Below are positions 1 to 55,101 of a DNA stretch of 55,101 bases, piece by piece (the first letter of the stretch is position 1; every line of letters begins with the position of its first letter). The notes below the pieces were generated by a model. That model ran no database searches and was not told the DNA's origin. It was given only the letters and a program-made list of their open reading frames with translations. The position numbers were made by a program, and so were the translations under genes. This DNA is from Chloroflexota bacterium (GTDB taxonomy: Bacteria > Chloroflexota > Dehalococcoidia > Lucifugimonadales > Lucifugimonadaceae): positions 1 through 55,101 of the forward strand of contig JAQBVG010000003.1 of assembly GCA_027623655.1 (NCBI GenBank), read 5' to 3'.

Positions 1-132
1 CCCCAGCATAGATCGCGAATTTTTCAGCACCCTGCTAGATGAATACGTTGATACAAACGGTCAATTTTCTACAACAGATTCCGACAACCGGTCCGCAGTG
101 ATTCTGCGAATCAATCGACCCCAGCGGGACTA
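1..132 (+). CDS. C-terminal fragment of an unidentified protein
   Basis: Frame 1 is open from the first base to a TAA at 130-132, giving 43 residues that end in RINRPQRD. The start lies outside the window. The fragment is mixed and polar with no motif I recognise, so no function is assigned. It is followed by a 77-nt spacer before the next gene on the same strand, so the two could share a transcript. It is called coding because the frame is open to the edge, which is weak evidence for so short a piece. Confidence 0.4.
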
Positions 133-209
133 AGTCTCTAACAGTTTATGTACCGGATTGTGTCCTGCGCTTTTGCGGTTCAGGCGTGATCTGATCCCGA
201 AGGTGAAGC

Positions 210-830
210 ATGAAAAAGTTAATCGGCACTCTCAAGGCTTTGAACCGCAAAGAACGTTACTTCCTGATCGCCGATGCACTTGGGAATCAGGATTTCCGGC
301 TTGGCGAAGAGTTCCGCCTGAAGCTTGGGCGGGCTGCTAACGTAGAAATCCCCGCAGAAGTTTGGGTTGCGATGGACTATCACCTCGACTGGCTTTCCGC
401 CGCTCTTCACGTAAGTGCACTAGGGCTCAACCCTGCGATTCCCTGGGAAAACACTGACGTAGTCAAAGGCAATCAAGAAGATGTTGACCTAATCGTTGGT
501 TTCGATACTCCAGATAACACAACATTGATATTGATCGAAGCGAAGTTGGACACAGCATGGTCGAACAACCAAATGAACTCCAAGGCCGAACGCCTCAGAA
601 CTATTTTTGGCCAAGTAGGATCAAAATACCACGGCGTCTCGCCGATCGTAGTGTTCACTTCACCCAACGAACCTAAAGATTTGCAAACATCCACGTGGCC
701 GTCATGGATGGTGGTCGACGGAAAATGGCGCTGGATGCCATTGGAATTGACAGGCGGCAGGAGGCGGTTATATCGCAGTGATGCTAACGGAAGGTCTTCG
801 GCAAATGCAGGCTACGCTGTTATTCGGTAA
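210..830 (+). CDS. PD-(D/E)XK nuclease-like hypothetical protein
   Basis: This is a 206-residue soluble protein with no signal peptide. Residues 91-112 carry a pattern typical of the PD-(D/E)XK nuclease fold: DVDLIVGF, then a strand ending in LILIEAK, so Asp93 and Glu110-x-Lys112 would be the metal and catalytic residues. The helical N-terminus and the region after the motif match nothing I know by name. The ATG at 210 is preceded by a purine-rich AAGGTGAAG. No methyltransferase or other restriction-modification partner lies nearby, so it could be an orphan nuclease, a repair-type protein or a remnant of a defence locus. The fold call is inference from the motif. Confidence 0.6.
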   Translation: MKKLIGTLKALNRKERYFLIADALGNQDFRLGEEFRLKLGRAANVEIPAEVWVAMDYHLDWLSAALHVSALGLNPAIPWENTDVVKGNQEDVDLIVGFDTPDNTTLILIEAKLDTAWSNNQMNSKAERLRTIFGQVGSKYHGVSPIVVFTSPNEPKDLQTSTWPSWMVVDGKWRWMPLELTGGRRRLYRSDANGRSSANAGYAVIR

Positions 831-996
831 GCGGTACAAACGACTGCGATTGAGTGGCGTGGCCTCCTGAGTTAATCGTTTCCTCAATTCTGGGTTAGAT
901 CGATAGTGGTCTTGCTGTAATTACTCGGCTGGAACACGATCTCGCAGCAATTGCACCCGCTGGTCAAGCGTGGCAAAAAGCTTTCATGAACCAGGC

Positions 997-2082
997 CTAA
1001 GGCATCGACATTCCGAGACCCAGTTCTGAACTCATCGAGTTGAACCATTCGACAACTTCCCTGTGATAAGGAATGCCGTTTTTCCGGCGAATCTCGGTTT
1101 CTTCATACTCGGGGAGACCCGCGTACAAGACACGATCGTGACCCGGTGCCGGCTTTGTGTTGGCCAGTTTTTCCAGCAGCCGGTCCATGTCCGCCTTGAA
1201 ATCGTCAACATCCAGAAACGAGTCGATGTTGAACGCCATTACGAAGAACGAATAACTGCGATCCGCGATAAAGCCCGGCCCGTTGCCGGAGAGTATTCCG
1301 GACATGATGTCGGCGATTGCGGCAAACCCGTATCCCTTGTGCCCGCCGTTCTCTCGAATACCGCCGAAAGGCAGCATTTTATAGGTACCCTGCGCGGGCA
1401 CTTCGGCAGCTTCCATGATGGGCGAGCCGTCAAGATTGGCGATCCAACCCGGTTCGATTTTCGAACCGATCCGCCGTGTCAGGCTCAGCTTGTTCGCTGC
1501 CACCTGCGTCGTGGCAATGTCGAACACGAATGGCGGCATTTTTGCGGCCGGTGCCCCCCATGCGATCGGCTGCGTCCCGAATGCGGGTTCTGCCCCAAAT
1601 GTCGGCAACGCAGCGCTGCCACCCGCCGAAACCATGGCCATGCCGATCATGTCCTGCTCTACGGCCTGGAGGACGTAGTAAGCGAGCATCCCGAAGTGTG
1701 CGGTGTTTTTTGCCGCTACCGCACCCATTCCATGCTCACGGGCTTTTTCGATCGCCAGTTCCATTGCCCGTGGGCCGAGATGGAGACCGAGTCCCCTGTC
1801 GCCATCCCAGGTGGCCGTTACCGATGACTCTCTGACCGTTTTCACCTCGGGACGGGGGTTGTAGTCGGCCTTGCCATAGCTGTTGATGTAGGCGCGCAAC
1901 ATGTTCGAGATTCCGTGACTTTCACAGCCACGTAGATCGCTCGTTATCAGCACGTCTGCACACGACGCCGCTTCGTCCGCAGGCAAGCCCATCTTTTCGA
2001 AAACCGCCTGGGTCCCGGCACGTGCTTTCTCTTCGGAAACGAGGACTCGATCCTTTTCCGGGACCAGAAAATGTTTGAGCAT
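997..2082 (-). CDS. Ldh family (malate/L-lactate dehydrogenase type 2) oxidoreductase
   Basis: This 361-residue protein belongs to the Ldh2 NAD(P)-dependent 2-hydroxyacid dehydrogenase family, unrelated to classical LDH/MDH. Family members oxidise malate, sulfolactate, ureidoglycolate or similar hydroxyacids. Recognisable features are the early SHG signature (Ser55-His56-Gly57) with upstream DLRG, the AHFG block near residue 129, and the GGHKGYG segment in the C-terminal half. Length is normal for the family. The ATG at 2082 fits the family N-terminus. It is divergent from the aminotransferase at 2495, so the two may share a regulatory region. The exact substrate cannot be read from sequence. 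Confidence 0.88.
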   Translation of the reverse strand: MLKHFLVPEKDRVLVSEEKARAGTQAVFEKMGLPADEAASCADVLITSDLRGCESHGISNMLRAYINSYGKADYNPRPEVKTVRESSVTATWDGDRGLGLHLGPRAMELAIEKAREHGMGAVAAKNTAHFGMLAYYVLQAVEQDMIGMAMVSAGGSAALPTFGAEPAFGTQPIAWGAPAAKMPPFVFDIATTQVAANKLSLTRRIGSKIEPGWIANLDGSPIMEAAEVPAQGTYKMLPFGGIRENGGHKGYGFAAIADIMSGILSGNGPGFIADRSYSFFVMAFNIDSFLDVDDFKADMDRLLEKLANTKPAPGHDRVLYAGLPEYEETEIRRKNGIPYHREVVEWFNSMSSELGLGMSMP

Positions 2083-2494
2083 CGGTCTCTAACCACCTCG
2101 AAAAACTGTTTGCTGAATCGCATCACTCACCAACATGCGGCCGGGATTCTATCCCTGCCCCGTCGATCTGGGCATGAGTATTTTGAGATGAGTTCGGCAG
2201 GCGTTCACTTCCAGAAAGCTTCTCTTTCACAGATCCCTAAGGCGCACGTCAGCCACCGCCCCGGCCGCCTGTGCCCCTGATGGGAATCAACGTGAAACAG
2301 CCCGCTGGTAACCGTCACGAGAGCGTCGTCAGTTACTCCGTCGACTCATTACACTCCGCGTCCCTCACATCGATGTTTCGCCGTTCTTCGAAGCGGGAGT
2401 TAGAATCTTCTTTGGTCGCTCGTGAAAATGACCACAAACTACAGTTCGATCTCAGGATCGCGCCTGCGATTCGTCAACCGAAAGAAGTGCTCCG
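2083..2494. other. Divergent intergenic region, no gene seen
   Basis: These 412 bases separate the divergent ldh2 and aminotransferase genes. The short ORFs listed here (2071-2280, 2271-2498, 2422-2619) have no recognisable protein character and overlap real gene starts. The region must hold promoters for both genes, but I see no convincing -35/-10 pair or operator palindrome. Confidence 0.5.
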
Positions 2495-3595
2495 TTGAGC
2501 AGCCAGAGTCAACCGAACCTCCGCATCCCGGGTCCAGTACCCCTGCCCGACGATGTGCTGAAAATAGCCGGATCGCAGATGATCAACCACCGTGGGCCCC
2601 AGTACGCCGACATGCTTGATCGGATGACGGCAAACCTGAAGACCGTGTTCATGACCGCCAACGACGTGTACTTCATCACCTCGTCTGGCACCGGCGCGAT
2701 GGAAACAGCCGTCACAAATACGATCTCTGCCGGCGACAGAGTACTCTCGATAATCGTCGGTGCCTTCGGCGAGCGATTCGCCGAAATCGCCGAAGCTTAC
2801 GGCGCCGACGTGACCAGGCTCGTGTTCGATCTCGGGCAGGCAGCTGATCTGGACATGGTACGCAAAACGATTCGAGGGATTTCCGACCTCAAAGCGGTAA
2901 TTTTCACCCATAACGAAAGCTCGACTGGCGTATCAAACCCGCTTGAGGACCTGTGCAGGATCATCCACGAAGAATCGGATGCGTTGATCCTCGTCGACGC
3001 CGTTTCGAGCGCTGGTGGGGTTCCCATCGCGGTCGACGCCTGGGGCATTGACGTTGTGGCCACGGCATCACAGAAGAGCTGGATTTCACCACCCGGAATT
3101 TCGATGGTCACATTCTCGAAGAAGGCATGGGAGGCACACGCCCACTCTACTACCCCGAAATACTATTTCGATATCCAGCAGTACGAGGACTACCTGAAAA
3201 TCGGGCAGCCGCCGTTCACCCCGTGTCTGCCGGCGATGTTCACGCTCGATGTGGCGCTGCAATCCATGGTCGATGAAGGTATCGAAAACGTATTCGCTCG
3301 TCATCACGAGATCGCGCAACACACCCGCGACGGGGCGAAGGCGCTTGGCCTCGAGTTGCTTCCGGACCCACGGTTTGCATCAAACACGGTTACAGCTATC
3401 CGACTCCCCGAAGGGATCGACGGCAAGGCCTTCCTGGCCCTGGTAACCAGGAACTACAACGTGATCCTTGGCGGTGGTCAGAAGTCACTCACGGGCAAGA
3501 TTTTCAGGGTCGGTCATATGGGTTGGGTCGAGAAGGCCCATATTGACGAGGCACTCAAAGCCGCCGAAGAAACCCTGAGGAGTATGAGTTCGTAG
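2495..3595 (+). CDS. Class V aminotransferase, alanine/serine-glyoxylate type
   Basis: This 366-residue PLP enzyme is of the alanine-glyoxylate/serine-glyoxylate aminotransferase group. Family marks are the N-terminal IPGPVPLP, SSGTGAME for cofactor phosphate contact (about 63-70), LVDAVSS with Asp168 against the pyridine nitrogen, and QKSW with Lys194 as the Schiff-base lysine. The TTG at 2495 is chosen because it places IPGP at residues 11-14, as in relatives; no ATG is suitably placed. Glyoxylate or a similar oxoacid as acceptor would suit the neighbouring Ldh2 dehydrogenase and the hydroxypyruvate isomerase-like genes elsewhere in the window, but substrate assignment is inference. Confidence 0.88.
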   Translation: MSSQSQPNLRIPGPVPLPDDVLKIAGSQMINHRGPQYADMLDRMTANLKTVFMTANDVYFITSSGTGAMETAVTNTISAGDRVLSIIVGAFGERFAEIAEAYGADVTRLVFDLGQAADLDMVRKTIRGISDLKAVIFTHNESSTGVSNPLEDLCRIIHEESDALILVDAVSSAGGVPIAVDAWGIDVVATASQKSWISPPGISMVTFSKKAWEAHAHSTTPKYYFDIQQYEDYLKIGQPPFTPCLPAMFTLDVALQSMVDEGIENVFARHHEIAQHTRDGAKALGLELLPDPRFASNTVTAIRLPEGIDGKAFLALVTRNYNVILGGGQKSLTGKIFRVGHMGWVEKAHIDEALKAAEETLRSMSS

Positions 3596-3693
3596 ATCAT
3601 TTCGTGAAGAATCACGCATTGGTCTCGATTTCACCTGGGCCAGGCGCATATCACCGGTGCAGGAAAATCTAACGAAGAAACCAGGATTGGCAG

Positions 3694-4587
3694 GTGGGTG
3701 CGGACATGCGATGGGGGATCCGAGTAGTAGTTGTGACATCTCTGGTCGCGTCGTCGTTCGTTCTGGTTCTGGGTTGCGGCGAGGCATCGTCTGACCCGGT
3801 TGAAAGACCGCAGACAGCAGCACCCTCACCGGCAGCGGAGCAGTCCCTGTCGAAGGTCGGCGCTCCAGCTTCTACGTCAACATCTCGGCCCGGCGATGAG
3901 ATCGGCGAAACTTCGTCGAACGTTGGCGTTCCAGCTTCTACGTCAACACCTGGGTCCGGCGATAAGATCGGCGAAACCTCGTCGAACGCTGGCGTCTCAG
4001 CTTCTACGTCAACCCCTGGGCCCAGCGCCGAGGTAGGCGAGACCTTGCCGACGGTTGGTGTCCCAACTTCTACGTCGACGGCTGGGCCGACCTCCCAACC
4101 AACCGATCCCGTGCCGGTCAATACTCCGGGTCCGGCAGCCATGCTGGCACCCGATTTCACGCTCCCTTCCGTGCAGGGACCGGAATACACCCTGTCCCAG
4201 TTCCGTGGTGAACAACCGGTGCTTGTCGTCTTTTACCGTGCTTACTGGTGAACATTTTGCAAACGGCAGCTCGGGAAGCTGCACAATTCGAAAGCGGAGC
4301 TCGATGCGGCGGGTGTACAGATACTCGCGATCAGCACCGACAACCTGCAGGGGCCAGCTGCGCTGGCGGCGAGCGAAGAGTTCGATTTTCCGGTCCTGTT
4401 TACGGCGCTCGACCCTACCGTTCCAAGGGAGTACGGGGTGTTCAACTTGTTCGGCGACGGACTTGCTTCAGCGTCGGTGTTCCTCATTGATAAACAGGGT
4501 GAAATCGCCTGGAAGAGCATTGGCTCCAACTACACTCACCAGGTATACGCTGAAGAAGTGATCGACAAGGTAAACCTGCTGAACTGA
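3694..4587 (+). CDS. Selenocysteine-containing redoxin (AhpC/TSA-like) lipoprotein, TGA read as Sec
   Basis: The ORF track stops this gene at TGA 4249-4251, but the same frame continues without another stop to TGA 4585-4587, giving 297 residues. Upstream is a lipoprotein signal (lipobox VLGC, Cys28), a Ser/Thr/Pro linker with four 22-residue repeats, then a peroxiredoxin-like domain. The TGA falls in VVFYRAYW-TGA-TFCKRQL, exactly where the family has its catalytic Cys (YWCxxC), so residue 186 is predicted Sec in a U-x-x-C motif with Cys189. The domain downstream (AISTDN, FPVLF, VFLIDKQG) is intact. A hairpin fitting a bacterial SECIS follows the TGA. Role inferred: membrane-anchored thiol peroxidase or disulfide reductase facing outward. 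The start may be GTG 3694 or ATG 3706. A nonsense mutation is the alternative. Confidence 0.82.
3853..4095 (+). repeat. 66-nt in-frame tandem repeat encoding a 22-aa Thr/Ser-rich linker
   Basis: Three full 66-nt units (3853-3918, 3919-3984, 3985-4050) and a partial fourth share a core such as CCAGCTTCTACGTCAAC. They encode repeats of the form VGxPASTSTxxPGDxIGETSS between the lipobox and the redoxin domain. The unit length is a multiple of three, so copy-number change would lengthen the linker without breaking the frame. It looks like a flexible periplasmic or cell-wall spacer. Confidence 0.85.
4249..4293 (+). promoter_or_regulatory. Candidate bacterial SECIS element following the Sec TGA
   Basis: Twenty bases separate TGA (4249-4251) from the apical loop of a perfect 6-bp hairpin: GCAGCT (4266-4271), loop CGGGA, AGCTGC (4277-4282). 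A possible lower stem pairs TTTTG (4255-4259) with CGAAA (4289-4293), with one wobble. Known bacterial SECIS elements have a short stem, a small apical loop with a G in its first two bases, and a loop roughly 16-37 nt after the UGA. All three hold here. SelB binding is inferred. Confidence 0.75.
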
Positions 4588-4655
4588 AGGCTAGCGGCCG
4601 GAAAATTCAGAAATAACCCGAAAGTGAATTCCCCCGGTTGCATGGGATCTTCCAG

Positions 4656-5273
4656 ATGACGAGTGCGATCAGAGCCGGGTATTCAGCGATTGTGGCGGCA
4701 TTGTTCGTATTTATCGCGGCGTGTTCCGGGGTGGATAATCCTCAGCCGACAATGGTTTCTGCGACGGCAAGTCCCACGACGACTTCGACCGCTACTCTGG
4801 AAAGTTCCGCAATCCAGAGACTGCCGGTATTTTCTGTGGAAACAATCGACGGGAAGACCGTCCACCTGGAAGATCTCATTGGAACAGCTCCTCTCTACGT
4901 GCTCTTTACACCGGGCGTCGACGATGTGCTTGATCGCGACCAGGTCAGCAAACTGCAAGCCAAATACGACCGGTTCGAGGAACTGGGCGCCAGAATTGTT
5001 CTGGTGGTCTCGGACCTACCAACGGATGTACTTCGACTGAGAGATGAGCTAGGACTGAGATTCCCACTCATTGCAGATCCACTTGGTGTAGTCGCGACCA
5101 ACTGGCAGGTGTTCGATCTCTTCGGAACCGGGGGCGGCGGTCCTGCAAGCTTCGTTTTCGACGCGCACGGGACGCTTATCGCGAGTCTCGTTGCATCCGA
5201 GCCCGGAGATCGCCCTGCTGCCGACGAAGTGCTCCATGTCATCGAGGAATCCCTCAGGGCAGGGGCTGCCTGA
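4656..5273 (+). CDS. Redoxin-fold lipoprotein lacking catalytic Cys/Sec
   Basis: This 205-residue protein has a lipoprotein signal (lipobox IAAC, Cys23 from ATG 4656) and an AhpC/TSA-like thioredoxin fold: VETIDGKTVHLEDL, LYVLFTP, ARIVLVVSD, FPLIADP, ASFVFDAHG. It follows the Sec redoxin by 68 nt on the same strand and looks like a paralog. At the site matching the Sec-x-x-Cys of its neighbour it reads VDDVLDRDQV, so both redox positions are Asp. It is therefore unlikely to be a thiol peroxidase by the usual mechanism and may act as a partner or scaffold. The track's TTG at 4638 would add six residues; ATG 4656 gives the better signal peptide. Confidence 0.75.
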   Translation: MTSAIRAGYSAIVAALFVFIAACSGVDNPQPTMVSATASPTTTSTATLESSAIQRLPVFSVETIDGKTVHLEDLIGTAPLYVLFTPGVDDVLDRDQVSKLQAKYDRFEELGARIVLVVSDLPTDVLRLRDELGLRFPLIADPLGVVATNWQVFDLFGTGGGGPASFVFDAHGTLIASLVASEPGDRPAADEVLHVIEESLRAGAA

Positions 5274-5314
5274 CAAATGTTGAACAACCACGTTCGAGAG
5301 ACGGGAATGCGCCT

Positions 5315-8944
<3,630 letters not shown>

Positions 8945-9027
8945 TCGCCCGGCGAATAAATCATGCCGGAGATATCGCGTTTGTCACTTCCACTAACCTC
9001 GCTGGCATCGTCGGGAACGACGCATGC

Positions 9028-11177
9028 ATGCCATTCTCGTTCGCGCCCGAACAGAGCGGGCTCCCCCAGCCCGTAAACGTGACGCTCGGCCGCTATCAGT
9101 ACCCCGGCGAAGTGATCGTCGCACGGCAGTGGCAGGCGAATTTCGGACAGCCACTCTCGGGGGTTTCGATGTTTCGACTCGTTCTCCTGAATTCCGGCGA
9201 GGCGCCTGAGTCGGGAGAGATTGATGACCCTCGAATTTGCGTTGCCGCTATCGGCCCGGCGTCGGCCGAACGGGCCAGGCCCCACGCCGAATCGGTGAAA
9301 CACGAGCTGGTTACGCCGTCAGCGGGCCAGGTCGGGGGACTTCCGGCGGACGGGCGCCTACCGAACGTGCGGGAGAGACCGAGCTGCTTGCATTGCGAGA
9401 GGTGCGCCAGAACTACCTGGGCTCTGGCGATCCCGGATTGAGCCGACTTGCGTCTGTCTTGACCAGATATGAATCACAGGTAAACGCATCGTTAGCCTCC
9501 GATCTGCATGAAAGGTGGCGGTCGGGTGTGGTGGTTACTTCAGATCGAAAAGCAGGACAGGAGATTCAAGCTGCAGAACTGTTCCTGCTCGACGATCCCG
9601 AATCATGGGTCGAATCTGTGGCCCGGGTCATGACGCGGTGGACCGTACGTTTGGATGCCATCCCTGCGGGTGCGACTACCGGGGTCGCCATTTCCGCAGA
9701 ACAAGTATTTGAGGATTTCCAGGCTGGCCGGTTAGCTTCGGCCAGTGACAGGTTGCGCCGTATCTCCGGCATTGACCTGGGCGATACAACCCCGGTGGAG
9801 CAGATCTCACAGCTGTTCGGAATCGGAGACGATGCGGTCGGTGGGCCCTCGCTGGTCCATCTGTTAGTCCACAAACTCGGATTTCCACCAGCGATAGCCT
9901 CGCTGTGGCTCATTGGCCATCTGTTTGAACACGAATCCGAACTTGAGATCGGGACTGACAGCACGGCCCGTAGCTATCTGTCCGGCGATACGGTTTCCGA
10001 GTACAAGTTCGACCCGAACATGATTGCTCGAGTGGTCAAACTTTCCGCAAGTAAATCGAACGCCTGGGATGCGGTACTCCCTTACCTGAAGCTGATTGTT
10101 CCCGAGGCAAGCTTCATCGCACATGGCAGCGGGCGACAGAGCGACATAGACGAATTCGATCTTCAGTTGCAGTCTGCACGGGAGCGAATGTACAGGACAT
10201 CACCGGTAATGCTGCAACTTGAAATCGCTGCCGGTGCGACCGAGCGTCCACTCACGCAAAACGCAACACGACTTATGAATGTTCTCGGTGCCAACTCGTG
10301 GCAACCGTACGTGACGCTGGCCAGGCAGAATTTCGGAACAGTCGGGACACTCCGGGCCGCCCTCCACAGCGTGGAGCGACAGTGGCTTGCGATCGAGTAC
10401 GCGCCCGGCATCGAGCGAGCAATTTACTACCTGGACCAGACTGACTTTGGCCGAGTCGACCATGCGCTCGCGGTCGAACGGAGGGTCATCAGGTCGCGAC
10501 TCGTTGTCGAAACGCTGATTGAAAGCCCTCAAGTCTGGTTGGCCCTGCGTGACGAATATGAGCGCTGGCGTCTTGAGTACAGAAGAGCCTATCTCGAGGA
10601 CCACTCTCAAAGGCAGGCCCGGGATCGAAAGCTCCAGGCCCAAATCATTCAGACCGATGCCCTGGTCACCCAGATCTCGCTACTGAGAAAAATCCATGCA
10701 CTGGGTGACACACCTTCTGAAAGCGTGGAAACCGTAGGCGGTGGGTCACGGGACCATGGGTCGATCAGCAGCCAGCCGGTCTCCGAGGTTGAGCTCGCCC
10801 TGGTGTGGAGTCAGGCACGGGCACCGTTCCGGCTATGTGAAAGCGATAGATCTGACATTCCACTGACGCTGGAACCCGTGTGCGTTGAATGCCGACACCG
10901 GCTCGGTCAGGTTGAGGCACACGAGGACATTGAGGAGCTATCAACTCGGGTGCGTCAAATTTTCAACCACTACAAAAATCGTCTATCCGTAATTGTCTCG
11001 CAACTGGTGTTGAATTCCGGTAGCTCTGACAACCTTCAAAAGCTGTTCCGGCTTAATTCCGCTGGAGATCTGTCTGATCTCGCAAACGTTCTTGACGATA
11101 AGGTCATATCCTTTCTGAACGAACTTTTTGGCAATGCGAGCGAAAGTCCCGGCGATTGGACATCTCCTCACTCCTAG
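9028..11177 (+). CDS. Unidentified large protein, probably one gene split by a frameshift near 9334-9338
   Basis: The track gives a 646-residue ORF from a poor TTG at 9237. Before about 9330 the protein-like frame is frame 1 (ORF 9028-9441, NVTLGRYQYPGEVIVARQW); after it, frame 3 (ETELLALREVRQNYLG). One extra G in the GGGGG run at 9334-9338 joins them into AGQVGGTSGGRAPTERAGE and a product of about 716 residues. Frame 1 stays open and protein-like upstream of 9028, so the true start is unsettled. The product is helical, with HLLVHKLGFPPAIASLWL in the middle and CVECRHRLG near the end; no signal peptide or catalytic motif is seen. I do not recognise the family. It overlaps pth by 22 nt. Confidence 0.55.
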
Positions 11178-11818
11178 ACAGATTATTTCCAGGCGGAAGC
11201 GGTGGTGGCTCTAACGTGCCGCCCTGGATTGTCGTTGGCCTCGGCAATCCCGGAGCCGAGTACCGTAACACCCGGCACAACGTGGGCTGGTGGTGTGTCG
11301 ATGAACTCGTCCGACGCACAAACGCCGAACTGAATCGCAAACGCAAAGAAGTTCGTTTCGCCGAGGTCGAACTGGGCGGAAATCAAGCAGTACTCGCCTA
11401 CCCTCGGACGTTCATGAATCGCTCGGGGCAAGCCCTTCACTACCTCACAAACCGATTCAAATCTGGACCCGAACGGATACTGATCGTTACCGACGACATA
11501 AACCTGCCACCCGGATCCGTGCGTATACGAAAAAAGGGTGGCCCGGGTGGTCACAACGGACTCAAATCCATCATTGAATCGCTTGGGACTGATGAGTTCC
11601 CGCGTATTCGGATTGGTGTTGGTACTCCTGATACGTCTGAAGAACAGGTCGAGCATGTGCTTGGCACGTTTGATCCGGAAACCCGTGACAGGGTAAAACT
11701 GGCATCCGAGCGCGCGGCCGACGCAGTTACCGTGATTGTGAGCGGCGACATCGACAACGCAATGAATCGTTTCAACAGCAACGGAATTGACAACGGCAAG
11801 AAAAATGGCGATGACTAG
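11156..11818 (+). CDS. pth: Peptidyl-tRNA hydrolase
   Basis: Pth hydrolyses the ester bond of peptidyl-tRNA released from stalled ribosomes. The signature VVGLGNPGAEYRNTRHNVGW contains the catalytic His; MNRSGQAL and the DDINLPPGSVRIRKKGGPGGHNG block follow in the expected order. The track's TTG (11156) gives 220 residues with a Gly/Ser-rich N-terminal extension and a 22-nt overlap with the preceding gene. GTG 11216 would give VPPWIVVGLG, closer to the usual start. The gene ends directly against the next start (TAG then TTG), which suggests translational coupling. Confidence 0.93.
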   Translation: MDISSLLDRLFPGGSGGGSNVPPWIVVGLGNPGAEYRNTRHNVGWWCVDELVRRTNAELNRKRKEVRFAEVELGGNQAVLAYPRTFMNRSGQALHYLTNRFKSGPERILIVTDDINLPPGSVRIRKKGGPGGHNGLKSIIESLGTDEFPRIRIGVGTPDTSEEQVEHVLGTFDPETRDRVKLASERAADAVTVIVSGDIDNAMNRFNSNGIDNGKKNGDD

Positions 11819-13960
11819 TTGAAATTTCCGTTCATCGCGTTTGACTCTGGCCGGATAGCAATTCTGTCGGCCGTGATCGTTGCAGCCGTCTTCGTGGTGA
11901 GTGCCTGCCAGAACGAAACGGTGTCGCCAGCCGTTACCCCTGCTGAGGTCGCGAGCGCAACTCCTCTTTCAGATACAGCAACAGCCACGATTGAGCCGCA
12001 GGCGACCATTATCAGCCCCGGCAAAACGCCCGAGCCGACCACAGCACCTCCGACCACGGATCCGGGCCCGGTTGCCACGCCAACTTCTACGGCAATTCCA
12101 GTTCCAGCGAGCCCAAAAGCAACTGCGACACCTGTTTCAACCTCAACTCCAGGAACTTCGAGCGGCTCCTCGTCCGCGATCAACCACACGCCGACGCCAG
12201 AACCTGAATTTGTACCAATCCCCAGGGAACCCGATATCCCTGTTCCACCAGATCGCGATCTGCAGGATCTGGGCCGACGGCTCGTCAAAGGCTACGTGGA
12301 ACCCCCGCCGATAACCGCCTCCGAGCCGCTTGTCGTCGGACAGAAGGTCGATTTCTGGGTGTCTCGGGACAACGGAAGTGTCCTGGTTAGCGGCCAGGTC
12401 GCCTATGTGTCAGAGCATGCGTACTGGGTTTTCGAAAACGCCTATGTCCCTGACCATGCCGATATTCAGCAAGCTGCCGAAGATTTCGAAACCATCGTGT
12501 GGCCTGCTGTAACCGGTGTATTCGGCACTCCACTTGCACCCGGCATCGACGGGGATGATCGGATAGTCGTCTTCCACAGCGTTCTGCGTTCAGGCGTGGC
12601 AGGTTACTTTTCATCGGCCGATTCATACGCACGACAGATATTGCCGTTCTCCAATCAACGGGAAGCACTCTACATGTCGGCCAATCGTATCGATCTGACT
12701 TCCTCGGAGTACCTGAGTGTGATCGCCCACGAGTTGCAGCACGCCACTCATTTTGCGACCGACTCAAGTGAAGATTCGTGGGTGAACGAGGGTCTATCGG
12801 AAGTTGCCGCCGAAATAGCCGGATTCGCCCGAACAGCCGTTTCTGCATTCGTTCGAGCACCATCGACGTCGCTGACCGCCTGGGCTCAGGAAATCACAAC
12901 GTCGACCGCAAACTACGGCGCGGCAAACTTGTTCTTTGATTTTCTTGCCACCCACTACGGCGGAAACGAAATGCTGGCAGCAGTCGCAAGAAACCAGGAA
13001 GACGGAATAGCCTCCATCGGCAGTGCCCTGCGCGAACAGGGTTTCGACGTGACGGCAAACGACGTCTATCGCGACTGGATCATCGCTAACTACTTGACTG
13101 CAGATGAAGGTCCGTACTCTTACAGGGATCGCATGACGACTCCTGTCCGAAACATATACAAAAGGGCACCCGACAGGGTCTCAGGTACGGTGAAGGGCTA
13201 TGCAGCCGACTACTACGTCACGTCGACCGGTTCTGGCCGAATGTCGATCGAATTCCAGGGCGAGCCGGGAACGTCGCTGCTCAGTGCCCCGCCACATTCC
13301 GGGGAGTCGTGCTGGTGGTCTAGCCATGGCGATTCCATCGATTCGACACTGACGAGGTCGGTCGATCTCACGGAGGTCGAAAACGCCACGCTACGCTACT
13401 GGACAATCTACGAAATCGAAGAGTTCTGGGACTACGCGTACGTGATGGTCTCGGCTGACGCCGGGTTGACTTGGGACATCCTGGACACCGTTCGGGCAAC
13501 AACGTCGGACCCTAACGGCAACGCATATGGGGCTGGTCTTACGGGGAAAAGCCCCGGATGGGTACAGGATTCGGTTGATCTCTCGAACTACTCGGGTCAA
13601 AGGATCTTATTGCGATTTGAATACATTACCGACGATGCAGTCTTTTCCAGGGGTGCCTGCTTCGACGACTTTGAAATACCTGAAATAAACTGGTCAGACG
13701 ACACGTCTGATAACGGCGACTGGATAACGAACGGATTCGCACTGGTCGCCGAAACCGTACCGACCCAGTACATGGTCCAGGTTATCCACGAGAAGTCCCT
13801 CGGCGATCCGGTCGTTTACGAACTCCCGGTCGATGCCTCGGCAAGCGGCGTCCTGGTTCTCGACGAAATTGGTGGGGGTGATCTGGTAATCGTTGTGGTC
13901 AGCGCCGTCACACGCCACACGACAACATCAACGGAATACACTCTCGGCATTAATCCATAA
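11819..13960 (+). CDS. Secreted zinc metalloprotease lipoprotein (HExxH, immune inhibitor A-like C-terminus)
   Basis: This 713-residue predicted lipoprotein (lipobox VSAC, Cys30) has a long Thr/Pro linker (about 31-130), then a gluzincin-like catalytic region: VIAHELQHATHF with His304 and His308 as zinc ligands and WVNEGLSE downstream supplying a Glu ligand. The C-terminal part (SCWWSSHGDSIDSTL, WDYAYVMVS) resembles the beta-sandwich region of immune inhibitor A-type M6 proteases. It probably degrades protein outside the membrane. The TTG start abuts the pth stop with no gap. Substrates are unknown; assignment to M6 or an M30-like group is uncertain. Confidence 0.8.
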   Translation: MKFPFIAFDSGRIAILSAVIVAAVFVVSACQNETVSPAVTPAEVASATPLSDTATATIEPQATIISPGKTPEPTTAPPTTDPGPVATPTSTAIPVPASPKATATPVSTSTPGTSSGSSSAINHTPTPEPEFVPIPREPDIPVPPDRDLQDLGRRLVKGYVEPPPITASEPLVVGQKVDFWVSRDNGSVLVSGQVAYVSEHAYWVFENAYVPDHADIQQAAEDFETIVWPAVTGVFGTPLAPGIDGDDRIVVFHSVLRSGVAGYFSSADSYARQILPFSNQREALYMSANRIDLTSSEYLSVIAHELQHATHFATDSSEDSWVNEGLSEVAAEIAGFARTAVSAFVRAPSTSLTAWAQEITTSTANYGAANLFFDFLATHYGGNEMLAAVARNQEDGIASIGSALREQGFDVTANDVYRDWIIANYLTADEGPYSYRDRMTTPVRNIYKRAPDRVSGTVKGYAADYYVTSTGSGRMSIEFQGEPGTSLLSAPPHSGESCWWSSHGDSIDSTLTRSVDLTEVENATLRYWTIYEIEEFWDYAYVMVSADAGLTWDILDTVRATTSDPNGNAYGAGLTGKSPGWVQDSVDLSNYSGQRILLRFEYITDDAVFSRGACFDDFEIPEINWSDDTSDNGDWITNGFALVAETVPTQYMVQVIHEKSLGDPVVYELPVDASASGVLVLDEIGGGDLVIVVVSAVTRHTTTSTEYTLGINP

Positions 13961-14018
13961 CACCGTGCGTGGTTCTTCGGCAGGCGGCCCGGAAACTGCG
14001 AGCAAAACAGCGCACCAC

Positions 14019-15161
14019 ATGGTAAACCGCGGACCTACATCACCAATACAGCACGGAGAAATTGAAATCAGCAAGCTATTCACCTCCCTCAAGATCCGTG
14101 GCGAAACAATGCCGAACCGAGTATTCGTCTCGCCAATGTGCCAGTACTCAAGCAAAACGGACGGTCTGGCCACAAGTTGGCACATGGTTCATCTCGGAAC
14201 CCGGGCCTCTGGTGGTGCCGGGCTGGTGATGGCCGAAGCGACGGCAGTTCGACCGGAGGGCAGAATCTCCCAGTGGGACCAGGGAATTTGGTCCGATGCA
14301 CATGTCGATGCGATCCGTCCAATTACCGAGTTCATATCCAGCCAGGGGTCGGTACCGGCGATCCAGCTCGCGCACGCGGGTCGCAAGGCCGCCCACGCGG
14401 CGCCCTGGATCGGCACCGGCTATCTTGGAGACGACGGCGAAGGATGGCCTGTGGTCGCACCAAGCCCACTGCCGTACGACGAGAAATCAGGCTTGCCTGA
14501 GGAATTGTCACATCGACAAATTGCCGACATTACACGGGCTTTCGCCGACGCTGCTACACGCTCTGTAGACGCTGGTTACCGCGTAATCGAATTGCATTTT
14601 GCGCACGGTTACCTGGCATGCGAATTCCTGTCGCCGCTGTCGAACCGCCGCGAAGACGAGTACGGAGGCTCACTCGAAAACCGATCAAAATTCGCACTGG
14701 ATACTATAGCCGCGGTCCGTGATGCCATTCCCGAAGAGGTCCCACTGTTCGCCCGAATCTCGACCACGGAATATGTGGACGGCGGCTGGGACCTGGAACA
14801 GTCGGTGCAACTCGCGAAGTGGATGAAAAACGCAGGCGTTGATCTGGTCGATTGTTCGTCCGGCGGCAATTCACCTCAACAGGTCATGCCGTTGGGGCCC
14901 GGATACCAGGTGCCGTTCTCTGCCGAAATCAGGGAACAGACCGGTGTCCTGACCGGCGCTGTCGGACTCATAACGACGGCGGTTCACGCAGAAGCGGTAC
15001 TCGAAAACGGCGAGGCCGACGCTATATTCATCGGGCGGGAGTTGTTGCGAAATCCCTACTGGCCCCTCTACGCGGAAGCGCAGCTCGACGGCAACTCCGA
15101 ATGGCCGGTCCAGTACCGGCGGTCAACCGACAACGGAACATATACGGGGCCGGCTGGGTAA
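14019..15161 (+). CDS. NADH:flavin oxidoreductase, Old Yellow Enzyme (YqjM-like)
   Basis: This FMN-dependent ene-reductase has a TIM-barrel fold. Family motifs: SKLFTSLKIRG at the start, SPMCQYSS, QLAHAGRKA (FMN contact and active-site His), HFAHGYLACEFLSPLSNRR, and the C-terminal DAIFIGRELLRNPYW. The CQYS cysteine is characteristic of the thermophilic-like/YqjM subgroup. The track start at 13893 overlaps the protease gene; ATG 14019 (380 residues) is preferred and still leaves an N-terminal extension of about 20 residues. It could reduce activated alkenes or nitro compounds; substrate unknown. It is convergent with serS. Confidence 0.88.
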   Translation: MVNRGPTSPIQHGEIEISKLFTSLKIRGETMPNRVFVSPMCQYSSKTDGLATSWHMVHLGTRASGGAGLVMAEATAVRPEGRISQWDQGIWSDAHVDAIRPITEFISSQGSVPAIQLAHAGRKAAHAAPWIGTGYLGDDGEGWPVVAPSPLPYDEKSGLPEELSHRQIADITRAFADAATRSVDAGYRVIELHFAHGYLACEFLSPLSNRREDEYGGSLENRSKFALDTIAAVRDAIPEEVPLFARISTTEYVDGGWDLEQSVQLAKWMKNAGVDLVDCSSGGNSPQQVMPLGPGYQVPFSAEIREQTGVLTGAVGLITTAVHAEAVLENGEADAIFIGRELLRNPYWPLYAEAQLDGNSEWPVQYRRSTDNGTYTGPAG

Positions 15162-15301
15162 GTGGGTCGTTGCAGGCAGTGTGCGGCGTGACAATTGTTT
15201 CCATTCGCGGTCGGCCCCCACGCCGGCCGACGACTCCCTTGCCAGGATAATGCCCTGCCGTGACCTCGCGATTCCACGGGCAATACCCGAGAAGCCCAGC
15301 G

Positions 15302-15343
15302 AAAAAACTGCAGAGCCTCCCGTCAGCGTGCGTACGGCACTCT
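15302..15343 (-). terminator. Possible rho-independent terminator of serS
   Basis: Read on the minus strand, bases after the serS stop form an imperfect hairpin (AGAG-tg-CCGT paired with ACGG-gagg-CTCT) followed by a run of six T (A-run 15302-15307 on the plus strand). The position directly downstream of the stop fits a terminator; the stem is weak. Confidence 0.4.
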
Positions 15344-16604
15344 AGAGAGTCTCGATGCGTGCCCAGCCGGTGTACGGAACCAGCACTTCAGGAACTACGA
15401 TCGAGCCATCTTCCTGCAAGCCGTTTTCGATCACGGCGATCCACATCCGGGGCAATGCCAGACCTGATCCGTTGAGCGTATGAGGCAAACGCGTCGAAAC
15501 TCCGGCTTCGGGACGATAGCGGGTGTTGTTTCGCCTGGCCTGGAAATCTGTACAGGTGGAAATTGAGCTGACCTCGAGCCACTCGGCAGACCCCGGCGAC
15601 CAGACCTCGATGTCGTAGGTCTTTGCCGACTGGAATCCGATATCACCGGCGCACAGCTTCAACACGCGGTACGTCAGACCCAACCTTTTGCAGAGCGTCT
15701 CAGCCTCGCCGACCATCTCTTCGAGTACCGCATCGGAGGTCTCCGGCTCAACGAACCGGAACATCTCGACTTTCTCAAACTGATGGACTCGTTTGATTCC
15801 CCGTACGTCACGGCCGGCAGCAGCATGCTCTTTCCGGAAGCTGGGCGTCTGTGCTACGTACTTTAACGGCAGCACCCCCGGATCGATGATCTGGCCCTGG
15901 TGCAGTGCGTTCAATGCAACCTCGGCAGTTGGGATCAACCAGAGATTCGTCTCATCGTCGTGGTAGAGGTTGTCGGCAAACTTCGGCAGGTTGCCCGACC
16001 CCTGCATAGTTTCAGGACGTACCAGTAACGGAGGGTCGATCTCGGTATAGCCATGCTCCTCGGTGTGTACATCGAGCATCCACGCCGCCAGTGCTCGCTG
16101 GAGCCTGGCACCCTTCCCTTTCATCACGTAAAAGCGTGCGCCCGAAATGCTCGCCCCTGCTTCCAGGTCGAGGATTCCCAGTGCAGGTCCGATGTCCCAG
16201 TGCGCACTTCCATACCGGTCAGTCGCGCCATCCGAAGTACGCACGATCACGTTGGACTTTGCATCCAACCCATCGGGAACATCGGCGAGGGGTGTGTTCG
16301 GCAGTGGAAGCACTATCGCGTCGAGCTCGGCCTGCACCCCTTCAAGGTCCGATTCGACGGCCTTGATGCGGTCACCCGTTTCGCGCATTTCGACAATTTC
16401 GTCGGGGGTGGGTTTGCGCTTTTCTTCGCCAATCGCACGGCTCACTGTATTGCGCTCGGCACGGTCGACATCTCGCTGCTGGATCAACGCTTTTCTACTT
16501 GAATCCAGTTCGAGAATCCTGTCGATCGGCGGATTCTCTCCGCGGCGGACCAGTGCGGCTCGAAACTTATCGGGATCTCGGACTATCTGTTCCAGTGAAA
16601 GCAT
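15342..16604 (-). CDS. serS: Seryl-tRNA synthetase
   Basis: SerRS charges tRNA-Ser (one such tRNA lies at 28325) and is also the enzyme that supplies Ser-tRNA-Sec in bacteria that make selenoproteins. The 420-residue product has the N-terminal coiled-coil arm (about 30-110), motif 2 FRKEHAAAGRDVRGIKRVHQF, and motif 3 LNGSGLALPR. It starts at ATG 16604 with the usual MLSLEQIVRDPD. The upstream neighbour lysS ends 86 nt away on the same strand, so the two are probably one transcript. No oddities are seen. Confidence 0.96.
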   Translation of the reverse strand: MLSLEQIVRDPDKFRAALVRRGENPPIDRILELDSSRKALIQQRDVDRAERNTVSRAIGEEKRKPTPDEIVEMRETGDRIKAVESDLEGVQAELDAIVLPLPNTPLADVPDGLDAKSNVIVRTSDGATDRYGSAHWDIGPALGILDLEAGASISGARFYVMKGKGARLQRALAAWMLDVHTEEHGYTEIDPPLLVRPETMQGSGNLPKFADNLYHDDETNLWLIPTAEVALNALHQGQIIDPGVLPLKYVAQTPSFRKEHAAAGRDVRGIKRVHQFEKVEMFRFVEPETSDAVLEEMVGEAETLCKRLGLTYRVLKLCAGDIGFQSAKTYDIEVWSPGSAEWLEVSSISTCTDFQARRNNTRYRPEAGVSTRLPHTLNGSGLALPRMWIAVIENGLQEDGSIVVPEVLVPYTGWARIETL

Positions 16605-16690
16605 GTATCAATTTCTCGAACCAACGGTTTTTTATTCGCGCAGGGCCAGCGGCACGATGTTCTAAAAATATGCGAGGGAAACCAATTAGA

Positions 16691-18250
16691 TCAGACGTTG
16701 CGCATCGCTGGGAATAGCAGGATTTCGCGGATCGATTCTTCCCCGGCCAACAACATCGTCAACCGGTCGACCCCCAAACCTACACCTCCCGTTGGCGGCA
16801 TGCCGTGCTCGATGGCAACGAGAAAGTCCTCGTCCAGCCGGTCAGTCTCGCTATCGTCGAACTCGTCACGCATGCGCTCCTGCTGCTCGAAGCGCTCACG
16901 CTGATCCACCGGGTCGTTTAATTCCGAGAATGCGTTACAAAGCTCGGACCCCACCACGAAACCCTCGAAACGTTCGACGATCCCGGCTGCACCCGGCTTC
17001 TGTTTGGCGAGCGGCGACATCGCTATCGGGTAGTCGATCAGGAAATGCGGTTGAACAAGATGTGGCTCAACTTCGGTTGAAATCACCTTGTCGAGCAACC
17101 GACCCCAGGCCGAGCCTTGCTCAACGTAGATTCCGCGCTCCTGCATCGCCTGCGAAAGCGACTCAACATCCGAGGTCTCGACGAAATCGATTCCTGTGCG
17201 TTTTTTTATTTCTGCTCTCAAGTCCAGTCGGGTCCAAGGCGGCGTGAGATCGATTTCGGGTCTGCGACCTTCTATGGCAGGCAGTATCATCGATCCGGTC
17301 GTTTCCAGTGCAATATGCGAGACCATGTTCTCGACCATCTCCATCACGTCGCTGTAGTCGGCGTAGGCCTGGTAGCTTTCGATGGTCGTAAATTCAGGGT
17401 TGTGATCGTGGTCCAGGCCTTCGTTGCGGAACAATCGGCCAATTTCAAAGACACGCTCGATGCCGCCGACGATCAACTTCTTCAAATAGAGTTCAGTTGC
17501 GATTCTCAGGTAAAGATCCCGGTTCAGCTGGTTATGGTGCGTCTCAAACGGAGTCGCCTGAGCCCCGGCTGCCACCGGCACGAGTATCGGAGTTTCGACC
17601 TCGATAAACCCCAGACCGTGCATGAAACCCCGCATCGACTGAACAACTTTCGAACGAAGAATCGCGTTCTTCATCGCTTTTTCGTTCGAGATCAGGTCGA
17701 GATAACGCTGGCGGAATCGAACTTCCTGGTCCTGGAGACCACCCCACTTATCCGGCAACGGACGCATCGATTTTGTGAGGACGGTGATTTTCGTCGCCTC
17801 AACGCTGATCTCTCCGCGGCGGGTGCGAATCACTGTCCCATCTACGCCGATAATGTCGCCCAGATCGAGCAAATCTATGATCGAGTAGGCTTCATCTCCC
17901 ATCGCGTTCTGTCTGGCGAATATCTGCAGTGAACCATGGCCATCTTTCAGATCAATGAACGATGCCTTTCCCTGCCCACGGCGTGCCATAACGCGACCGG
18001 CAACTCTGAGCGGCTCGGTCTTCAGGTGCTCGGCCGTGTCACTTGAGTCCCCTTCGACGCGCTCGAAAAGTGTTATCGCTTCGACCGTCGTGTGTGTGCG
18101 ATCAAATCTTGGCGGGTAGGGATCGATTCCGAGCGATCTCATTTGAGCCGTTTTACTCAAACGGTCATCAATGAGTTTCTTCTCCCCGGCGGCCGAAACA
18201 ATGCGATTTTGCTGACCTGTGTCTTCCTGTGAATGGTTTTCTGGCGTCAT
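16691..18250 (-). CDS. lysS: Lysyl-tRNA synthetase, class II
   Basis: This 519-residue class II LysRS has an N-terminal OB-fold anticodon-binding domain (VAGRVMARRGQGKASFIDLKDG) and the catalytic domain with motif 2 (FEIGRLFRNEGLDHDHNPEFTT), an AYADYSDVM segment, and motif 3 (GGVGLGVDRLTMLL). The ATG at 18250 is about 60 residues before the first conserved block; ATG further in (for example MRSLGIDPYPPRF) would also give a normal protein. It heads the lysS-serS pair and is divergent from rsmD. Confidence 0.96.
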   Translation of the reverse strand: MTPENHSQEDTGQQNRIVSAAGEKKLIDDRLSKTAQMRSLGIDPYPPRFDRTHTTVEAITLFERVEGDSSDTAEHLKTEPLRVAGRVMARRGQGKASFIDLKDGHGSLQIFARQNAMGDEAYSIIDLLDLGDIIGVDGTVIRTRRGEISVEATKITVLTKSMRPLPDKWGGLQDQEVRFRQRYLDLISNEKAMKNAILRSKVVQSMRGFMHGLGFIEVETPILVPVAAGAQATPFETHHNQLNRDLYLRIATELYLKKLIVGGIERVFEIGRLFRNEGLDHDHNPEFTTIESYQAYADYSDVMEMVENMVSHIALETTGSMILPAIEGRRPEIDLTPPWTRLDLRAEIKKRTGIDFVETSDVESLSQAMQERGIYVEQGSAWGRLLDKVISTEVEPHLVQPHFLIDYPIAMSPLAKQKPGAAGIVERFEGFVVGSELCNAFSELNDPVDQRERFEQQERMRDEFDDSETDRLDEDFLVAIEHGMPPTGGVGLGVDRLTMLLAGEESIREILLFPAMRNV

Positions 18251-18531
18251 TTGTACCGGTGTCGAATCGCTATGCCACGTGGCAGGTTTGAATTTGCTAA
18301 CCCGAAGACCCTGGTCTCCTGAATCTGCTGTCGTACGCGCGTTCCTGGCAAACCCCGTCGTGTGTCCAGACCGTGCGCCTGTCCATTCTAAGGCAGCATG
18401 TGTTTCGATTCAGTACGGGCCAGGTCTTCCTGTTCCAACAAAACGCTTGAAACCGGTAACTCCCCACGATGGTAATTAACCGCGCCGACCATAAATAATC
18501 GGCTTTCACAATCAGATCATCAGGGGATAGC

Positions 18532-19131
18532 GTGCGAGTCGAAGGCGCGATGAGCGGCAGACGCACCGGTTCGTCAGATTTCAGACGAACCTCTACCGGA
18601 ACTTCTCTTCGCCCTACCACCTCGAGGGTACGGTCAGCAATCTTCTCGATGCTGGGACCGGCTGGTCCACGGGGATTACGTGTACTCGACATCTACGCGG
18701 GGACTGGCGCTCTTGGGATCGAGGCGCTGCAACGTGGTGCCGAATCGGCGGTATTTATTGAACAGAACGCACGACAGTGCGAAGAAATAAAAAAGGCTCT
18801 GGAGCGACACAGGTTGAGGATGCTTGGAACGGTTCACAGGGGTGATGCGCTTGTTCTGGTCGGGAGACTGAAAAGCGAATTCGACCTGGTATTTGCCGAC
18901 CCGCCCTACGATCTTGACGAATTCCAGGAGTTGTTCACTCGAATTGACTCAGCCAGGCTGATCGCGAGCGGCGCCATTGCCTTTCTCGAGCATTCGAAAA
19001 TGACCAAATTGCCAGAATCGTTACCTGGTCTTTCGCTTTCGACTCACCGGCGATACGGCGACACTGCCGTGTCGGTCTACAGGGCGCAGGAACAGGGGCG
19101 GGTGCAGGAGCAAGGGCCGGGGGGCCAGTAG
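18532..19131 (+). CDS. rsmD: 16S rRNA (guanine966-N2)-methyltransferase RsmD
   Basis: RsmD methylates G966 of 16S rRNA. The 199-residue product has the family's basic N-terminus with RPTTSRVRSAIFSML, the SAM motif VLDIYAGTGALGIEAL and the catalytic DPPYD typical of N2-guanine and N6-adenine methyltransferases. GTG 18532 follows a good Shine-Dalgarno (AGGGGAT). Its TAG is directly followed by the GTG of coaD, so the rsmD-coaD pair common in bacteria is retained with zero spacing. The last 15 residues (QEQGRVQEQGPGGQ) are a repetitive tail of unclear meaning. Confidence 0.94.
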   Translation: MRVEGAMSGRRTGSSDFRRTSTGTSLRPTTSRVRSAIFSMLGPAGPRGLRVLDIYAGTGALGIEALQRGAESAVFIEQNARQCEEIKKALERHRLRMLGTVHRGDALVLVGRLKSEFDLVFADPPYDLDEFQELFTRIDSARLIASGAIAFLEHSKMTKLPESLPGLSLSTHRRYGDTAVSVYRAQEQGRVQEQGPGGQ

Positions 19132-19620
19132 GTGACAAGGGCTATTTACCCGGGCACATTCGACCCCGTTACCAACGGGCACGTGGACATCGTCGAAAGA
19201 GCGTCGAAAACGGTTGAACACCTGACAGTTGCAGTGGTTCAAGTCTCGACAAAGAGGACCCTGTTCTCTGTTGATGAACGGATAAATATGTTTGCTGAAG
19301 CGGTGGCGCACCTGCCAAACGTTTCGGTGAAGGAGTACTCGGGACTCACGGTCAATTTTGCCCGCGAAGTTGGCGCCAGCGTGATTGTTCGCGGTCTTCG
19401 GATAACGAGCGATTTCGAGTACGAGAGCGAGATGGCACTAATGAACCGCAGGATGGCTGAAGATGTAGAAACAATTTGCCTGTTCAGCGCCCTGGAATAC
19501 CAGATCCTGAGTTCATCGAGAGTGAAGGAAGTGGCAGCACTCGGCGCAAATGTGTCGGCGCTGGTTCCGAAAAACGTATGGGGGCCTCTGGTTGAGAGGC
19601 TCGAAATTAGCAAGTCATGA
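19132..19620 (+). CDS. coaD: Phosphopantetheine adenylyltransferase
   Basis: CoaD transfers AMP from ATP to 4'-phosphopantetheine, the penultimate step of coenzyme A synthesis. The 162-residue product has the nucleotidyltransferase signature YPGTFDPVTNGHVDIV, with TNGH as the HxGH-type motif, and the C-terminal SSSRVKEVA in the place of the usual ISSTxVRE. The GTG start is immediately after the rsmD stop, indicating translational coupling. It is followed by a coiled-coil protein gene 22 nt downstream. Confidence 0.95.
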   Translation: MTRAIYPGTFDPVTNGHVDIVERASKTVEHLTVAVVQVSTKRTLFSVDERINMFAEAVAHLPNVSVKEYSGLTVNFAREVGASVIVRGLRITSDFEYESEMALMNRRMAEDVETICLFSALEYQILSSSRVKEVAALGANVSALVPKNVWGPLVERLEISKS

Positions 19621-19642
19621 TCGGCACACACGGAGGAACGTA

Positions 19643-20236
19643 ATGACACTTATGTCGCAGCTCGAAGACCTGGAAGCGATGGTCGCCGGGGGTCGAGTAC
19701 CCGGAACGGCCCGAACGCTGGTGAATCTTGAAAAGATCACCGCAATCATCAAAGACATGAAGGGCGATCTACCGACCCAGATGAACGAGGCCGAGGGCAT
19801 CGTTCGACAGAAGGACGCGATCATCAAGCAGGCCGAACTGGAAGCCCGCAGGATCCGCGCCTACGCTGACGAAGAAGCCACGACCATTCGGCAGCTGGCA
19901 GAGGAGCAGTCGAACACACTGCTTACCACCTCGCAGGCAGAGTCCCGCAAGATGGTCGAAGCCACCGAGATCACACGACTGGCGAACGAGAACGCACTCG
20001 ACATCCAGGGCGACGCAGAGAAGCGCGCATCCAGGATAATCGACGATGCCGAGAACCGTGTGAACGGCATTCTGAACGAAGCCGAAACCCAGGCGGATCA
20101 ACGTCGCAGGGGCGCTGACAACTACGCTCGAGAGGTGCTGTTCACGCTCGAAGAGCGAATTGCCGACACACTTGGCCAGGTCCGCGGTGGCATAGATCTA
20201 CTTGACGCCCGCCCAACGGCGATAGTCGCCGACTAG
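19643..20236 (+). CDS. Long coiled-coil protein (DivIVA / ATP synthase b-subunit-like), function unknown
   Basis: This is a 197-residue, highly charged, Ala/Glu-rich helical protein. Residues about 50-175 form a continuous heptad-like coil (for example ESRKMVEATEITRLANENA). The track start at 19550 runs into coaD; ATG 19643 has a strong Shine-Dalgarno (GGAGGAACGTA). It ends the rsmD-coaD unit and is followed by a clear terminator. Similar short coils are often annotated as DivIVA-like or F0 subunit B-like in related genomes; there is no membrane segment here, so a cytoplasmic scaffold role is more likely. Function not assigned. Confidence 0.75.
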   Translation: MTLMSQLEDLEAMVAGGRVPGTARTLVNLEKITAIIKDMKGDLPTQMNEAEGIVRQKDAIIKQAELEARRIRAYADEEATTIRQLAEEQSNTLLTTSQAESRKMVEATEITRLANENALDIQGDAEKRASRIIDDAENRVNGILNEAETQADQRRRGADNYAREVLFTLEERIADTLGQVRGGIDLLDARPTAIVAD

Positions 20237-20287
20237 TTACTACCCTGGTCGCAATCGCGATCTCTACAGGTACAAAGTGTCGCTGAG

Positions 20288-20312
20288 AGCCCGCCGGAAA
20301 CGGCGGGCTTTT
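20288..20312 (+). terminator. Strong rho-independent terminator of the rsmD-coaD operon
   Basis: AGCCCGCCG (20288-20296) pairs perfectly over 9 bp with CGGCGGGCT (20301-20309) around a GAAA tetraloop, followed by T residues. It lies 52 nt after the coiled-coil gene stop. Confidence 0.9.
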
Positions 20313-20438
20313 CCGCGTTCCTGTTTTCGTCTCGGCACGTTGCGCGAAGCGTAAAAAGTCATGAATCGAATCCGCCCGGGAACGACGGGAACGCACATGG
20401 CTGCGGGGAATAGCTGTGAATCGCAGTCTCTCGTGAAA

Positions 20439-21282
20439 TCACCGCACTACTGCTCGCTCAAGGACCTTGCGGTTACGAAGCATCCATGCACATGACCGTG
20501 CTCGCCATGCCAGCCCCCACACCGCCTCACGATTGGCAGAGTCAGGTGTAACTCCTGCCTCATCAGCCTGAAACGCGGTGTCGTGCACGACGAATTCGAT
20601 CATGGCGTCGAAAAATCCACGTCGCTGAGATTTCGAAAGACCATATGAGTCGATCATCCCCCAAGCTGATCTGCCCGATCACGCAAAGACGGCAATCCCT
20701 CGATCTCGGCTATATCGTCGCTGAAGAGTCTCACGTTCAGCCAGGCCGCCTGCGCCAGTTCGACCAGCGGATCGATCGGCCCGGCATACTCCCAGTCGAT
20801 CAGTCCAATCGGTACGCCACCCTGTGAAACAATGTTCCAGGGGGCAAAGTCACAGTGACTGACAATCTGGTGCGGACCGCCAAGAGCGCGCCCGAAAAAC
20901 GGAGGCCAAACGGCATCGGCTGGCTGCACAAACGTCGACGAGGCATCGTGCAGTTCACGCAACATTTTGCCAAGCACAACGAACGCGTCTGACGCCCACG
21001 GCCGTGGGTTAATCACTTCACCCGCGATGTAACCGAGTGTCTCTCGACCGTCATCGGCAAACCCGGTTCCCACTACCTCTGGAGCGGCAGAGAAACCGAC
21101 ACGTGCAAGATGTCGAAGGAAGGAATGGACCGATGCTGCCCAGGGTCCGGTCTCCCGCAAAACAAGGTTCCGCGCCGGTACACCGTCGAGCGGTCTTCAC
21201 TGTCGAGCCAGGCTCGGCGCATCGGTTCACTAAGCGGGATGTCGGCTTCTCCGTCGTTCATGCGGAAATATATATCACCCAA
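20439..21282 (-). pseudogene. Aminoglycoside phosphotransferase-family gene broken by two frameshifts
   Basis: Three minus-strand ORFs together make one phosphotransferase. ORF 21073-21282 holds the N-terminus; ORF 20654-21160 the core, with TGPWAASVHSFLRHL, HCDFAPWN (catalytic loop) and IDWEYAGP (metal-binding DFG-like motif); ORF 20439-20657 the C-terminal helices (FFDAMIEFVVHDTAF). The breaks are near 21168-21178 and at a run of five C (20658-20662, plus strand). In each case adding one base restores the family pattern. Two independent breaks point to a pseudogene, unless the assembly carries indel errors. The intact family would phosphorylate a small molecule, not necessarily a drug. An intact relative lies just upstream (21399-22352). 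Confidence 0.75.
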
Positions 21283-21398
21283 CTTGCCGCAAATCGGAGC
21301 AGGCTTGAGCGGAAACGCTGGTCATTTTGCTCGTTTTTGTTCGCGTTGCGTTCGGGACAATATCGTCACCGTTTGAACGAACAGCACTGCCGTTGGAG

Positions 21399-22352
21399 CT
21401 AAACCAACCCCTCGGTCCAGTCGCCCGACAACACGGCGTCGAACATCCCGGCATTCTGATCGTTCCAACCGAACCGGTTCACCAGATTGAGTCGGTAAAT
21501 CAGTTCAAGCGCACTTAATCTCGAATTCAAGGCGTCATCGCTGAGATCACCGCGGCACTGCCTGACGAGCGGGTCGAGCAACGCCATGTCGAGCGGGTCG
21601 TTATAGACCTCTTCGAGTTGTTCAGGGACGAAGTTCCACGGGTAACGCCAGAATCGCAGCAACATGTCCAGTTCGTAATCGGGCGGCGCAAGTGCCATCC
21701 GGTCAAAGTCGAGGATCCCGACCAGTCCTCCCTGGTGATCGACAAGGACGTTGCCGAACCACAGGTCTCCGTGACATGAAACCCGGGGCTGATCGACAAG
21801 GGCCTCAGCCCACAATGCAAATGCTCCCTGCGACTGTGTCAGTACACGACCGGGCACGACCGAATCGACCGTACGGAGCGCACGGTTGAACGACTGCCGC
21901 ACGTGATTTCGCCAGTTTCCGGTCTCGGCATGCAACATCGCCGTATCCAGTCTGTACGCCTGAAGGTGGCCGACCGCATCAGCAAGACTCGTAGTGAGCC
22001 TGCGACGGGCGTCTCCATCCAGTCCCGGCCAGACGTTATAGGCGGTGGAGCCTTCGAGTCGATTGAGTATCACCCACGCTCTGCCTTCGAGCGCCCCGGT
22101 TTCAAGTACCCGGGGTGTAGCAACACCGGGTATTGCGAGGCCGCTAATTGCGAGCTCATGACTGAACCGCTCAGGCCGCCCAACCTCAGGGTCGATCTTG
22201 ATTACCGTTTCGTTCCCGATAAATACCCACGTGCCATAGCCAAATCCGTAGTCGACGGTGCTGCCAAGTTTGTTCGCAGCCCACTCACGCACGCGTCCAA
22301 GCGCGACGTGATCGTCCTTTTCATAGTTCCGCGACCAGGGGTTAATGAGCAT
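21399..22352 (-). CDS. Phosphotransferase of the aminoglycoside/choline kinase family
   Basis: This 317-residue protein-kinase-like small-molecule phosphotransferase has VIKID for the ATP-binding lysine (about 50-54), the catalytic loop CHGDLWFGN (His194 to Asn201) and ILDFDRM (Asp215/Asp217) for Mg binding. A WRYPWNFVPE segment follows in the C-terminal lobe. ATG 22352 is used. The broken relative downstream has a quite different N-terminal lobe, so they are family members rather than a recent duplication. Family substrates include aminoglycosides, homoserine, choline and sugars; the substrate here is not determined. Confidence 0.85.
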   Translation of the reverse strand: MLINPWSRNYEKDDHVALGRVREWAANKLGSTVDYGFGYGTWVFIGNETVIKIDPEVGRPERFSHELAISGLAIPGVATPRVLETGALEGRAWVILNRLEGSTAYNVWPGLDGDARRRLTTSLADAVGHLQAYRLDTAMLHAETGNWRNHVRQSFNRALRTVDSVVPGRVLTQSQGAFALWAEALVDQPRVSCHGDLWFGNVLVDHQGGLVGILDFDRMALAPPDYELDMLLRFWRYPWNFVPEQLEEVYNDPLDMALLDPLVRQCRGDLSDDALNSRLSALELIYRLNLVNRFGWNDQNAGMFDAVLSGDWTEGLV

Positions 22353-22498
22353 GGTTGCTCACAAGTGTAATTCCTGCCGGCGCCCTTATAACGAATCGTT
22401 CACCACACCCGCGGATCGTCGAGCCGTTCCGGCAACCGTGGTGCCGGGGCTATCCGCCTGGTAAGAAACGCCCCGGCTCAGTCGACTCTCAGGCTGCG

Positions 22499-23347
22499 TC
22501 AGGCGGGCTTGTATGCCCGAAGTGTGAGATTAATCAGCGTAGTCTGCCAGTCGACCGCGTCCGGCCTGCTCCGCTCCTGCTTTAGCACCTCGGTGCCGGT
22601 GAATCCTGCTTCCTCGATCAGCTCAAGGTACTCGCTCATCACCGCAGCGCCGCCCACGCACGACACCCATTCCGCCGCTGACGCCCTGACTTCGTCGGGG
22701 AGTGGCGCTTCGGTAACCATGTCGGAAATGACGAATCGACCACCTGGCTTCAGGATGCGCTGAATCTCCGAGAATACGCGGTCTTTCTGTTCAGAGAGCG
22801 CGATCACGCAATTGGAAATAACGAGATCGACCGTGTTGTCAGGTTGCGGTATCGATTCGATGTGACCCAGTTTGAACACCACGTTCTCCGTGCCGAGATT
22901 GGCCGCATTCTTCTGGGCCAACTCGATCATCCGAGGTGTCATGTCTATACCGATGACGAACCCTTCATCGCCAACTTCCTTCGCGGCGAGGAAGCAGTCG
23001 ATACCGCCCCCGGAACCTAGATCAAGCACTGTTTCGCCGGGCTTAGCATCGGCAATGCCGACCGGATTACCGCATCCGCCCGATGCGCCTGCCGCCTCGT
23101 CAGGTAAAACCTGGCGCTGATCGGCTGAGTAGTACCTGTCAGTTGCCTTGCGCCTCGTCGGGTCCGCTGCCCGCTCGGCAGCAGACTCTGCAAGGGCACC
23201 GTACTGGTGTTTGACCGCCGCAGTAATAGTTTCGAGCTGCGTATGACTAATTTCAACTACAGACCCGTCGCTGCAGCAATCGTCACCACAGCATGCAGCG
23301 ACGGCGTCGATCGAGGTCAATGTTCCAAGGGGGTTCAAGTTACTCAT
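22499..23347 (-). CDS. arsM: Arsenite S-adenosylmethionine methyltransferase
   Basis: ArsM methylates As(III) to methylated arsenicals for detoxification. The 282-residue protein has a SAM motif VLDLGSGGGIDCFLAA and the three Cys sites expected of the family: ASGGCGNP, ISNCVIAL and EWVSCVGGA, which bind As(III). The N-terminus adds two more pairs, Cys19-Cys20 and Cys24-Cys25 (AACCGDDCC), a likely extra arsenic-binding tail. ATG 23347 is 3 nt after the stop of the PadR-type regulator, so they are one operon, presumably induced by arsenic. Confidence 0.93.
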   Translation of the reverse strand: MSNLNPLGTLTSIDAVAACCGDDCCSDGSVVEISHTQLETITAAVKHQYGALAESAAERAADPTRRKATDRYYSADQRQVLPDEAAGASGGCGNPVGIADAKPGETVLDLGSGGGIDCFLAAKEVGDEGFVIGIDMTPRMIELAQKNAANLGTENVVFKLGHIESIPQPDNTVDLVISNCVIALSEQKDRVFSEIQRILKPGGRFVISDMVTEAPLPDEVRASAAEWVSCVGGAAVMSEYLELIEEAGFTGTEVLKQERSRPDAVDWQTTLINLTLRAYKPA

Positions 23348-23350
23348 AGC

Positions 23351-23788
23351 TCAATCTCCAAATATGTCGGAATCAATAACCGTCGTAGTACAGCAGACTG
23401 GATCAATGCCCGCTTCCTTCACGGCCATCTCGATCTGCGGTAAAACCATCGACCAGGCAAGTGCCGAAGCACGATAAGCCTCAAATCCAAGACCAGACAG
23501 CGAGTAAATCTTGCGCTGGCGACCGCGAATCACCGCTGTCTCGAGTTCGACATAGCGCCCGATCTCCAGCTCTCTTAGCATGGGGTAGATCATGGCGTCA
23601 GTCGGTCTAGCATCGCAGCACAATGCGATTCTCGATCCAATTTCGTAGCCGTGCATCGGCCCCGAACTCAATTGCTGCAACATGAAAAATCGTAGAAGGC
23701 TTTTTCTGTTTAGAGTCTGCCAGTAAGCGACGTCGACAAGATTGTTTGCCGACGATCGGCTCGTTGTCGACTCGGTGGTCATGGTCAT
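23351..23788 (-). CDS. PadR-family regulator with Cys-Cys pairs, likely arsenic-responsive
   Basis: This winged-helix regulator shows the PadR pattern: LLRFFMLQQLSSGPMHGYEIGSRI, then MIYPMLRELE and the wing GRQRKIYSLSGLG. Numbered from the track's GTG (23806) it has Cys63-Cys64 in the loop before the recognition helix and Cys138-Cys139 near the C-terminus. Such vicinal Cys pairs, one in the DNA-binding domain, are plausible As(III) ligands. ATG 23788, 12 nt after GGAG, is preferred, giving 145 residues. It lies immediately upstream of arsM, and palindromes sit in its promoter. By analogy with ArsR it is inferred to repress its own operon and release on arsenite. Confidence 0.8.
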   Translation of the reverse strand: MTMTTESTTSRSSANNLVDVAYWQTLNRKSLLRFFMLQQLSSGPMHGYEIGSRIALCCDARPTDAMIYPMLRELEIGRYVELETAVIRGRQRKIYSLSGLGFEAYRASALAWSMVLPQIEMAVKEAGIDPVCCTTTVIDSDIFGD

Positions 23789-23828
23789 CAGGATTGTCCG
23801 CTCCACGTATCGGTACTCGATGTATACC

Positions 23829-23846
23829 TATCGTAACGATATATCG
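23829..23846 (-). promoter_or_regulatory. Overlapping palindromes, candidate operator of the padR-arsM operon
   Basis: TATCGTAACGATA (23829-23841, arms of six around one base) overlaps the perfect palindrome CGATATATCG (23837-23846). They lie about 40-60 bp upstream of the regulator's start in the divergent spacer with polA. Position and symmetry fit a dimeric repressor site. No experimental site is known to me for this regulator. Confidence 0.55.
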
Positions 23847-23903
23847 TCAGAATAGGCATGTCAACGATTCTCAGCATCAGCCGTGGTCTCCCGCACCAGA
23901 AGC

Positions 23904-23909
23904 TATAAT
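23904..23909 (+). promoter_or_regulatory. Perfect -10 hexamer upstream of polA
   Basis: TATAAT occurs 54 nt before the polA ATG at 23963. No convincing -35 is found 16-18 bp upstream. The hexamer also lies in the divergent region shared with the padR-arsM operon. Confidence 0.45.
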
Positions 23910-23962
23910 CCGCCTACTCCCCGTACACACACGTGTTCGCACAGACACCGTTAAGAGATCAG

Positions 23963-26782
23963 ATGACGACTATCCCGGCAACAAAAGACGACAGGCTTTT
24001 CCTCCTGGTAGATGGTCACGCGATCGTATTCCGGGCATGGTTTGCAGTACGCGATCACCTGATTACCTCATCTGGACAGAACACCACCGGTGTCAGCGGG
24101 TTCATGACGATGTTCCTGAAGGTGTTGCGCGAGCAGAGTCCGACACACGTGGCGGTGACTTTCGACACGAAGGCGCCTACATTCCGTAAAGAGATGTTCC
24201 CGGAGTACAAGGCCCAGCGGCAGGAAGTTGACCCGGCACTCCACGAGCAGATTCCGATCCTGAAAGAGATCCTTGCTCCAATGGGTGTACCGGTCTACGA
24301 ATACGAGGGATTCGAGGCCGACGACCTGATCGGCACGCTCTCAAAACAGGCGACCGAGCAGGGCTTCAGGACACTAATACTGACCGGCGATGCCGATCAA
24401 TTGCAGCTCGTAGACGAGAAGACCTCGCTGCTTATGTATACAGGCTGGGGTGACGCAAAAATCTACGATCCCGCCGGTGTTGCCGAACGGTACGACGGAT
24501 TGGGTCCAGATTTTGTTGCCGAGATCAAGGCACTCGAAGGCGATACTTCCGACAACATCCCCGGAGTTCCGGGAGTCGGAAAAAAATCGGCCCGCGCAGT
24601 TCTTACCGAGTTGGGTCATTTCGATTCTCTTTTCAGCCGATTGAACGAAATCGAAAACATCCCGGGCCTCAGAGGTGCGAAGCGGACCATGAAGCTCCTT
24701 GAGGAGCATCGAGAGACAGCAGCAAAGGCACTTGTTCTGACGAGCATAGTGCGTGATGTGCCCGTTCAGTTCGATCCCGAAACCTCCCGGTTTGGTGAGT
24801 ACGATCGTGAAACCGTGCTTAAAGCTCTGCTCAACTATGAACTACGCCAGGCGGCGAATCGTCTTCCTAAAACCGAATCAACCACCGGCGCGAATGTGAA
24901 GGGCGCACATACGGGCCAACTCGATTTGATAGCGGAGACTGAAACCCCGGTCGAGCCGCTTGGCGACTACGAGATCGTCACCGACATGCCGAGCCTGAAC
25001 AACATGATTGCCCAGATAAGGGCCAGGGGTGAGTTCGCATTCGACACCGAAACCACCGGCCTCAACTCGATGATAGATGATCTCGTCGGACTCTCGTTCG
25101 CTATCAAAGCGAAGCACGCATGGTATGTGGCGATCGGACATACCGAGGGCGACCAGGTTCCTTATGCCGAAGGATTAGCTGCCCTCCGACCCCTGTTCGA
25201 AGACGGGTCGATAAAGAAAATCGCACACAACGCAAACTTCGACATCATGGTGCTCGCCACCGCGGGCATCGAACTAACGGGGCTCGCGTTCGACACCATG
25301 ATCGCTGCCCAACTCTGCGGTCGAATGGCGATCGGCCTGAAGCAACTTGCTCTCGATCTGTTCCATGCCGAAATGACAGAGATAAAAGAGCTGATAGGCG
25401 TCGGACAAAAACAGATCCCGATGTCCCACGTACCGATCTACAAGGCTGGCGCGTATGCCGCCGCCGACGCAGATTTCACGTGGCGGTTATATGAACATTT
25501 CGAACCGGAAATCGACAAACACCGGGCCCGGTACGTTAATTATGAAATCGAGATGCCACTGTTGCCGGTGATCGTTGAAATGCAACGCAACGGCATGATT
25601 GTCGATAAATCCGTGCTTGCCAAAATGTCAGAGGTCCTCGCTGCCGACATTCACCAGATCGAGCAGGCGGCAACAGCAATCGTCGGCGGTCGAGAACTGA
25701 ACCTCGCATCAAATCGACAGGTCGCCGACTTATTGATCGACGAACTCGGTGCACCGAAGACTCGCCGGACCAAAACAGGTTACTCGATGGATGCGAACGC
25801 CCTGGAACACATTCGCGAGGTCGAGGGACTGGACGACAGGGTCTACCAGATTGCCGACGCTGTGCTGAAGTACAGGGAATTGACCAAGCTGAAATCGACA
25901 TACGTCGACGCCCTCCCCCTCATGGTCAATCCGAATACCGGTCGGGTCCACACGAGCTTCAACCAGGTCGGTTCAGCCACCGGTCGTCTTTCGAGCACCG
26001 ATCCGAACGTCCAGAACATCCCGGTCCGCACAGAACTGGGTCGCAAGGTCCGTAAAGCATTCGTTGCCGACTCGAAAAACGGCTGGCAGCTCCTTGCCGC
26101 AGACTACTCGCAGATCGAACTACGAATACTCGCTCACATGTCCCAGGAGCCCGGGCTGCTGGAAGCTTTCCAGCGGGGCGAAGACATCCACGCGGCCACG
26201 GCACGAGCGATGTACGGGGTCGACGCCGTAACCCCGGATCAACGGCGAATTGCCAAGATTTTGAATTTCGGCGTTATCTACGGACTGGGACCTGTTGGCG
26301 TCGCCCGTCAAACGGACCTCACCCGGCAGCAGGGCCAGGAGTTCATCGACCTGTATTTCGGGAAGTACCCGGGCATCCGCGAATTTATCGAGCAGATGAA
26401 GCAGTCAGCACACGACACCGGGTTCGCCGAGACCATCACCGGCCGAAGGCGTTACTTACCTGACATCAATAATGCAGGACACCCCGGCCATAGGGCGGCA
26501 GCGGAACGTGTGTCTGTGAACATGCCCATACAGGGGACTGCCGCCGACGTGATCAAGCTGGCCATGATCAACATTTCGAACGAGATAAAAGCTCAGAGAA
26601 TGCGGTCGAAGATGTCCATACAGGTTCACGACGAGCTGATCTTCGAGATCGCACCGGGCGAGCTAATGGAAATGCAGTCGATGGTTACGACGATGATGCC
26701 AGCGGCTATGGACCTTTCAGTGCCTCTGCTGGTGGAAGCAAAGACCGGCCCAACATGGGGCGACATGGACTCCGCGGAGTAG
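23963..26782 (+). CDS. polA: DNA polymerase I
   Basis: The 939-residue polymerase fills gaps in repair and Okazaki processing. It has all three activities by sequence: an N-terminal 5' nuclease (YEGFEADDLIGTL, GDTSDNIPGVPGVG), a 3'-5' proofreading domain with intact acidic residues (FDTETTGL, HNANFDIMV, ADADFTWRLY) and the polymerase domain with motif A DYSQIELRILAHMS, motif B RRIAKILNFGVIYGLG and motif C QVHDELIFE. Many bacterial PolI enzymes have lost proofreading residues; this one has not. ATG 23963 has a purine-rich AAGAGA upstream; the track's GTG 23933 adds ten unlikely residues. mutM follows after 11 nt. Confidence 0.97.
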   Translation: MTTIPATKDDRLFLLVDGHAIVFRAWFAVRDHLITSSGQNTTGVSGFMTMFLKVLREQSPTHVAVTFDTKAPTFRKEMFPEYKAQRQEVDPALHEQIPILKEILAPMGVPVYEYEGFEADDLIGTLSKQATEQGFRTLILTGDADQLQLVDEKTSLLMYTGWGDAKIYDPAGVAERYDGLGPDFVAEIKALEGDTSDNIPGVPGVGKKSARAVLTELGHFDSLFSRLNEIENIPGLRGAKRTMKLLEEHRETAAKALVLTSIVRDVPVQFDPETSRFGEYDRETVLKALLNYELRQAANRLPKTESTTGANVKGAHTGQLDLIAETETPVEPLGDYEIVTDMPSLNNMIAQIRARGEFAFDTETTGLNSMIDDLVGLSFAIKAKHAWYVAIGHTEGDQVPYAEGLAALRPLFEDGSIKKIAHNANFDIMVLATAGIELTGLAFDTMIAAQLCGRMAIGLKQLALDLFHAEMTEIKELIGVGQKQIPMSHVPIYKAGAYAAADADFTWRLYEHFEPEIDKHRARYVNYEIEMPLLPVIVEMQRNGMIVDKSVLAKMSEVLAADIHQIEQAATAIVGGRELNLASNRQVADLLIDELGAPKTRRTKTGYSMDANALEHIREVEGLDDRVYQIADAVLKYRELTKLKSTYVDALPLMVNPNTGRVHTSFNQVGSATGRLSSTDPNVQNIPVRTELGRKVRKAFVADSKNGWQLLAADYSQIELRILAHMSQEPGLLEAFQRGEDIHAATARAMYGVDAVTPDQRRIAKILNFGVIYGLGPVGVARQTDLTRQQGQEFIDLYFGKYPGIREFIEQMKQSAHDTGFAETITGRRRYLPDINNAGHPGHRAAAERVSVNMPIQGTAADVIKLAMINISNEIKAQRMRSKMSIQVHDELIFEIAPGELMEMQSMVTTMMPAAMDLSVPLLVEAKTGPTWGDMDSAE

Positions 26783-26793
26783 ATGATCTCGCA

Positions 26794-27615
26794 TTGCCTG
26801 AACTTCCTGAAGTCGAGTCGCTAAGACGCTATCTAGCGAGAGAAGGCCTGATCGGCAGCGTTTTCGAGCGGGTGACTGTAGAGCTTAAGCCAAGTCCTGA
26901 AAAAGGGACCGGAGCGATCTCCGGCATAGAGCAACTACCGGGCCGCAGGGTCGGCAGCCTCCAGAGGCGCGGCAAGCAGATCGCCGCCGTGCTCGACCAG
27001 GGTGTGCTGGGCCTTCACATGGGGATGACTGGAAGAATCGAGGTTCTGAGGCCGGAGGAGCCGCTTCCAAGATTCACTCGCGTCGAATTTCGAATGCGAA
27101 ACGGCAACCACGAAATACATGCAGCGCTGGTCGATCCCAGAAGATGGGGTGCCGTTCGGATGTTTGACAGCCTGCCATCTGCATTCGCCGGGCTGGGTCC
27201 GGATGCGCTCGATCCGACTCTCACGAAAGAACATTTCGCGGAAGCAGTCAGTCGACGCAAAGCACCGATCAAACCGCTGCTACTTGATCAATCGCTGATT
27301 GCCGGTGTCGGGAACATCTATGCCGATGAAGCGCTACACAGGGTCAAAATCGCACCGGGTCGACGGGCCAATCGCATCTCAGCCGGAAACTTGCACGCCC
27401 TGTTCGGCGCGATACGAGAATCACTGGATCATGCCCTGGCTTTCATCATGGATCATCCAGACGATCGTGGTCGACCGTTCATTGTCGACGCTCACGACGA
27501 CCGGATGCGCCTGCGTCGAGTACCGGGTTCGTTCTGCCCCGGTTGCGAGATTCCGCTACGGACAAAAAGCTTCGGAGGTCGAACGGCCTACTACTGCGCA
27601 AACTGCCAGCACTGA
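26794..27615 (+). CDS. mutM: Formamidopyrimidine-DNA glycosylase
   Basis: MutM (Fpg) removes 8-oxoguanine and other oxidised purines and cleaves the abasic site. The start is decided by chemistry: the N-terminal proline after Met removal is the nucleophile, and TTG 26794 gives MPELPEVESL, whereas the track's 26755 start would bury it. Lys in LQRRGKQ, VGNIYADEALHR, and the C-terminal zinc finger CPGC...CANC are present, giving 273 residues. The gene follows polA by 11 nt, making a repair operon. Confidence 0.95.
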   Translation: MPELPEVESLRRYLAREGLIGSVFERVTVELKPSPEKGTGAISGIEQLPGRRVGSLQRRGKQIAAVLDQGVLGLHMGMTGRIEVLRPEEPLPRFTRVEFRMRNGNHEIHAALVDPRRWGAVRMFDSLPSAFAGLGPDALDPTLTKEHFAEAVSRRKAPIKPLLLDQSLIAGVGNIYADEALHRVKIAPGRRANRISAGNLHALFGAIRESLDHALAFIMDHPDDRGRPFIVDAHDDRMRLRRVPGSFCPGCEIPLRTKSFGGRTAYYCANCQH

Positions 27616-27843
27616 GTCGACACTGACGCAATCTGGTGCCCGCATTCGTCAACTTTGTTTGGACAAGCCCGGTATCGGCCGGTCTTCGGTCTCATTCGTT
27701 ATACCGTGTACCCCCGACCGGACCAGGCACGAACAGCCTGGCCTAGTTCCCGACCGCAAGCGGCGGATCCGTTCACCCACTACCGTTCGGATCCCGGTTA
27801 CCGGTCCTACCCCGCATGAAGCGCCCAACGCTAACGTCGCCTG

Positions 27844-28068
27844 TTAATTGAAGCCTACGTCGTCAAGGTTTTCGTGTTTTCTGTCTCGGAGTCGGTCGCG
27901 TAGTGCAATCCAGAAAAGAATCAGCAGGCCAAGGCCCGAAACACTCCATCCGATTGCGTAAAGGATCCAGGAGTCTTCTGTCGCAATGAGCACGATGATG
28001 CCAATTGCGGCGAGCACAGCCCCAATGAGGATCGTGACCATGCCGGACAGTTCAAGAAGTTGTTTCAT
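27844..28068 (-). CDS. Small two-helix membrane protein
   Basis: This is a 74-residue protein with two hydrophobic helices (MVTILIGAVLAAIGIIVLIA and WSVSGLGLLILFWIAL) and a charged C-terminus RDRLRDRKHENLDD. The track start at 28233 is not credible; ATG 28068 has a near-perfect Shine-Dalgarno, GGAGGAGTCAATG. It is monocistronic and convergent with mutM. I recognise no family; topology suggests both ends on the same side. Confidence 0.7.
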   Translation of the reverse strand: MKQLLELSGMVTILIGAVLAAIGIIVLIATEDSWILYAIGWSVSGLGLLILFWIALRDRLRDRKHENLDDVGFN

Positions 28069-28324
28069 TGACTCCTCCAAATATGCCCCGACCGACGCAG
28101 GAGTGGAACCACGCTTTACTCGCCCAACGGCCTCCCTGGATGGACCGCACGACGGTTCGGTTTGAAAGAGCCTGCAGCCGTGACGACGCCATAAATATTG
28201 TCCAACGCCTCCAGCATTTAAACCAGACCGCATCGCTGAGGAATCTGTAGTGTTTCGCTGTTACGGAACGCCCGGTTTCGCGATTAGACTTATTCTTTGT
28301 GCGGTCTCGGACCGACACCTCTGC

Positions 28325-28414
28325 GGAGGGGTGGCAGAGCGGTTGAATGCGCTTGTCTTGAAAACAAGTATGTCCGTAAGGGCATCGCAGGTTCGAATCC
28401 TGTCCCCTCCGCCA
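28325..28414 (+). tRNA. tRNA-Ser (TGA anticodon)
   Basis: The acceptor stem GGAGGGG (28325-28331) pairs with CCCCTCC (28404-28410). The anticodon stem CTTGT/ACAAG encloses loop CTTGAAA with anticodon TGA at 28359-28361. A long type II variable arm (TATGTCCGTAAGGGCATCG) and T-arm GCAGG-TTCGAAT-CCTGT follow. Discriminator G and an encoded CCA (28412-28414) complete it. It reads UCA serine codons; it is not tRNA-Sec, which would have anticodon TCA. Confidence 0.97.
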
Positions 28415-28573
28415 TATTTCACTGGCAGCACAAGAATTATCGTGACCAGCTGTCAACACTCGGAACCAGTCAGGGTGATGGATATTTCCTTCGGTTCTAT
28501 TGCACATGAGGTGTGGCTCGGATAATGTCGAGCGTTTGGATTTTCCGCACCCTCCGTTCTCGGGCCAACCTCA

Positions 28574-30247
28574 TTGAAACTATTCGGCACCGTGCTCCTG
28601 GTCTCGGCGCTCATTCTGCTGACAGCATGTCAATCAAGCTCAATACCGGATAGTGAACAAGCCCAGGAGCAGCAAAATCGCGACGAGGAGAGAGGTACTA
28701 CTCCGATCAGGTCCACTCCGATTGCGTCGAGCCTCAAACCATTCCGGACACCGCAACCCGCCTCTGCAGTTGTCGTTATTGATGGCAATCTGTCCAGGAG
28801 CGGCTTCATCGGCTCGGATGGCGGGACCATCGAGGCGATGGGAGGCGACGGGACTGGCTACACACTCAACTTTCCCCACGGTGTTCTTGTCGACGAGACT
28901 TTGATTACGCTAACTCCGATAGTCTCCGCTTCTGCATGGCCCATCGTTAACGGCGAAGCGGCGCTGGGAGTGCGAATCTTGCCCGACGCCACGCGCCTCA
29001 TGGGCGAAGCAGCGTTGACCATCAGACCCGGTCGCGCAGTTGGCTCGGTCGCCGCTTTCTCTGCCGAGTCGGGGGGAGGGAATTTTCACTTCGACCTGAT
29101 CAATCCAGGGACCGACGCAATCATCCTCCCGATCACGCATTTCGGTGATCAGTTCATCGGTGAGACGGAAGAGGCTACCGGGGATCAACACGAGGTCGAA
29201 GGACCTTCCGCCGGACGTGTTGCACCCGAAGATCTAGCGGGGCAGCTGGCCAATGTCGCTGGTGAAATCCTGGCTCGTGAACGAGCACGGCAGTTGAAGG
29301 GCGATGCTCCAGACGAGGCGGTATTCAACCGCCTGCGTGAACTCGGTGATGAGTTCTACACTCATGCCATCGAACCTTATATTGACGAGTGGGCTCACGA
29401 TTGTGAGGCCTCGAAGGAGCACACAGCGACCGCATTCCAGTGGGCGCGCTATATGATCCTGATTGGCGTCGACGAAGACGACGTTCGCATTACAAAGATC
29501 TTCACCGAGACCGTCAGGGCAGTCGAAAACTGCCTCAACGAACTACTGGAACCGTGCCTTAAAACTTCTGACCTGCCGGAGGCGCTGGGATTGCTTCGGA
29601 CGCTGAACCTGCTGAGCGATTCGCCCGAATACGAAGAATTCGACGTTTTTGAGAGCATATGTGGCGGCGTCTACGGCAGCATAACAAGCGAATCGATAAG
29701 ACTTCCTCTCAACGATATCCCCGTGGGTTATGATGGGGACGGACCGATTTTCTACGAACAGACCGTAACAGGATGGTTTTCGCTCCCTTCATTGTTCGAT
29801 GAAGAGTCCGACGACTCCGCTGAGTATGAAGGCACTGGCGGCCAGTCCGTATATCTTGAAGTTCGAGGCAAGTCTCGTAGAGAACACGCTGGTCTCTGCG
29901 GCATTTCGTATCAGCAAGAGGATTGGTTCGGCAGCGCATCATTGCAGGCTACCCTCCTGGTCGATTTCCAGGATGCCAACATTGCCCGCATTTCAATGGG
30001 TTGGGGTGAACCCGCCCGGGGTTTAAGTGTCTCTCACCGGTTTGACCGGGACTGCAACGTGCACCACGAGGAGACCATTGCTGAATGGCAATGGTCTCTT
30101 GATTGGCAGGGTGGTTTGGACGGTAAGGTCAGTCCAGACAGGAAGCGTGTCACGTTTGACTTCAGGTCTGAGGACGAATTCAATCACTCGACCGCGACGC
30201 TCACTGGTGTGCTGTACTCGAAGAATCCGCTTCACAGGTGGGATTGA
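28574..30247 (+). CDS. Lipoprotein of unknown function with ZU5-like segment
   Basis: This 557-residue predicted lipoprotein has signal MKLFGTVLLVSALILLTAC (Cys19). Residues about 75-115 (DGGTIEAMGGDGTGYTLNFPHGVL...ITLTPI) resemble the ZU5-like pattern of a Gly-Gly turn, a PxGxL/F strand and a final ITLTP strand. A helical, acidic middle region (about 220-365) with several Cys (CEASKEH, CLNELLEPC) and a beta-rich C-terminal part follow. TTG 28574 is the only sensible start; no clear ribosome-binding site. It lies between the tRNA-Ser and a decayed tRNA copy, so it may be acquired. Function unknown. Confidence 0.65.
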   Translation: MKLFGTVLLVSALILLTACQSSSIPDSEQAQEQQNRDEERGTTPIRSTPIASSLKPFRTPQPASAVVVIDGNLSRSGFIGSDGGTIEAMGGDGTGYTLNFPHGVLVDETLITLTPIVSASAWPIVNGEAALGVRILPDATRLMGEAALTIRPGRAVGSVAAFSAESGGGNFHFDLINPGTDAIILPITHFGDQFIGETEEATGDQHEVEGPSAGRVAPEDLAGQLANVAGEILARERARQLKGDAPDEAVFNRLRELGDEFYTHAIEPYIDEWAHDCEASKEHTATAFQWARYMILIGVDEDDVRITKIFTETVRAVENCLNELLEPCLKTSDLPEALGLLRTLNLLSDSPEYEEFDVFESICGGVYGSITSESIRLPLNDIPVGYDGDGPIFYEQTVTGWFSLPSLFDEESDDSAEYEGTGGQSVYLEVRGKSRREHAGLCGISYQQEDWFGSASLQATLLVDFQDANIARISMGWGEPARGLSVSHRFDRDCNVHHEETIAEWQWSLDWQGGLDGKVSPDRKRVTFDFRSEDEFNHSTATLTGVLYSKNPLHRWD

Positions 30248-30580
30248 TCCTCGTGACCAGGCAGTTTTAATGGTTTCAAGCGGCTGAATCGCGACGGCAC
30301 GAGGGAATGTCGCAGGTTCTCTGTGATGGAGTTGTCGGAAGCTTGCCGATGGCTACAGACGCGCGGTCGTTGAACACCTTTTCCAACACAAATCTGGATT
30401 GCGTTATCACGTAAAGGTCAGTCCGTGTTCCGTTTCCGATGATGTCTCCAGCACATACAGGAAAAGGCAAGAGAGATATGGTCCGGCACAACGATGCACG
30501 CGTTTGCCTCGTGCCATACTGAGTGAAGGGCTCGCGTAGTGCGACTTCCGGCCGAGGTTGGCCTTTAACAGGAGGACGGT
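30248..30580. other. Intergenic region between lipoprotein and transporter
   Basis: These 333 bases hold no ORF with protein character and no strong hairpin that I can see. The only clear element is the Shine-Dalgarno AGGAGG at its 3' end (30570-30575) belonging to the transporter gene. Confidence 0.45.
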
Positions 30581-31834
30581 CTGGACGCCTGGATCCTGGT
30601 GATTTTTTCCACCGTCTACGCCGGGATGATGGCAGGCCAGGTACCGGGCCTCAGACTCAACCGCTCCGGCATCGCCGTTCTCGGGGCGATCGCCGTCATA
30701 TTTGTCGGCGGTAGCACTCCATCGGCCGTAGTCGACGCCATCGATTACTCGACACTGGGCCTTCTGTTCGGCCTCATGGTTGTGTCTGCGCAGTTCAGGC
30801 TTGGCGGCGCTTATACGAGGATGACAGCTCGTCTGGCGACCGCGGATGTAGGTCCGTCCGGATTGCTCCTGCTCGTCATAATGGTGTCCGGCGCTCTCTC
30901 TGCGATCCTCTCAAACGACATAATCGCGCTTGCAATGGCCCCGGTGCTTATCGACATAGCCCGTGCCCGCCGTCTCGACCCAGTTCCATTTTTGCTGGGC
31001 CTTGCGGCAGGAGCCAACGCCGGTTCAGCTGCCACTCTCATCGGCAATCCACAAAACATCCTTGTCGGTCAGGCACTTGATATGCCGTTCGCTCGCTACC
31101 TGTTCGTCGACGCGTTGCTGCCTTCGGTTGGCTCGTTGGTCATCTCGTGGCTTGTTATACGAAGAGTGTTCCGGTCTCGGCTGGCGATGCGGATCGAATG
31201 GGCACCGGCAAGACACCCGGATGCAGCCCCTCTCGCGGCACACGAGGCTCCGAATTTCAACCCGATCGAGACCGGCAAAGGTGTTGCAGCGGTGCTCGTG
31301 CTGGGCGTCCTGTTTGTCGGCAGCTGGTGGCACCGGGATATCGTGGCCCTTGTGTGCGCCGGGACACTGGTGGTGAGCAATCTGAGGGCGTTCCGCGGTT
31401 ACGTTGCGCTGGTGGACTGGAAACTACTGGCACTCTTCGCAGCTTTGTTCGTGCTGAACGACGCAGTCGCAGCCACGGGTGCATTCGAGTCTGCTGCTGA
31501 ATCGATGGCCGGTCGTGGGCTCGACATTCAAAATCCGGCGTGGCTGTTCGGAGCGTCCGCTGTACTGTCGAATATCGTGTCCAACGTGCCTGCGACGATG
31601 ATATTGCTTCCGTTCGCGACCCACGTCGCATCCGGTGTTGTGCTGGCGTTGTCGAGCACGCTCGCCGGCAATCTGATCATAGTGGGGAGCATTGCGAACA
31701 TTATCGTCGTGGAGGTGGCAGCGAAGCACGGAGTGACAATTGGTTGGCGGACCCATGCGCGCTCCGGTATCCCGCTCACGCTGCTTTCACTGGCGATTGC
31801 TGCAATTTGGCTTTTGGCTCTACACGGCCGTTAG
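30581..31834 (+). CDS. SLC13/ArsB-type anion transporter
   Basis: This integral membrane protein of about 417 residues has ten or more hydrophobic segments, in the ArsB/NhaD/DASS (ion transporter) superfamily. Family marks are the repeated VSGALSAILSNDIIALAMAP and ASAVLSNIVSNVPATMIL segments (SNN/SND-type reentrant loops of the two inverted repeats) and ATLIGNPQNILVG. The track starts at GTG 30599, but AGGAGG at 30570-30575 is 5 nt from CTG 30581, and the extra residues LDAWIL extend the first helix as in relatives. A CTG start is therefore likely. The substrate (dicarboxylate, arsenite or another anion) cannot be decided. Confidence 0.8.
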   Translation: MDAWILVIFSTVYAGMMAGQVPGLRLNRSGIAVLGAIAVIFVGGSTPSAVVDAIDYSTLGLLFGLMVVSAQFRLGGAYTRMTARLATADVGPSGLLLLVIMVSGALSAILSNDIIALAMAPVLIDIARARRLDPVPFLLGLAAGANAGSAATLIGNPQNILVGQALDMPFARYLFVDALLPSVGSLVISWLVIRRVFRSRLAMRIEWAPARHPDAAPLAAHEAPNFNPIETGKGVAAVLVLGVLFVGSWWHRDIVALVCAGTLVVSNLRAFRGYVALVDWKLLALFAALFVLNDAVAATGAFESAAESMAGRGLDIQNPAWLFGASAVLSNIVSNVPATMILLPFATHVASGVVLALSSTLAGNLIIVGSIANIIVVEVAAKHGVTIGWRTHARSGIPLTLLSLAIAAIWLLALHGR

Positions 31835-32185
31835 CCGGCGTTCCGACCGTCGCTGCCCGGCTCTGTCGGAACTCGAGAATGATCTGAGAAGAAGCCAGCT
31901 CTGGCCGTTTCAGACCTCATAATCAGGTACTCCGCCCCTCCCCCTGATTCGCCTGGTAGCAGACCCAACGACGCGAGTCGTGCTTGTCCCAAAGACAAGT
32001 ATGACCAGAATCCGCACTGGCGGTTCGAATCACGTCTCTTCCGGCAAATTCTCATCCCAGTGTTCGAAAACGCCTGATGTCTAACTAGCCGTGTCACAGT
32101 GTAGATTTGCCACCACACACTGTATTTCTTTTGTGCACAAGGCAGGCAGCATGCTGAACCAACCCCGGGCTGGATCGTTCAGGCG
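31835..32185. other. Intergenic region containing a decayed tRNA-Ser 3' half
   Basis: No protein gene is supported in these 351 bases. The notable content is the tRNA-like stretch at 31982-32046, described separately. The remainder shows nothing I can name. Confidence 0.5.
31982..32046 (+). repeat. Degenerate copy of the tRNA-Ser 3' half, possible relict attachment site
   Basis: GCTTGTC..AAA.ACAAGTATG followed by GGTTCGAATC and ...CTTCCGGCA matches the anticodon-arm-to-3'-end portion of the tRNA-Ser at 28325-28414. I count 18 of 22 identities over the anticodon arm and 20 of 27 over the T-arm and acceptor end; the variable arm has diverged. No matching 5' half exists, so it is not a tRNA gene. 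A 3' tRNA fragment displaced from an intact tRNA is the classic footprint of integration at a tRNA. Confidence 0.6.
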
Positions 32186-33193
32186 TTGTCTCGAACGGTC
32201 AGGTTCAACCAGATGTATGTAGGTACCCAGTATCCAATTGGTAGCGACACCGACTACCGGGTCCTGGCCCAGTTGGGCGTGAATCACATCAACGGCTTCC
32301 CACCCGGTCCAGCCGAGACCTGGACTCGTGATGTCCTGAGCGCCTACAGAGAAAAGGTCGAGTCGTACGGTGTAAAAGTCGATATGGTTGCCCTGCCTAT
32401 TGGGACCAGGCCGGAAGACGATCAGTCACCGAACATCACTCTTGGCATCTCTCCGGAACGGGATCGCGAAATCGAGGTTTGCCAGAACATTATTCGAGCG
32501 TGTGCCGAATCGGGAATCCCAGCGGTGAAATACCGTCTGTTCATCATCGGAATCACGAGAACTGAGTCCCAACGTGGGCGCGGTGGCGCTCTGCGTTCCA
32601 GCTTTGACTGGGACGAGATCGACCAGAATGAGAAACCCGGAGTTTGGGGTCTGGTATCAGCTGACGAGTACTGGGAGCGGATCGACTATTTTCTCGAGCG
32701 GGTGGTACCGGTTGCAGAGGAATACGGGATAAAGCTGGCTTGCCACCCGCACGATCCGTACACCCCCGACGGCTATCGTGGGGTAAGTCGTGTGCTGGGC
32801 ACAGTCGATGGCATGAAACGGTTCGTGCAAATGCATGAAAGCCCGATCCACGGTCTTAATTTCTGCCAGGGCACCGTTTCTGAGATGCTCGATGACCCCG
32901 GCAAAGAGATATTTGATGTAATTCGCTGGTTTGGCGAGCGGGACAAGATATTCAATGTCCACTTCAGGAACATAACCGGCAAGAAGCTCGCCTTTGAAGA
33001 AACATTTCCCGACGAAGGCGATGTCGACATGCTTGCGGCAGCTCGGGTCTACAAGGAGGTCGGGTACAGGGGGATGCTGATGCCTGACCACACTCCAAAA
33101 ATCGCTGGCGACAACGCGCCGACCGTCGCGTTTGCCTATTGCTACGGGTACATCAGGGCCGTTCTGCAATCGATCGACGCGCTGGACGACTAA
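32186..33193 (+). CDS. UxuA-like mannonate dehydratase family protein
   Basis: This 335-residue TIM-barrel sugar-acid dehydratase is related to UxuA (D-mannonate dehydratase). Family metal-site segments are LACHPHDP, NFCQGT, FNVHFRNITG and LMPDHTP, in order. The start MYVGTQYP...DYRVLAQLGVNHING is typical; TTG 32186 (used here) or ATG 32213 are both possible. Length is slightly under that of classical UxuA (about 390), so the substrate may differ from mannonate. It is followed by an HpcH/HpaI aldolase gene, suggesting sequential sugar-acid dehydration and aldol cleavage. Confidence 0.82.
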   Translation: MSRTVRFNQMYVGTQYPIGSDTDYRVLAQLGVNHINGFPPGPAETWTRDVLSAYREKVESYGVKVDMVALPIGTRPEDDQSPNITLGISPERDREIEVCQNIIRACAESGIPAVKYRLFIIGITRTESQRGRGGALRSSFDWDEIDQNEKPGVWGLVSADEYWERIDYFLERVVPVAEEYGIKLACHPHDPYTPDGYRGVSRVLGTVDGMKRFVQMHESPIHGLNFCQGTVSEMLDDPGKEIFDVIRWFGERDKIFNVHFRNITGKKLAFEETFPDEGDVDMLAAARVYKEVGYRGMLMPDHTPKIAGDNAPTVAFAYCYGYIRAVLQSIDALDD

Positions 33194-33293
33194 CAACGAA
33201 TTGTTCACGCCGCGGTTCGCCCGGTTGCGCTAACATCCCGTCATCTGCACATTCTCAAACACCGCATCCCGGCCTTCGGATGCGACTTGCTGC

Positions 33294-34037
33294 GTGCGAA
33301 TGGAGTCCATTTTGACGATCAAGACTAATCTGAAACACCGTATTCGAAGCGGCGAAATCACCATAGGCGCCAGGGCCAACCTGACCGACTCGAAAAGTCG
33401 TATCGAAGCGATTATGGGCAGCAGCGACTACAGCTATCTGTCGGCAGACAGCCAGCACTCACCGTACGACGAGCGACTGTTGGTCGAGTTCTGCGAGGCT
33501 GCCGATCAGGTCGGTGTACCTGTCGTTTTTCGGATCAAACACACACGTCACTCGTACCTGGTCGGCAACATCCTGGACCTGGGGCCATCGGGGGTTGAAG
33601 TTCCACAGACCGAAACCGAGCAAACAGCCCAGGAGGCGCTCGACTATTTTTACTACCCTCAGGTTGGCAGGCGGTCCTGGGGCGGTGCGCCCCGTGCCAA
33701 CGTTAGTGAGCATCCCGACAGGATCGACTACGCCAACTACTGGAACGATTTCGGTGTTCTGTGGCTTCAAATTGAATCGCTGAGTGCCGTAACACGCGCC
33801 CGGTCACTCGCTAAACCGGGTGTCGATTGCCTGTCGTGGGGTCCAGCTGACTTATCGTTCAACCGAGAAGCCAATCCCGAGCACCCTTTGAAATCCGACG
33901 ACGATTGCATTCGGCACGTCGTCAAGTTGCTTGAAGGCAGCACAACCAAGCTGTGTATCCGAAGCTACGATCCCAAGCTGCGAAATAAGTACCTTGATAT
34001 GGGTGCGACCGTGTTGATCGAAACACCCGGCGTGTGA
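33294..34037 (+). CDS. HpcH/HpaI-type aldolase (citrate lyase beta-like superfamily)
   Basis: This 247-residue pyruvate/phosphoenolpyruvate-type TIM barrel has motifs LWLQIESLSAV (the Glu in the usual IE segment), LSWGPADLSF (GPxDL metal-binding block) and VEVPQTETEQTAQEAL. It lacks the very N-terminal KxxLxxGxxxxG in classical form, showing KHRIRSGEITIGARA instead. The start is GTG 33294 or ATG 33300. Enzymes of this family cleave 4-hydroxy-2-oxoacids to pyruvate and an aldehyde. Placed 100 nt after the UxuA-like gene, it may continue the same pathway. Confidence 0.8.
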   Translation: MRMESILTIKTNLKHRIRSGEITIGARANLTDSKSRIEAIMGSSDYSYLSADSQHSPYDERLLVEFCEAADQVGVPVVFRIKHTRHSYLVGNILDLGPSGVEVPQTETEQTAQEALDYFYYPQVGRRSWGGAPRANVSEHPDRIDYANYWNDFGVLWLQIESLSAVTRARSLAKPGVDCLSWGPADLSFNREANPEHPLKSDDDCIRHVVKLLEGSTTKLCIRSYDPKLRNKYLDMGATVLIETPGV

Positions 34038-34077
34038 AGCAGTTCAGTAGTCCAGTCACGGCGCCTCCGCAGATCTA

Positions 34078-36894
34078 ATGATCAATCTCGAAACGTCGTC
34101 ATTCGTTGCATCTGCCACATTCGTTGGTGCTGTAATCGCGCTCTTAATGACAGCGTTCATGTGGAACCGCCGACATGCCCCAGGCGCGGCGTCGGTCGCA
34201 TGGCTGATGATCGCCGCTGCGATCTGGTCAGGCGGTTACGGAATCGAAGTCCTACTCGATCGCCTCGACGATAAGCTGTTCCTCGTTCCGATTGAGTATG
34301 TCGGGATTTCGACCGTTCCCGTGTTCTGGTTTATCACCGCGGCTCACCTGACCGGGCGGATACGCCGGGTGACCCCTCGCCTGCTCGCGGGAGTGCTCGT
34401 TATCCCGACGATCACTGTCGCACTGGCTGCCACAAACAGCACCCATAATTTGATGTGGCAGGGAGCGATGATCGTCGGTGAACCCGGTGGTTACTCTGTT
34501 GAATTCATGCGCGGCACATGGTTCTGGGTGTCGTGGGTGTATTCCTACCTCGCCTTCTTCGCGGGATTCGGCTTCCTTTTGTACCGAGCGTTTACCAAAA
34601 CGTCGATGTTCAGAAGCCAGATGATCGCGACGATTGCTGCAGGAACAATACCGCTCGCCGCGAACCTCCTTTTTCTGACTGAACTGAACCTGCTCGGGAA
34701 TTTCGACCCGACACCAATGTCATTTGCCATTTCTGGCGTGATCGTCGCCTATAGCTTCATTCAGTTCAAGCTCTTCGATCTGGTGCCTGTCGCCCTCGAC
34801 GTACTGGTTGAGCGTATTCCAGACGCCATGTTCGTCCTCAATCCCGAAGGACACATCGTCGACGCCAATCCTGCGGCCGAAAAGATGGTCGAGTCTGGCG
34901 GTGAGTCACTGATCGGAAGACACCTCTGCGAAGCCCTCGATGGAAAACTGGACGATCACGTGCTCTGCTCTGGAGTTCCCGGAAGTATCACGGACGATAT
35001 TCTTATCCATCACCCGGTCTTTCGGGAAACAGTTGTCTGTTTCCCGACCGTTATCGAACTCTCGGACAATCCAGGTGCGGACGATCCAGGTGGTCGGTTG
35101 ATTATCCTTCGCGACGTGACCGAGCAGAGGAAAGCTTCCGATTCCCTGCATCGGCTCGCCAGGATCACTACTGTCAATGACATCACGACAGCCGTCGCGC
35201 AGATGCACGATGTGGAGTCGATCATGGCAACGGCCACCACCCGTCTCGCCGATCTGCTCCCGGCCGCACATGCGTGTGGACTTTTACTCAACCCGAATAC
35301 CGGTCAGTTCGAGGTCGTCAACGTTGCCGGGCCTCACCCGCTGAACCCTCTTGAACTGAAGTCAACGTTGTTCGATTCCGTGGTCTTAACGCAGGGTGAA
35401 GATGGCGGAGCCCATGATCTGTCGGATCCGCACGACAAACTTGATCAGTACGCTCATCGGTTCAAGTCGGCCGGTCTCCACTCGGTTGTGGGACACACGT
35501 TGATTGCAAATGACGAAACATTCGGCGCAATCGTCCTGGCCCGTGAGGAGGCCGGGAGTCTTGGACCGGCCGAAGTCGAATTGATAAACGCGGTTGGGGC
35601 GCTTGTCGCACAGGCTATTTACGGTGCGCGCCTGGTTGAGGATCTCAGATCAACGAACGCAGAGTTGGTTGAGACTCAGCAACATGTCATGAGGCAGGAG
35701 CGTTTGCGCTCGCTCGGGCAACTGGCAGGCGGAATTGCACACGACATCAACAATGCGCTGTCACCCGTGGTCGGATTCTCCGACATGCTGCTCCAGCAAT
35801 CGTCGAGCATGGACGAACACTCGAAAAAGCTGTTGCAGCTGATCCGTCTGGCCGCCCTCGACATATCGCGTATCGTCGAACGGATGCGTCGTCTGTACAG
35901 GGATCGCGAAGTCAGTCAGCTTGAGCTGGGACCGGTAGACCTAAGGCAAACCGTCCGCGAAACCATCGAACTGACTCGCCCGAGATGGCGTGAAAATCAA
36001 CAAAGTGGAAAAGACATAAGAATCTCGACAGAGTTCGATCGTGGATTACCGCAAATTTCCGGCGCGGAAACCGAAATCCGGGAGGCACTCACCAACCTGG
36101 TACTCAATGCCATTGATGCCATGCCTGAAGGGGGGCGCATCGTAATCGCCGGGCGCGCTCACCCCGAACCCACGCACCGGGATGACATGGCCAAAGTCGA
36201 ACAGGTAATCGTCGAGGTCATTGACGAAGGGACCGGAATGAGTGCTGATACTGCTCGACGAGCACTGGAGCCGTTTTTTACCACAAAGGGCGAGGCGGGA
36301 ACGGGGCTTGGACTGCCAATGGCCCAACAGGTCATGCAACGGCATTCTGGGACCCTGACCATTCATCAAAGGGACGGTGCGGACGGGCAAAAGGGAACGC
36401 TTGTAAGACTCACGTTCCCAGTCGGAAAGCCAATCGATAACGAACGGAAAACAACTACAGCCAGCGATCAAACCGCACAGCAACTCTCGGCACTTGTCGT
36501 CGATGACGAGCCAATGCTCAGAATGGTCGTCCAGGAAATGCTCGCGGCAGAAGGCCACTCTGTCACTACAGCAGGCGGTGGACCCGAAGCAGCCGACCTC
36601 GTGGCAAAGGCGTACATATCTGGAAAGCCATTCGATGTCGTCATCTCAGACATAGAGATGCCAGTACTAAACGGCCGCATGCTCGCCGAGTTTATTGAAA
36701 CCGAATCACCAAAGACCGATGTCATATTGATGACCGGTTGGACCGACCAACAAATTGATGTCGACACAATTTCGACCCGTGTCGCGGGCCTTGTACAGAA
36801 ACCGCCCAGGCTCGCCGATATCACGGCACTGCTGGCGGTCGTCTCACGGAATGCAGCATCGCCTGCTTCTTTTTTGCCGGACGAGTCGCCGTAG
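34078..36894 (+). CDS. Hybrid sensor histidine kinase with 7TM, PAS and GAF sensory domains
   Basis: The 938-residue product has an N-terminal 7TM sensor (about 1-235), a PAS domain (ERIPDAMFVLNPEGHIVDANPAAEKM), a GAF domain (about 360-515), HisKA with LAGGIAHDINNALSPVVGF (phospho-His555), HATPase (LVLNAIDAMPEG, EGTGMS, GTGLGLPMAQQ), and a C-terminal receiver (LVVDDEPML, VVISDIEMP with phospho-Asp858). The kinase resembles those that pass phosphate within a hybrid chain. No DNA-binding regulator lies adjacent, so its output is unknown. It starts at ATG 34078, 40 nt after the aldolase. Confidence 0.9.
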   Translation: MINLETSSFVASATFVGAVIALLMTAFMWNRRHAPGAASVAWLMIAAAIWSGGYGIEVLLDRLDDKLFLVPIEYVGISTVPVFWFITAAHLTGRIRRVTPRLLAGVLVIPTITVALAATNSTHNLMWQGAMIVGEPGGYSVEFMRGTWFWVSWVYSYLAFFAGFGFLLYRAFTKTSMFRSQMIATIAAGTIPLAANLLFLTELNLLGNFDPTPMSFAISGVIVAYSFIQFKLFDLVPVALDVLVERIPDAMFVLNPEGHIVDANPAAEKMVESGGESLIGRHLCEALDGKLDDHVLCSGVPGSITDDILIHHPVFRETVVCFPTVIELSDNPGADDPGGRLIILRDVTEQRKASDSLHRLARITTVNDITTAVAQMHDVESIMATATTRLADLLPAAHACGLLLNPNTGQFEVVNVAGPHPLNPLELKSTLFDSVVLTQGEDGGAHDLSDPHDKLDQYAHRFKSAGLHSVVGHTLIANDETFGAIVLAREEAGSLGPAEVELINAVGALVAQAIYGARLVEDLRSTNAELVETQQHVMRQERLRSLGQLAGGIAHDINNALSPVVGFSDMLLQQSSSMDEHSKKLLQLIRLAALDISRIVERMRRLYRDREVSQLELGPVDLRQTVRETIELTRPRWRENQQSGKDIRISTEFDRGLPQISGAETEIREALTNLVLNAIDAMPEGGRIVIAGRAHPEPTHRDDMAKVEQVIVEVIDEGTGMSADTARRALEPFFTTKGEAGTGLGLPMAQQVMQRHSGTLTIHQRDGADGQKGTLVRLTFPVGKPIDNERKTTTASDQTAQQLSALVVDDEPMLRMVVQEMLAAEGHSVTTAGGGPEAADLVAKAYISGKPFDVVISDIEMPVLNGRMLAEFIETESPKTDVILMTGWTDQQIDVDTISTRVAGLVQKPPRLADITALLAVVSRNAASPASFLPDESP

Positions 36895-37275
36895 CCGACC
36901 CAACCTGACACCGATGTCTAAGAACGGAACAGAAGGAACGCATCTGCAACACCGGGGCGATTAATGGGGTGCGTAGCGCAACAAGGATCTTAGAAAATCT
37001 GGGTCCGGACGGGTGTTTCTAATTTGCACGAAACTGTATCGATCTTGCCGAGCACTCATTTACCCGTTCCTGTCAGTTCAACAGCAGTTGGACCGTCTGT
37101 CTGGAACGTGATTGCAACCCGCCCATCTGGACGCTCGTGGCGACGGTCGTACATAGACACTTCTCAAGACGCTCGGTACGATAATTTGCGGCCTAAAATT
37201 ACCAGGTCGAGCCACTCAATCAGGTTCCAGCTTCAGGTGCTGAATCGCGATCAACATTAAGCGAGTTACCTTTTC
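36895..37275. other. Intergenic region upstream of sucCD
   Basis: These 381 bases contain no credible gene; ORF 37024-37260 is compositionally unlike its neighbours. A GATAAT at about 37180 (in GGTACGATAATTTGCGG) could be the -10 of the sucCD promoter, with no clear -35. Nothing else stands out. Confidence 0.4.
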
Positions 37276-38454
37276 GTGAATATCCACGAGTATCAGGCTA
37301 AACAGATCCTCGACCGGTACGGCGTTCCAACGCCGAGGGCCGAGGTAGCCACCACAGCCGCAGAAGCAAAAGAAATCGCTGCCCGAATTGGTGGGCGAGT
37401 GGTCGTCAAAGCACAGGTGCATGCAGGTGGTCGGGGGAAAGTTGGAGGAGTCAGGCTCGTAGATACTCCTGCCGAAGCCGCGGACGTAGCGGAATCGTTG
37501 ATCGGCTCCCGCCTCGTTACCAATCAGACCGGCCCGGCTGGAGTGCCGGTTGAAAAAGTGATGATCGCGGAAACCCTGGACATCAAGAAAGAGCTCTACT
37601 TATCGATAGTCGTAGATGGCAACATCGGTGCACCGGTCGTCATGGCAAGCACAGAGGGCGGGGTCGAGATCGAAGAGGTTGCCGAGAGGTCACCGGAAAA
37701 AATTTTCAGGGTCGCCGGTGACCCACTTATTGGACTCACAACATACCGTGCTCGCGACCTGGCGATGGCACTTGAAGTACCTCCCGAGGCTCTAAGGTCT
37801 GCAACCGCGCTTATTAGCAACCTCTACCGGGTATTCGTTGAGAACGACTGCTCACTTGTCGAGATCAATCCGCTCGTGATCACCGCAGACCATCAGATCG
37901 TCGCCCTGGACGCCAAGATCAACCTCGAGGACGACGCCCTGTTCCGGCATCCGGATCTCGCAGAGCTTCGAGATTCCAACCAGCAGGACCCGCTTGAACG
38001 GCGCGCCTACAAGTCGGACCTTGCATACGTAAAACTTGATGGAGGTCGGGTTGGCTGCATGGTGAATGGCGCGGGCCTCGCGATGGCCACGATGGACATC
38101 ACTAAGGTTGTAGGCGCCGACCCTGCCAACTTCCTCGATATCGGGGGTTCTGCGGACCAGGAAAGAATCGAGGAAGCGTTCAAGATCATCATGGACGATG
38201 ACGACGTCGAGATAATCCTCGTAAATCTGTTCGCAGGAATAGCCAGGGCTGACGTGGTCGCCGCTGGCATCGTGGCTGCCGCAAAGGAAACAAACGCCCA
38301 CATTCCCATGGTGGTCGCCATGCGTGGCACCAACGCTGACGAAGGTCTCGCGATACTCGCCAATTCCGGACTTGATATCACAGGTGCTCCCGATCTTGCA
38401 GGTGCAGCCGACGTTCTCAGGCAGAAGTTGTTAGAAACGGGAGGTAACAACTAA
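37276..38454 (+). CDS. sucC: Succinyl-CoA ligase (ADP/GDP-forming) beta subunit
   Basis: SucC is the nucleotide-binding subunit of succinyl-CoA synthetase, a TCA cycle enzyme. The 392-residue product has the ATP-grasp fold ([28 protein letters not shown] for Mg binding, [14 protein letters not shown]) and the CoA-ligase flavodoxin-like end ([29 protein letters not shown]). GTG 37276 gives the canonical [12 protein letters not shown]. The TAA overlaps the sucD ATG by one base, so translation is coupled. Confidence 0.96.
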
Positions 38455-39326
38455 TGGCAGTGCTGGTTGGCCCTCACACTCGACTGCTTGTTCAGGGCCT
38501 AGGACGAGACGGTAGTTTCCAGGCGAGTCGTACGCGCGAGTACGGCACAAGCATGGTCGCCGCTGTCCACCCCGGGCGGGACGGGCAGAAGTTCGAAGAT
38601 GTGGTCCCGTATTTTTCGACAGTGGCCAGAGCGGTCGAGCAGACCGGTGCAAATACCGGCGTCATTTTTGTCCCTGCGCCGTTTGCAATGGACGCCATCA
38701 TTGAACAGATCGATGCTGGCCTCGAACTCGTCGTATGTATAACTGAAGGCGTCCCGGTGCTCGACATGGTCAGGGTGATGGCCTATCTCAAGGGCAAGCC
38801 GACTCGCCTGGTTGGATCGAACTGTCCCGGAGTCCTGAGCCCAGCCTCGAAGGCCAAGGTTGGTATCATTCCGGGGAGTATCGTGAGGCCCGGCAACGTC
38901 GGTGTCGTTTCCCGATCGGGAACCCTTACGTACGAAGCAATTGCCCAGCTTGTACAACACGGTATGGGCCAATCGACCTGTGTTGGCATCGGCGGTGACC
39001 CAGTACACGGAACAACGTTCACCGACGTACTGGAACTATTCCAGGCCGACGATGAGACCGAGGCAATCGTGCTGATCGGGGAGATCGGCGGAGTGCGAGA
39101 ACAACTGGCCGCCGAGTACATAAAAAAGCATGTCACCAAGCCAGTGGTGGCCGCCATTGCCGGGCAATCTGCACCGGCTGGCAAACGCATGGGGCACGCC
39201 GGAGCGATTGTCACCGGAAAAGCAGCTCTGGCATCTGAGAAGAACAAAGCCCTCAGTGAAGCCGGTGTCCACGTAGTCGACTCGCCCGCACATATCGGTG
39301 CCAGGATGAAGGAAGTGCTTGGTTGA
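38454..39326 (+). CDS. sucD: Succinyl-CoA ligase alpha subunit
   Basis: SucD carries the active-site histidine and the CoA-binding Rossmann domain. The 290-residue product has [12 protein letters not shown] (CoA site), [20 protein letters not shown] and [10 protein letters not shown] with the phosphorylated His. It overlaps sucC by one base (TAATG). Two alpha/beta hydrolases follow closely and could be co-transcribed. Confidence 0.96.
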
Positions 39327-39342
39327 CCCGGGCCAGCGTCGG

Positions 39343-40212
39343 ATGACTTTCACCGAGCGTTATGTTCACACAGGAAATATTGCACTGAACGTGGCCGACT
39401 GGGGTGTCTCGTCCCCCGGCGCACCGGTCGTGATTCTCATTCATGGCTACGGGTCCAGCTGGCATACCTGGGGTCGTGTGGTCGACAAACTTTCGAGCAT
39501 GTTTCACCTGTATGCCGTCGACTTGCGGGGGATGGGTAGATCTGGCCGCTACGGAGCAGGCTCGGACCGGCAAACCTGGGCCGACGACATCGCCTCGGCC
39601 ATTCCTCGGCTCAGTTCAGGACCGGTTGTGCTGGTCGGGCATTCTCTTGGTGGGTGGGTGACCGCCGCAGTGGCCTCTCGTAATCCGCATCTGGTATCGA
39701 AGGCGGTACTTGTCGAGGCATTCTCCGGGGCGCAATCTGAGGTTCGAAAGCGTGAGCGTCAGGTCCGTCACGAAGAACGCCAAAAACGTGCTGCTCTCAT
39801 CCGCGCCGCCATCACCCCGGCCGATTTAGTACCAATGGTCAGCGAACGCTACGATGGTGCCTCTGCGAACAGTATTAGCCGCATCGCAAGAATGTATTTC
39901 GAGCTCGACCCGGCACTTGAGGCCGGCCGACCGGGTCCTTCCGACGATTCGGATATGTTCGAAAGCATGTTCAGATCGATTCAATGTCCCGCGCTAATCA
40001 TCTATGGTTCCGTTGCCAACGGCGGAATCATGTCCGACGAAGAAGCCAGGCGAGTGGCCGACCTGATCCCGGATTCCAAATTGCTGAGTTGGCCTAAAGT
40101 CGGGCATTCACCTCACATCGCCCGCAACCACGATTTCATCAGAGCCCTGAACCGATTCGCATCCGAACAAGCTCCGAAAGTTCCCACAGGGCGTAATTCC
40201 CCGAACCCGTAA
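39343..40212 (+). CDS. Alpha/beta hydrolase
   Basis: This alpha/beta-hydrolase-fold enzyme of 289 residues has an oxyanion HGYGSSWHTW segment, nucleophile elbow GHSLGG, and the terminal His in KVGHSPHIARNH. The track start (TTG 39319) overlaps sucD; ATG 39343 is 16 nt after the sucD stop and is preferred. It is followed within 31 nt by a second hydrolase of the same fold. The natural substrate is unknown; candidates include esters, lactones or C-C hydrolase substrates. Confidence 0.85.
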   Translation: MTFTERYVHTGNIALNVADWGVSSPGAPVVILIHGYGSSWHTWGRVVDKLSSMFHLYAVDLRGMGRSGRYGAGSDRQTWADDIASAIPRLSSGPVVLVGHSLGGWVTAAVASRNPHLVSKAVLVEAFSGAQSEVRKRERQVRHEERQKRAALIRAAITPADLVPMVSERYDGASANSISRIARMYFELDPALEAGRPGPSDDSDMFESMFRSIQCPALIIYGSVANGGIMSDEEARRVADLIPDSKLLSWPKVGHSPHIARNHDFIRALNRFASEQAPKVPTGRNSPNP

Positions 40213-40243
40213 ACCTCCATGACCGACTACCCGGAAAAAAAAG

Positions 40244-41050
40244 ATGAACACCAGCACTGTCGAGGTGAACTACGCCGAGGGGCCTGACAATGGCCCGCCG
40301 GTGGTACTCATCCATGGGATTGGTGGTTGGTGGAAGGACTGGGAATCGGTGATCGAACAGCTATCAGTCAGGTGGCATGTGTACGCCATCGATCTGAGGG
40401 GACATGGCGACTCAGGCCGAACGTCCGGGTCTTACGACTTCATTGACTACCCGTCCGAGGTCATCGAATTTCTTCGTGATGTCGTCAGAACGCCAGCTTA
40501 CCTCGTGGGTCATTCGCTGGGTGGCGTTACGGCTGCAAGTGTTTGCGCACGGAATCCCGAACTGGTTGCGGCGGCCGTGCTCGAAGATCCACCGCTGTAT
40601 ATACGTGAATGGTTCGAGGAGTCTCCCAGCTCTTCTAGATTCAAGCAGTTGTTTGAAATACGAAGCAAGAATCTCGACATTCGAGGGACGGCAGGTGAGT
40701 TGCGAAAGATGAACGACACGATGTCGGATGCTGCGCTCCTGGCCTCGGCAAAAAAGGTGCTGAAGGTCGACCCCGGCGTATGGGGTGCAGCGATCGGAGC
40801 TCGAATGACCGATACGTGGGATCCGGACGCAGTGCTTGGCTCAGTCTCTTCCCCGGTACTCCTTGTACAGGCAAATCCCGACATGCATGGAGTCCTTCGA
40901 GACGTCGAAGCCACCCGCACCATCAATTTACTGGCGCAGGGTCGTCACGTGAAATGGGACGATTCGGGGCACTTAATGCACGCCAGCCATCCGGAGCGAT
41001 TTTCTCAACTCGTCGACGCCTACTTCAGCCAGGTTCTCAGAGACCGTTAG
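40244..41050 (+). CDS. Alpha/beta hydrolase (second copy)
   Basis: The 268-residue alpha/beta hydrolase has VLIHGIGGWWKDW (oxyanion hole), AIDLRGHGDSGR, the nucleophile VGHSLGGV and a C-terminal SGHLMHASHP with the catalytic His. It is a diverged paralog of the preceding gene, 31 nt downstream on the same strand. ATG 40244 follows a run of A and a weak ribosome-binding site. Substrate not assigned. The gene is convergent with pgpA. Confidence 0.85.
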   Translation: MNTSTVEVNYAEGPDNGPPVVLIHGIGGWWKDWESVIEQLSVRWHVYAIDLRGHGDSGRTSGSYDFIDYPSEVIEFLRDVVRTPAYLVGHSLGGVTAASVCARNPELVAAAVLEDPPLYIREWFEESPSSSRFKQLFEIRSKNLDIRGTAGELRKMNDTMSDAALLASAKKVLKVDPGVWGAAIGARMTDTWDPDAVLGSVSSPVLLVQANPDMHGVLRDVEATRTINLLAQGRHVKWDDSGHLMHASHPERFSQLVDAYFSQVLRDR

Positions 41051-41124
41051 CTGCCCGGTCGGTCTACCGCGCATGAGAAATCTGACCCGTCCTGGATTGC
41101 ATGCCCCAACTCGTCGAAAAGCGC

Positions 41125-41628
41125 TCAGGCGAAGAAAATCAACCTGACGACATTCAGGACCACGGCTCCAACTATCCCGGCACCAACGTCATCGAGCATC
41201 ACTCCCCAACCTCTAGGAACCGCCTCAAGTCGGCGAATCCCGAACGGTTTGAGGATGTCGAGTGCGCGAAACATAAAAAAACCGGCAACCAGCCAGGGCC
41301 AGGTTGCGGGAAGGAAAGCGATCGTCACCCACATGCCGACCCATTCGTCGATCACTCCTCGTGATGGATCGTGATCGCCTTCCGTCCCGATGTATCCGGT
41401 TGCCCAGATTCCGGCGATTGCCGTGATAGCGATCAGTCCAAAAAACCACACTGCGTCGCCTTCGCCATTGAACACTGCACGATCGAGCAGAAAGTAGACA
41501 ACCAATGCCGCCAACGATCCAACGGTCGCCGGTGCAACGAACGGCCACTTTCCCGACCCGAATCCGGTCGCGATAGTTTCGGCAACGAGCGAAACGGCAG
41601 GATTTTTCGTTGTACTTGAATGACGCAA
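41125..41628 (-). CDS. pgpA: Phosphatidylglycerophosphatase A
   Basis: PgpA dephosphorylates phosphatidylglycerophosphate in membrane phospholipid synthesis. Family marks are GFGSGKWPFVAPATVGSL, DPSRGVIDEWVGMW (acidic residues) and ALDILKPFGIRRLE...GWGVMLDDVGAG, with about four membrane helices. The track start (TTG 41661) overlaps ppc by 29 nt; TTG 41628, 4 nt after the ppc stop, gives 167 residues, a normal PgpA length. The start choice is uncertain. Confidence 0.88.
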   Translation of the reverse strand: MRHSSTTKNPAVSLVAETIATGFGSGKWPFVAPATVGSLAALVVYFLLDRAVFNGEGDAVWFFGLIAITAIAGIWATGYIGTEGDHDPSRGVIDEWVGMWVTIAFLPATWPWLVAGFFMFRALDILKPFGIRRLEAVPRGWGVMLDDVGAGIVGAVVLNVVRLIFFA

Positions 41629-41632
41629 GGTT

Positions 41633-44425
41633 CTACCCGGTGTTTTTAAGTCCGGCAGCAATACCGTTTATCGAAAGGAGCAGTGCCCGTTCGACACCCG
41701 GGTCTACTACATCCGAAGCTCGCCGTCGCGCGAGTAGCGAAACCTGGAGGTAGTTCAGTGGGTCTACGTAGTATTCGCGGACCGCAAGCGTCCGTTTCAA
41801 TACGGGCTGATTATCCAGCAGGTTCTCCTGACCGGTGATCCTGAGCACCTCTCGCACTGATCGATTCCTCTCTTCAGTAATGACATCGAAAATGTGGTGT
41901 AGTCCGGGATCGACCAGTGCGTCGACGTAACGACCGGCGATTTCCATGCTTGATTTCACAAGCGTCATTTCGACATTGGATACAAACGTGCGGAAGAACG
42001 GCCACTGCTCGAACATCTCCTGCAGCACATCTTCCATGCCCTCAGATCGAGCGTCGTGAAAGGCCTGTCCGACTCCGAAGTAACCTGGCACGACCTGTCG
42101 ACTTTGCATCCAGCCGAAAACCCACGGAATCGCCCGGAGGTCGTCGATGCTGCGCGTGCCGTCTGCGGAAGCGCGCCTAGAAGGTCGTGAGCCGATATTC
42201 ATCCCGGACAGCTCTTCGACCGGCGTCGAGGTCATGAAGTAGTCCACGAAGCCCTCTGTATCGATCAGGCTTCGGTATTTTCGATGCGCTCGTTCCGACA
42301 GCCAGTCCATTGCTGATAACCACCTGTTCAGCTTCGAGTCGTCGTGCCGCGGTTCAGCGTGAAGCAAAGATGCCTCAATTACCGCTGCAACCGTCAGTTC
42401 GAGATGATTTCGTGCAAGTTCTGGCAGGCCATACTTGTCAGAAACGACCTCGCCCTGCTCGGTGATCTTGATTCGACCCTCAACCGTGGCGTGCGGTTGA
42501 GCCATAATCGCATCGTTCGTCGGTCCGCCTCCACGACCCACACTTCCACCTCGACCGTGGAATAGCCGTATGGCGACACCGTGTTTCTGTCCTACAGACC
42601 GCAACTCTCGCTGCGCCTTGTACAGTTCCCATTGTGAGGTCATGATTCCGCCGTCCTTGTTCGAGTCGGAATAGCCGAGCATGACTTCGACAATTCCGCC
42701 GGATGCCATGACCAGCGATTTGACCTCAGGGATCGTTAGGTAGCGGTCCATGACTTCGTGGCAGCGCCTCAAGTCGTCAATCTCTTCGAACAGCGGTACC
42801 ACGGATAATCGAGAAACTCCATCGTTTGGCACGACCAGTCCAGATTCCTTAGCTAGCACAAGAACTGCGAGCAGATCGTCGACGTCACGGGTCATCGCCA
42901 CGATCCAACTTTCGATCACTTGCTGGCCGTACTCGTCCTGCGCCTCCCGAATCGTCTCGACCAGATCAAGGATTTCGAGGGTTGGCGGAGAGAAAATCGC
43001 AGTACGAGCTGTGAGTTCTCGCTTTGAAGTCAGCTCAGAAATCAACCGTGCCGATCTCTCGTCGACTGAAAGATTCGCAAATCCGCCAGGCACGTTCTCC
43101 ACACGTTCGATCAGCTCGTTTACCGCGGCGCCCGTCACTTCAGCGTGCTGACGTATGTCCATCGTCGCAAGCGTCATGCCAAACGCGGCGACTCGCTGTA
43201 TCAGACGGCGCATTACGCCATTTGCTGTAGCCGAACTCCCGTTCTCGCTCAGAGAATCGAGCATCAACTTGAGGTCTGCCAGCAACTCGTCGACGTTCGA
43301 GTAACGCTGATCGCTGTCCGAAGCTGCTGTTGAGGTTGAAAGTCCGTTCTGTAAGCGCGTGAAAATGTACGCACATTTCAGCCGATACGGCTCCTCTTCG
43401 TCGAGGTTCTTGAACTCTTCCCAGACAGCTGGCAGTAGATGTTTGTCCTCGTCCAGCGATTTCGACAGTGCCTCGCTGATCTCGACTATTCGTGTCGACT
43501 GGCTGAGGGTCCGCGCAAGCTCGGCGACGGCTGGAGTAAACAGCTTCAGTGCGCGTTCATGCTGAAGATCCAGTATTTGCCTCGTCAGTTCGTGCGTAAC
43601 ATTCGGGTTGCCATCGCGGTCGCCACCGACCCATGTTCCGAACCGCAGAGGTCGTGCGGTCGGTGACGACACAACACCCACGCGTTCGAGTTGTTCGTCG
43701 AGAGCCTCAAGCACTTCGGCAATTGCCGACCCGAACATGTCTTCCATGTAGTAGATGATGTTGCGGGCTTCATCGACCGGCAGTGGACGCTCATGCTGTA
43801 ACTCGTCAGTCTGCAGGATCTCTTCGATCACCTCTGAGAGTCGACGGTCTATTCGGCGAAGCTCGGACTGGAGTAACCGGGGATTCGACCGATCTTCCAG
43901 TAGTTGGCCGACCCGGCTCAATTTGTTCAGGATCGAACGTCTCGCCGCCTCGGTCGGATGGGCGGTGTAGACAGGTCGAACTTCCAGCCGGTTTATAAGG
44001 TCACGTATCTCATTGGCCGGGACATTGGCTTCACGGATTCGGTCGAATGCCTCCTCCAGCCACTCTCTCCTCGCACCAGCAACTCCTTTGAACTCGATGC
44101 GGTGGTGTTGTTCGGCTACGTTGGCCAGGTGAAAATAACTGGTGAATGCCCGGACAAGTCGAGTCACATGCCACAGGTCTGTTTCCTCGAGTCTGGCAAA
44201 TAGTCTGGACCGCACTTCCGGGTCAGGCGACTCCCGAAGAGACCGAGTGGCACTTCGAACGTACTCGACCAGCTGGAAAAGCTCTTCGCCCCACAGTGCC
44301 TTCAGCGTTTTGCCAAGCATGTCGCCCATGCGGCGAATGCCGTTGCGGAGCGCCGAATCTTCGCTGTCGAATTCGACCATGTCCTGGTCGTCTGGGCCGG
44401 ATGGATTATTCTGTGGACTGATCAT
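41633..44425 (-). CDS. ppc: Phosphoenolpyruvate carboxylase
   Basis: PEP carboxylase makes oxaloacetate from PEP and bicarbonate to replenish the TCA cycle. The 930-residue product has the catalytic-His segment YTAHPTEAARRSIL, GYSDSNKDGG, LFHGRGGSVGRGGGP, and RAIPWVFGWMQSR with VPGYFGVG. It ends in KNTG as is typical of the family (where the C-terminus closes the active site). ATG 44425 (MISPQNNP) is chosen over the track's 44494, which overlaps the hyi gene upstream. It pairs functionally with sucCD. Confidence 0.95.
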   Translation of the reverse strand: MISPQNNPSGPDDQDMVEFDSEDSALRNGIRRMGDMLGKTLKALWGEELFQLVEYVRSATRSLRESPDPEVRSRLFARLEETDLWHVTRLVRAFTSYFHLANVAEQHHRIEFKGVAGARREWLEEAFDRIREANVPANEIRDLINRLEVRPVYTAHPTEAARRSILNKLSRVGQLLEDRSNPRLLQSELRRIDRRLSEVIEEILQTDELQHERPLPVDEARNIIYYMEDMFGSAIAEVLEALDEQLERVGVVSSPTARPLRFGTWVGGDRDGNPNVTHELTRQILDLQHERALKLFTPAVAELARTLSQSTRIVEISEALSKSLDEDKHLLPAVWEEFKNLDEEEPYRLKCAYIFTRLQNGLSTSTAASDSDQRYSNVDELLADLKLMLDSLSENGSSATANGVMRRLIQRVAAFGMTLATMDIRQHAEVTGAAVNELIERVENVPGGFANLSVDERSARLISELTSKRELTARTAIFSPPTLEILDLVETIREAQDEYGQQVIESWIVAMTRDVDDLLAVLVLAKESGLVVPNDGVSRLSVVPLFEEIDDLRRCHEVMDRYLTIPEVKSLVMASGGIVEVMLGYSDSNKDGGIMTSQWELYKAQRELRSVGQKHGVAIRLFHGRGGSVGRGGGPTNDAIMAQPHATVEGRIKITEQGEVVSDKYGLPELARNHLELTVAAVIEASLLHAEPRHDDSKLNRWLSAMDWLSERAHRKYRSLIDTEGFVDYFMTSTPVEELSGMNIGSRPSRRASADGTRSIDDLRAIPWVFGWMQSRQVVPGYFGVGQAFHDARSEGMEDVLQEMFEQWPFFRTFVSNVEMTLVKSSMEIAGRYVDALVDPGLHHIFDVITEERNRSVREVLRITGQENLLDNQPVLKRTLAVREYYVDPLNYLQVSLLARRRASDVVDPGVERALLLSINGIAAGLKNTG

Positions 44426-44472
44426 GTTGAATAGAGGATTAGGACTGTGCGTAACATGCGGGCCCGAACCAA

Positions 44473-45249
44473 CTAGAGCCAGGCCGAAGCCCAACCCAGC
44501 GTGTCTTCAGTGCTTCTGCTGGGACCGTACTCGCACCCGACCCAGCCGTCGTATCCAATTTCGTCGAGGTGTCGCAACAAGAAGTCGTAGTTGATTTCAC
44601 CCGTGCCGGGTTCATGTCGACCCGGGTTATCGGCGATCTGGATGTGCTTGATCATTGGAAGGTGTTCTTTCACCGTCATGGCGAGATCGCCTTCCATGAT
44701 TTGCATGTGATAGTAGTCGTACTGGACCGCAAGGTTTGGGTGGTTGGCCTCCTCGATGACACTCAGCGCCTGTCTGGTGGTATTTACGAAGAAACCAGGT
44801 TGATCGCGCGTGTTGATGGCCTCAACGAGTGCGATGACGCCGACCTTGTCCAGTTGCTCGGCGGCGTGCCGCATATTGGAAATCAAAGTTGCCCTGGCAT
44901 CGTCTGCATCGACACCCTCTGGAAGTGGGCCGACCCCAATGTTCACACCCACACAGCCAAGACCCGAAGCGTATTCGACCGCCAGGGCGACTCGCTCCTG
45001 GTACAGGTCAGTGCGGTCTGGGCGTAGCGCGATATTACTCTTGCCAGTGTCTGGATCACTCACCGGCGAATTGATGATCACGTGCTTCAGGTGATTTCTT
45101 TCCAGCCGTTCCACGATCTGCTCGACGGTCACTGAATAAGGCGCCTGCAGTTCAACGCCCTTGAAGCCAGCTAGTGCCGCAGCATCATAGCGATCAAGCA
45201 GATCGTATTCGTTGAACATCCATTGAAGGTTCGCTTCGAGCTTCGGCAT
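44473..45249 (-). CDS. Hydroxypyruvate isomerase-like TIM barrel protein (copy 1)
   Basis: This 258-residue xylose-isomerase-like TIM barrel belongs to the hydroxypyruvate isomerase (Hyi) group. It has WMFNEYDLLDRYDAAALAGFKGVE, LVEAINTRDQPGFF, QYDYYHMQIMEGDL and QIADNPGRHEPGTGEINY, which carry the metal-binding Glu, Asp and His residues of the family. It is 101 nt downstream of a second copy on the same strand. Hyi interconverts hydroxypyruvate and tartronate semialdehyde in glyoxylate metabolism; the duplicated genes may have different substrates. Confidence 0.85.
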   Translation of the reverse strand: MPKLEANLQWMFNEYDLLDRYDAAALAGFKGVELQAPYSVTVEQIVERLERNHLKHVIINSPVSDPDTGKSNIALRPDRTDLYQERVALAVEYASGLGCVGVNIGVGPLPEGVDADDARATLISNMRHAAEQLDKVGVIALVEAINTRDQPGFFVNTTRQALSVIEEANHPNLAVQYDYYHMQIMEGDLAMTVKEHLPMIKHIQIADNPGRHEPGTGEINYDFLLRHLDEIGYDGWVGCEYGPSRSTEDTLGWASAWL

Positions 45250-45350
45250 TTAATCTCCCGATAGGTGCGTCAATTTCGGCTCCTAAAAGCGTCACCGATG
45301 ATCCGGACGCAGGGGCACGTTTACCGGACCGGTGGGACGTTGGGTCCGAG

Positions 45351-46127
45351 CTACAGGTACTTCGCAGCCCAACTCAGGCCAGCCAACGTGTCGCCTGCTG
45401 GAGCGTATTCACAACCGACCCAGCCGTCGTAGCCCCTGGAGTCGAGGTAAGGCAGCAAGAATTCGTAGTTGATCTCACCGGACCCCGGCTCATGACGTCC
45501 CGGGTTATCGGCGAGTTGGTAGTGACCGATCACGTCGAAGTTCGCATCGATCGATCGCGTCAGATTGCCCTCCATGATTTGCATGTGATAGATGTCGTAC
45601 TGGACCTTAACATTTGAAGCGCCAGTTGCCTCAACCGCTGCCCGGCTCTGGTTCGTCCGGGATACCGAGTAACCCGGAATGTCGATCGTATTTATCGCCT
45701 CGAGCAAAACCGTGATATCCGTCCCTGACACGGCATTCGACGCAAACTTCAGGTTTGCGACTAGAGTTTTCTGCATCTGCTCGGTATCCACACCCGGCCT
45801 GGTTTTACCCGCAAGGACGGTCAGGCGTTCACAACCGAGGACTTTCGCGTACTCGACTGCCTTGCCCACGCCATCCTCAAATTCACGGGTCCTATCTGGC
45901 AACGCCGCAATGCCGCGTTCACTTGCGGCCCAATCCCCTGCCGGAAAGTCGAACAGGACCTGCGTCAGGCCGTTCTGATCAAGCTTTTCCCTGATCTGAT
46001 CCGCAGGGTAGTCGTACGGAAACAGATACTCGACGCCTTTGAACCCGGCGTTCGCTGCAGCTGCGAAACGATCGAGGAAATCGACCTCGTTGAACATCAT
46101 CGAGAGATTGGCAGCAAGCTTGGTCAT
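45351..46127 (-). CDS. Hydroxypyruvate isomerase-like TIM barrel protein (copy 2)
   Basis: This is a 258-residue paralog of the preceding gene, same length and colinear. It has SMMFNEVDFLDRFAAAANAGFKGVE, LLEAINTIDIPGYS, QYDIYHMQIMEGNL and QLADNPGRHEPGSGEINY. Identity is high in the metal-site segments but low in the stretch after FKGVE, so it is an old tandem duplication with likely divergence in substrate. ATG 46127. Context with an SDR and amidase suggests a small-acid catabolic cluster. Confidence 0.85.
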   Translation of the reverse strand: MTKLAANLSMMFNEVDFLDRFAAAANAGFKGVEYLFPYDYPADQIREKLDQNGLTQVLFDFPAGDWAASERGIAALPDRTREFEDGVGKAVEYAKVLGCERLTVLAGKTRPGVDTEQMQKTLVANLKFASNAVSGTDITVLLEAINTIDIPGYSVSRTNQSRAAVEATGASNVKVQYDIYHMQIMEGNLTRSIDANFDVIGHYQLADNPGRHEPGSGEINYEFLLPYLDSRGYDGWVGCEYAPAGDTLAGLSWAAKYL

Positions 46128-46269
46128 CGATCGGGCGTCCTCGAACTGAGCTGGTTTTGGCGTCGAAAATCAAACGTAACAAATTGGTTGCACGCACTGA
46201 TACGCACTGGCACACACAATCATACGTGCCGATCTGAAACGGGGCACGGTACGAGTGTTGCCGGGCTTG

Positions 46270-47070
46270 CTAGTAGTAAATCGCCGTGCCGACTCCACCG
46301 CCCGCGGCGATGACGTCACCGTTGATAGCGATAGATCGCGGCGACGCGAGCATCGCAACCACGTAGGCGATGTCCGATGCATCGATTAACGTTTTCACCG
46401 AGTTGCCTTCTGCCATCTGCCTTTCAACTTCGGCTTCCGTCATGCCCGTCGCCTCGGCGCGTCTGGAGATCACACCTTCTGTCGCTTCGGTGCGAGTCAA
46501 ACCTGGGTGAATCACCGTCACGTTGATACCGTGGGGACCCAGCTCGTTGGCAAGGTTCTTGGTCATCGCGGTCACGGCAACGTTTCGCATTGAACCGATA
46601 ACCGTACCGGTGTTTCTCGATGCCATTCCAGAAATATTGATGATTCGGCCCCAGCCCTGTTCGATCATCTGGGGAGCGACATCACGAGCACAACGGAGAT
46701 AACCCATAACCTTGACGTTCATGTGATCGTTGAATTCATCCTCGGTCACTCCCTGCAATGTCGGAACCGCGTTCTGTCCCCCGGGCCGGGCCGCGCTGTT
46801 GACGAGAATGTCGATACCGCCAAGGGCACGTGTCGCTTCGGCAATGAGGTTGCGCACGCTCTCGTCAGAACCGGTGTCGGCCACGACCCCGACGACCTTC
46901 ACCCCCGATTCAGACGATATCTCCGCGGCCGTTGCATCGAGCGCCGCCTGGTTTCGAGCGGCGATCACGATGGAGACTCCCTCAGCGGCAAGCGTTCTCG
47001 CAATTGCCTTGCCGATACCTCGACTACCGCCGGTAACCAGCGCCCGTTTTCCTTGAAGTTTGAGATCCAC
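46270..47070 (-). CDS. SDR-family protein with Tyr and Lys of the active site replaced
   Basis: This 266-residue Rossmann protein of the short-chain dehydrogenase/reductase family has VTGGSRGIGKAIA for cofactor binding, ILVNSAARPGG, and INISGMAS with Ser147. The usual Tyr-x-x-x-Lys is absent: the segment reads GSMRNVAVTAMTKNLA, putting Gly159 and Asn163 in the Tyr and Lys positions. The rest (NVTVIHPGLTRTE) is normal. It may be a member of a divergent SDR subgroup using another mechanism, or a binding protein. ATG 47070 lies 27 nt downstream of the amidase stop. Confidence 0.85.
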   Translation of the reverse strand: MDLKLQGKRALVTGGSRGIGKAIARTLAAEGVSIVIAARNQAALDATAAEISSESGVKVVGVVADTGSDESVRNLIAEATRALGGIDILVNSAARPGGQNAVPTLQGVTEDEFNDHMNVKVMGYLRCARDVAPQMIEQGWGRIINISGMASRNTGTVIGSMRNVAVTAMTKNLANELGPHGINVTVIHPGLTRTEATEGVISRRAEATGMTEAEVERQMAEGNSVKTLIDASDIAYVVAMLASPRSIAINGDVIAAGGGVGTAIYY

Positions 47071-47097
47071 TTCAGAACTCCCTGATCGACTCGATCG

Positions 47098-48516
47098 CTA
47101 ACCCACCAAACCCGGTCGCTGTTTCCAGAAATTCGTTTCCCGTTCAAATGCACCGGCCAGTTGCAGTAAACCCGTTTCATCACGAGGTCGTCCTACCAGT
47201 TGCAAGCCCACCGGTAAGCCACTGTTCGTGAACCCCGCAGGGACCGACATGGCTGGTAAACCTGTCACCGAGATCGTGTAGCACGGCCACATCCAGTCGA
47301 GGTACGTTTCCAGCTCGATTCCGTTGATCTCGGTCACATATTCTTCGTCGATTGAGAACGGCGGTACCGACGTGACGGGCAGCGCGAGAAACTCGTACCG
47401 GTCGAAAAACACCATCAGTTGTTCCCATAACTTTGTTCGCAACTGTTCCGCGTGAGCCAGTTTGATGGCCGACATATTCAATCCCTGCTCCGCGTTCCAA
47501 ATCACGGTTTCTTTCATCTTGTCTCGGTGGTCCCGGAGATGAAGTTCGTGTTTGATTCCGAATGAGTAGGCACGTAGCGACTGGAAGATTTCGTCGGTGG
47601 TAGAGAGGTCGGGCTCGTCATCTTCCACGATGCAACCGAGATCCTCGAACACATGCCTCTGCTCCTCTGTGACACGGCTGTTCTCAGCGTCGATCGGTCT
47701 GCCGCCGAGATCCTTGCTCCATGCGATTCGAGTTCCTTTGAAATCCCGTTCCGGTATATCTGCAAAGGCAGTTGCCGATTCCGGGATAGAAAGCGGCGAC
47801 CTGGCGTCATGGCCTGCCATCACGCTGAGTTGAATAGCGATATCGTCAACGGTTCGCCCCATCGGTCCGCCCGTCGATAGATTCGACCAGCCTAGCCCGC
47901 CCAGCGTGGGAACTCGACCCGGTGCTGGCCTGATGCCCACGACGTTTGACCATGCGGCCGGGTTGCGAAGGGATCCTCCAAGATCGGAACCGGTAGCTAT
48001 CGGAACCATTCCACAGGCGAGGGCGACGCCGGTACCACCCGAACTGCCGCCACAGGTTTTGGTCACGTCATACGGGTTCTTCGTCGATCCGAACACCGCG
48101 TTGAACGTCTGAGACCCGGCACCAAATTCGGGAGTGTTCGATTTGCCGACGACGATCGCCCCGGCCCTTTTTACCCGCTCGACGATCAGGTCATCCTCAG
48201 TCGGAACGTAGTCTTTGTAGATCGGCGATCCCTGGGTAGTCAGAATACCTGCCGTGTTGTGAAGGTCCTTTACAGCTATTGGAAGACCATGCAGCCGACC
48301 CAGTTGCTTACCGTCGATACGGGCACGATCGGCCTTCCGGGCCTGTTCGATTGCCGATTCGGCAACCATCGTTACCATCGCGTTGACCGCGGGGTTCACT
48401 CGTTCGATCTGCTCAAGGTGCAGTCGCACGAGCTCTTCGGACGAGATATCGCCATCGGCGATCATTTTCGCTTGCTCACGTGCAGTCTTGAACACGAGCG
48501 AGGACGAGATCGACAA
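47098..48516 (-). CDS. Amidase signature-family enzyme
   Basis: The 472-residue amidase signature protein has its Ser-cisSer-Lys triad visible as Lys83 in PIAVKDLHN, Ser158 in GGSSGGTG, and nucleophile Ser182 in SDLGGSLRNPA. It has no GatB partner nearby, and the substrate-binding region differs from GatA, so it is probably a stand-alone amidase. Substrates range over aliphatic and aryl amides; not assigned. It is separated from cysK upstream by a terminator. Confidence 0.88.
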   Translation of the reverse strand: MSISSSLVFKTAREQAKMIADGDISSEELVRLHLEQIERVNPAVNAMVTMVAESAIEQARKADRARIDGKQLGRLHGLPIAVKDLHNTAGILTTQGSPIYKDYVPTEDDLIVERVKRAGAIVVGKSNTPEFGAGSQTFNAVFGSTKNPYDVTKTCGGSSGGTGVALACGMVPIATGSDLGGSLRNPAAWSNVVGIRPAPGRVPTLGGLGWSNLSTGGPMGRTVDDIAIQLSVMAGHDARSPLSIPESATAFADIPERDFKGTRIAWSKDLGGRPIDAENSRVTEEQRHVFEDLGCIVEDDEPDLSTTDEIFQSLRAYSFGIKHELHLRDHRDKMKETVIWNAEQGLNMSAIKLAHAEQLRTKLWEQLMVFFDRYEFLALPVTSVPPFSIDEEYVTEINGIELETYLDWMWPCYTISVTGLPAMSVPAGFTNSGLPVGLQLVGRPRDETGLLQLAGAFERETNFWKQRPGLVG

Positions 48517-48552
48517 AATTGCTTTCCTCGATGGGCTGGTCCGTTGGACCTC

Positions 48553-48590
48553 AAAACAAAAAGACCCCCATACCTCAACGGTTGGGGGTC
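48553..48590 (-). terminator. Rho-independent terminator of cysK
   Basis: On the minus strand GACCCCC...GGGGGTC (48584-48590 with 48563-48569) forms a 7-bp stem followed by TTTTTGTTTT (48553-48562). It lies 25 nt after the cysK stop, before the amidase, so it ends the moeB-cysK transcript. Confidence 0.85.
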
Positions 48591-48615
48591 GCGATGGTAC
48601 CTCGGAATAATGCGA

Positions 48616-49593
48616 CTACCACCACGTCTTGCCTTCAATTTCCGACTGGTCGAACTTGAAGTCCTCGCCGTAAATACCGGTTGAAAGATATTTCCAGCCG
48701 CCATCCGCGAACATTGCTACAATCTTGCCTTCGCGGCCCTCGTCCGACATTTTTTGCGCGATTTTCCTGGCTGTCGCAAACGTCGCACCCGAGGAAACAC
48801 CTACGAAAACGCCAGCGTCGGTCAGTAGTCGTCTCGTCCAGTAGAACGCCTCTTCGCCTTCGATCAAGATTCGTCCATCGAGTTTCTCGAGGTCAAGTAT
48901 CGGTGGGATGTAGCCATGCTCGATCGACCGAAGCCCCTGGACCTTATCGTCCGGATGTGGCGCAGTTGCGATGATCTTCACATTTGGATTGTGCTCACGA
49001 AGCGCACGGCCAACTCCCATCAGGGTGCCGCCCGTACCCAGTCCCGCAACGAACACGTCGATATCAGGCATGTCGCGGGCGATCTCTGGACCGGTTGTCG
49101 TGTAATGAGCGTTCGGATTTGCCGGATTCCCGTACTGGTACGGCATGTAGTACGACGGGTTCTCATCCGCAATCTGTTTAGCCATCACGATCGACTCATT
49201 TGTGCCCTTGTCTGCGTGCGACAGAATTACTTCGGCGCCGAACGCTTCAAGCAACTTAATGCGTTCGGGGGGAACGCTGGCCGGCATGACCACTTTGACC
49301 TTGTAACCGCGCAGTCGACCGATCATCGCCAGTCCGAGTCCAGTATTCCCGGATGTTGGCTCCAGGATCGTGTCTCCAGGCTTGATCAAACCATCCCGTT
49401 CGGCCGTAAGAATGAGTGATCTTGCCGCACGGTCTTTCACCGAGCCTGTCGGGTTGACGGATTCCAGCTTTCCGTAGATTCGAACCCCGGGGACCGGACT
49501 CAGGATCGACACATCGACAAGCGGTGTGTTGCCGATTGCATCCAACGCATCAATTTTTATTGCCGTTGACGGCGCGACGATAGGAGAAGCCAA
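48616..49593 (-). CDS. cysK: Cysteine synthase (O-acetylserine sulfhydrylase)
   Basis: This 325-residue PLP enzyme makes cysteine from O-acetylserine (or O-phosphoserine) and sulfide. Lys53 in NPTGSVKDRAA is the Schiff-base lysine; EPTSGNTGLGLA binds substrate, and GLGTGGTLMGVG the cofactor phosphate. ATG 49593. It lies 69 nt after moeB on the same strand with an Rrf2 regulator further upstream, so the cluster is probably for sulfur assimilation. An alternative is a CysM-like enzyme using a sulfur-carrier protein, which the MoeB neighbour would supply. Confidence 0.92.
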   Translation of the reverse strand: MASPIVAPSTAIKIDALDAIGNTPLVDVSILSPVPGVRIYGKLESVNPTGSVKDRAARSLILTAERDGLIKPGDTILEPTSGNTGLGLAMIGRLRGYKVKVVMPASVPPERIKLLEAFGAEVILSHADKGTNESIVMAKQIADENPSYYMPYQYGNPANPNAHYTTTGPEIARDMPDIDVFVAGLGTGGTLMGVGRALREHNPNVKIIATAPHPDDKVQGLRSIEHGYIPPILDLEKLDGRILIEGEEAFYWTRRLLTDAGVFVGVSSGATFATARKIAQKMSDEGREGKIVAMFADGGWKYLSTGIYGEDFKFDQSEIEGKTWW

Positions 49594-49646
49594 AAATAGT
49601 TCTTTCGTGGGGTAGTTGGACTCGTTATTTTCTGCGACGAAACCAT

Positions 49647-49682
49647 AGATGGTGTCGGCCGATTAATCGGCCGACACCATCT
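49647..49682. repeat. 36-bp perfect palindrome over the moeB stop codon
   Basis: AGATGGTGTCGGCCGATT is followed directly by its exact reverse complement. The centre is at the TAA stop of moeB: codons for MVSAD form one arm and the bases after the stop the other. It makes a long hairpin in RNA but has no T-run, so it is not a standard terminator. A role in 3'-end stability or as a protein-binding site is possible. Confidence 0.8.
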
Positions 49683-50520
49683 GCTCTTCAATCGGTGCTG
49701 GAGGCAGAATTCCGCAGAATATCTCGTAGTCGATCAGTTGTGTCACCTCCGGATTGTCTCCGCAAAGCTTGCAATCTGGATTGCGACGAACTTTCACTTC
49801 ACGGAAATCCATGGTCAACGCATCGATCAACAGCATACGGCCGGTCAATGTTTCGCCGACACCCATCGCGAGTTTGATCACTTCGAGTGCCTGGATCGAC
49901 CCGACTAGACCCGGCAGTGCGCCAATGACGCCCGCTTCCGAGCAGTTCGGTACTTCGCCGGGAGGGGGTGGATCCGGGAACATGCATCGGTAGCAGCCGT
50001 GGCCCGGCCTGTAAGTAGTGGCCTGGCCGTCGAACACGAGGATCGCGCCATCAACAAGTGGCTTACCGGCAAGGTAGGAGGCATCATTCACCAGGTAACG
50101 CGTGGCAAAATTGTCGGCCCCGTTCACGATGATGTCGTAGTTGGGGATGATATCCATCGCGTTTTCCGAATTGATCGGCTCTTCGTGAAGGATAACCTTG
50201 ACATCTGGATTGTGCGCTTCGAGCGTCTCCTTTGCGGAAATCACTTTCGGTCGCCCAACGTCCGCGTCGGTGTGCAGGATCTGGCGTTGAAGGTTCGACA
50301 CGTCGACGGTGTCGAAGTCGACAATCCCGATCGTGCCTACCCCGGCCAGGGCCAGGTAGAGCGCCACAGGAGAACCGAGTCCGCCCGCGCCAATGACCAA
50401 CACCTTGGAGTCGATCAGTTTTCGTTGGCCTGCGCTCCCAACCCCGTTCATGATCAGGTGGCGACTGTAGCGCTGTACCTGTCCCGGCGTTAGCGGCGTG
50501 AAGCCGTTAGTCTGTGCCAT
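49663..50520 (-). CDS. moeB: MoeB/ThiF-family adenylyltransferase
   Basis: This E1-like enzyme adenylates the C-terminal Gly-Gly of a small sulfur-carrier protein (MoaD, ThiS or CysO type). The 285-residue product has RYSRHLIMNGVG, nucleotide-binding VIGAGGLGSPVALYLA, DFDTVDVSNLQRQ, and two zinc CxxC pairs (CYRC and CKLC). It lacks the C-terminal rhodanese domain of MoeZ-like proteins. No carrier protein gene is in the window. With cysK directly downstream, a role in carrier-dependent cysteine synthesis is a good alternative to molybdopterin synthesis. ATG 50520. Confidence 0.9.
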   Translation of the reverse strand: MAQTNGFTPLTPGQVQRYSRHLIMNGVGSAGQRKLIDSKVLVIGAGGLGSPVALYLALAGVGTIGIVDFDTVDVSNLQRQILHTDADVGRPKVISAKETLEAHNPDVKVILHEEPINSENAMDIIPNYDIIVNGADNFATRYLVNDASYLAGKPLVDGAILVFDGQATTYRPGHGCYRCMFPDPPPPGEVPNCSEAGVIGALPGLVGSIQALEVIKLAMGVGETLTGRMLLIDALTMDFREVKVRRNPDCKLCGDNPEVTQLIDYEIFCGILPPAPIEEQMVSAD

Positions 50521-50774
50521 GTCCCTCGATTTACCTCATGTTCCATTTCGGTCGCCGCTGCGAAAATTAACGCACAATCCGAGATCGACCGAACACTATT
50601 CTTGAATTCTACTCCGCAGTTCAGGCTCGGGTATCCGGCAACTGGCTTGATAGCCTGAGCACCCGGAAACAGTTGCGTCCCCGACCGCGGACTTGAGCTT
50701 TTATCTGGCTATTAGATTCGGTGATGTCGTTCCCGGTGCAGTGCCCGAATAAAAAGTGAGCTCTCAATTCGGCC

Positions 50775-51218
50775 TTAGAAGTTTGTCCGCACCGGAACCG
50801 CAGCGGTCATCGACACCTGCTGATTCACCAGTTCGCTGATTTTTACTTTGCTCAAGTGCTCCAGCAGCATCATCTCAACATCACTCCAGAGCTCGCGCTG
50901 CGAACAAGCCCCGGAGAGCCTACAGCCATCGGGCTCCTCAACACAGTCGACCGGAGCGAGTGAATAATCGACAGAGTTCACGACATCACGGACCGAGATT
51001 GAATCTGCAGCCATGGCTAGTTTGTGACCACCCTGTGGACCTCGTCGCGATTCGATAAACCCCGACTTCTGTAGTTCCGAACATATGCGCAGCAAGTAAG
51101 GTTCCGGAATGTGCTGAGCGAGTGCAATGTCGGACGTCGAGGTGAAATCCTTTTGATTCTGCTGCGCGAGGTAGACCAGGGTTCTCACCCCGTAGTCCAC
51201 CTTCATCGGCACCAGCAT
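50775..51218 (-). CDS. Rrf2-family regulator with IscR-like cysteine spacing
   Basis: This 147-residue winged-helix Rrf2 regulator has MKVDYGVRTLVYLA, IPEPYLLRICSELQKSGFIESRRGPQGG and, from ATG 51218, Cys92, Cys99 and Cys105 (C-x6-C-x5-C). E. coli IscR uses Cys92, Cys98 and Cys104 to bind a 2Fe-2S cluster, so this is likely a cluster-binding sensor. ATG 51218 is set by Shine-Dalgarno AGGAG 8 nt upstream; the track start at 51272 is not needed. It heads the minus-strand moeB-cysK region and may control it. Confidence 0.88.
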   Translation of the reverse strand: MLVPMKVDYGVRTLVYLAQQNQKDFTSTSDIALAQHIPEPYLLRICSELQKSGFIESRRGPQGGHKLAMAADSISVRDVVNSVDYSLAPVDCVEEPDGCRLSGACSQRELWSDVEMMLLEHLSKVKISELVNQQVSMTAAVPVRTNF

Positions 51219-51643
51219 GACTACATCTCCTGAAGCGGGGGGCCACCTCGTCAGTTGCCAGTTCGAGCTCAAGATCTCTGGATGGACAGCCAGGTCCGAA
51301 ATTTCAAGCCGCTAAAAAGTCCACCAGGAACAAAAACAGCCTCAACCTGAAATAAATACATGCACCCTCTAATCATACCACCTGGTGCAACTTGAACTTG
51401 CATATGAGTTCAGCGTATCGGAATCAGACCGTCACCCGAGAAGATAGTATGTTTCGCGAATTCGTTCTCAATGTTCGATCAGCGGTGCAGACTTCGTGAT
51501 ACGATTACTGGCTGTGCAAGTTCGGAAATTGAATTCGGCGGGCACATTATTTGCATCCTTTTACGCTCAGATAAGACTGACCGGGGCTAGTCAGGTCCCA
51601 CTCACAGTCCTCTGATCACAGTCATTACGGGAGATCGATCGCG
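51219..51643. other. Divergent intergenic region between the Rrf2 gene and L25 gene
   Basis: These 425 bases separate the Rrf2 gene (minus) from the L25 gene (plus) and hold no credible ORF. Two palindromic elements at 51379-51412 are noted separately. Promoters for both genes must be here, though I cannot place convincing -35/-10 pairs. Confidence 0.5.
51379..51412. promoter_or_regulatory. Inverted repeats, candidate Rrf2 operator
   Basis: TGAACT (51393-51398) and AGTTCA (51407-51412) form an exact inverted repeat around 8 nt, next to CACCTGGTG (51379-51387). They lie about 160-195 bp upstream of the Rrf2 gene start in the divergent spacer. Symmetry and location fit a dimeric regulator site; binding is not shown. 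Confidence 0.4.
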
Positions 51644-52279
51644 ATGGACGCGATTACGCTCAACGCTGAAATTCGCACCTCGCTCGGTAAGAAAAACCGG
51701 GCGCTCAGACGACAGGGAATCACCCCGATTCACATGTACGGTCTGGCCAGGGAGTCTGAAACACTTCAGGCTGACGAGGTTGAACTCAAAACGGCCCTCC
51801 GTTCCGCAGGCCGGACCACTCCGGTCACCCTTAAAGTAAACGGCAGCGGCGAAACAGTTACGATTGTTCGATCGATCGCCCGCCATGCTGTTAGTGGAGC
51901 GATTCAGCACGTAGATTTCGAACGTGTTGACATACTCGAAGAAATGGAAACTCCAGTTCCCATTCGACTCATCGGCCAGGACGATGCTCCCGGAACTGAC
52001 GGTGGCGCAGGCGTGGTAACACAGGGCATGTTCGAGCTTCAAGTGAGAGCAAGGCCTTTCGATATTCCACACGAGATTGTCGTTGACTGCTCGGGCTTAA
52101 TGGAAACTGACTCAGCAATACTTGCAGGAGACGTGATCCTCCCTGCAGGAGTTTCGTTTGTCGGCTCGGCAGACGAGCGCGTGGCATGGATTCAGCCGCC
52201 ACGTGTAACGGCCGAAGAAGACCTCTTGCCAGTTAGCGAAGACGAGGAAGTCGAAGACGATGAAACCGTCGACGACTAG
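51644..52279 (+). CDS. rplY: Ribosomal protein L25/general stress protein Ctc
   Basis: The 211-residue product binds 5S rRNA in the large ribosomal subunit. It has the L25 domain (LNAEIRTSLGKKNRALRRQGITPIHMYG) followed by the TL5/Ctc C-terminal beta domain (VDFERVD...VPIRLIGQDDAPG) and an acidic tail (EDEEVEDDET) common in long forms. ATG 51644 follows GGGAGATC. It is monocistronic, with a strong terminator after it. Confidence 0.92.
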   Translation: MDAITLNAEIRTSLGKKNRALRRQGITPIHMYGLARESETLQADEVELKTALRSAGRTTPVTLKVNGSGETVTIVRSIARHAVSGAIQHVDFERVDILEEMETPVPIRLIGQDDAPGTDGGAGVVTQGMFELQVRARPFDIPHEIVVDCSGLMETDSAILAGDVILPAGVSFVGSADERVAWIQPPRVTAEEDLLPVSEDEEVEDDETVDD

Positions 52280-52361
52280 GATCACGCCGAAGCCGGAGCC
52301 GGAAACAAACCCGAAGAAGAGGGATAGTCAGCACTCTGTGGCGTCTAAACATGAATGTTAG

Positions 52362-52394
52362 AAACACCGCAGCTAATAGCTGCGGTGTTTTTTT
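52362..52394 (+). terminator. Strong rho-independent terminator after the L25 gene
   Basis: AAACACCGCAGCTA (52362-52375) pairs with TAGCTGCGGTGTTT (52377-52390), followed by TTTT. It lies 82 nt after the L25 gene stop and 165 nt before rny. Confidence 0.9.
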
Positions 52395-52558
52395 CTCCGG
52401 CTGTAGACTGCTGTTTGAACTCATTTCCAGTTCAACTCCTTGCACGAACCGGCTTCCGAACTTACTATGCTCATGTGCGCAGTACGGACAGACAGTTCGA
52501 CTCTTGTGCACCAATTAAGTGAAACTCACAACAGAATAAATGGCTCAGGAGGGCAAGG

Positions 52559-54088
52559 ATGGAGACCATCCTCATTGCTGTCCTTGTAGCTCTGGTTGCG
52601 GTAGTCATAGGAGGCGGAATTGGCTTCCAACTGCACAACACCCTTTCGGCGAAATCACAACGAGCAATTGAAGAGGCATCAGCGCAGCAAATGCGCAGGG
52701 CCAATGCTCGAAGCAAGGAGATTCTTCTAGAAGCAAAAGAGCAGGCGCTTCAGATACGCAGCGACGTAGAAGCGAAGCTCAATGAGCAGAGATTAGAAAC
52801 ACAACGCCAACAGAGTCGTCTCGAGGCCCGGGAAGAGACGCTACAGGGCAGGTCCGACTCGCTGGACGAACGTGAGTCCGGGTTGCGAGAACAGCGAAGC
52901 GAATTAGCCGAATCACATTCGGCTCTCGACGAGTTGAAGCGACAGGCCAGTGAACGGCTGGAAACGGTTTCGGGTCTCACCGTGGCTGATGCCAGGCAAC
53001 AACTGCTCGATCAAGCTGAAGAAGATATCCAGTTCGAACTGGCACGCCGATACAGGGATGCCGAACTAGAGGCTCAGGACCAGGCAGACGACAAGGCGCG
53101 TACGATTCTTGCAGCGAGCATGCAGAGGCTCGCGTCTGAGGTCGTTTCAGAAGCAACGATCACGAGTATTACGTTGCCGAACGACGAAATGAAAGGCCGT
53201 TTGATCGGTCGAGAAGGCAGGAATATCAGGGCCATTGAGGCCGCTACCGGAGTCGATCTAATCATCGACGACATCCCGGAGACAATCACCATTTCCTGTT
53301 TCGATCCCATCCGGCGCGAGGTTGCTCGAATAGCGCTCGATCGACTGATTCAAGATGGGCGTATTCATCCCGCCCGGATTGAGGAATCGGTGGAGAAGGC
53401 CCGGACCGAGGTAGACGAGACAGTTCGCAAAGCCGGGCAGAAAGCCATGTTTGACGCCGACGTCAAGGGTCTGCACCCCGAGTTGGTGAAACTGATCGGC
53501 CGACTCAAATTCCGATACAGCTACGGAGAAAACGTGCTGCAACACTCGGTCGAAGTTGGCATTGTCGCCGGCATCCTGGCGTCGCAGATTGGTGCCGATC
53601 CGCAGATTGCGAAGACCGCTGGCTTCCTCCACGACATCGGTAAAGCCCTCACCCACGAGGTAGAAGGCCCACACGCAGAGATCGGTGCCGACGTGGCAAA
53701 ACGTTACGGCCAGAAAGAACGGGTCGTAACGGCAGTTCGAGAGCATCACGATCGTGAGATGACCACTGTCGAATCGTTCCTGGTTGCGGCGGCTGATGCG
53801 ATCAGTGCGGCTCGACCCGGTGCCCGGCACGATACGATCGAAAACTACATCCAGAGGTTGGAGGCACTCGAAGAAGTTGCCCGTGGATTCGAAGGTGTCG
53901 AGCGCGTCTATGCTATCCAGGCTGGACGAGAAGTTCGCGTACTTGTTGACCCGGAAAATGTCGACGACATTACTGCTGCCTCACTGGCCCGCAACATCGT
54001 CCAGAAAATCGAGGAGACGCTTGCATACCCGGGCCAGATACGGGTCGTCGTCATCCGTGAATCACGAACGGTCGAGGTCGCGCAGTAA
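52559..54088 (+). CDS. rny: Ribonuclease Y
   Basis: This membrane-anchored endoribonuclease starts mRNA decay in many bacteria. The 509-residue product has an N-terminal transmembrane helix (ETILIAVLVALVAVVIGGGIG), a long coiled coil (about 35-180), a KH domain (MKGRLIGREGRNIRAIEAATG) and an HD domain (FLHDIGKALTHE, VTAVREHHD). ATG 52559 has a strong AGGAGG 6 nt upstream. Followed by a terminator and then ymdB, a pairing seen in many genomes. Confidence 0.96.
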   Translation: METILIAVLVALVAVVIGGGIGFQLHNTLSAKSQRAIEEASAQQMRRANARSKEILLEAKEQALQIRSDVEAKLNEQRLETQRQQSRLEAREETLQGRSDSLDERESGLREQRSELAESHSALDELKRQASERLETVSGLTVADARQQLLDQAEEDIQFELARRYRDAELEAQDQADDKARTILAASMQRLASEVVSEATITSITLPNDEMKGRLIGREGRNIRAIEAATGVDLIIDDIPETITISCFDPIRREVARIALDRLIQDGRIHPARIEESVEKARTEVDETVRKAGQKAMFDADVKGLHPELVKLIGRLKFRYSYGENVLQHSVEVGIVAGILASQIGADPQIAKTAGFLHDIGKALTHEVEGPHAEIGADVAKRYGQKERVVTAVREHHDREMTTVESFLVAAADAISAARPGARHDTIENYIQRLEALEEVARGFEGVERVYAIQAGREVRVLVDPENVDDITAASLARNIVQKIEETLAYPGQIRVVVIRESRTVEVAQ

Positions 54089-54118
54089 CATCAGTAAGCG
54101 GCGTAAAAGCAGGACCTG

Positions 54119-54148
54119 GAGGTCCGGCGAGTATCGTCGGACCTCTTT
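54119..54148 (+). terminator. Probable rho-independent terminator after rny
   Basis: GAGGTCCG (54119-54126) pairs exactly with CGGACCTC (54138-54145) around an 11-nt loop, followed by TTT. It is 30 nt after the rny stop. The T-run is short, so termination may be partial, with ymdB read through. Confidence 0.65.
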
Positions 54149-54264
54149 ACATCTCAATCAGGTGCGGCTGATGGTTGAATCAAACCATTTGTTTCCACAA
54201 TGTTTAGAGTGACCAGTGCAGCATCTGAAAAATCCGATATTGACCAGGTATTAGAAAGACTCGA

Positions 54265-55044
54265 ATGCGGGTACTGATGATCGGTGATGTAGTTGGCAAC
54301 GGCGGTCGACGTGCCGTGGGCAGCCTGCTTCGAGGTCTGAAATCCGAGCTGGGTATAGATTTCGTGACGCTGCAGGGCGAAAACCTTGCGGCAGGTATCG
54401 GACTGTCGGTCGACACGGTTGTTGAGATGGTCGAGGCTGGCGCGGACGTAATCACAACAGGAAATCACGTGTGGGACAAGCGAGAGTTCATCGACAGCCT
54501 CGACGATCCAAGACTTCCTGTTCTACGGCCATTGAACTATCCACCCGGCGTCCCGGGTCGCGGGGCCACGGAAGATTCGGGCCCTGTAGCGGTGATAAAT
54601 CTTATCGGGCGCGTCTGGGTCGGCGAATTCGATTCGCCATTTGCGGTCGTCGATGATCTGCTCGCTGGCGGGTTCGGACAGGGCAAGCCCATCGTTGTCG
54701 ATTTCCACGCCGAGGCAACCTCCGAGAAAGCCGCTCTCGCATGGCACCTCGATGGCAGGGTTGCTGCAGTCGTCGGGACCCACACCCACGTCCCCACGGC
54801 CGACTGCAAAGTCCTGCCTGAAGGAACCGGGTTCGTCTCCGATCTCGGCATGGTCGGTGCCGTGGATTCAATTCTTGGTGTAGAAGTCGAGGGGTCGCTA
54901 AATCGATTTCTCACCGGGTATCGACAGCGCATGCAGCCAGTCCGCACCGGAATGATGAATTTCAATTCCGTTTTGATCGATATCGACGATTCGACAAAAC
55001 TCGCAACTTCGTTGGAACGAGTAGATCGGCAGATCGAGATTTGA
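54265..55044 (+). CDS. ymdB: YmdB-family metallophosphoesterase
   Basis: The 259-residue calcineurin-like phosphodiesterase of the YmdB/TIGR00282 family hydrolyses cyclic nucleotides (2',3'-cyclic or cAMP-type) and affects motility and biofilm in Bacillus. Metal-site motifs are MIGDVVGN, ITTGNHVWDK, VDFHAEATSEK and GTHTHVPTAD. ATG 54265. It follows rny by 176 nt, a widely conserved neighbour, which suggests a joint role in RNA turnover or signalling. Confidence 0.93.
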   Translation: MRVLMIGDVVGNGGRRAVGSLLRGLKSELGIDFVTLQGENLAAGIGLSVDTVVEMVEAGADVITTGNHVWDKREFIDSLDDPRLPVLRPLNYPPGVPGRGATEDSGPVAVINLIGRVWVGEFDSPFAVVDDLLAGGFGQGKPIVVDFHAEATSEKAALAWHLDGRVAAVVGTHTHVPTADCKVLPEGTGFVSDLGMVGAVDSILGVEVEGSLNRFLTGYRQRMQPVRTGMMNFNSVLIDIDDSTKLATSLERVDRQIEI

Positions 55045-55101
55045 GCGATGCCGGCGAACAACCTGGAGACGGCAACCGGTACGACGAATCCGCACCTGCT
55101 G
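55041..55101 (+). CDS. Start of an unidentified gene running off the window
   Basis: Two frames are open to the end: TTG 55041 (overlapping the ymdB stop as TTGA; MSDAGEQPGDG) and ATG 55048 (MPANNLETATG). Either could begin a gene coupled to ymdB. Too little sequence is present to name the product or choose the start. Confidence 0.35.
   Translation, partial: MSDAGEQPGDGNRYDESAPA

Follow-up and report, generated by a model that had tools for sequence, protein, structure and literature searches.

The DNA analysed here, a 55,101-nucleotide window from the genus Candidatus Lucifugimonas of the marine SAR202 cluster, carries on its minus strand a PadR-family regulator gene followed by arsM, with a putative operator and promoter upstream of the pair. 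Among its relatives, the closest with a complete genome is Candidatus Lucifugimonas marina JH1073, of the same genus (genome G190, locus L036). The features of the locus are as follows.

23351–23806, minus strand: padR, gene of a predicted PadR-family repressor (PF03551, E 6e-9; 151 aa from the GTG at 23806)
22499–23347, minus strand: arsM, arsenite S-adenosylmethionine methyltransferase, 282 aa (over the NF008823 cut-off)
23615–23620, minus strand: codons of the vicinal pair C63–C64 (ALCCDARP), part of the conserved Cys cluster of the loop that leads into the recognition helix
23390–23395, minus strand: codons of the C-terminal pair C138–C139, in a flexible tail; lineage-specific
23824–23859, unstranded: 36-bp dyad, putative operator, ATGCCTA-n6-CGATATATCG-n6-TAGGTAT; conserved in congeners
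23837–23846, unstranded: operator core CGATATATCG; conserved in sister species
23836–23864, minus strand: predicted promoter, -35 TTGACA at 23864–23859 and -10 TATCGT at 23841–23836, with a 17-nt spacer

The regulator scores 36.2 bits against PF03551 in a Pfam profile search, above the curated cut-off of 27, and no ArsR/HTH_5 model is among its Pfam or NCBIfam matches, which places it, as a preliminary description of this DNA had proposed, in the PadR rather than the ArsR/SmtB family. Because its homologs begin MTT... and their starts match the ATG at 23782, the true padR start is more likely this ATG or that at 23788 than the GTG at 23806; in the 143-aa form of the protein the two Cys pairs are numbered 55–56 and 130–131. 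The gap of 3 nt between the padR stop and arsM, also noted earlier, is confirmed, and ArsM scores 273.9 bits against the NF008823 cut-off of 263; the window genome holds a single PadR by Pfam and one ArsM copy over that cut-off. ArsM matches PDB 5evj at E 4e-33 with the Cys columns aligned, its C92, C180 and C230 falling on conserved cysteines of the solved ArsMs 5evj and 4kw7. Its N-terminal CC-x3-CC (C19, C20, C24, C25) is present as described, though it is no special feature, since 45 of 45 neighbouring ArsMs carry a CC at the N-terminus. The next gene on that strand, about 146 nt past arsM, encodes an APH-family phosphotransferase (21399–22352, minus strand; PF01636, E 1.5e-23). The acr3 arsenite pump gene of the genome (G000:C158:2007-2996) sits on a separate 3.5-kb contig, on which neither an adjoining regulator nor an operator copy was seen. 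Just two ArsR-family genes are present in the genome; the proteins of both are without Cys and their neighbours, judged by eye, are SRPBCC-like and glyoxalase-like ORFs with no ars gene, which makes either of them an unlikely candidate for the real regulator of the window arsM.

Related PadRs were collected from 393 genomes of the class and from a scan of a species-genome collection, giving 57 distinct loci, mostly metagenome-assembled. arsM lies directly downstream on the same strand in 45 of the 57, which argues that the pairing is not due to chance; a contig edge cuts off 3 of the 12 loci without a downstream arsM (L005, L057, L066). Other partners occur as well. An ArsP_1 permease follows padR at L029 and L033 within this set and at L138 outside the class, while at L032, on a Roseomonas plasmid, padR is followed by an oxidoreductase that matches ArsO weakly and by an ArsK-like transporter (E 6e-72, below the cut-off), and at L125–L127 it precedes an MFS transporter whose type, including an ArsK assignment, is ambiguous. 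Sampling beyond Chloroflexota is thin and comprises a single Eisenbacteria contig (L055) plus four plasmid records. PadR and ArsM are read as one open frame in L013 (655–1854, minus strand) and in L041, apparent natural repressor–enzyme fusions in two lineages for which sequencing error is the alternative. Two congeners carry a tandem arsM-like pair after padR (L133 in G190; L166/L180 in G366), the second copy being 52–59% identical to the window ArsM, and L015 shows a second PadR-like match (1085–1318, 32% identical) right after the first PadR and before arsM.

The preliminary description named conservation of both vicinal Cys pairs of the regulator as a check on its proposal. Cysteines counted in 39 intact, distinct arsM-linked PadR proteins bear this out for the loop before the recognition helix, which has at least one Cys in 39/39 and at least two in 37/39, and not for the C-terminal CC; the latter occurs in 16/39, which rejects it as a universal sensor, and most of the other members have wing Cys instead. 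CxGCC with two wing Cys after it is the most frequent arrangement, the two wing columns being Cys in 24 and 26 rows of a 35-row alignment, and the seven arsM-linked members that lack wing Cys all carry C-terminal Cys. The Lucifugimonas group, the window protein included, has a CCDA loop shorter by two residues and a C-terminal CC, and its wing is without Cys, a pattern that we read as relocation of the ligands. Overall the set ranges from two to seven Cys, placed in loop, wing and tail, with only two in L029, L138 and L129. All members carry loop Cys; some 43 ordinary PadRs of the phylum show no such cluster (L124 has one Cys close to that position), nor do five aligned solved PadR-family sequences. 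In the tree the ordinary PadRs lie beyond a 100/100 branch from the Cys clade; the exception, row L157, sits inside that clade on a branch of length 10 and was treated as mis-framed and not counted as a member.

The AF2 model of the window protein (pLDDT 87) has the PadR fold, a winged helix-turn-helix with a long C-terminal helix (97–123), and sets the first Cys pair in the loop between helix 45–53 and recognition helix 62–74 and the C-terminal pair in a low-confidence, disordered tail. The best PDB matches listed by Foldseek are PadR-family proteins, headed by Rv3488 (E 6.6e-7, TM-score by target 0.86).

Upstream of padR, the predicted promoter elements agree with consensus at 10/12 positions, and the 36-bp dyad overlaps both the -35 and the -10. 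The dyad has no match in shuffled sequence and, allowing up to three mismatches, is the sole such site in the 2.77-Mb window genome, which suggests that its control is local; both outer half-sites and the core are kept in the sister species of the genus. Of the two overlapping palindromes originally described in this promoter, which both lie inside the single dyad, CGATATATCG is real and conserved, whereas the 13-bp TATCGTAACGATA, although present in the window, is not conserved in the sister species and was rejected as an operator. Among the 57 upstream regions, 31 contain the half-site TAGGTAT/ATACCTA (mean 1.4, maximum 5 in dinucleotide shuffles) and 30 contain TTGACA (2.4 in shuffles), while several other lineages show a related layout in which GATATATAG is joined by one to three TAGGTAT repeats. 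Twelve arsM loci that lack padR contain no half-site within 700 bp. Of these, L168, L173 and L174 still have, as the window does, a divergent polA-like neighbour. At L008 (G248) and L043 (UBA1328) padR is broken by stops and the operator has decayed next to an arsM still recognisable at 69–75% identity. Ahead of the polA-like gene stands a TATAAT (23904–23909, plus strand), resembled by GGATTATA-type strings upstream in L006, L007, L011, L012, L025 and L043; these strings are probably the -10 of that divergent gene.

Gene order and pairing, conservation of the Cys residues and of the operator, overlap with the promoter and the predicted fold make up the sequence-level basis from which we infer DNA binding, repression, the ligand and release, and on this basis we consider it likely that padR–arsM is a PadR-type autorepressor switch released when a trivalent arsenical binds its Cys thiolates. 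The two genes would form an operon under the control of its own first gene, with a PadR dimer on the single 36-bp dyad covering the -35 and -10 and so blocking transcription. Arsenite, or methylarsenite made by ArsM, would then bind the two adjacent loop cysteines that precede the recognition helix, joined by extra thiolates from the flexible C-terminal CC in the Lucifugimonas lineage and from a third loop Cys or the wing Cys in most relatives. Such binding may distort the helix-turn-helix and displace the recognition helix, whereupon PadR would leave the DNA and padR and arsM would be induced. Against this switch we count that the dyad is imperfect (14/18 positions), that the C-terminal pair lies in a disordered part of the model and is not shared by all members, that two arsM-linked members (L007, L042) have a single loop Cys, that no recognisable arsenic gene was found near padR at L014, L017 and L129, and that many genomes of the class have arsM without a related PadR (arsM at E ≤ 1e-50 in 245/393, against a strong match to the window PadR in about 37). 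The original suggestion of a PadR-type arsenical sensor stands in that pairing, loop Cys and promoter operator are conserved across many genera, and gives way on the second Cys pair and on one palindrome. With somewhat less assurance, at a little better than even, we further propose that these proteins form a separate superfamily of PadR-fold arsenic-sensing repressors, of an origin independent of ArsR, with a metalloid site that has shifted its place on the scaffold (loop and wing Cys in most lineages, loop and C-terminal tail in Lucifugimonas) and a repressor that has fused to the methyltransferase at least twice.

The nature of the inducer is where the closest alternative lies. The switch could be the same and yet have as its physiological inducer not arsenite but methylarsenite, MAs(III), or some other trivalent organoarsenical, for which two vicinal thiols would be enough, a reading we regard as possible but clearly the less probable. 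No residue set other than the vicinal pair is shared by nearly all members, and the two-Cys proteins L029 and L138 precede ArsP_1 permeases, though these are very few proteins. Trivalent organoarsenicals are exported by ArsP and ArsK (PMC12607644), and both MAs(III)-selective ArsR repressors and an arsRM operon inducible by MAs(III) have been described (cited in PMC12124457). On the other hand, each of the 39 intact arsM-linked proteins has three or more Cys in total, as expected for As(III), since ArsR binds As(III) with three Cys (PMC12607644). ArsP_1 is moreover a broad model, and the best NCBIfam matches of the permeases concerned are other transporters, below cut-off.

Two further readings take arsenic out of the signal altogether. 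Vicinal Cys are reactive towards oxidants and soft metals, and the closest structural match, Rv3488, is linked to cadmium and zinc, so that the protein might sense redox state or electrophiles through its thiols, or else Zn, Cd or Cu, and sit with arsenic genes by chance; the permeases of L033 and L138, which match a Cu/Zn efflux model best in NCBIfam, below cut-off, point the same way. We think this improbable, because the neighbour is arsM in 45 of the 57 loci and another partner is ArsK-like, and we know of no role for arsM in defence against oxidants or Zn/Cd. A shade less probable still is that PadR autoregulates its operon without sensing arsenic, its Cys cluster being structural or zinc-binding, for which the four-Cys structural Zn sites that exist in other regulators offer a precedent. 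The number and position of the Cys vary among members in a way unlike a structural zinc site, and ordinary PadRs fold without any Cys cluster.

The arsenical-released PadR switch can be set beside several known systems. Like the ArsRs of arsRM and ars operons, the window PadR is a predicted winged-helix repressor next to arsM with an operator over the promoter, and in both families Cys thiols lie near the DNA-reading helix and the position of the site varies among lineages. As ArsRs place their Cys in helix 3 (Cys32/34/37 of R773), at the C-terminus (A. ferrooxidans) or across subunits (C. glutamicum) (PMC12607644), we regard the thiol site beside the reading helix as a convergent feature. The window protein differs from them in its PadR Pfam domain, PadR fold and long C-terminal helix, and in matching no ArsR model. 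It shares fold and domain order with the solved PadR-family proteins LmrR, Rv3488 and TA0346, from which, as from ordinary PadRs, it is set apart by the Cys cluster before the recognition helix. For the MAs(III)-selective ArsR of Chen, Nadar and Rosen (2017), binding of MAs(III) reportedly takes no more than a vicinal Cys pair, and arsP is said to be the partner gene; that protein belongs, unlike PadR, to the ArsR family, and its comparison with the window PadR is one of descriptions. TtSmtB of Thermus thermophilus binds the arsM promoter and physically contacts TtArsM (PMC8649762), and the two fused PadR–ArsM frames suggest a similar contact between repressor and enzyme, although TtSmtB is of the ArsR/SmtB family and the Thermus partners are separate proteins.

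PadR proteins and arsM operons are already known; judged from these sequences, a PadR-type arsenical sensor looks like an undescribed kind of switch, in that dozens of relatives pair the same regulator with arsenic genes. We found no PadR arsenic sensor in open-access full text, where PadR is mentioned without arsenic sensing, and an earlier mention in the subscription literature, outside the scope of this search, is possible. Control of arsM has been attributed to ArsR repressors (PMC6205960). If the proposed switch is real, the PadR solution would represent a convergent design with the thiol site placed comparably, next to the DNA-reading helix, and would explain how arsenic methylation in the ocean is controlled in a lineage without a Cys-bearing ArsR. 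It would also correct annotations that end at ‘PadR regulator’ and supply a compact new part for arsenic biosensors, and the natural relocation of Cys within one family would make the evolution of metalloid sites directly testable.
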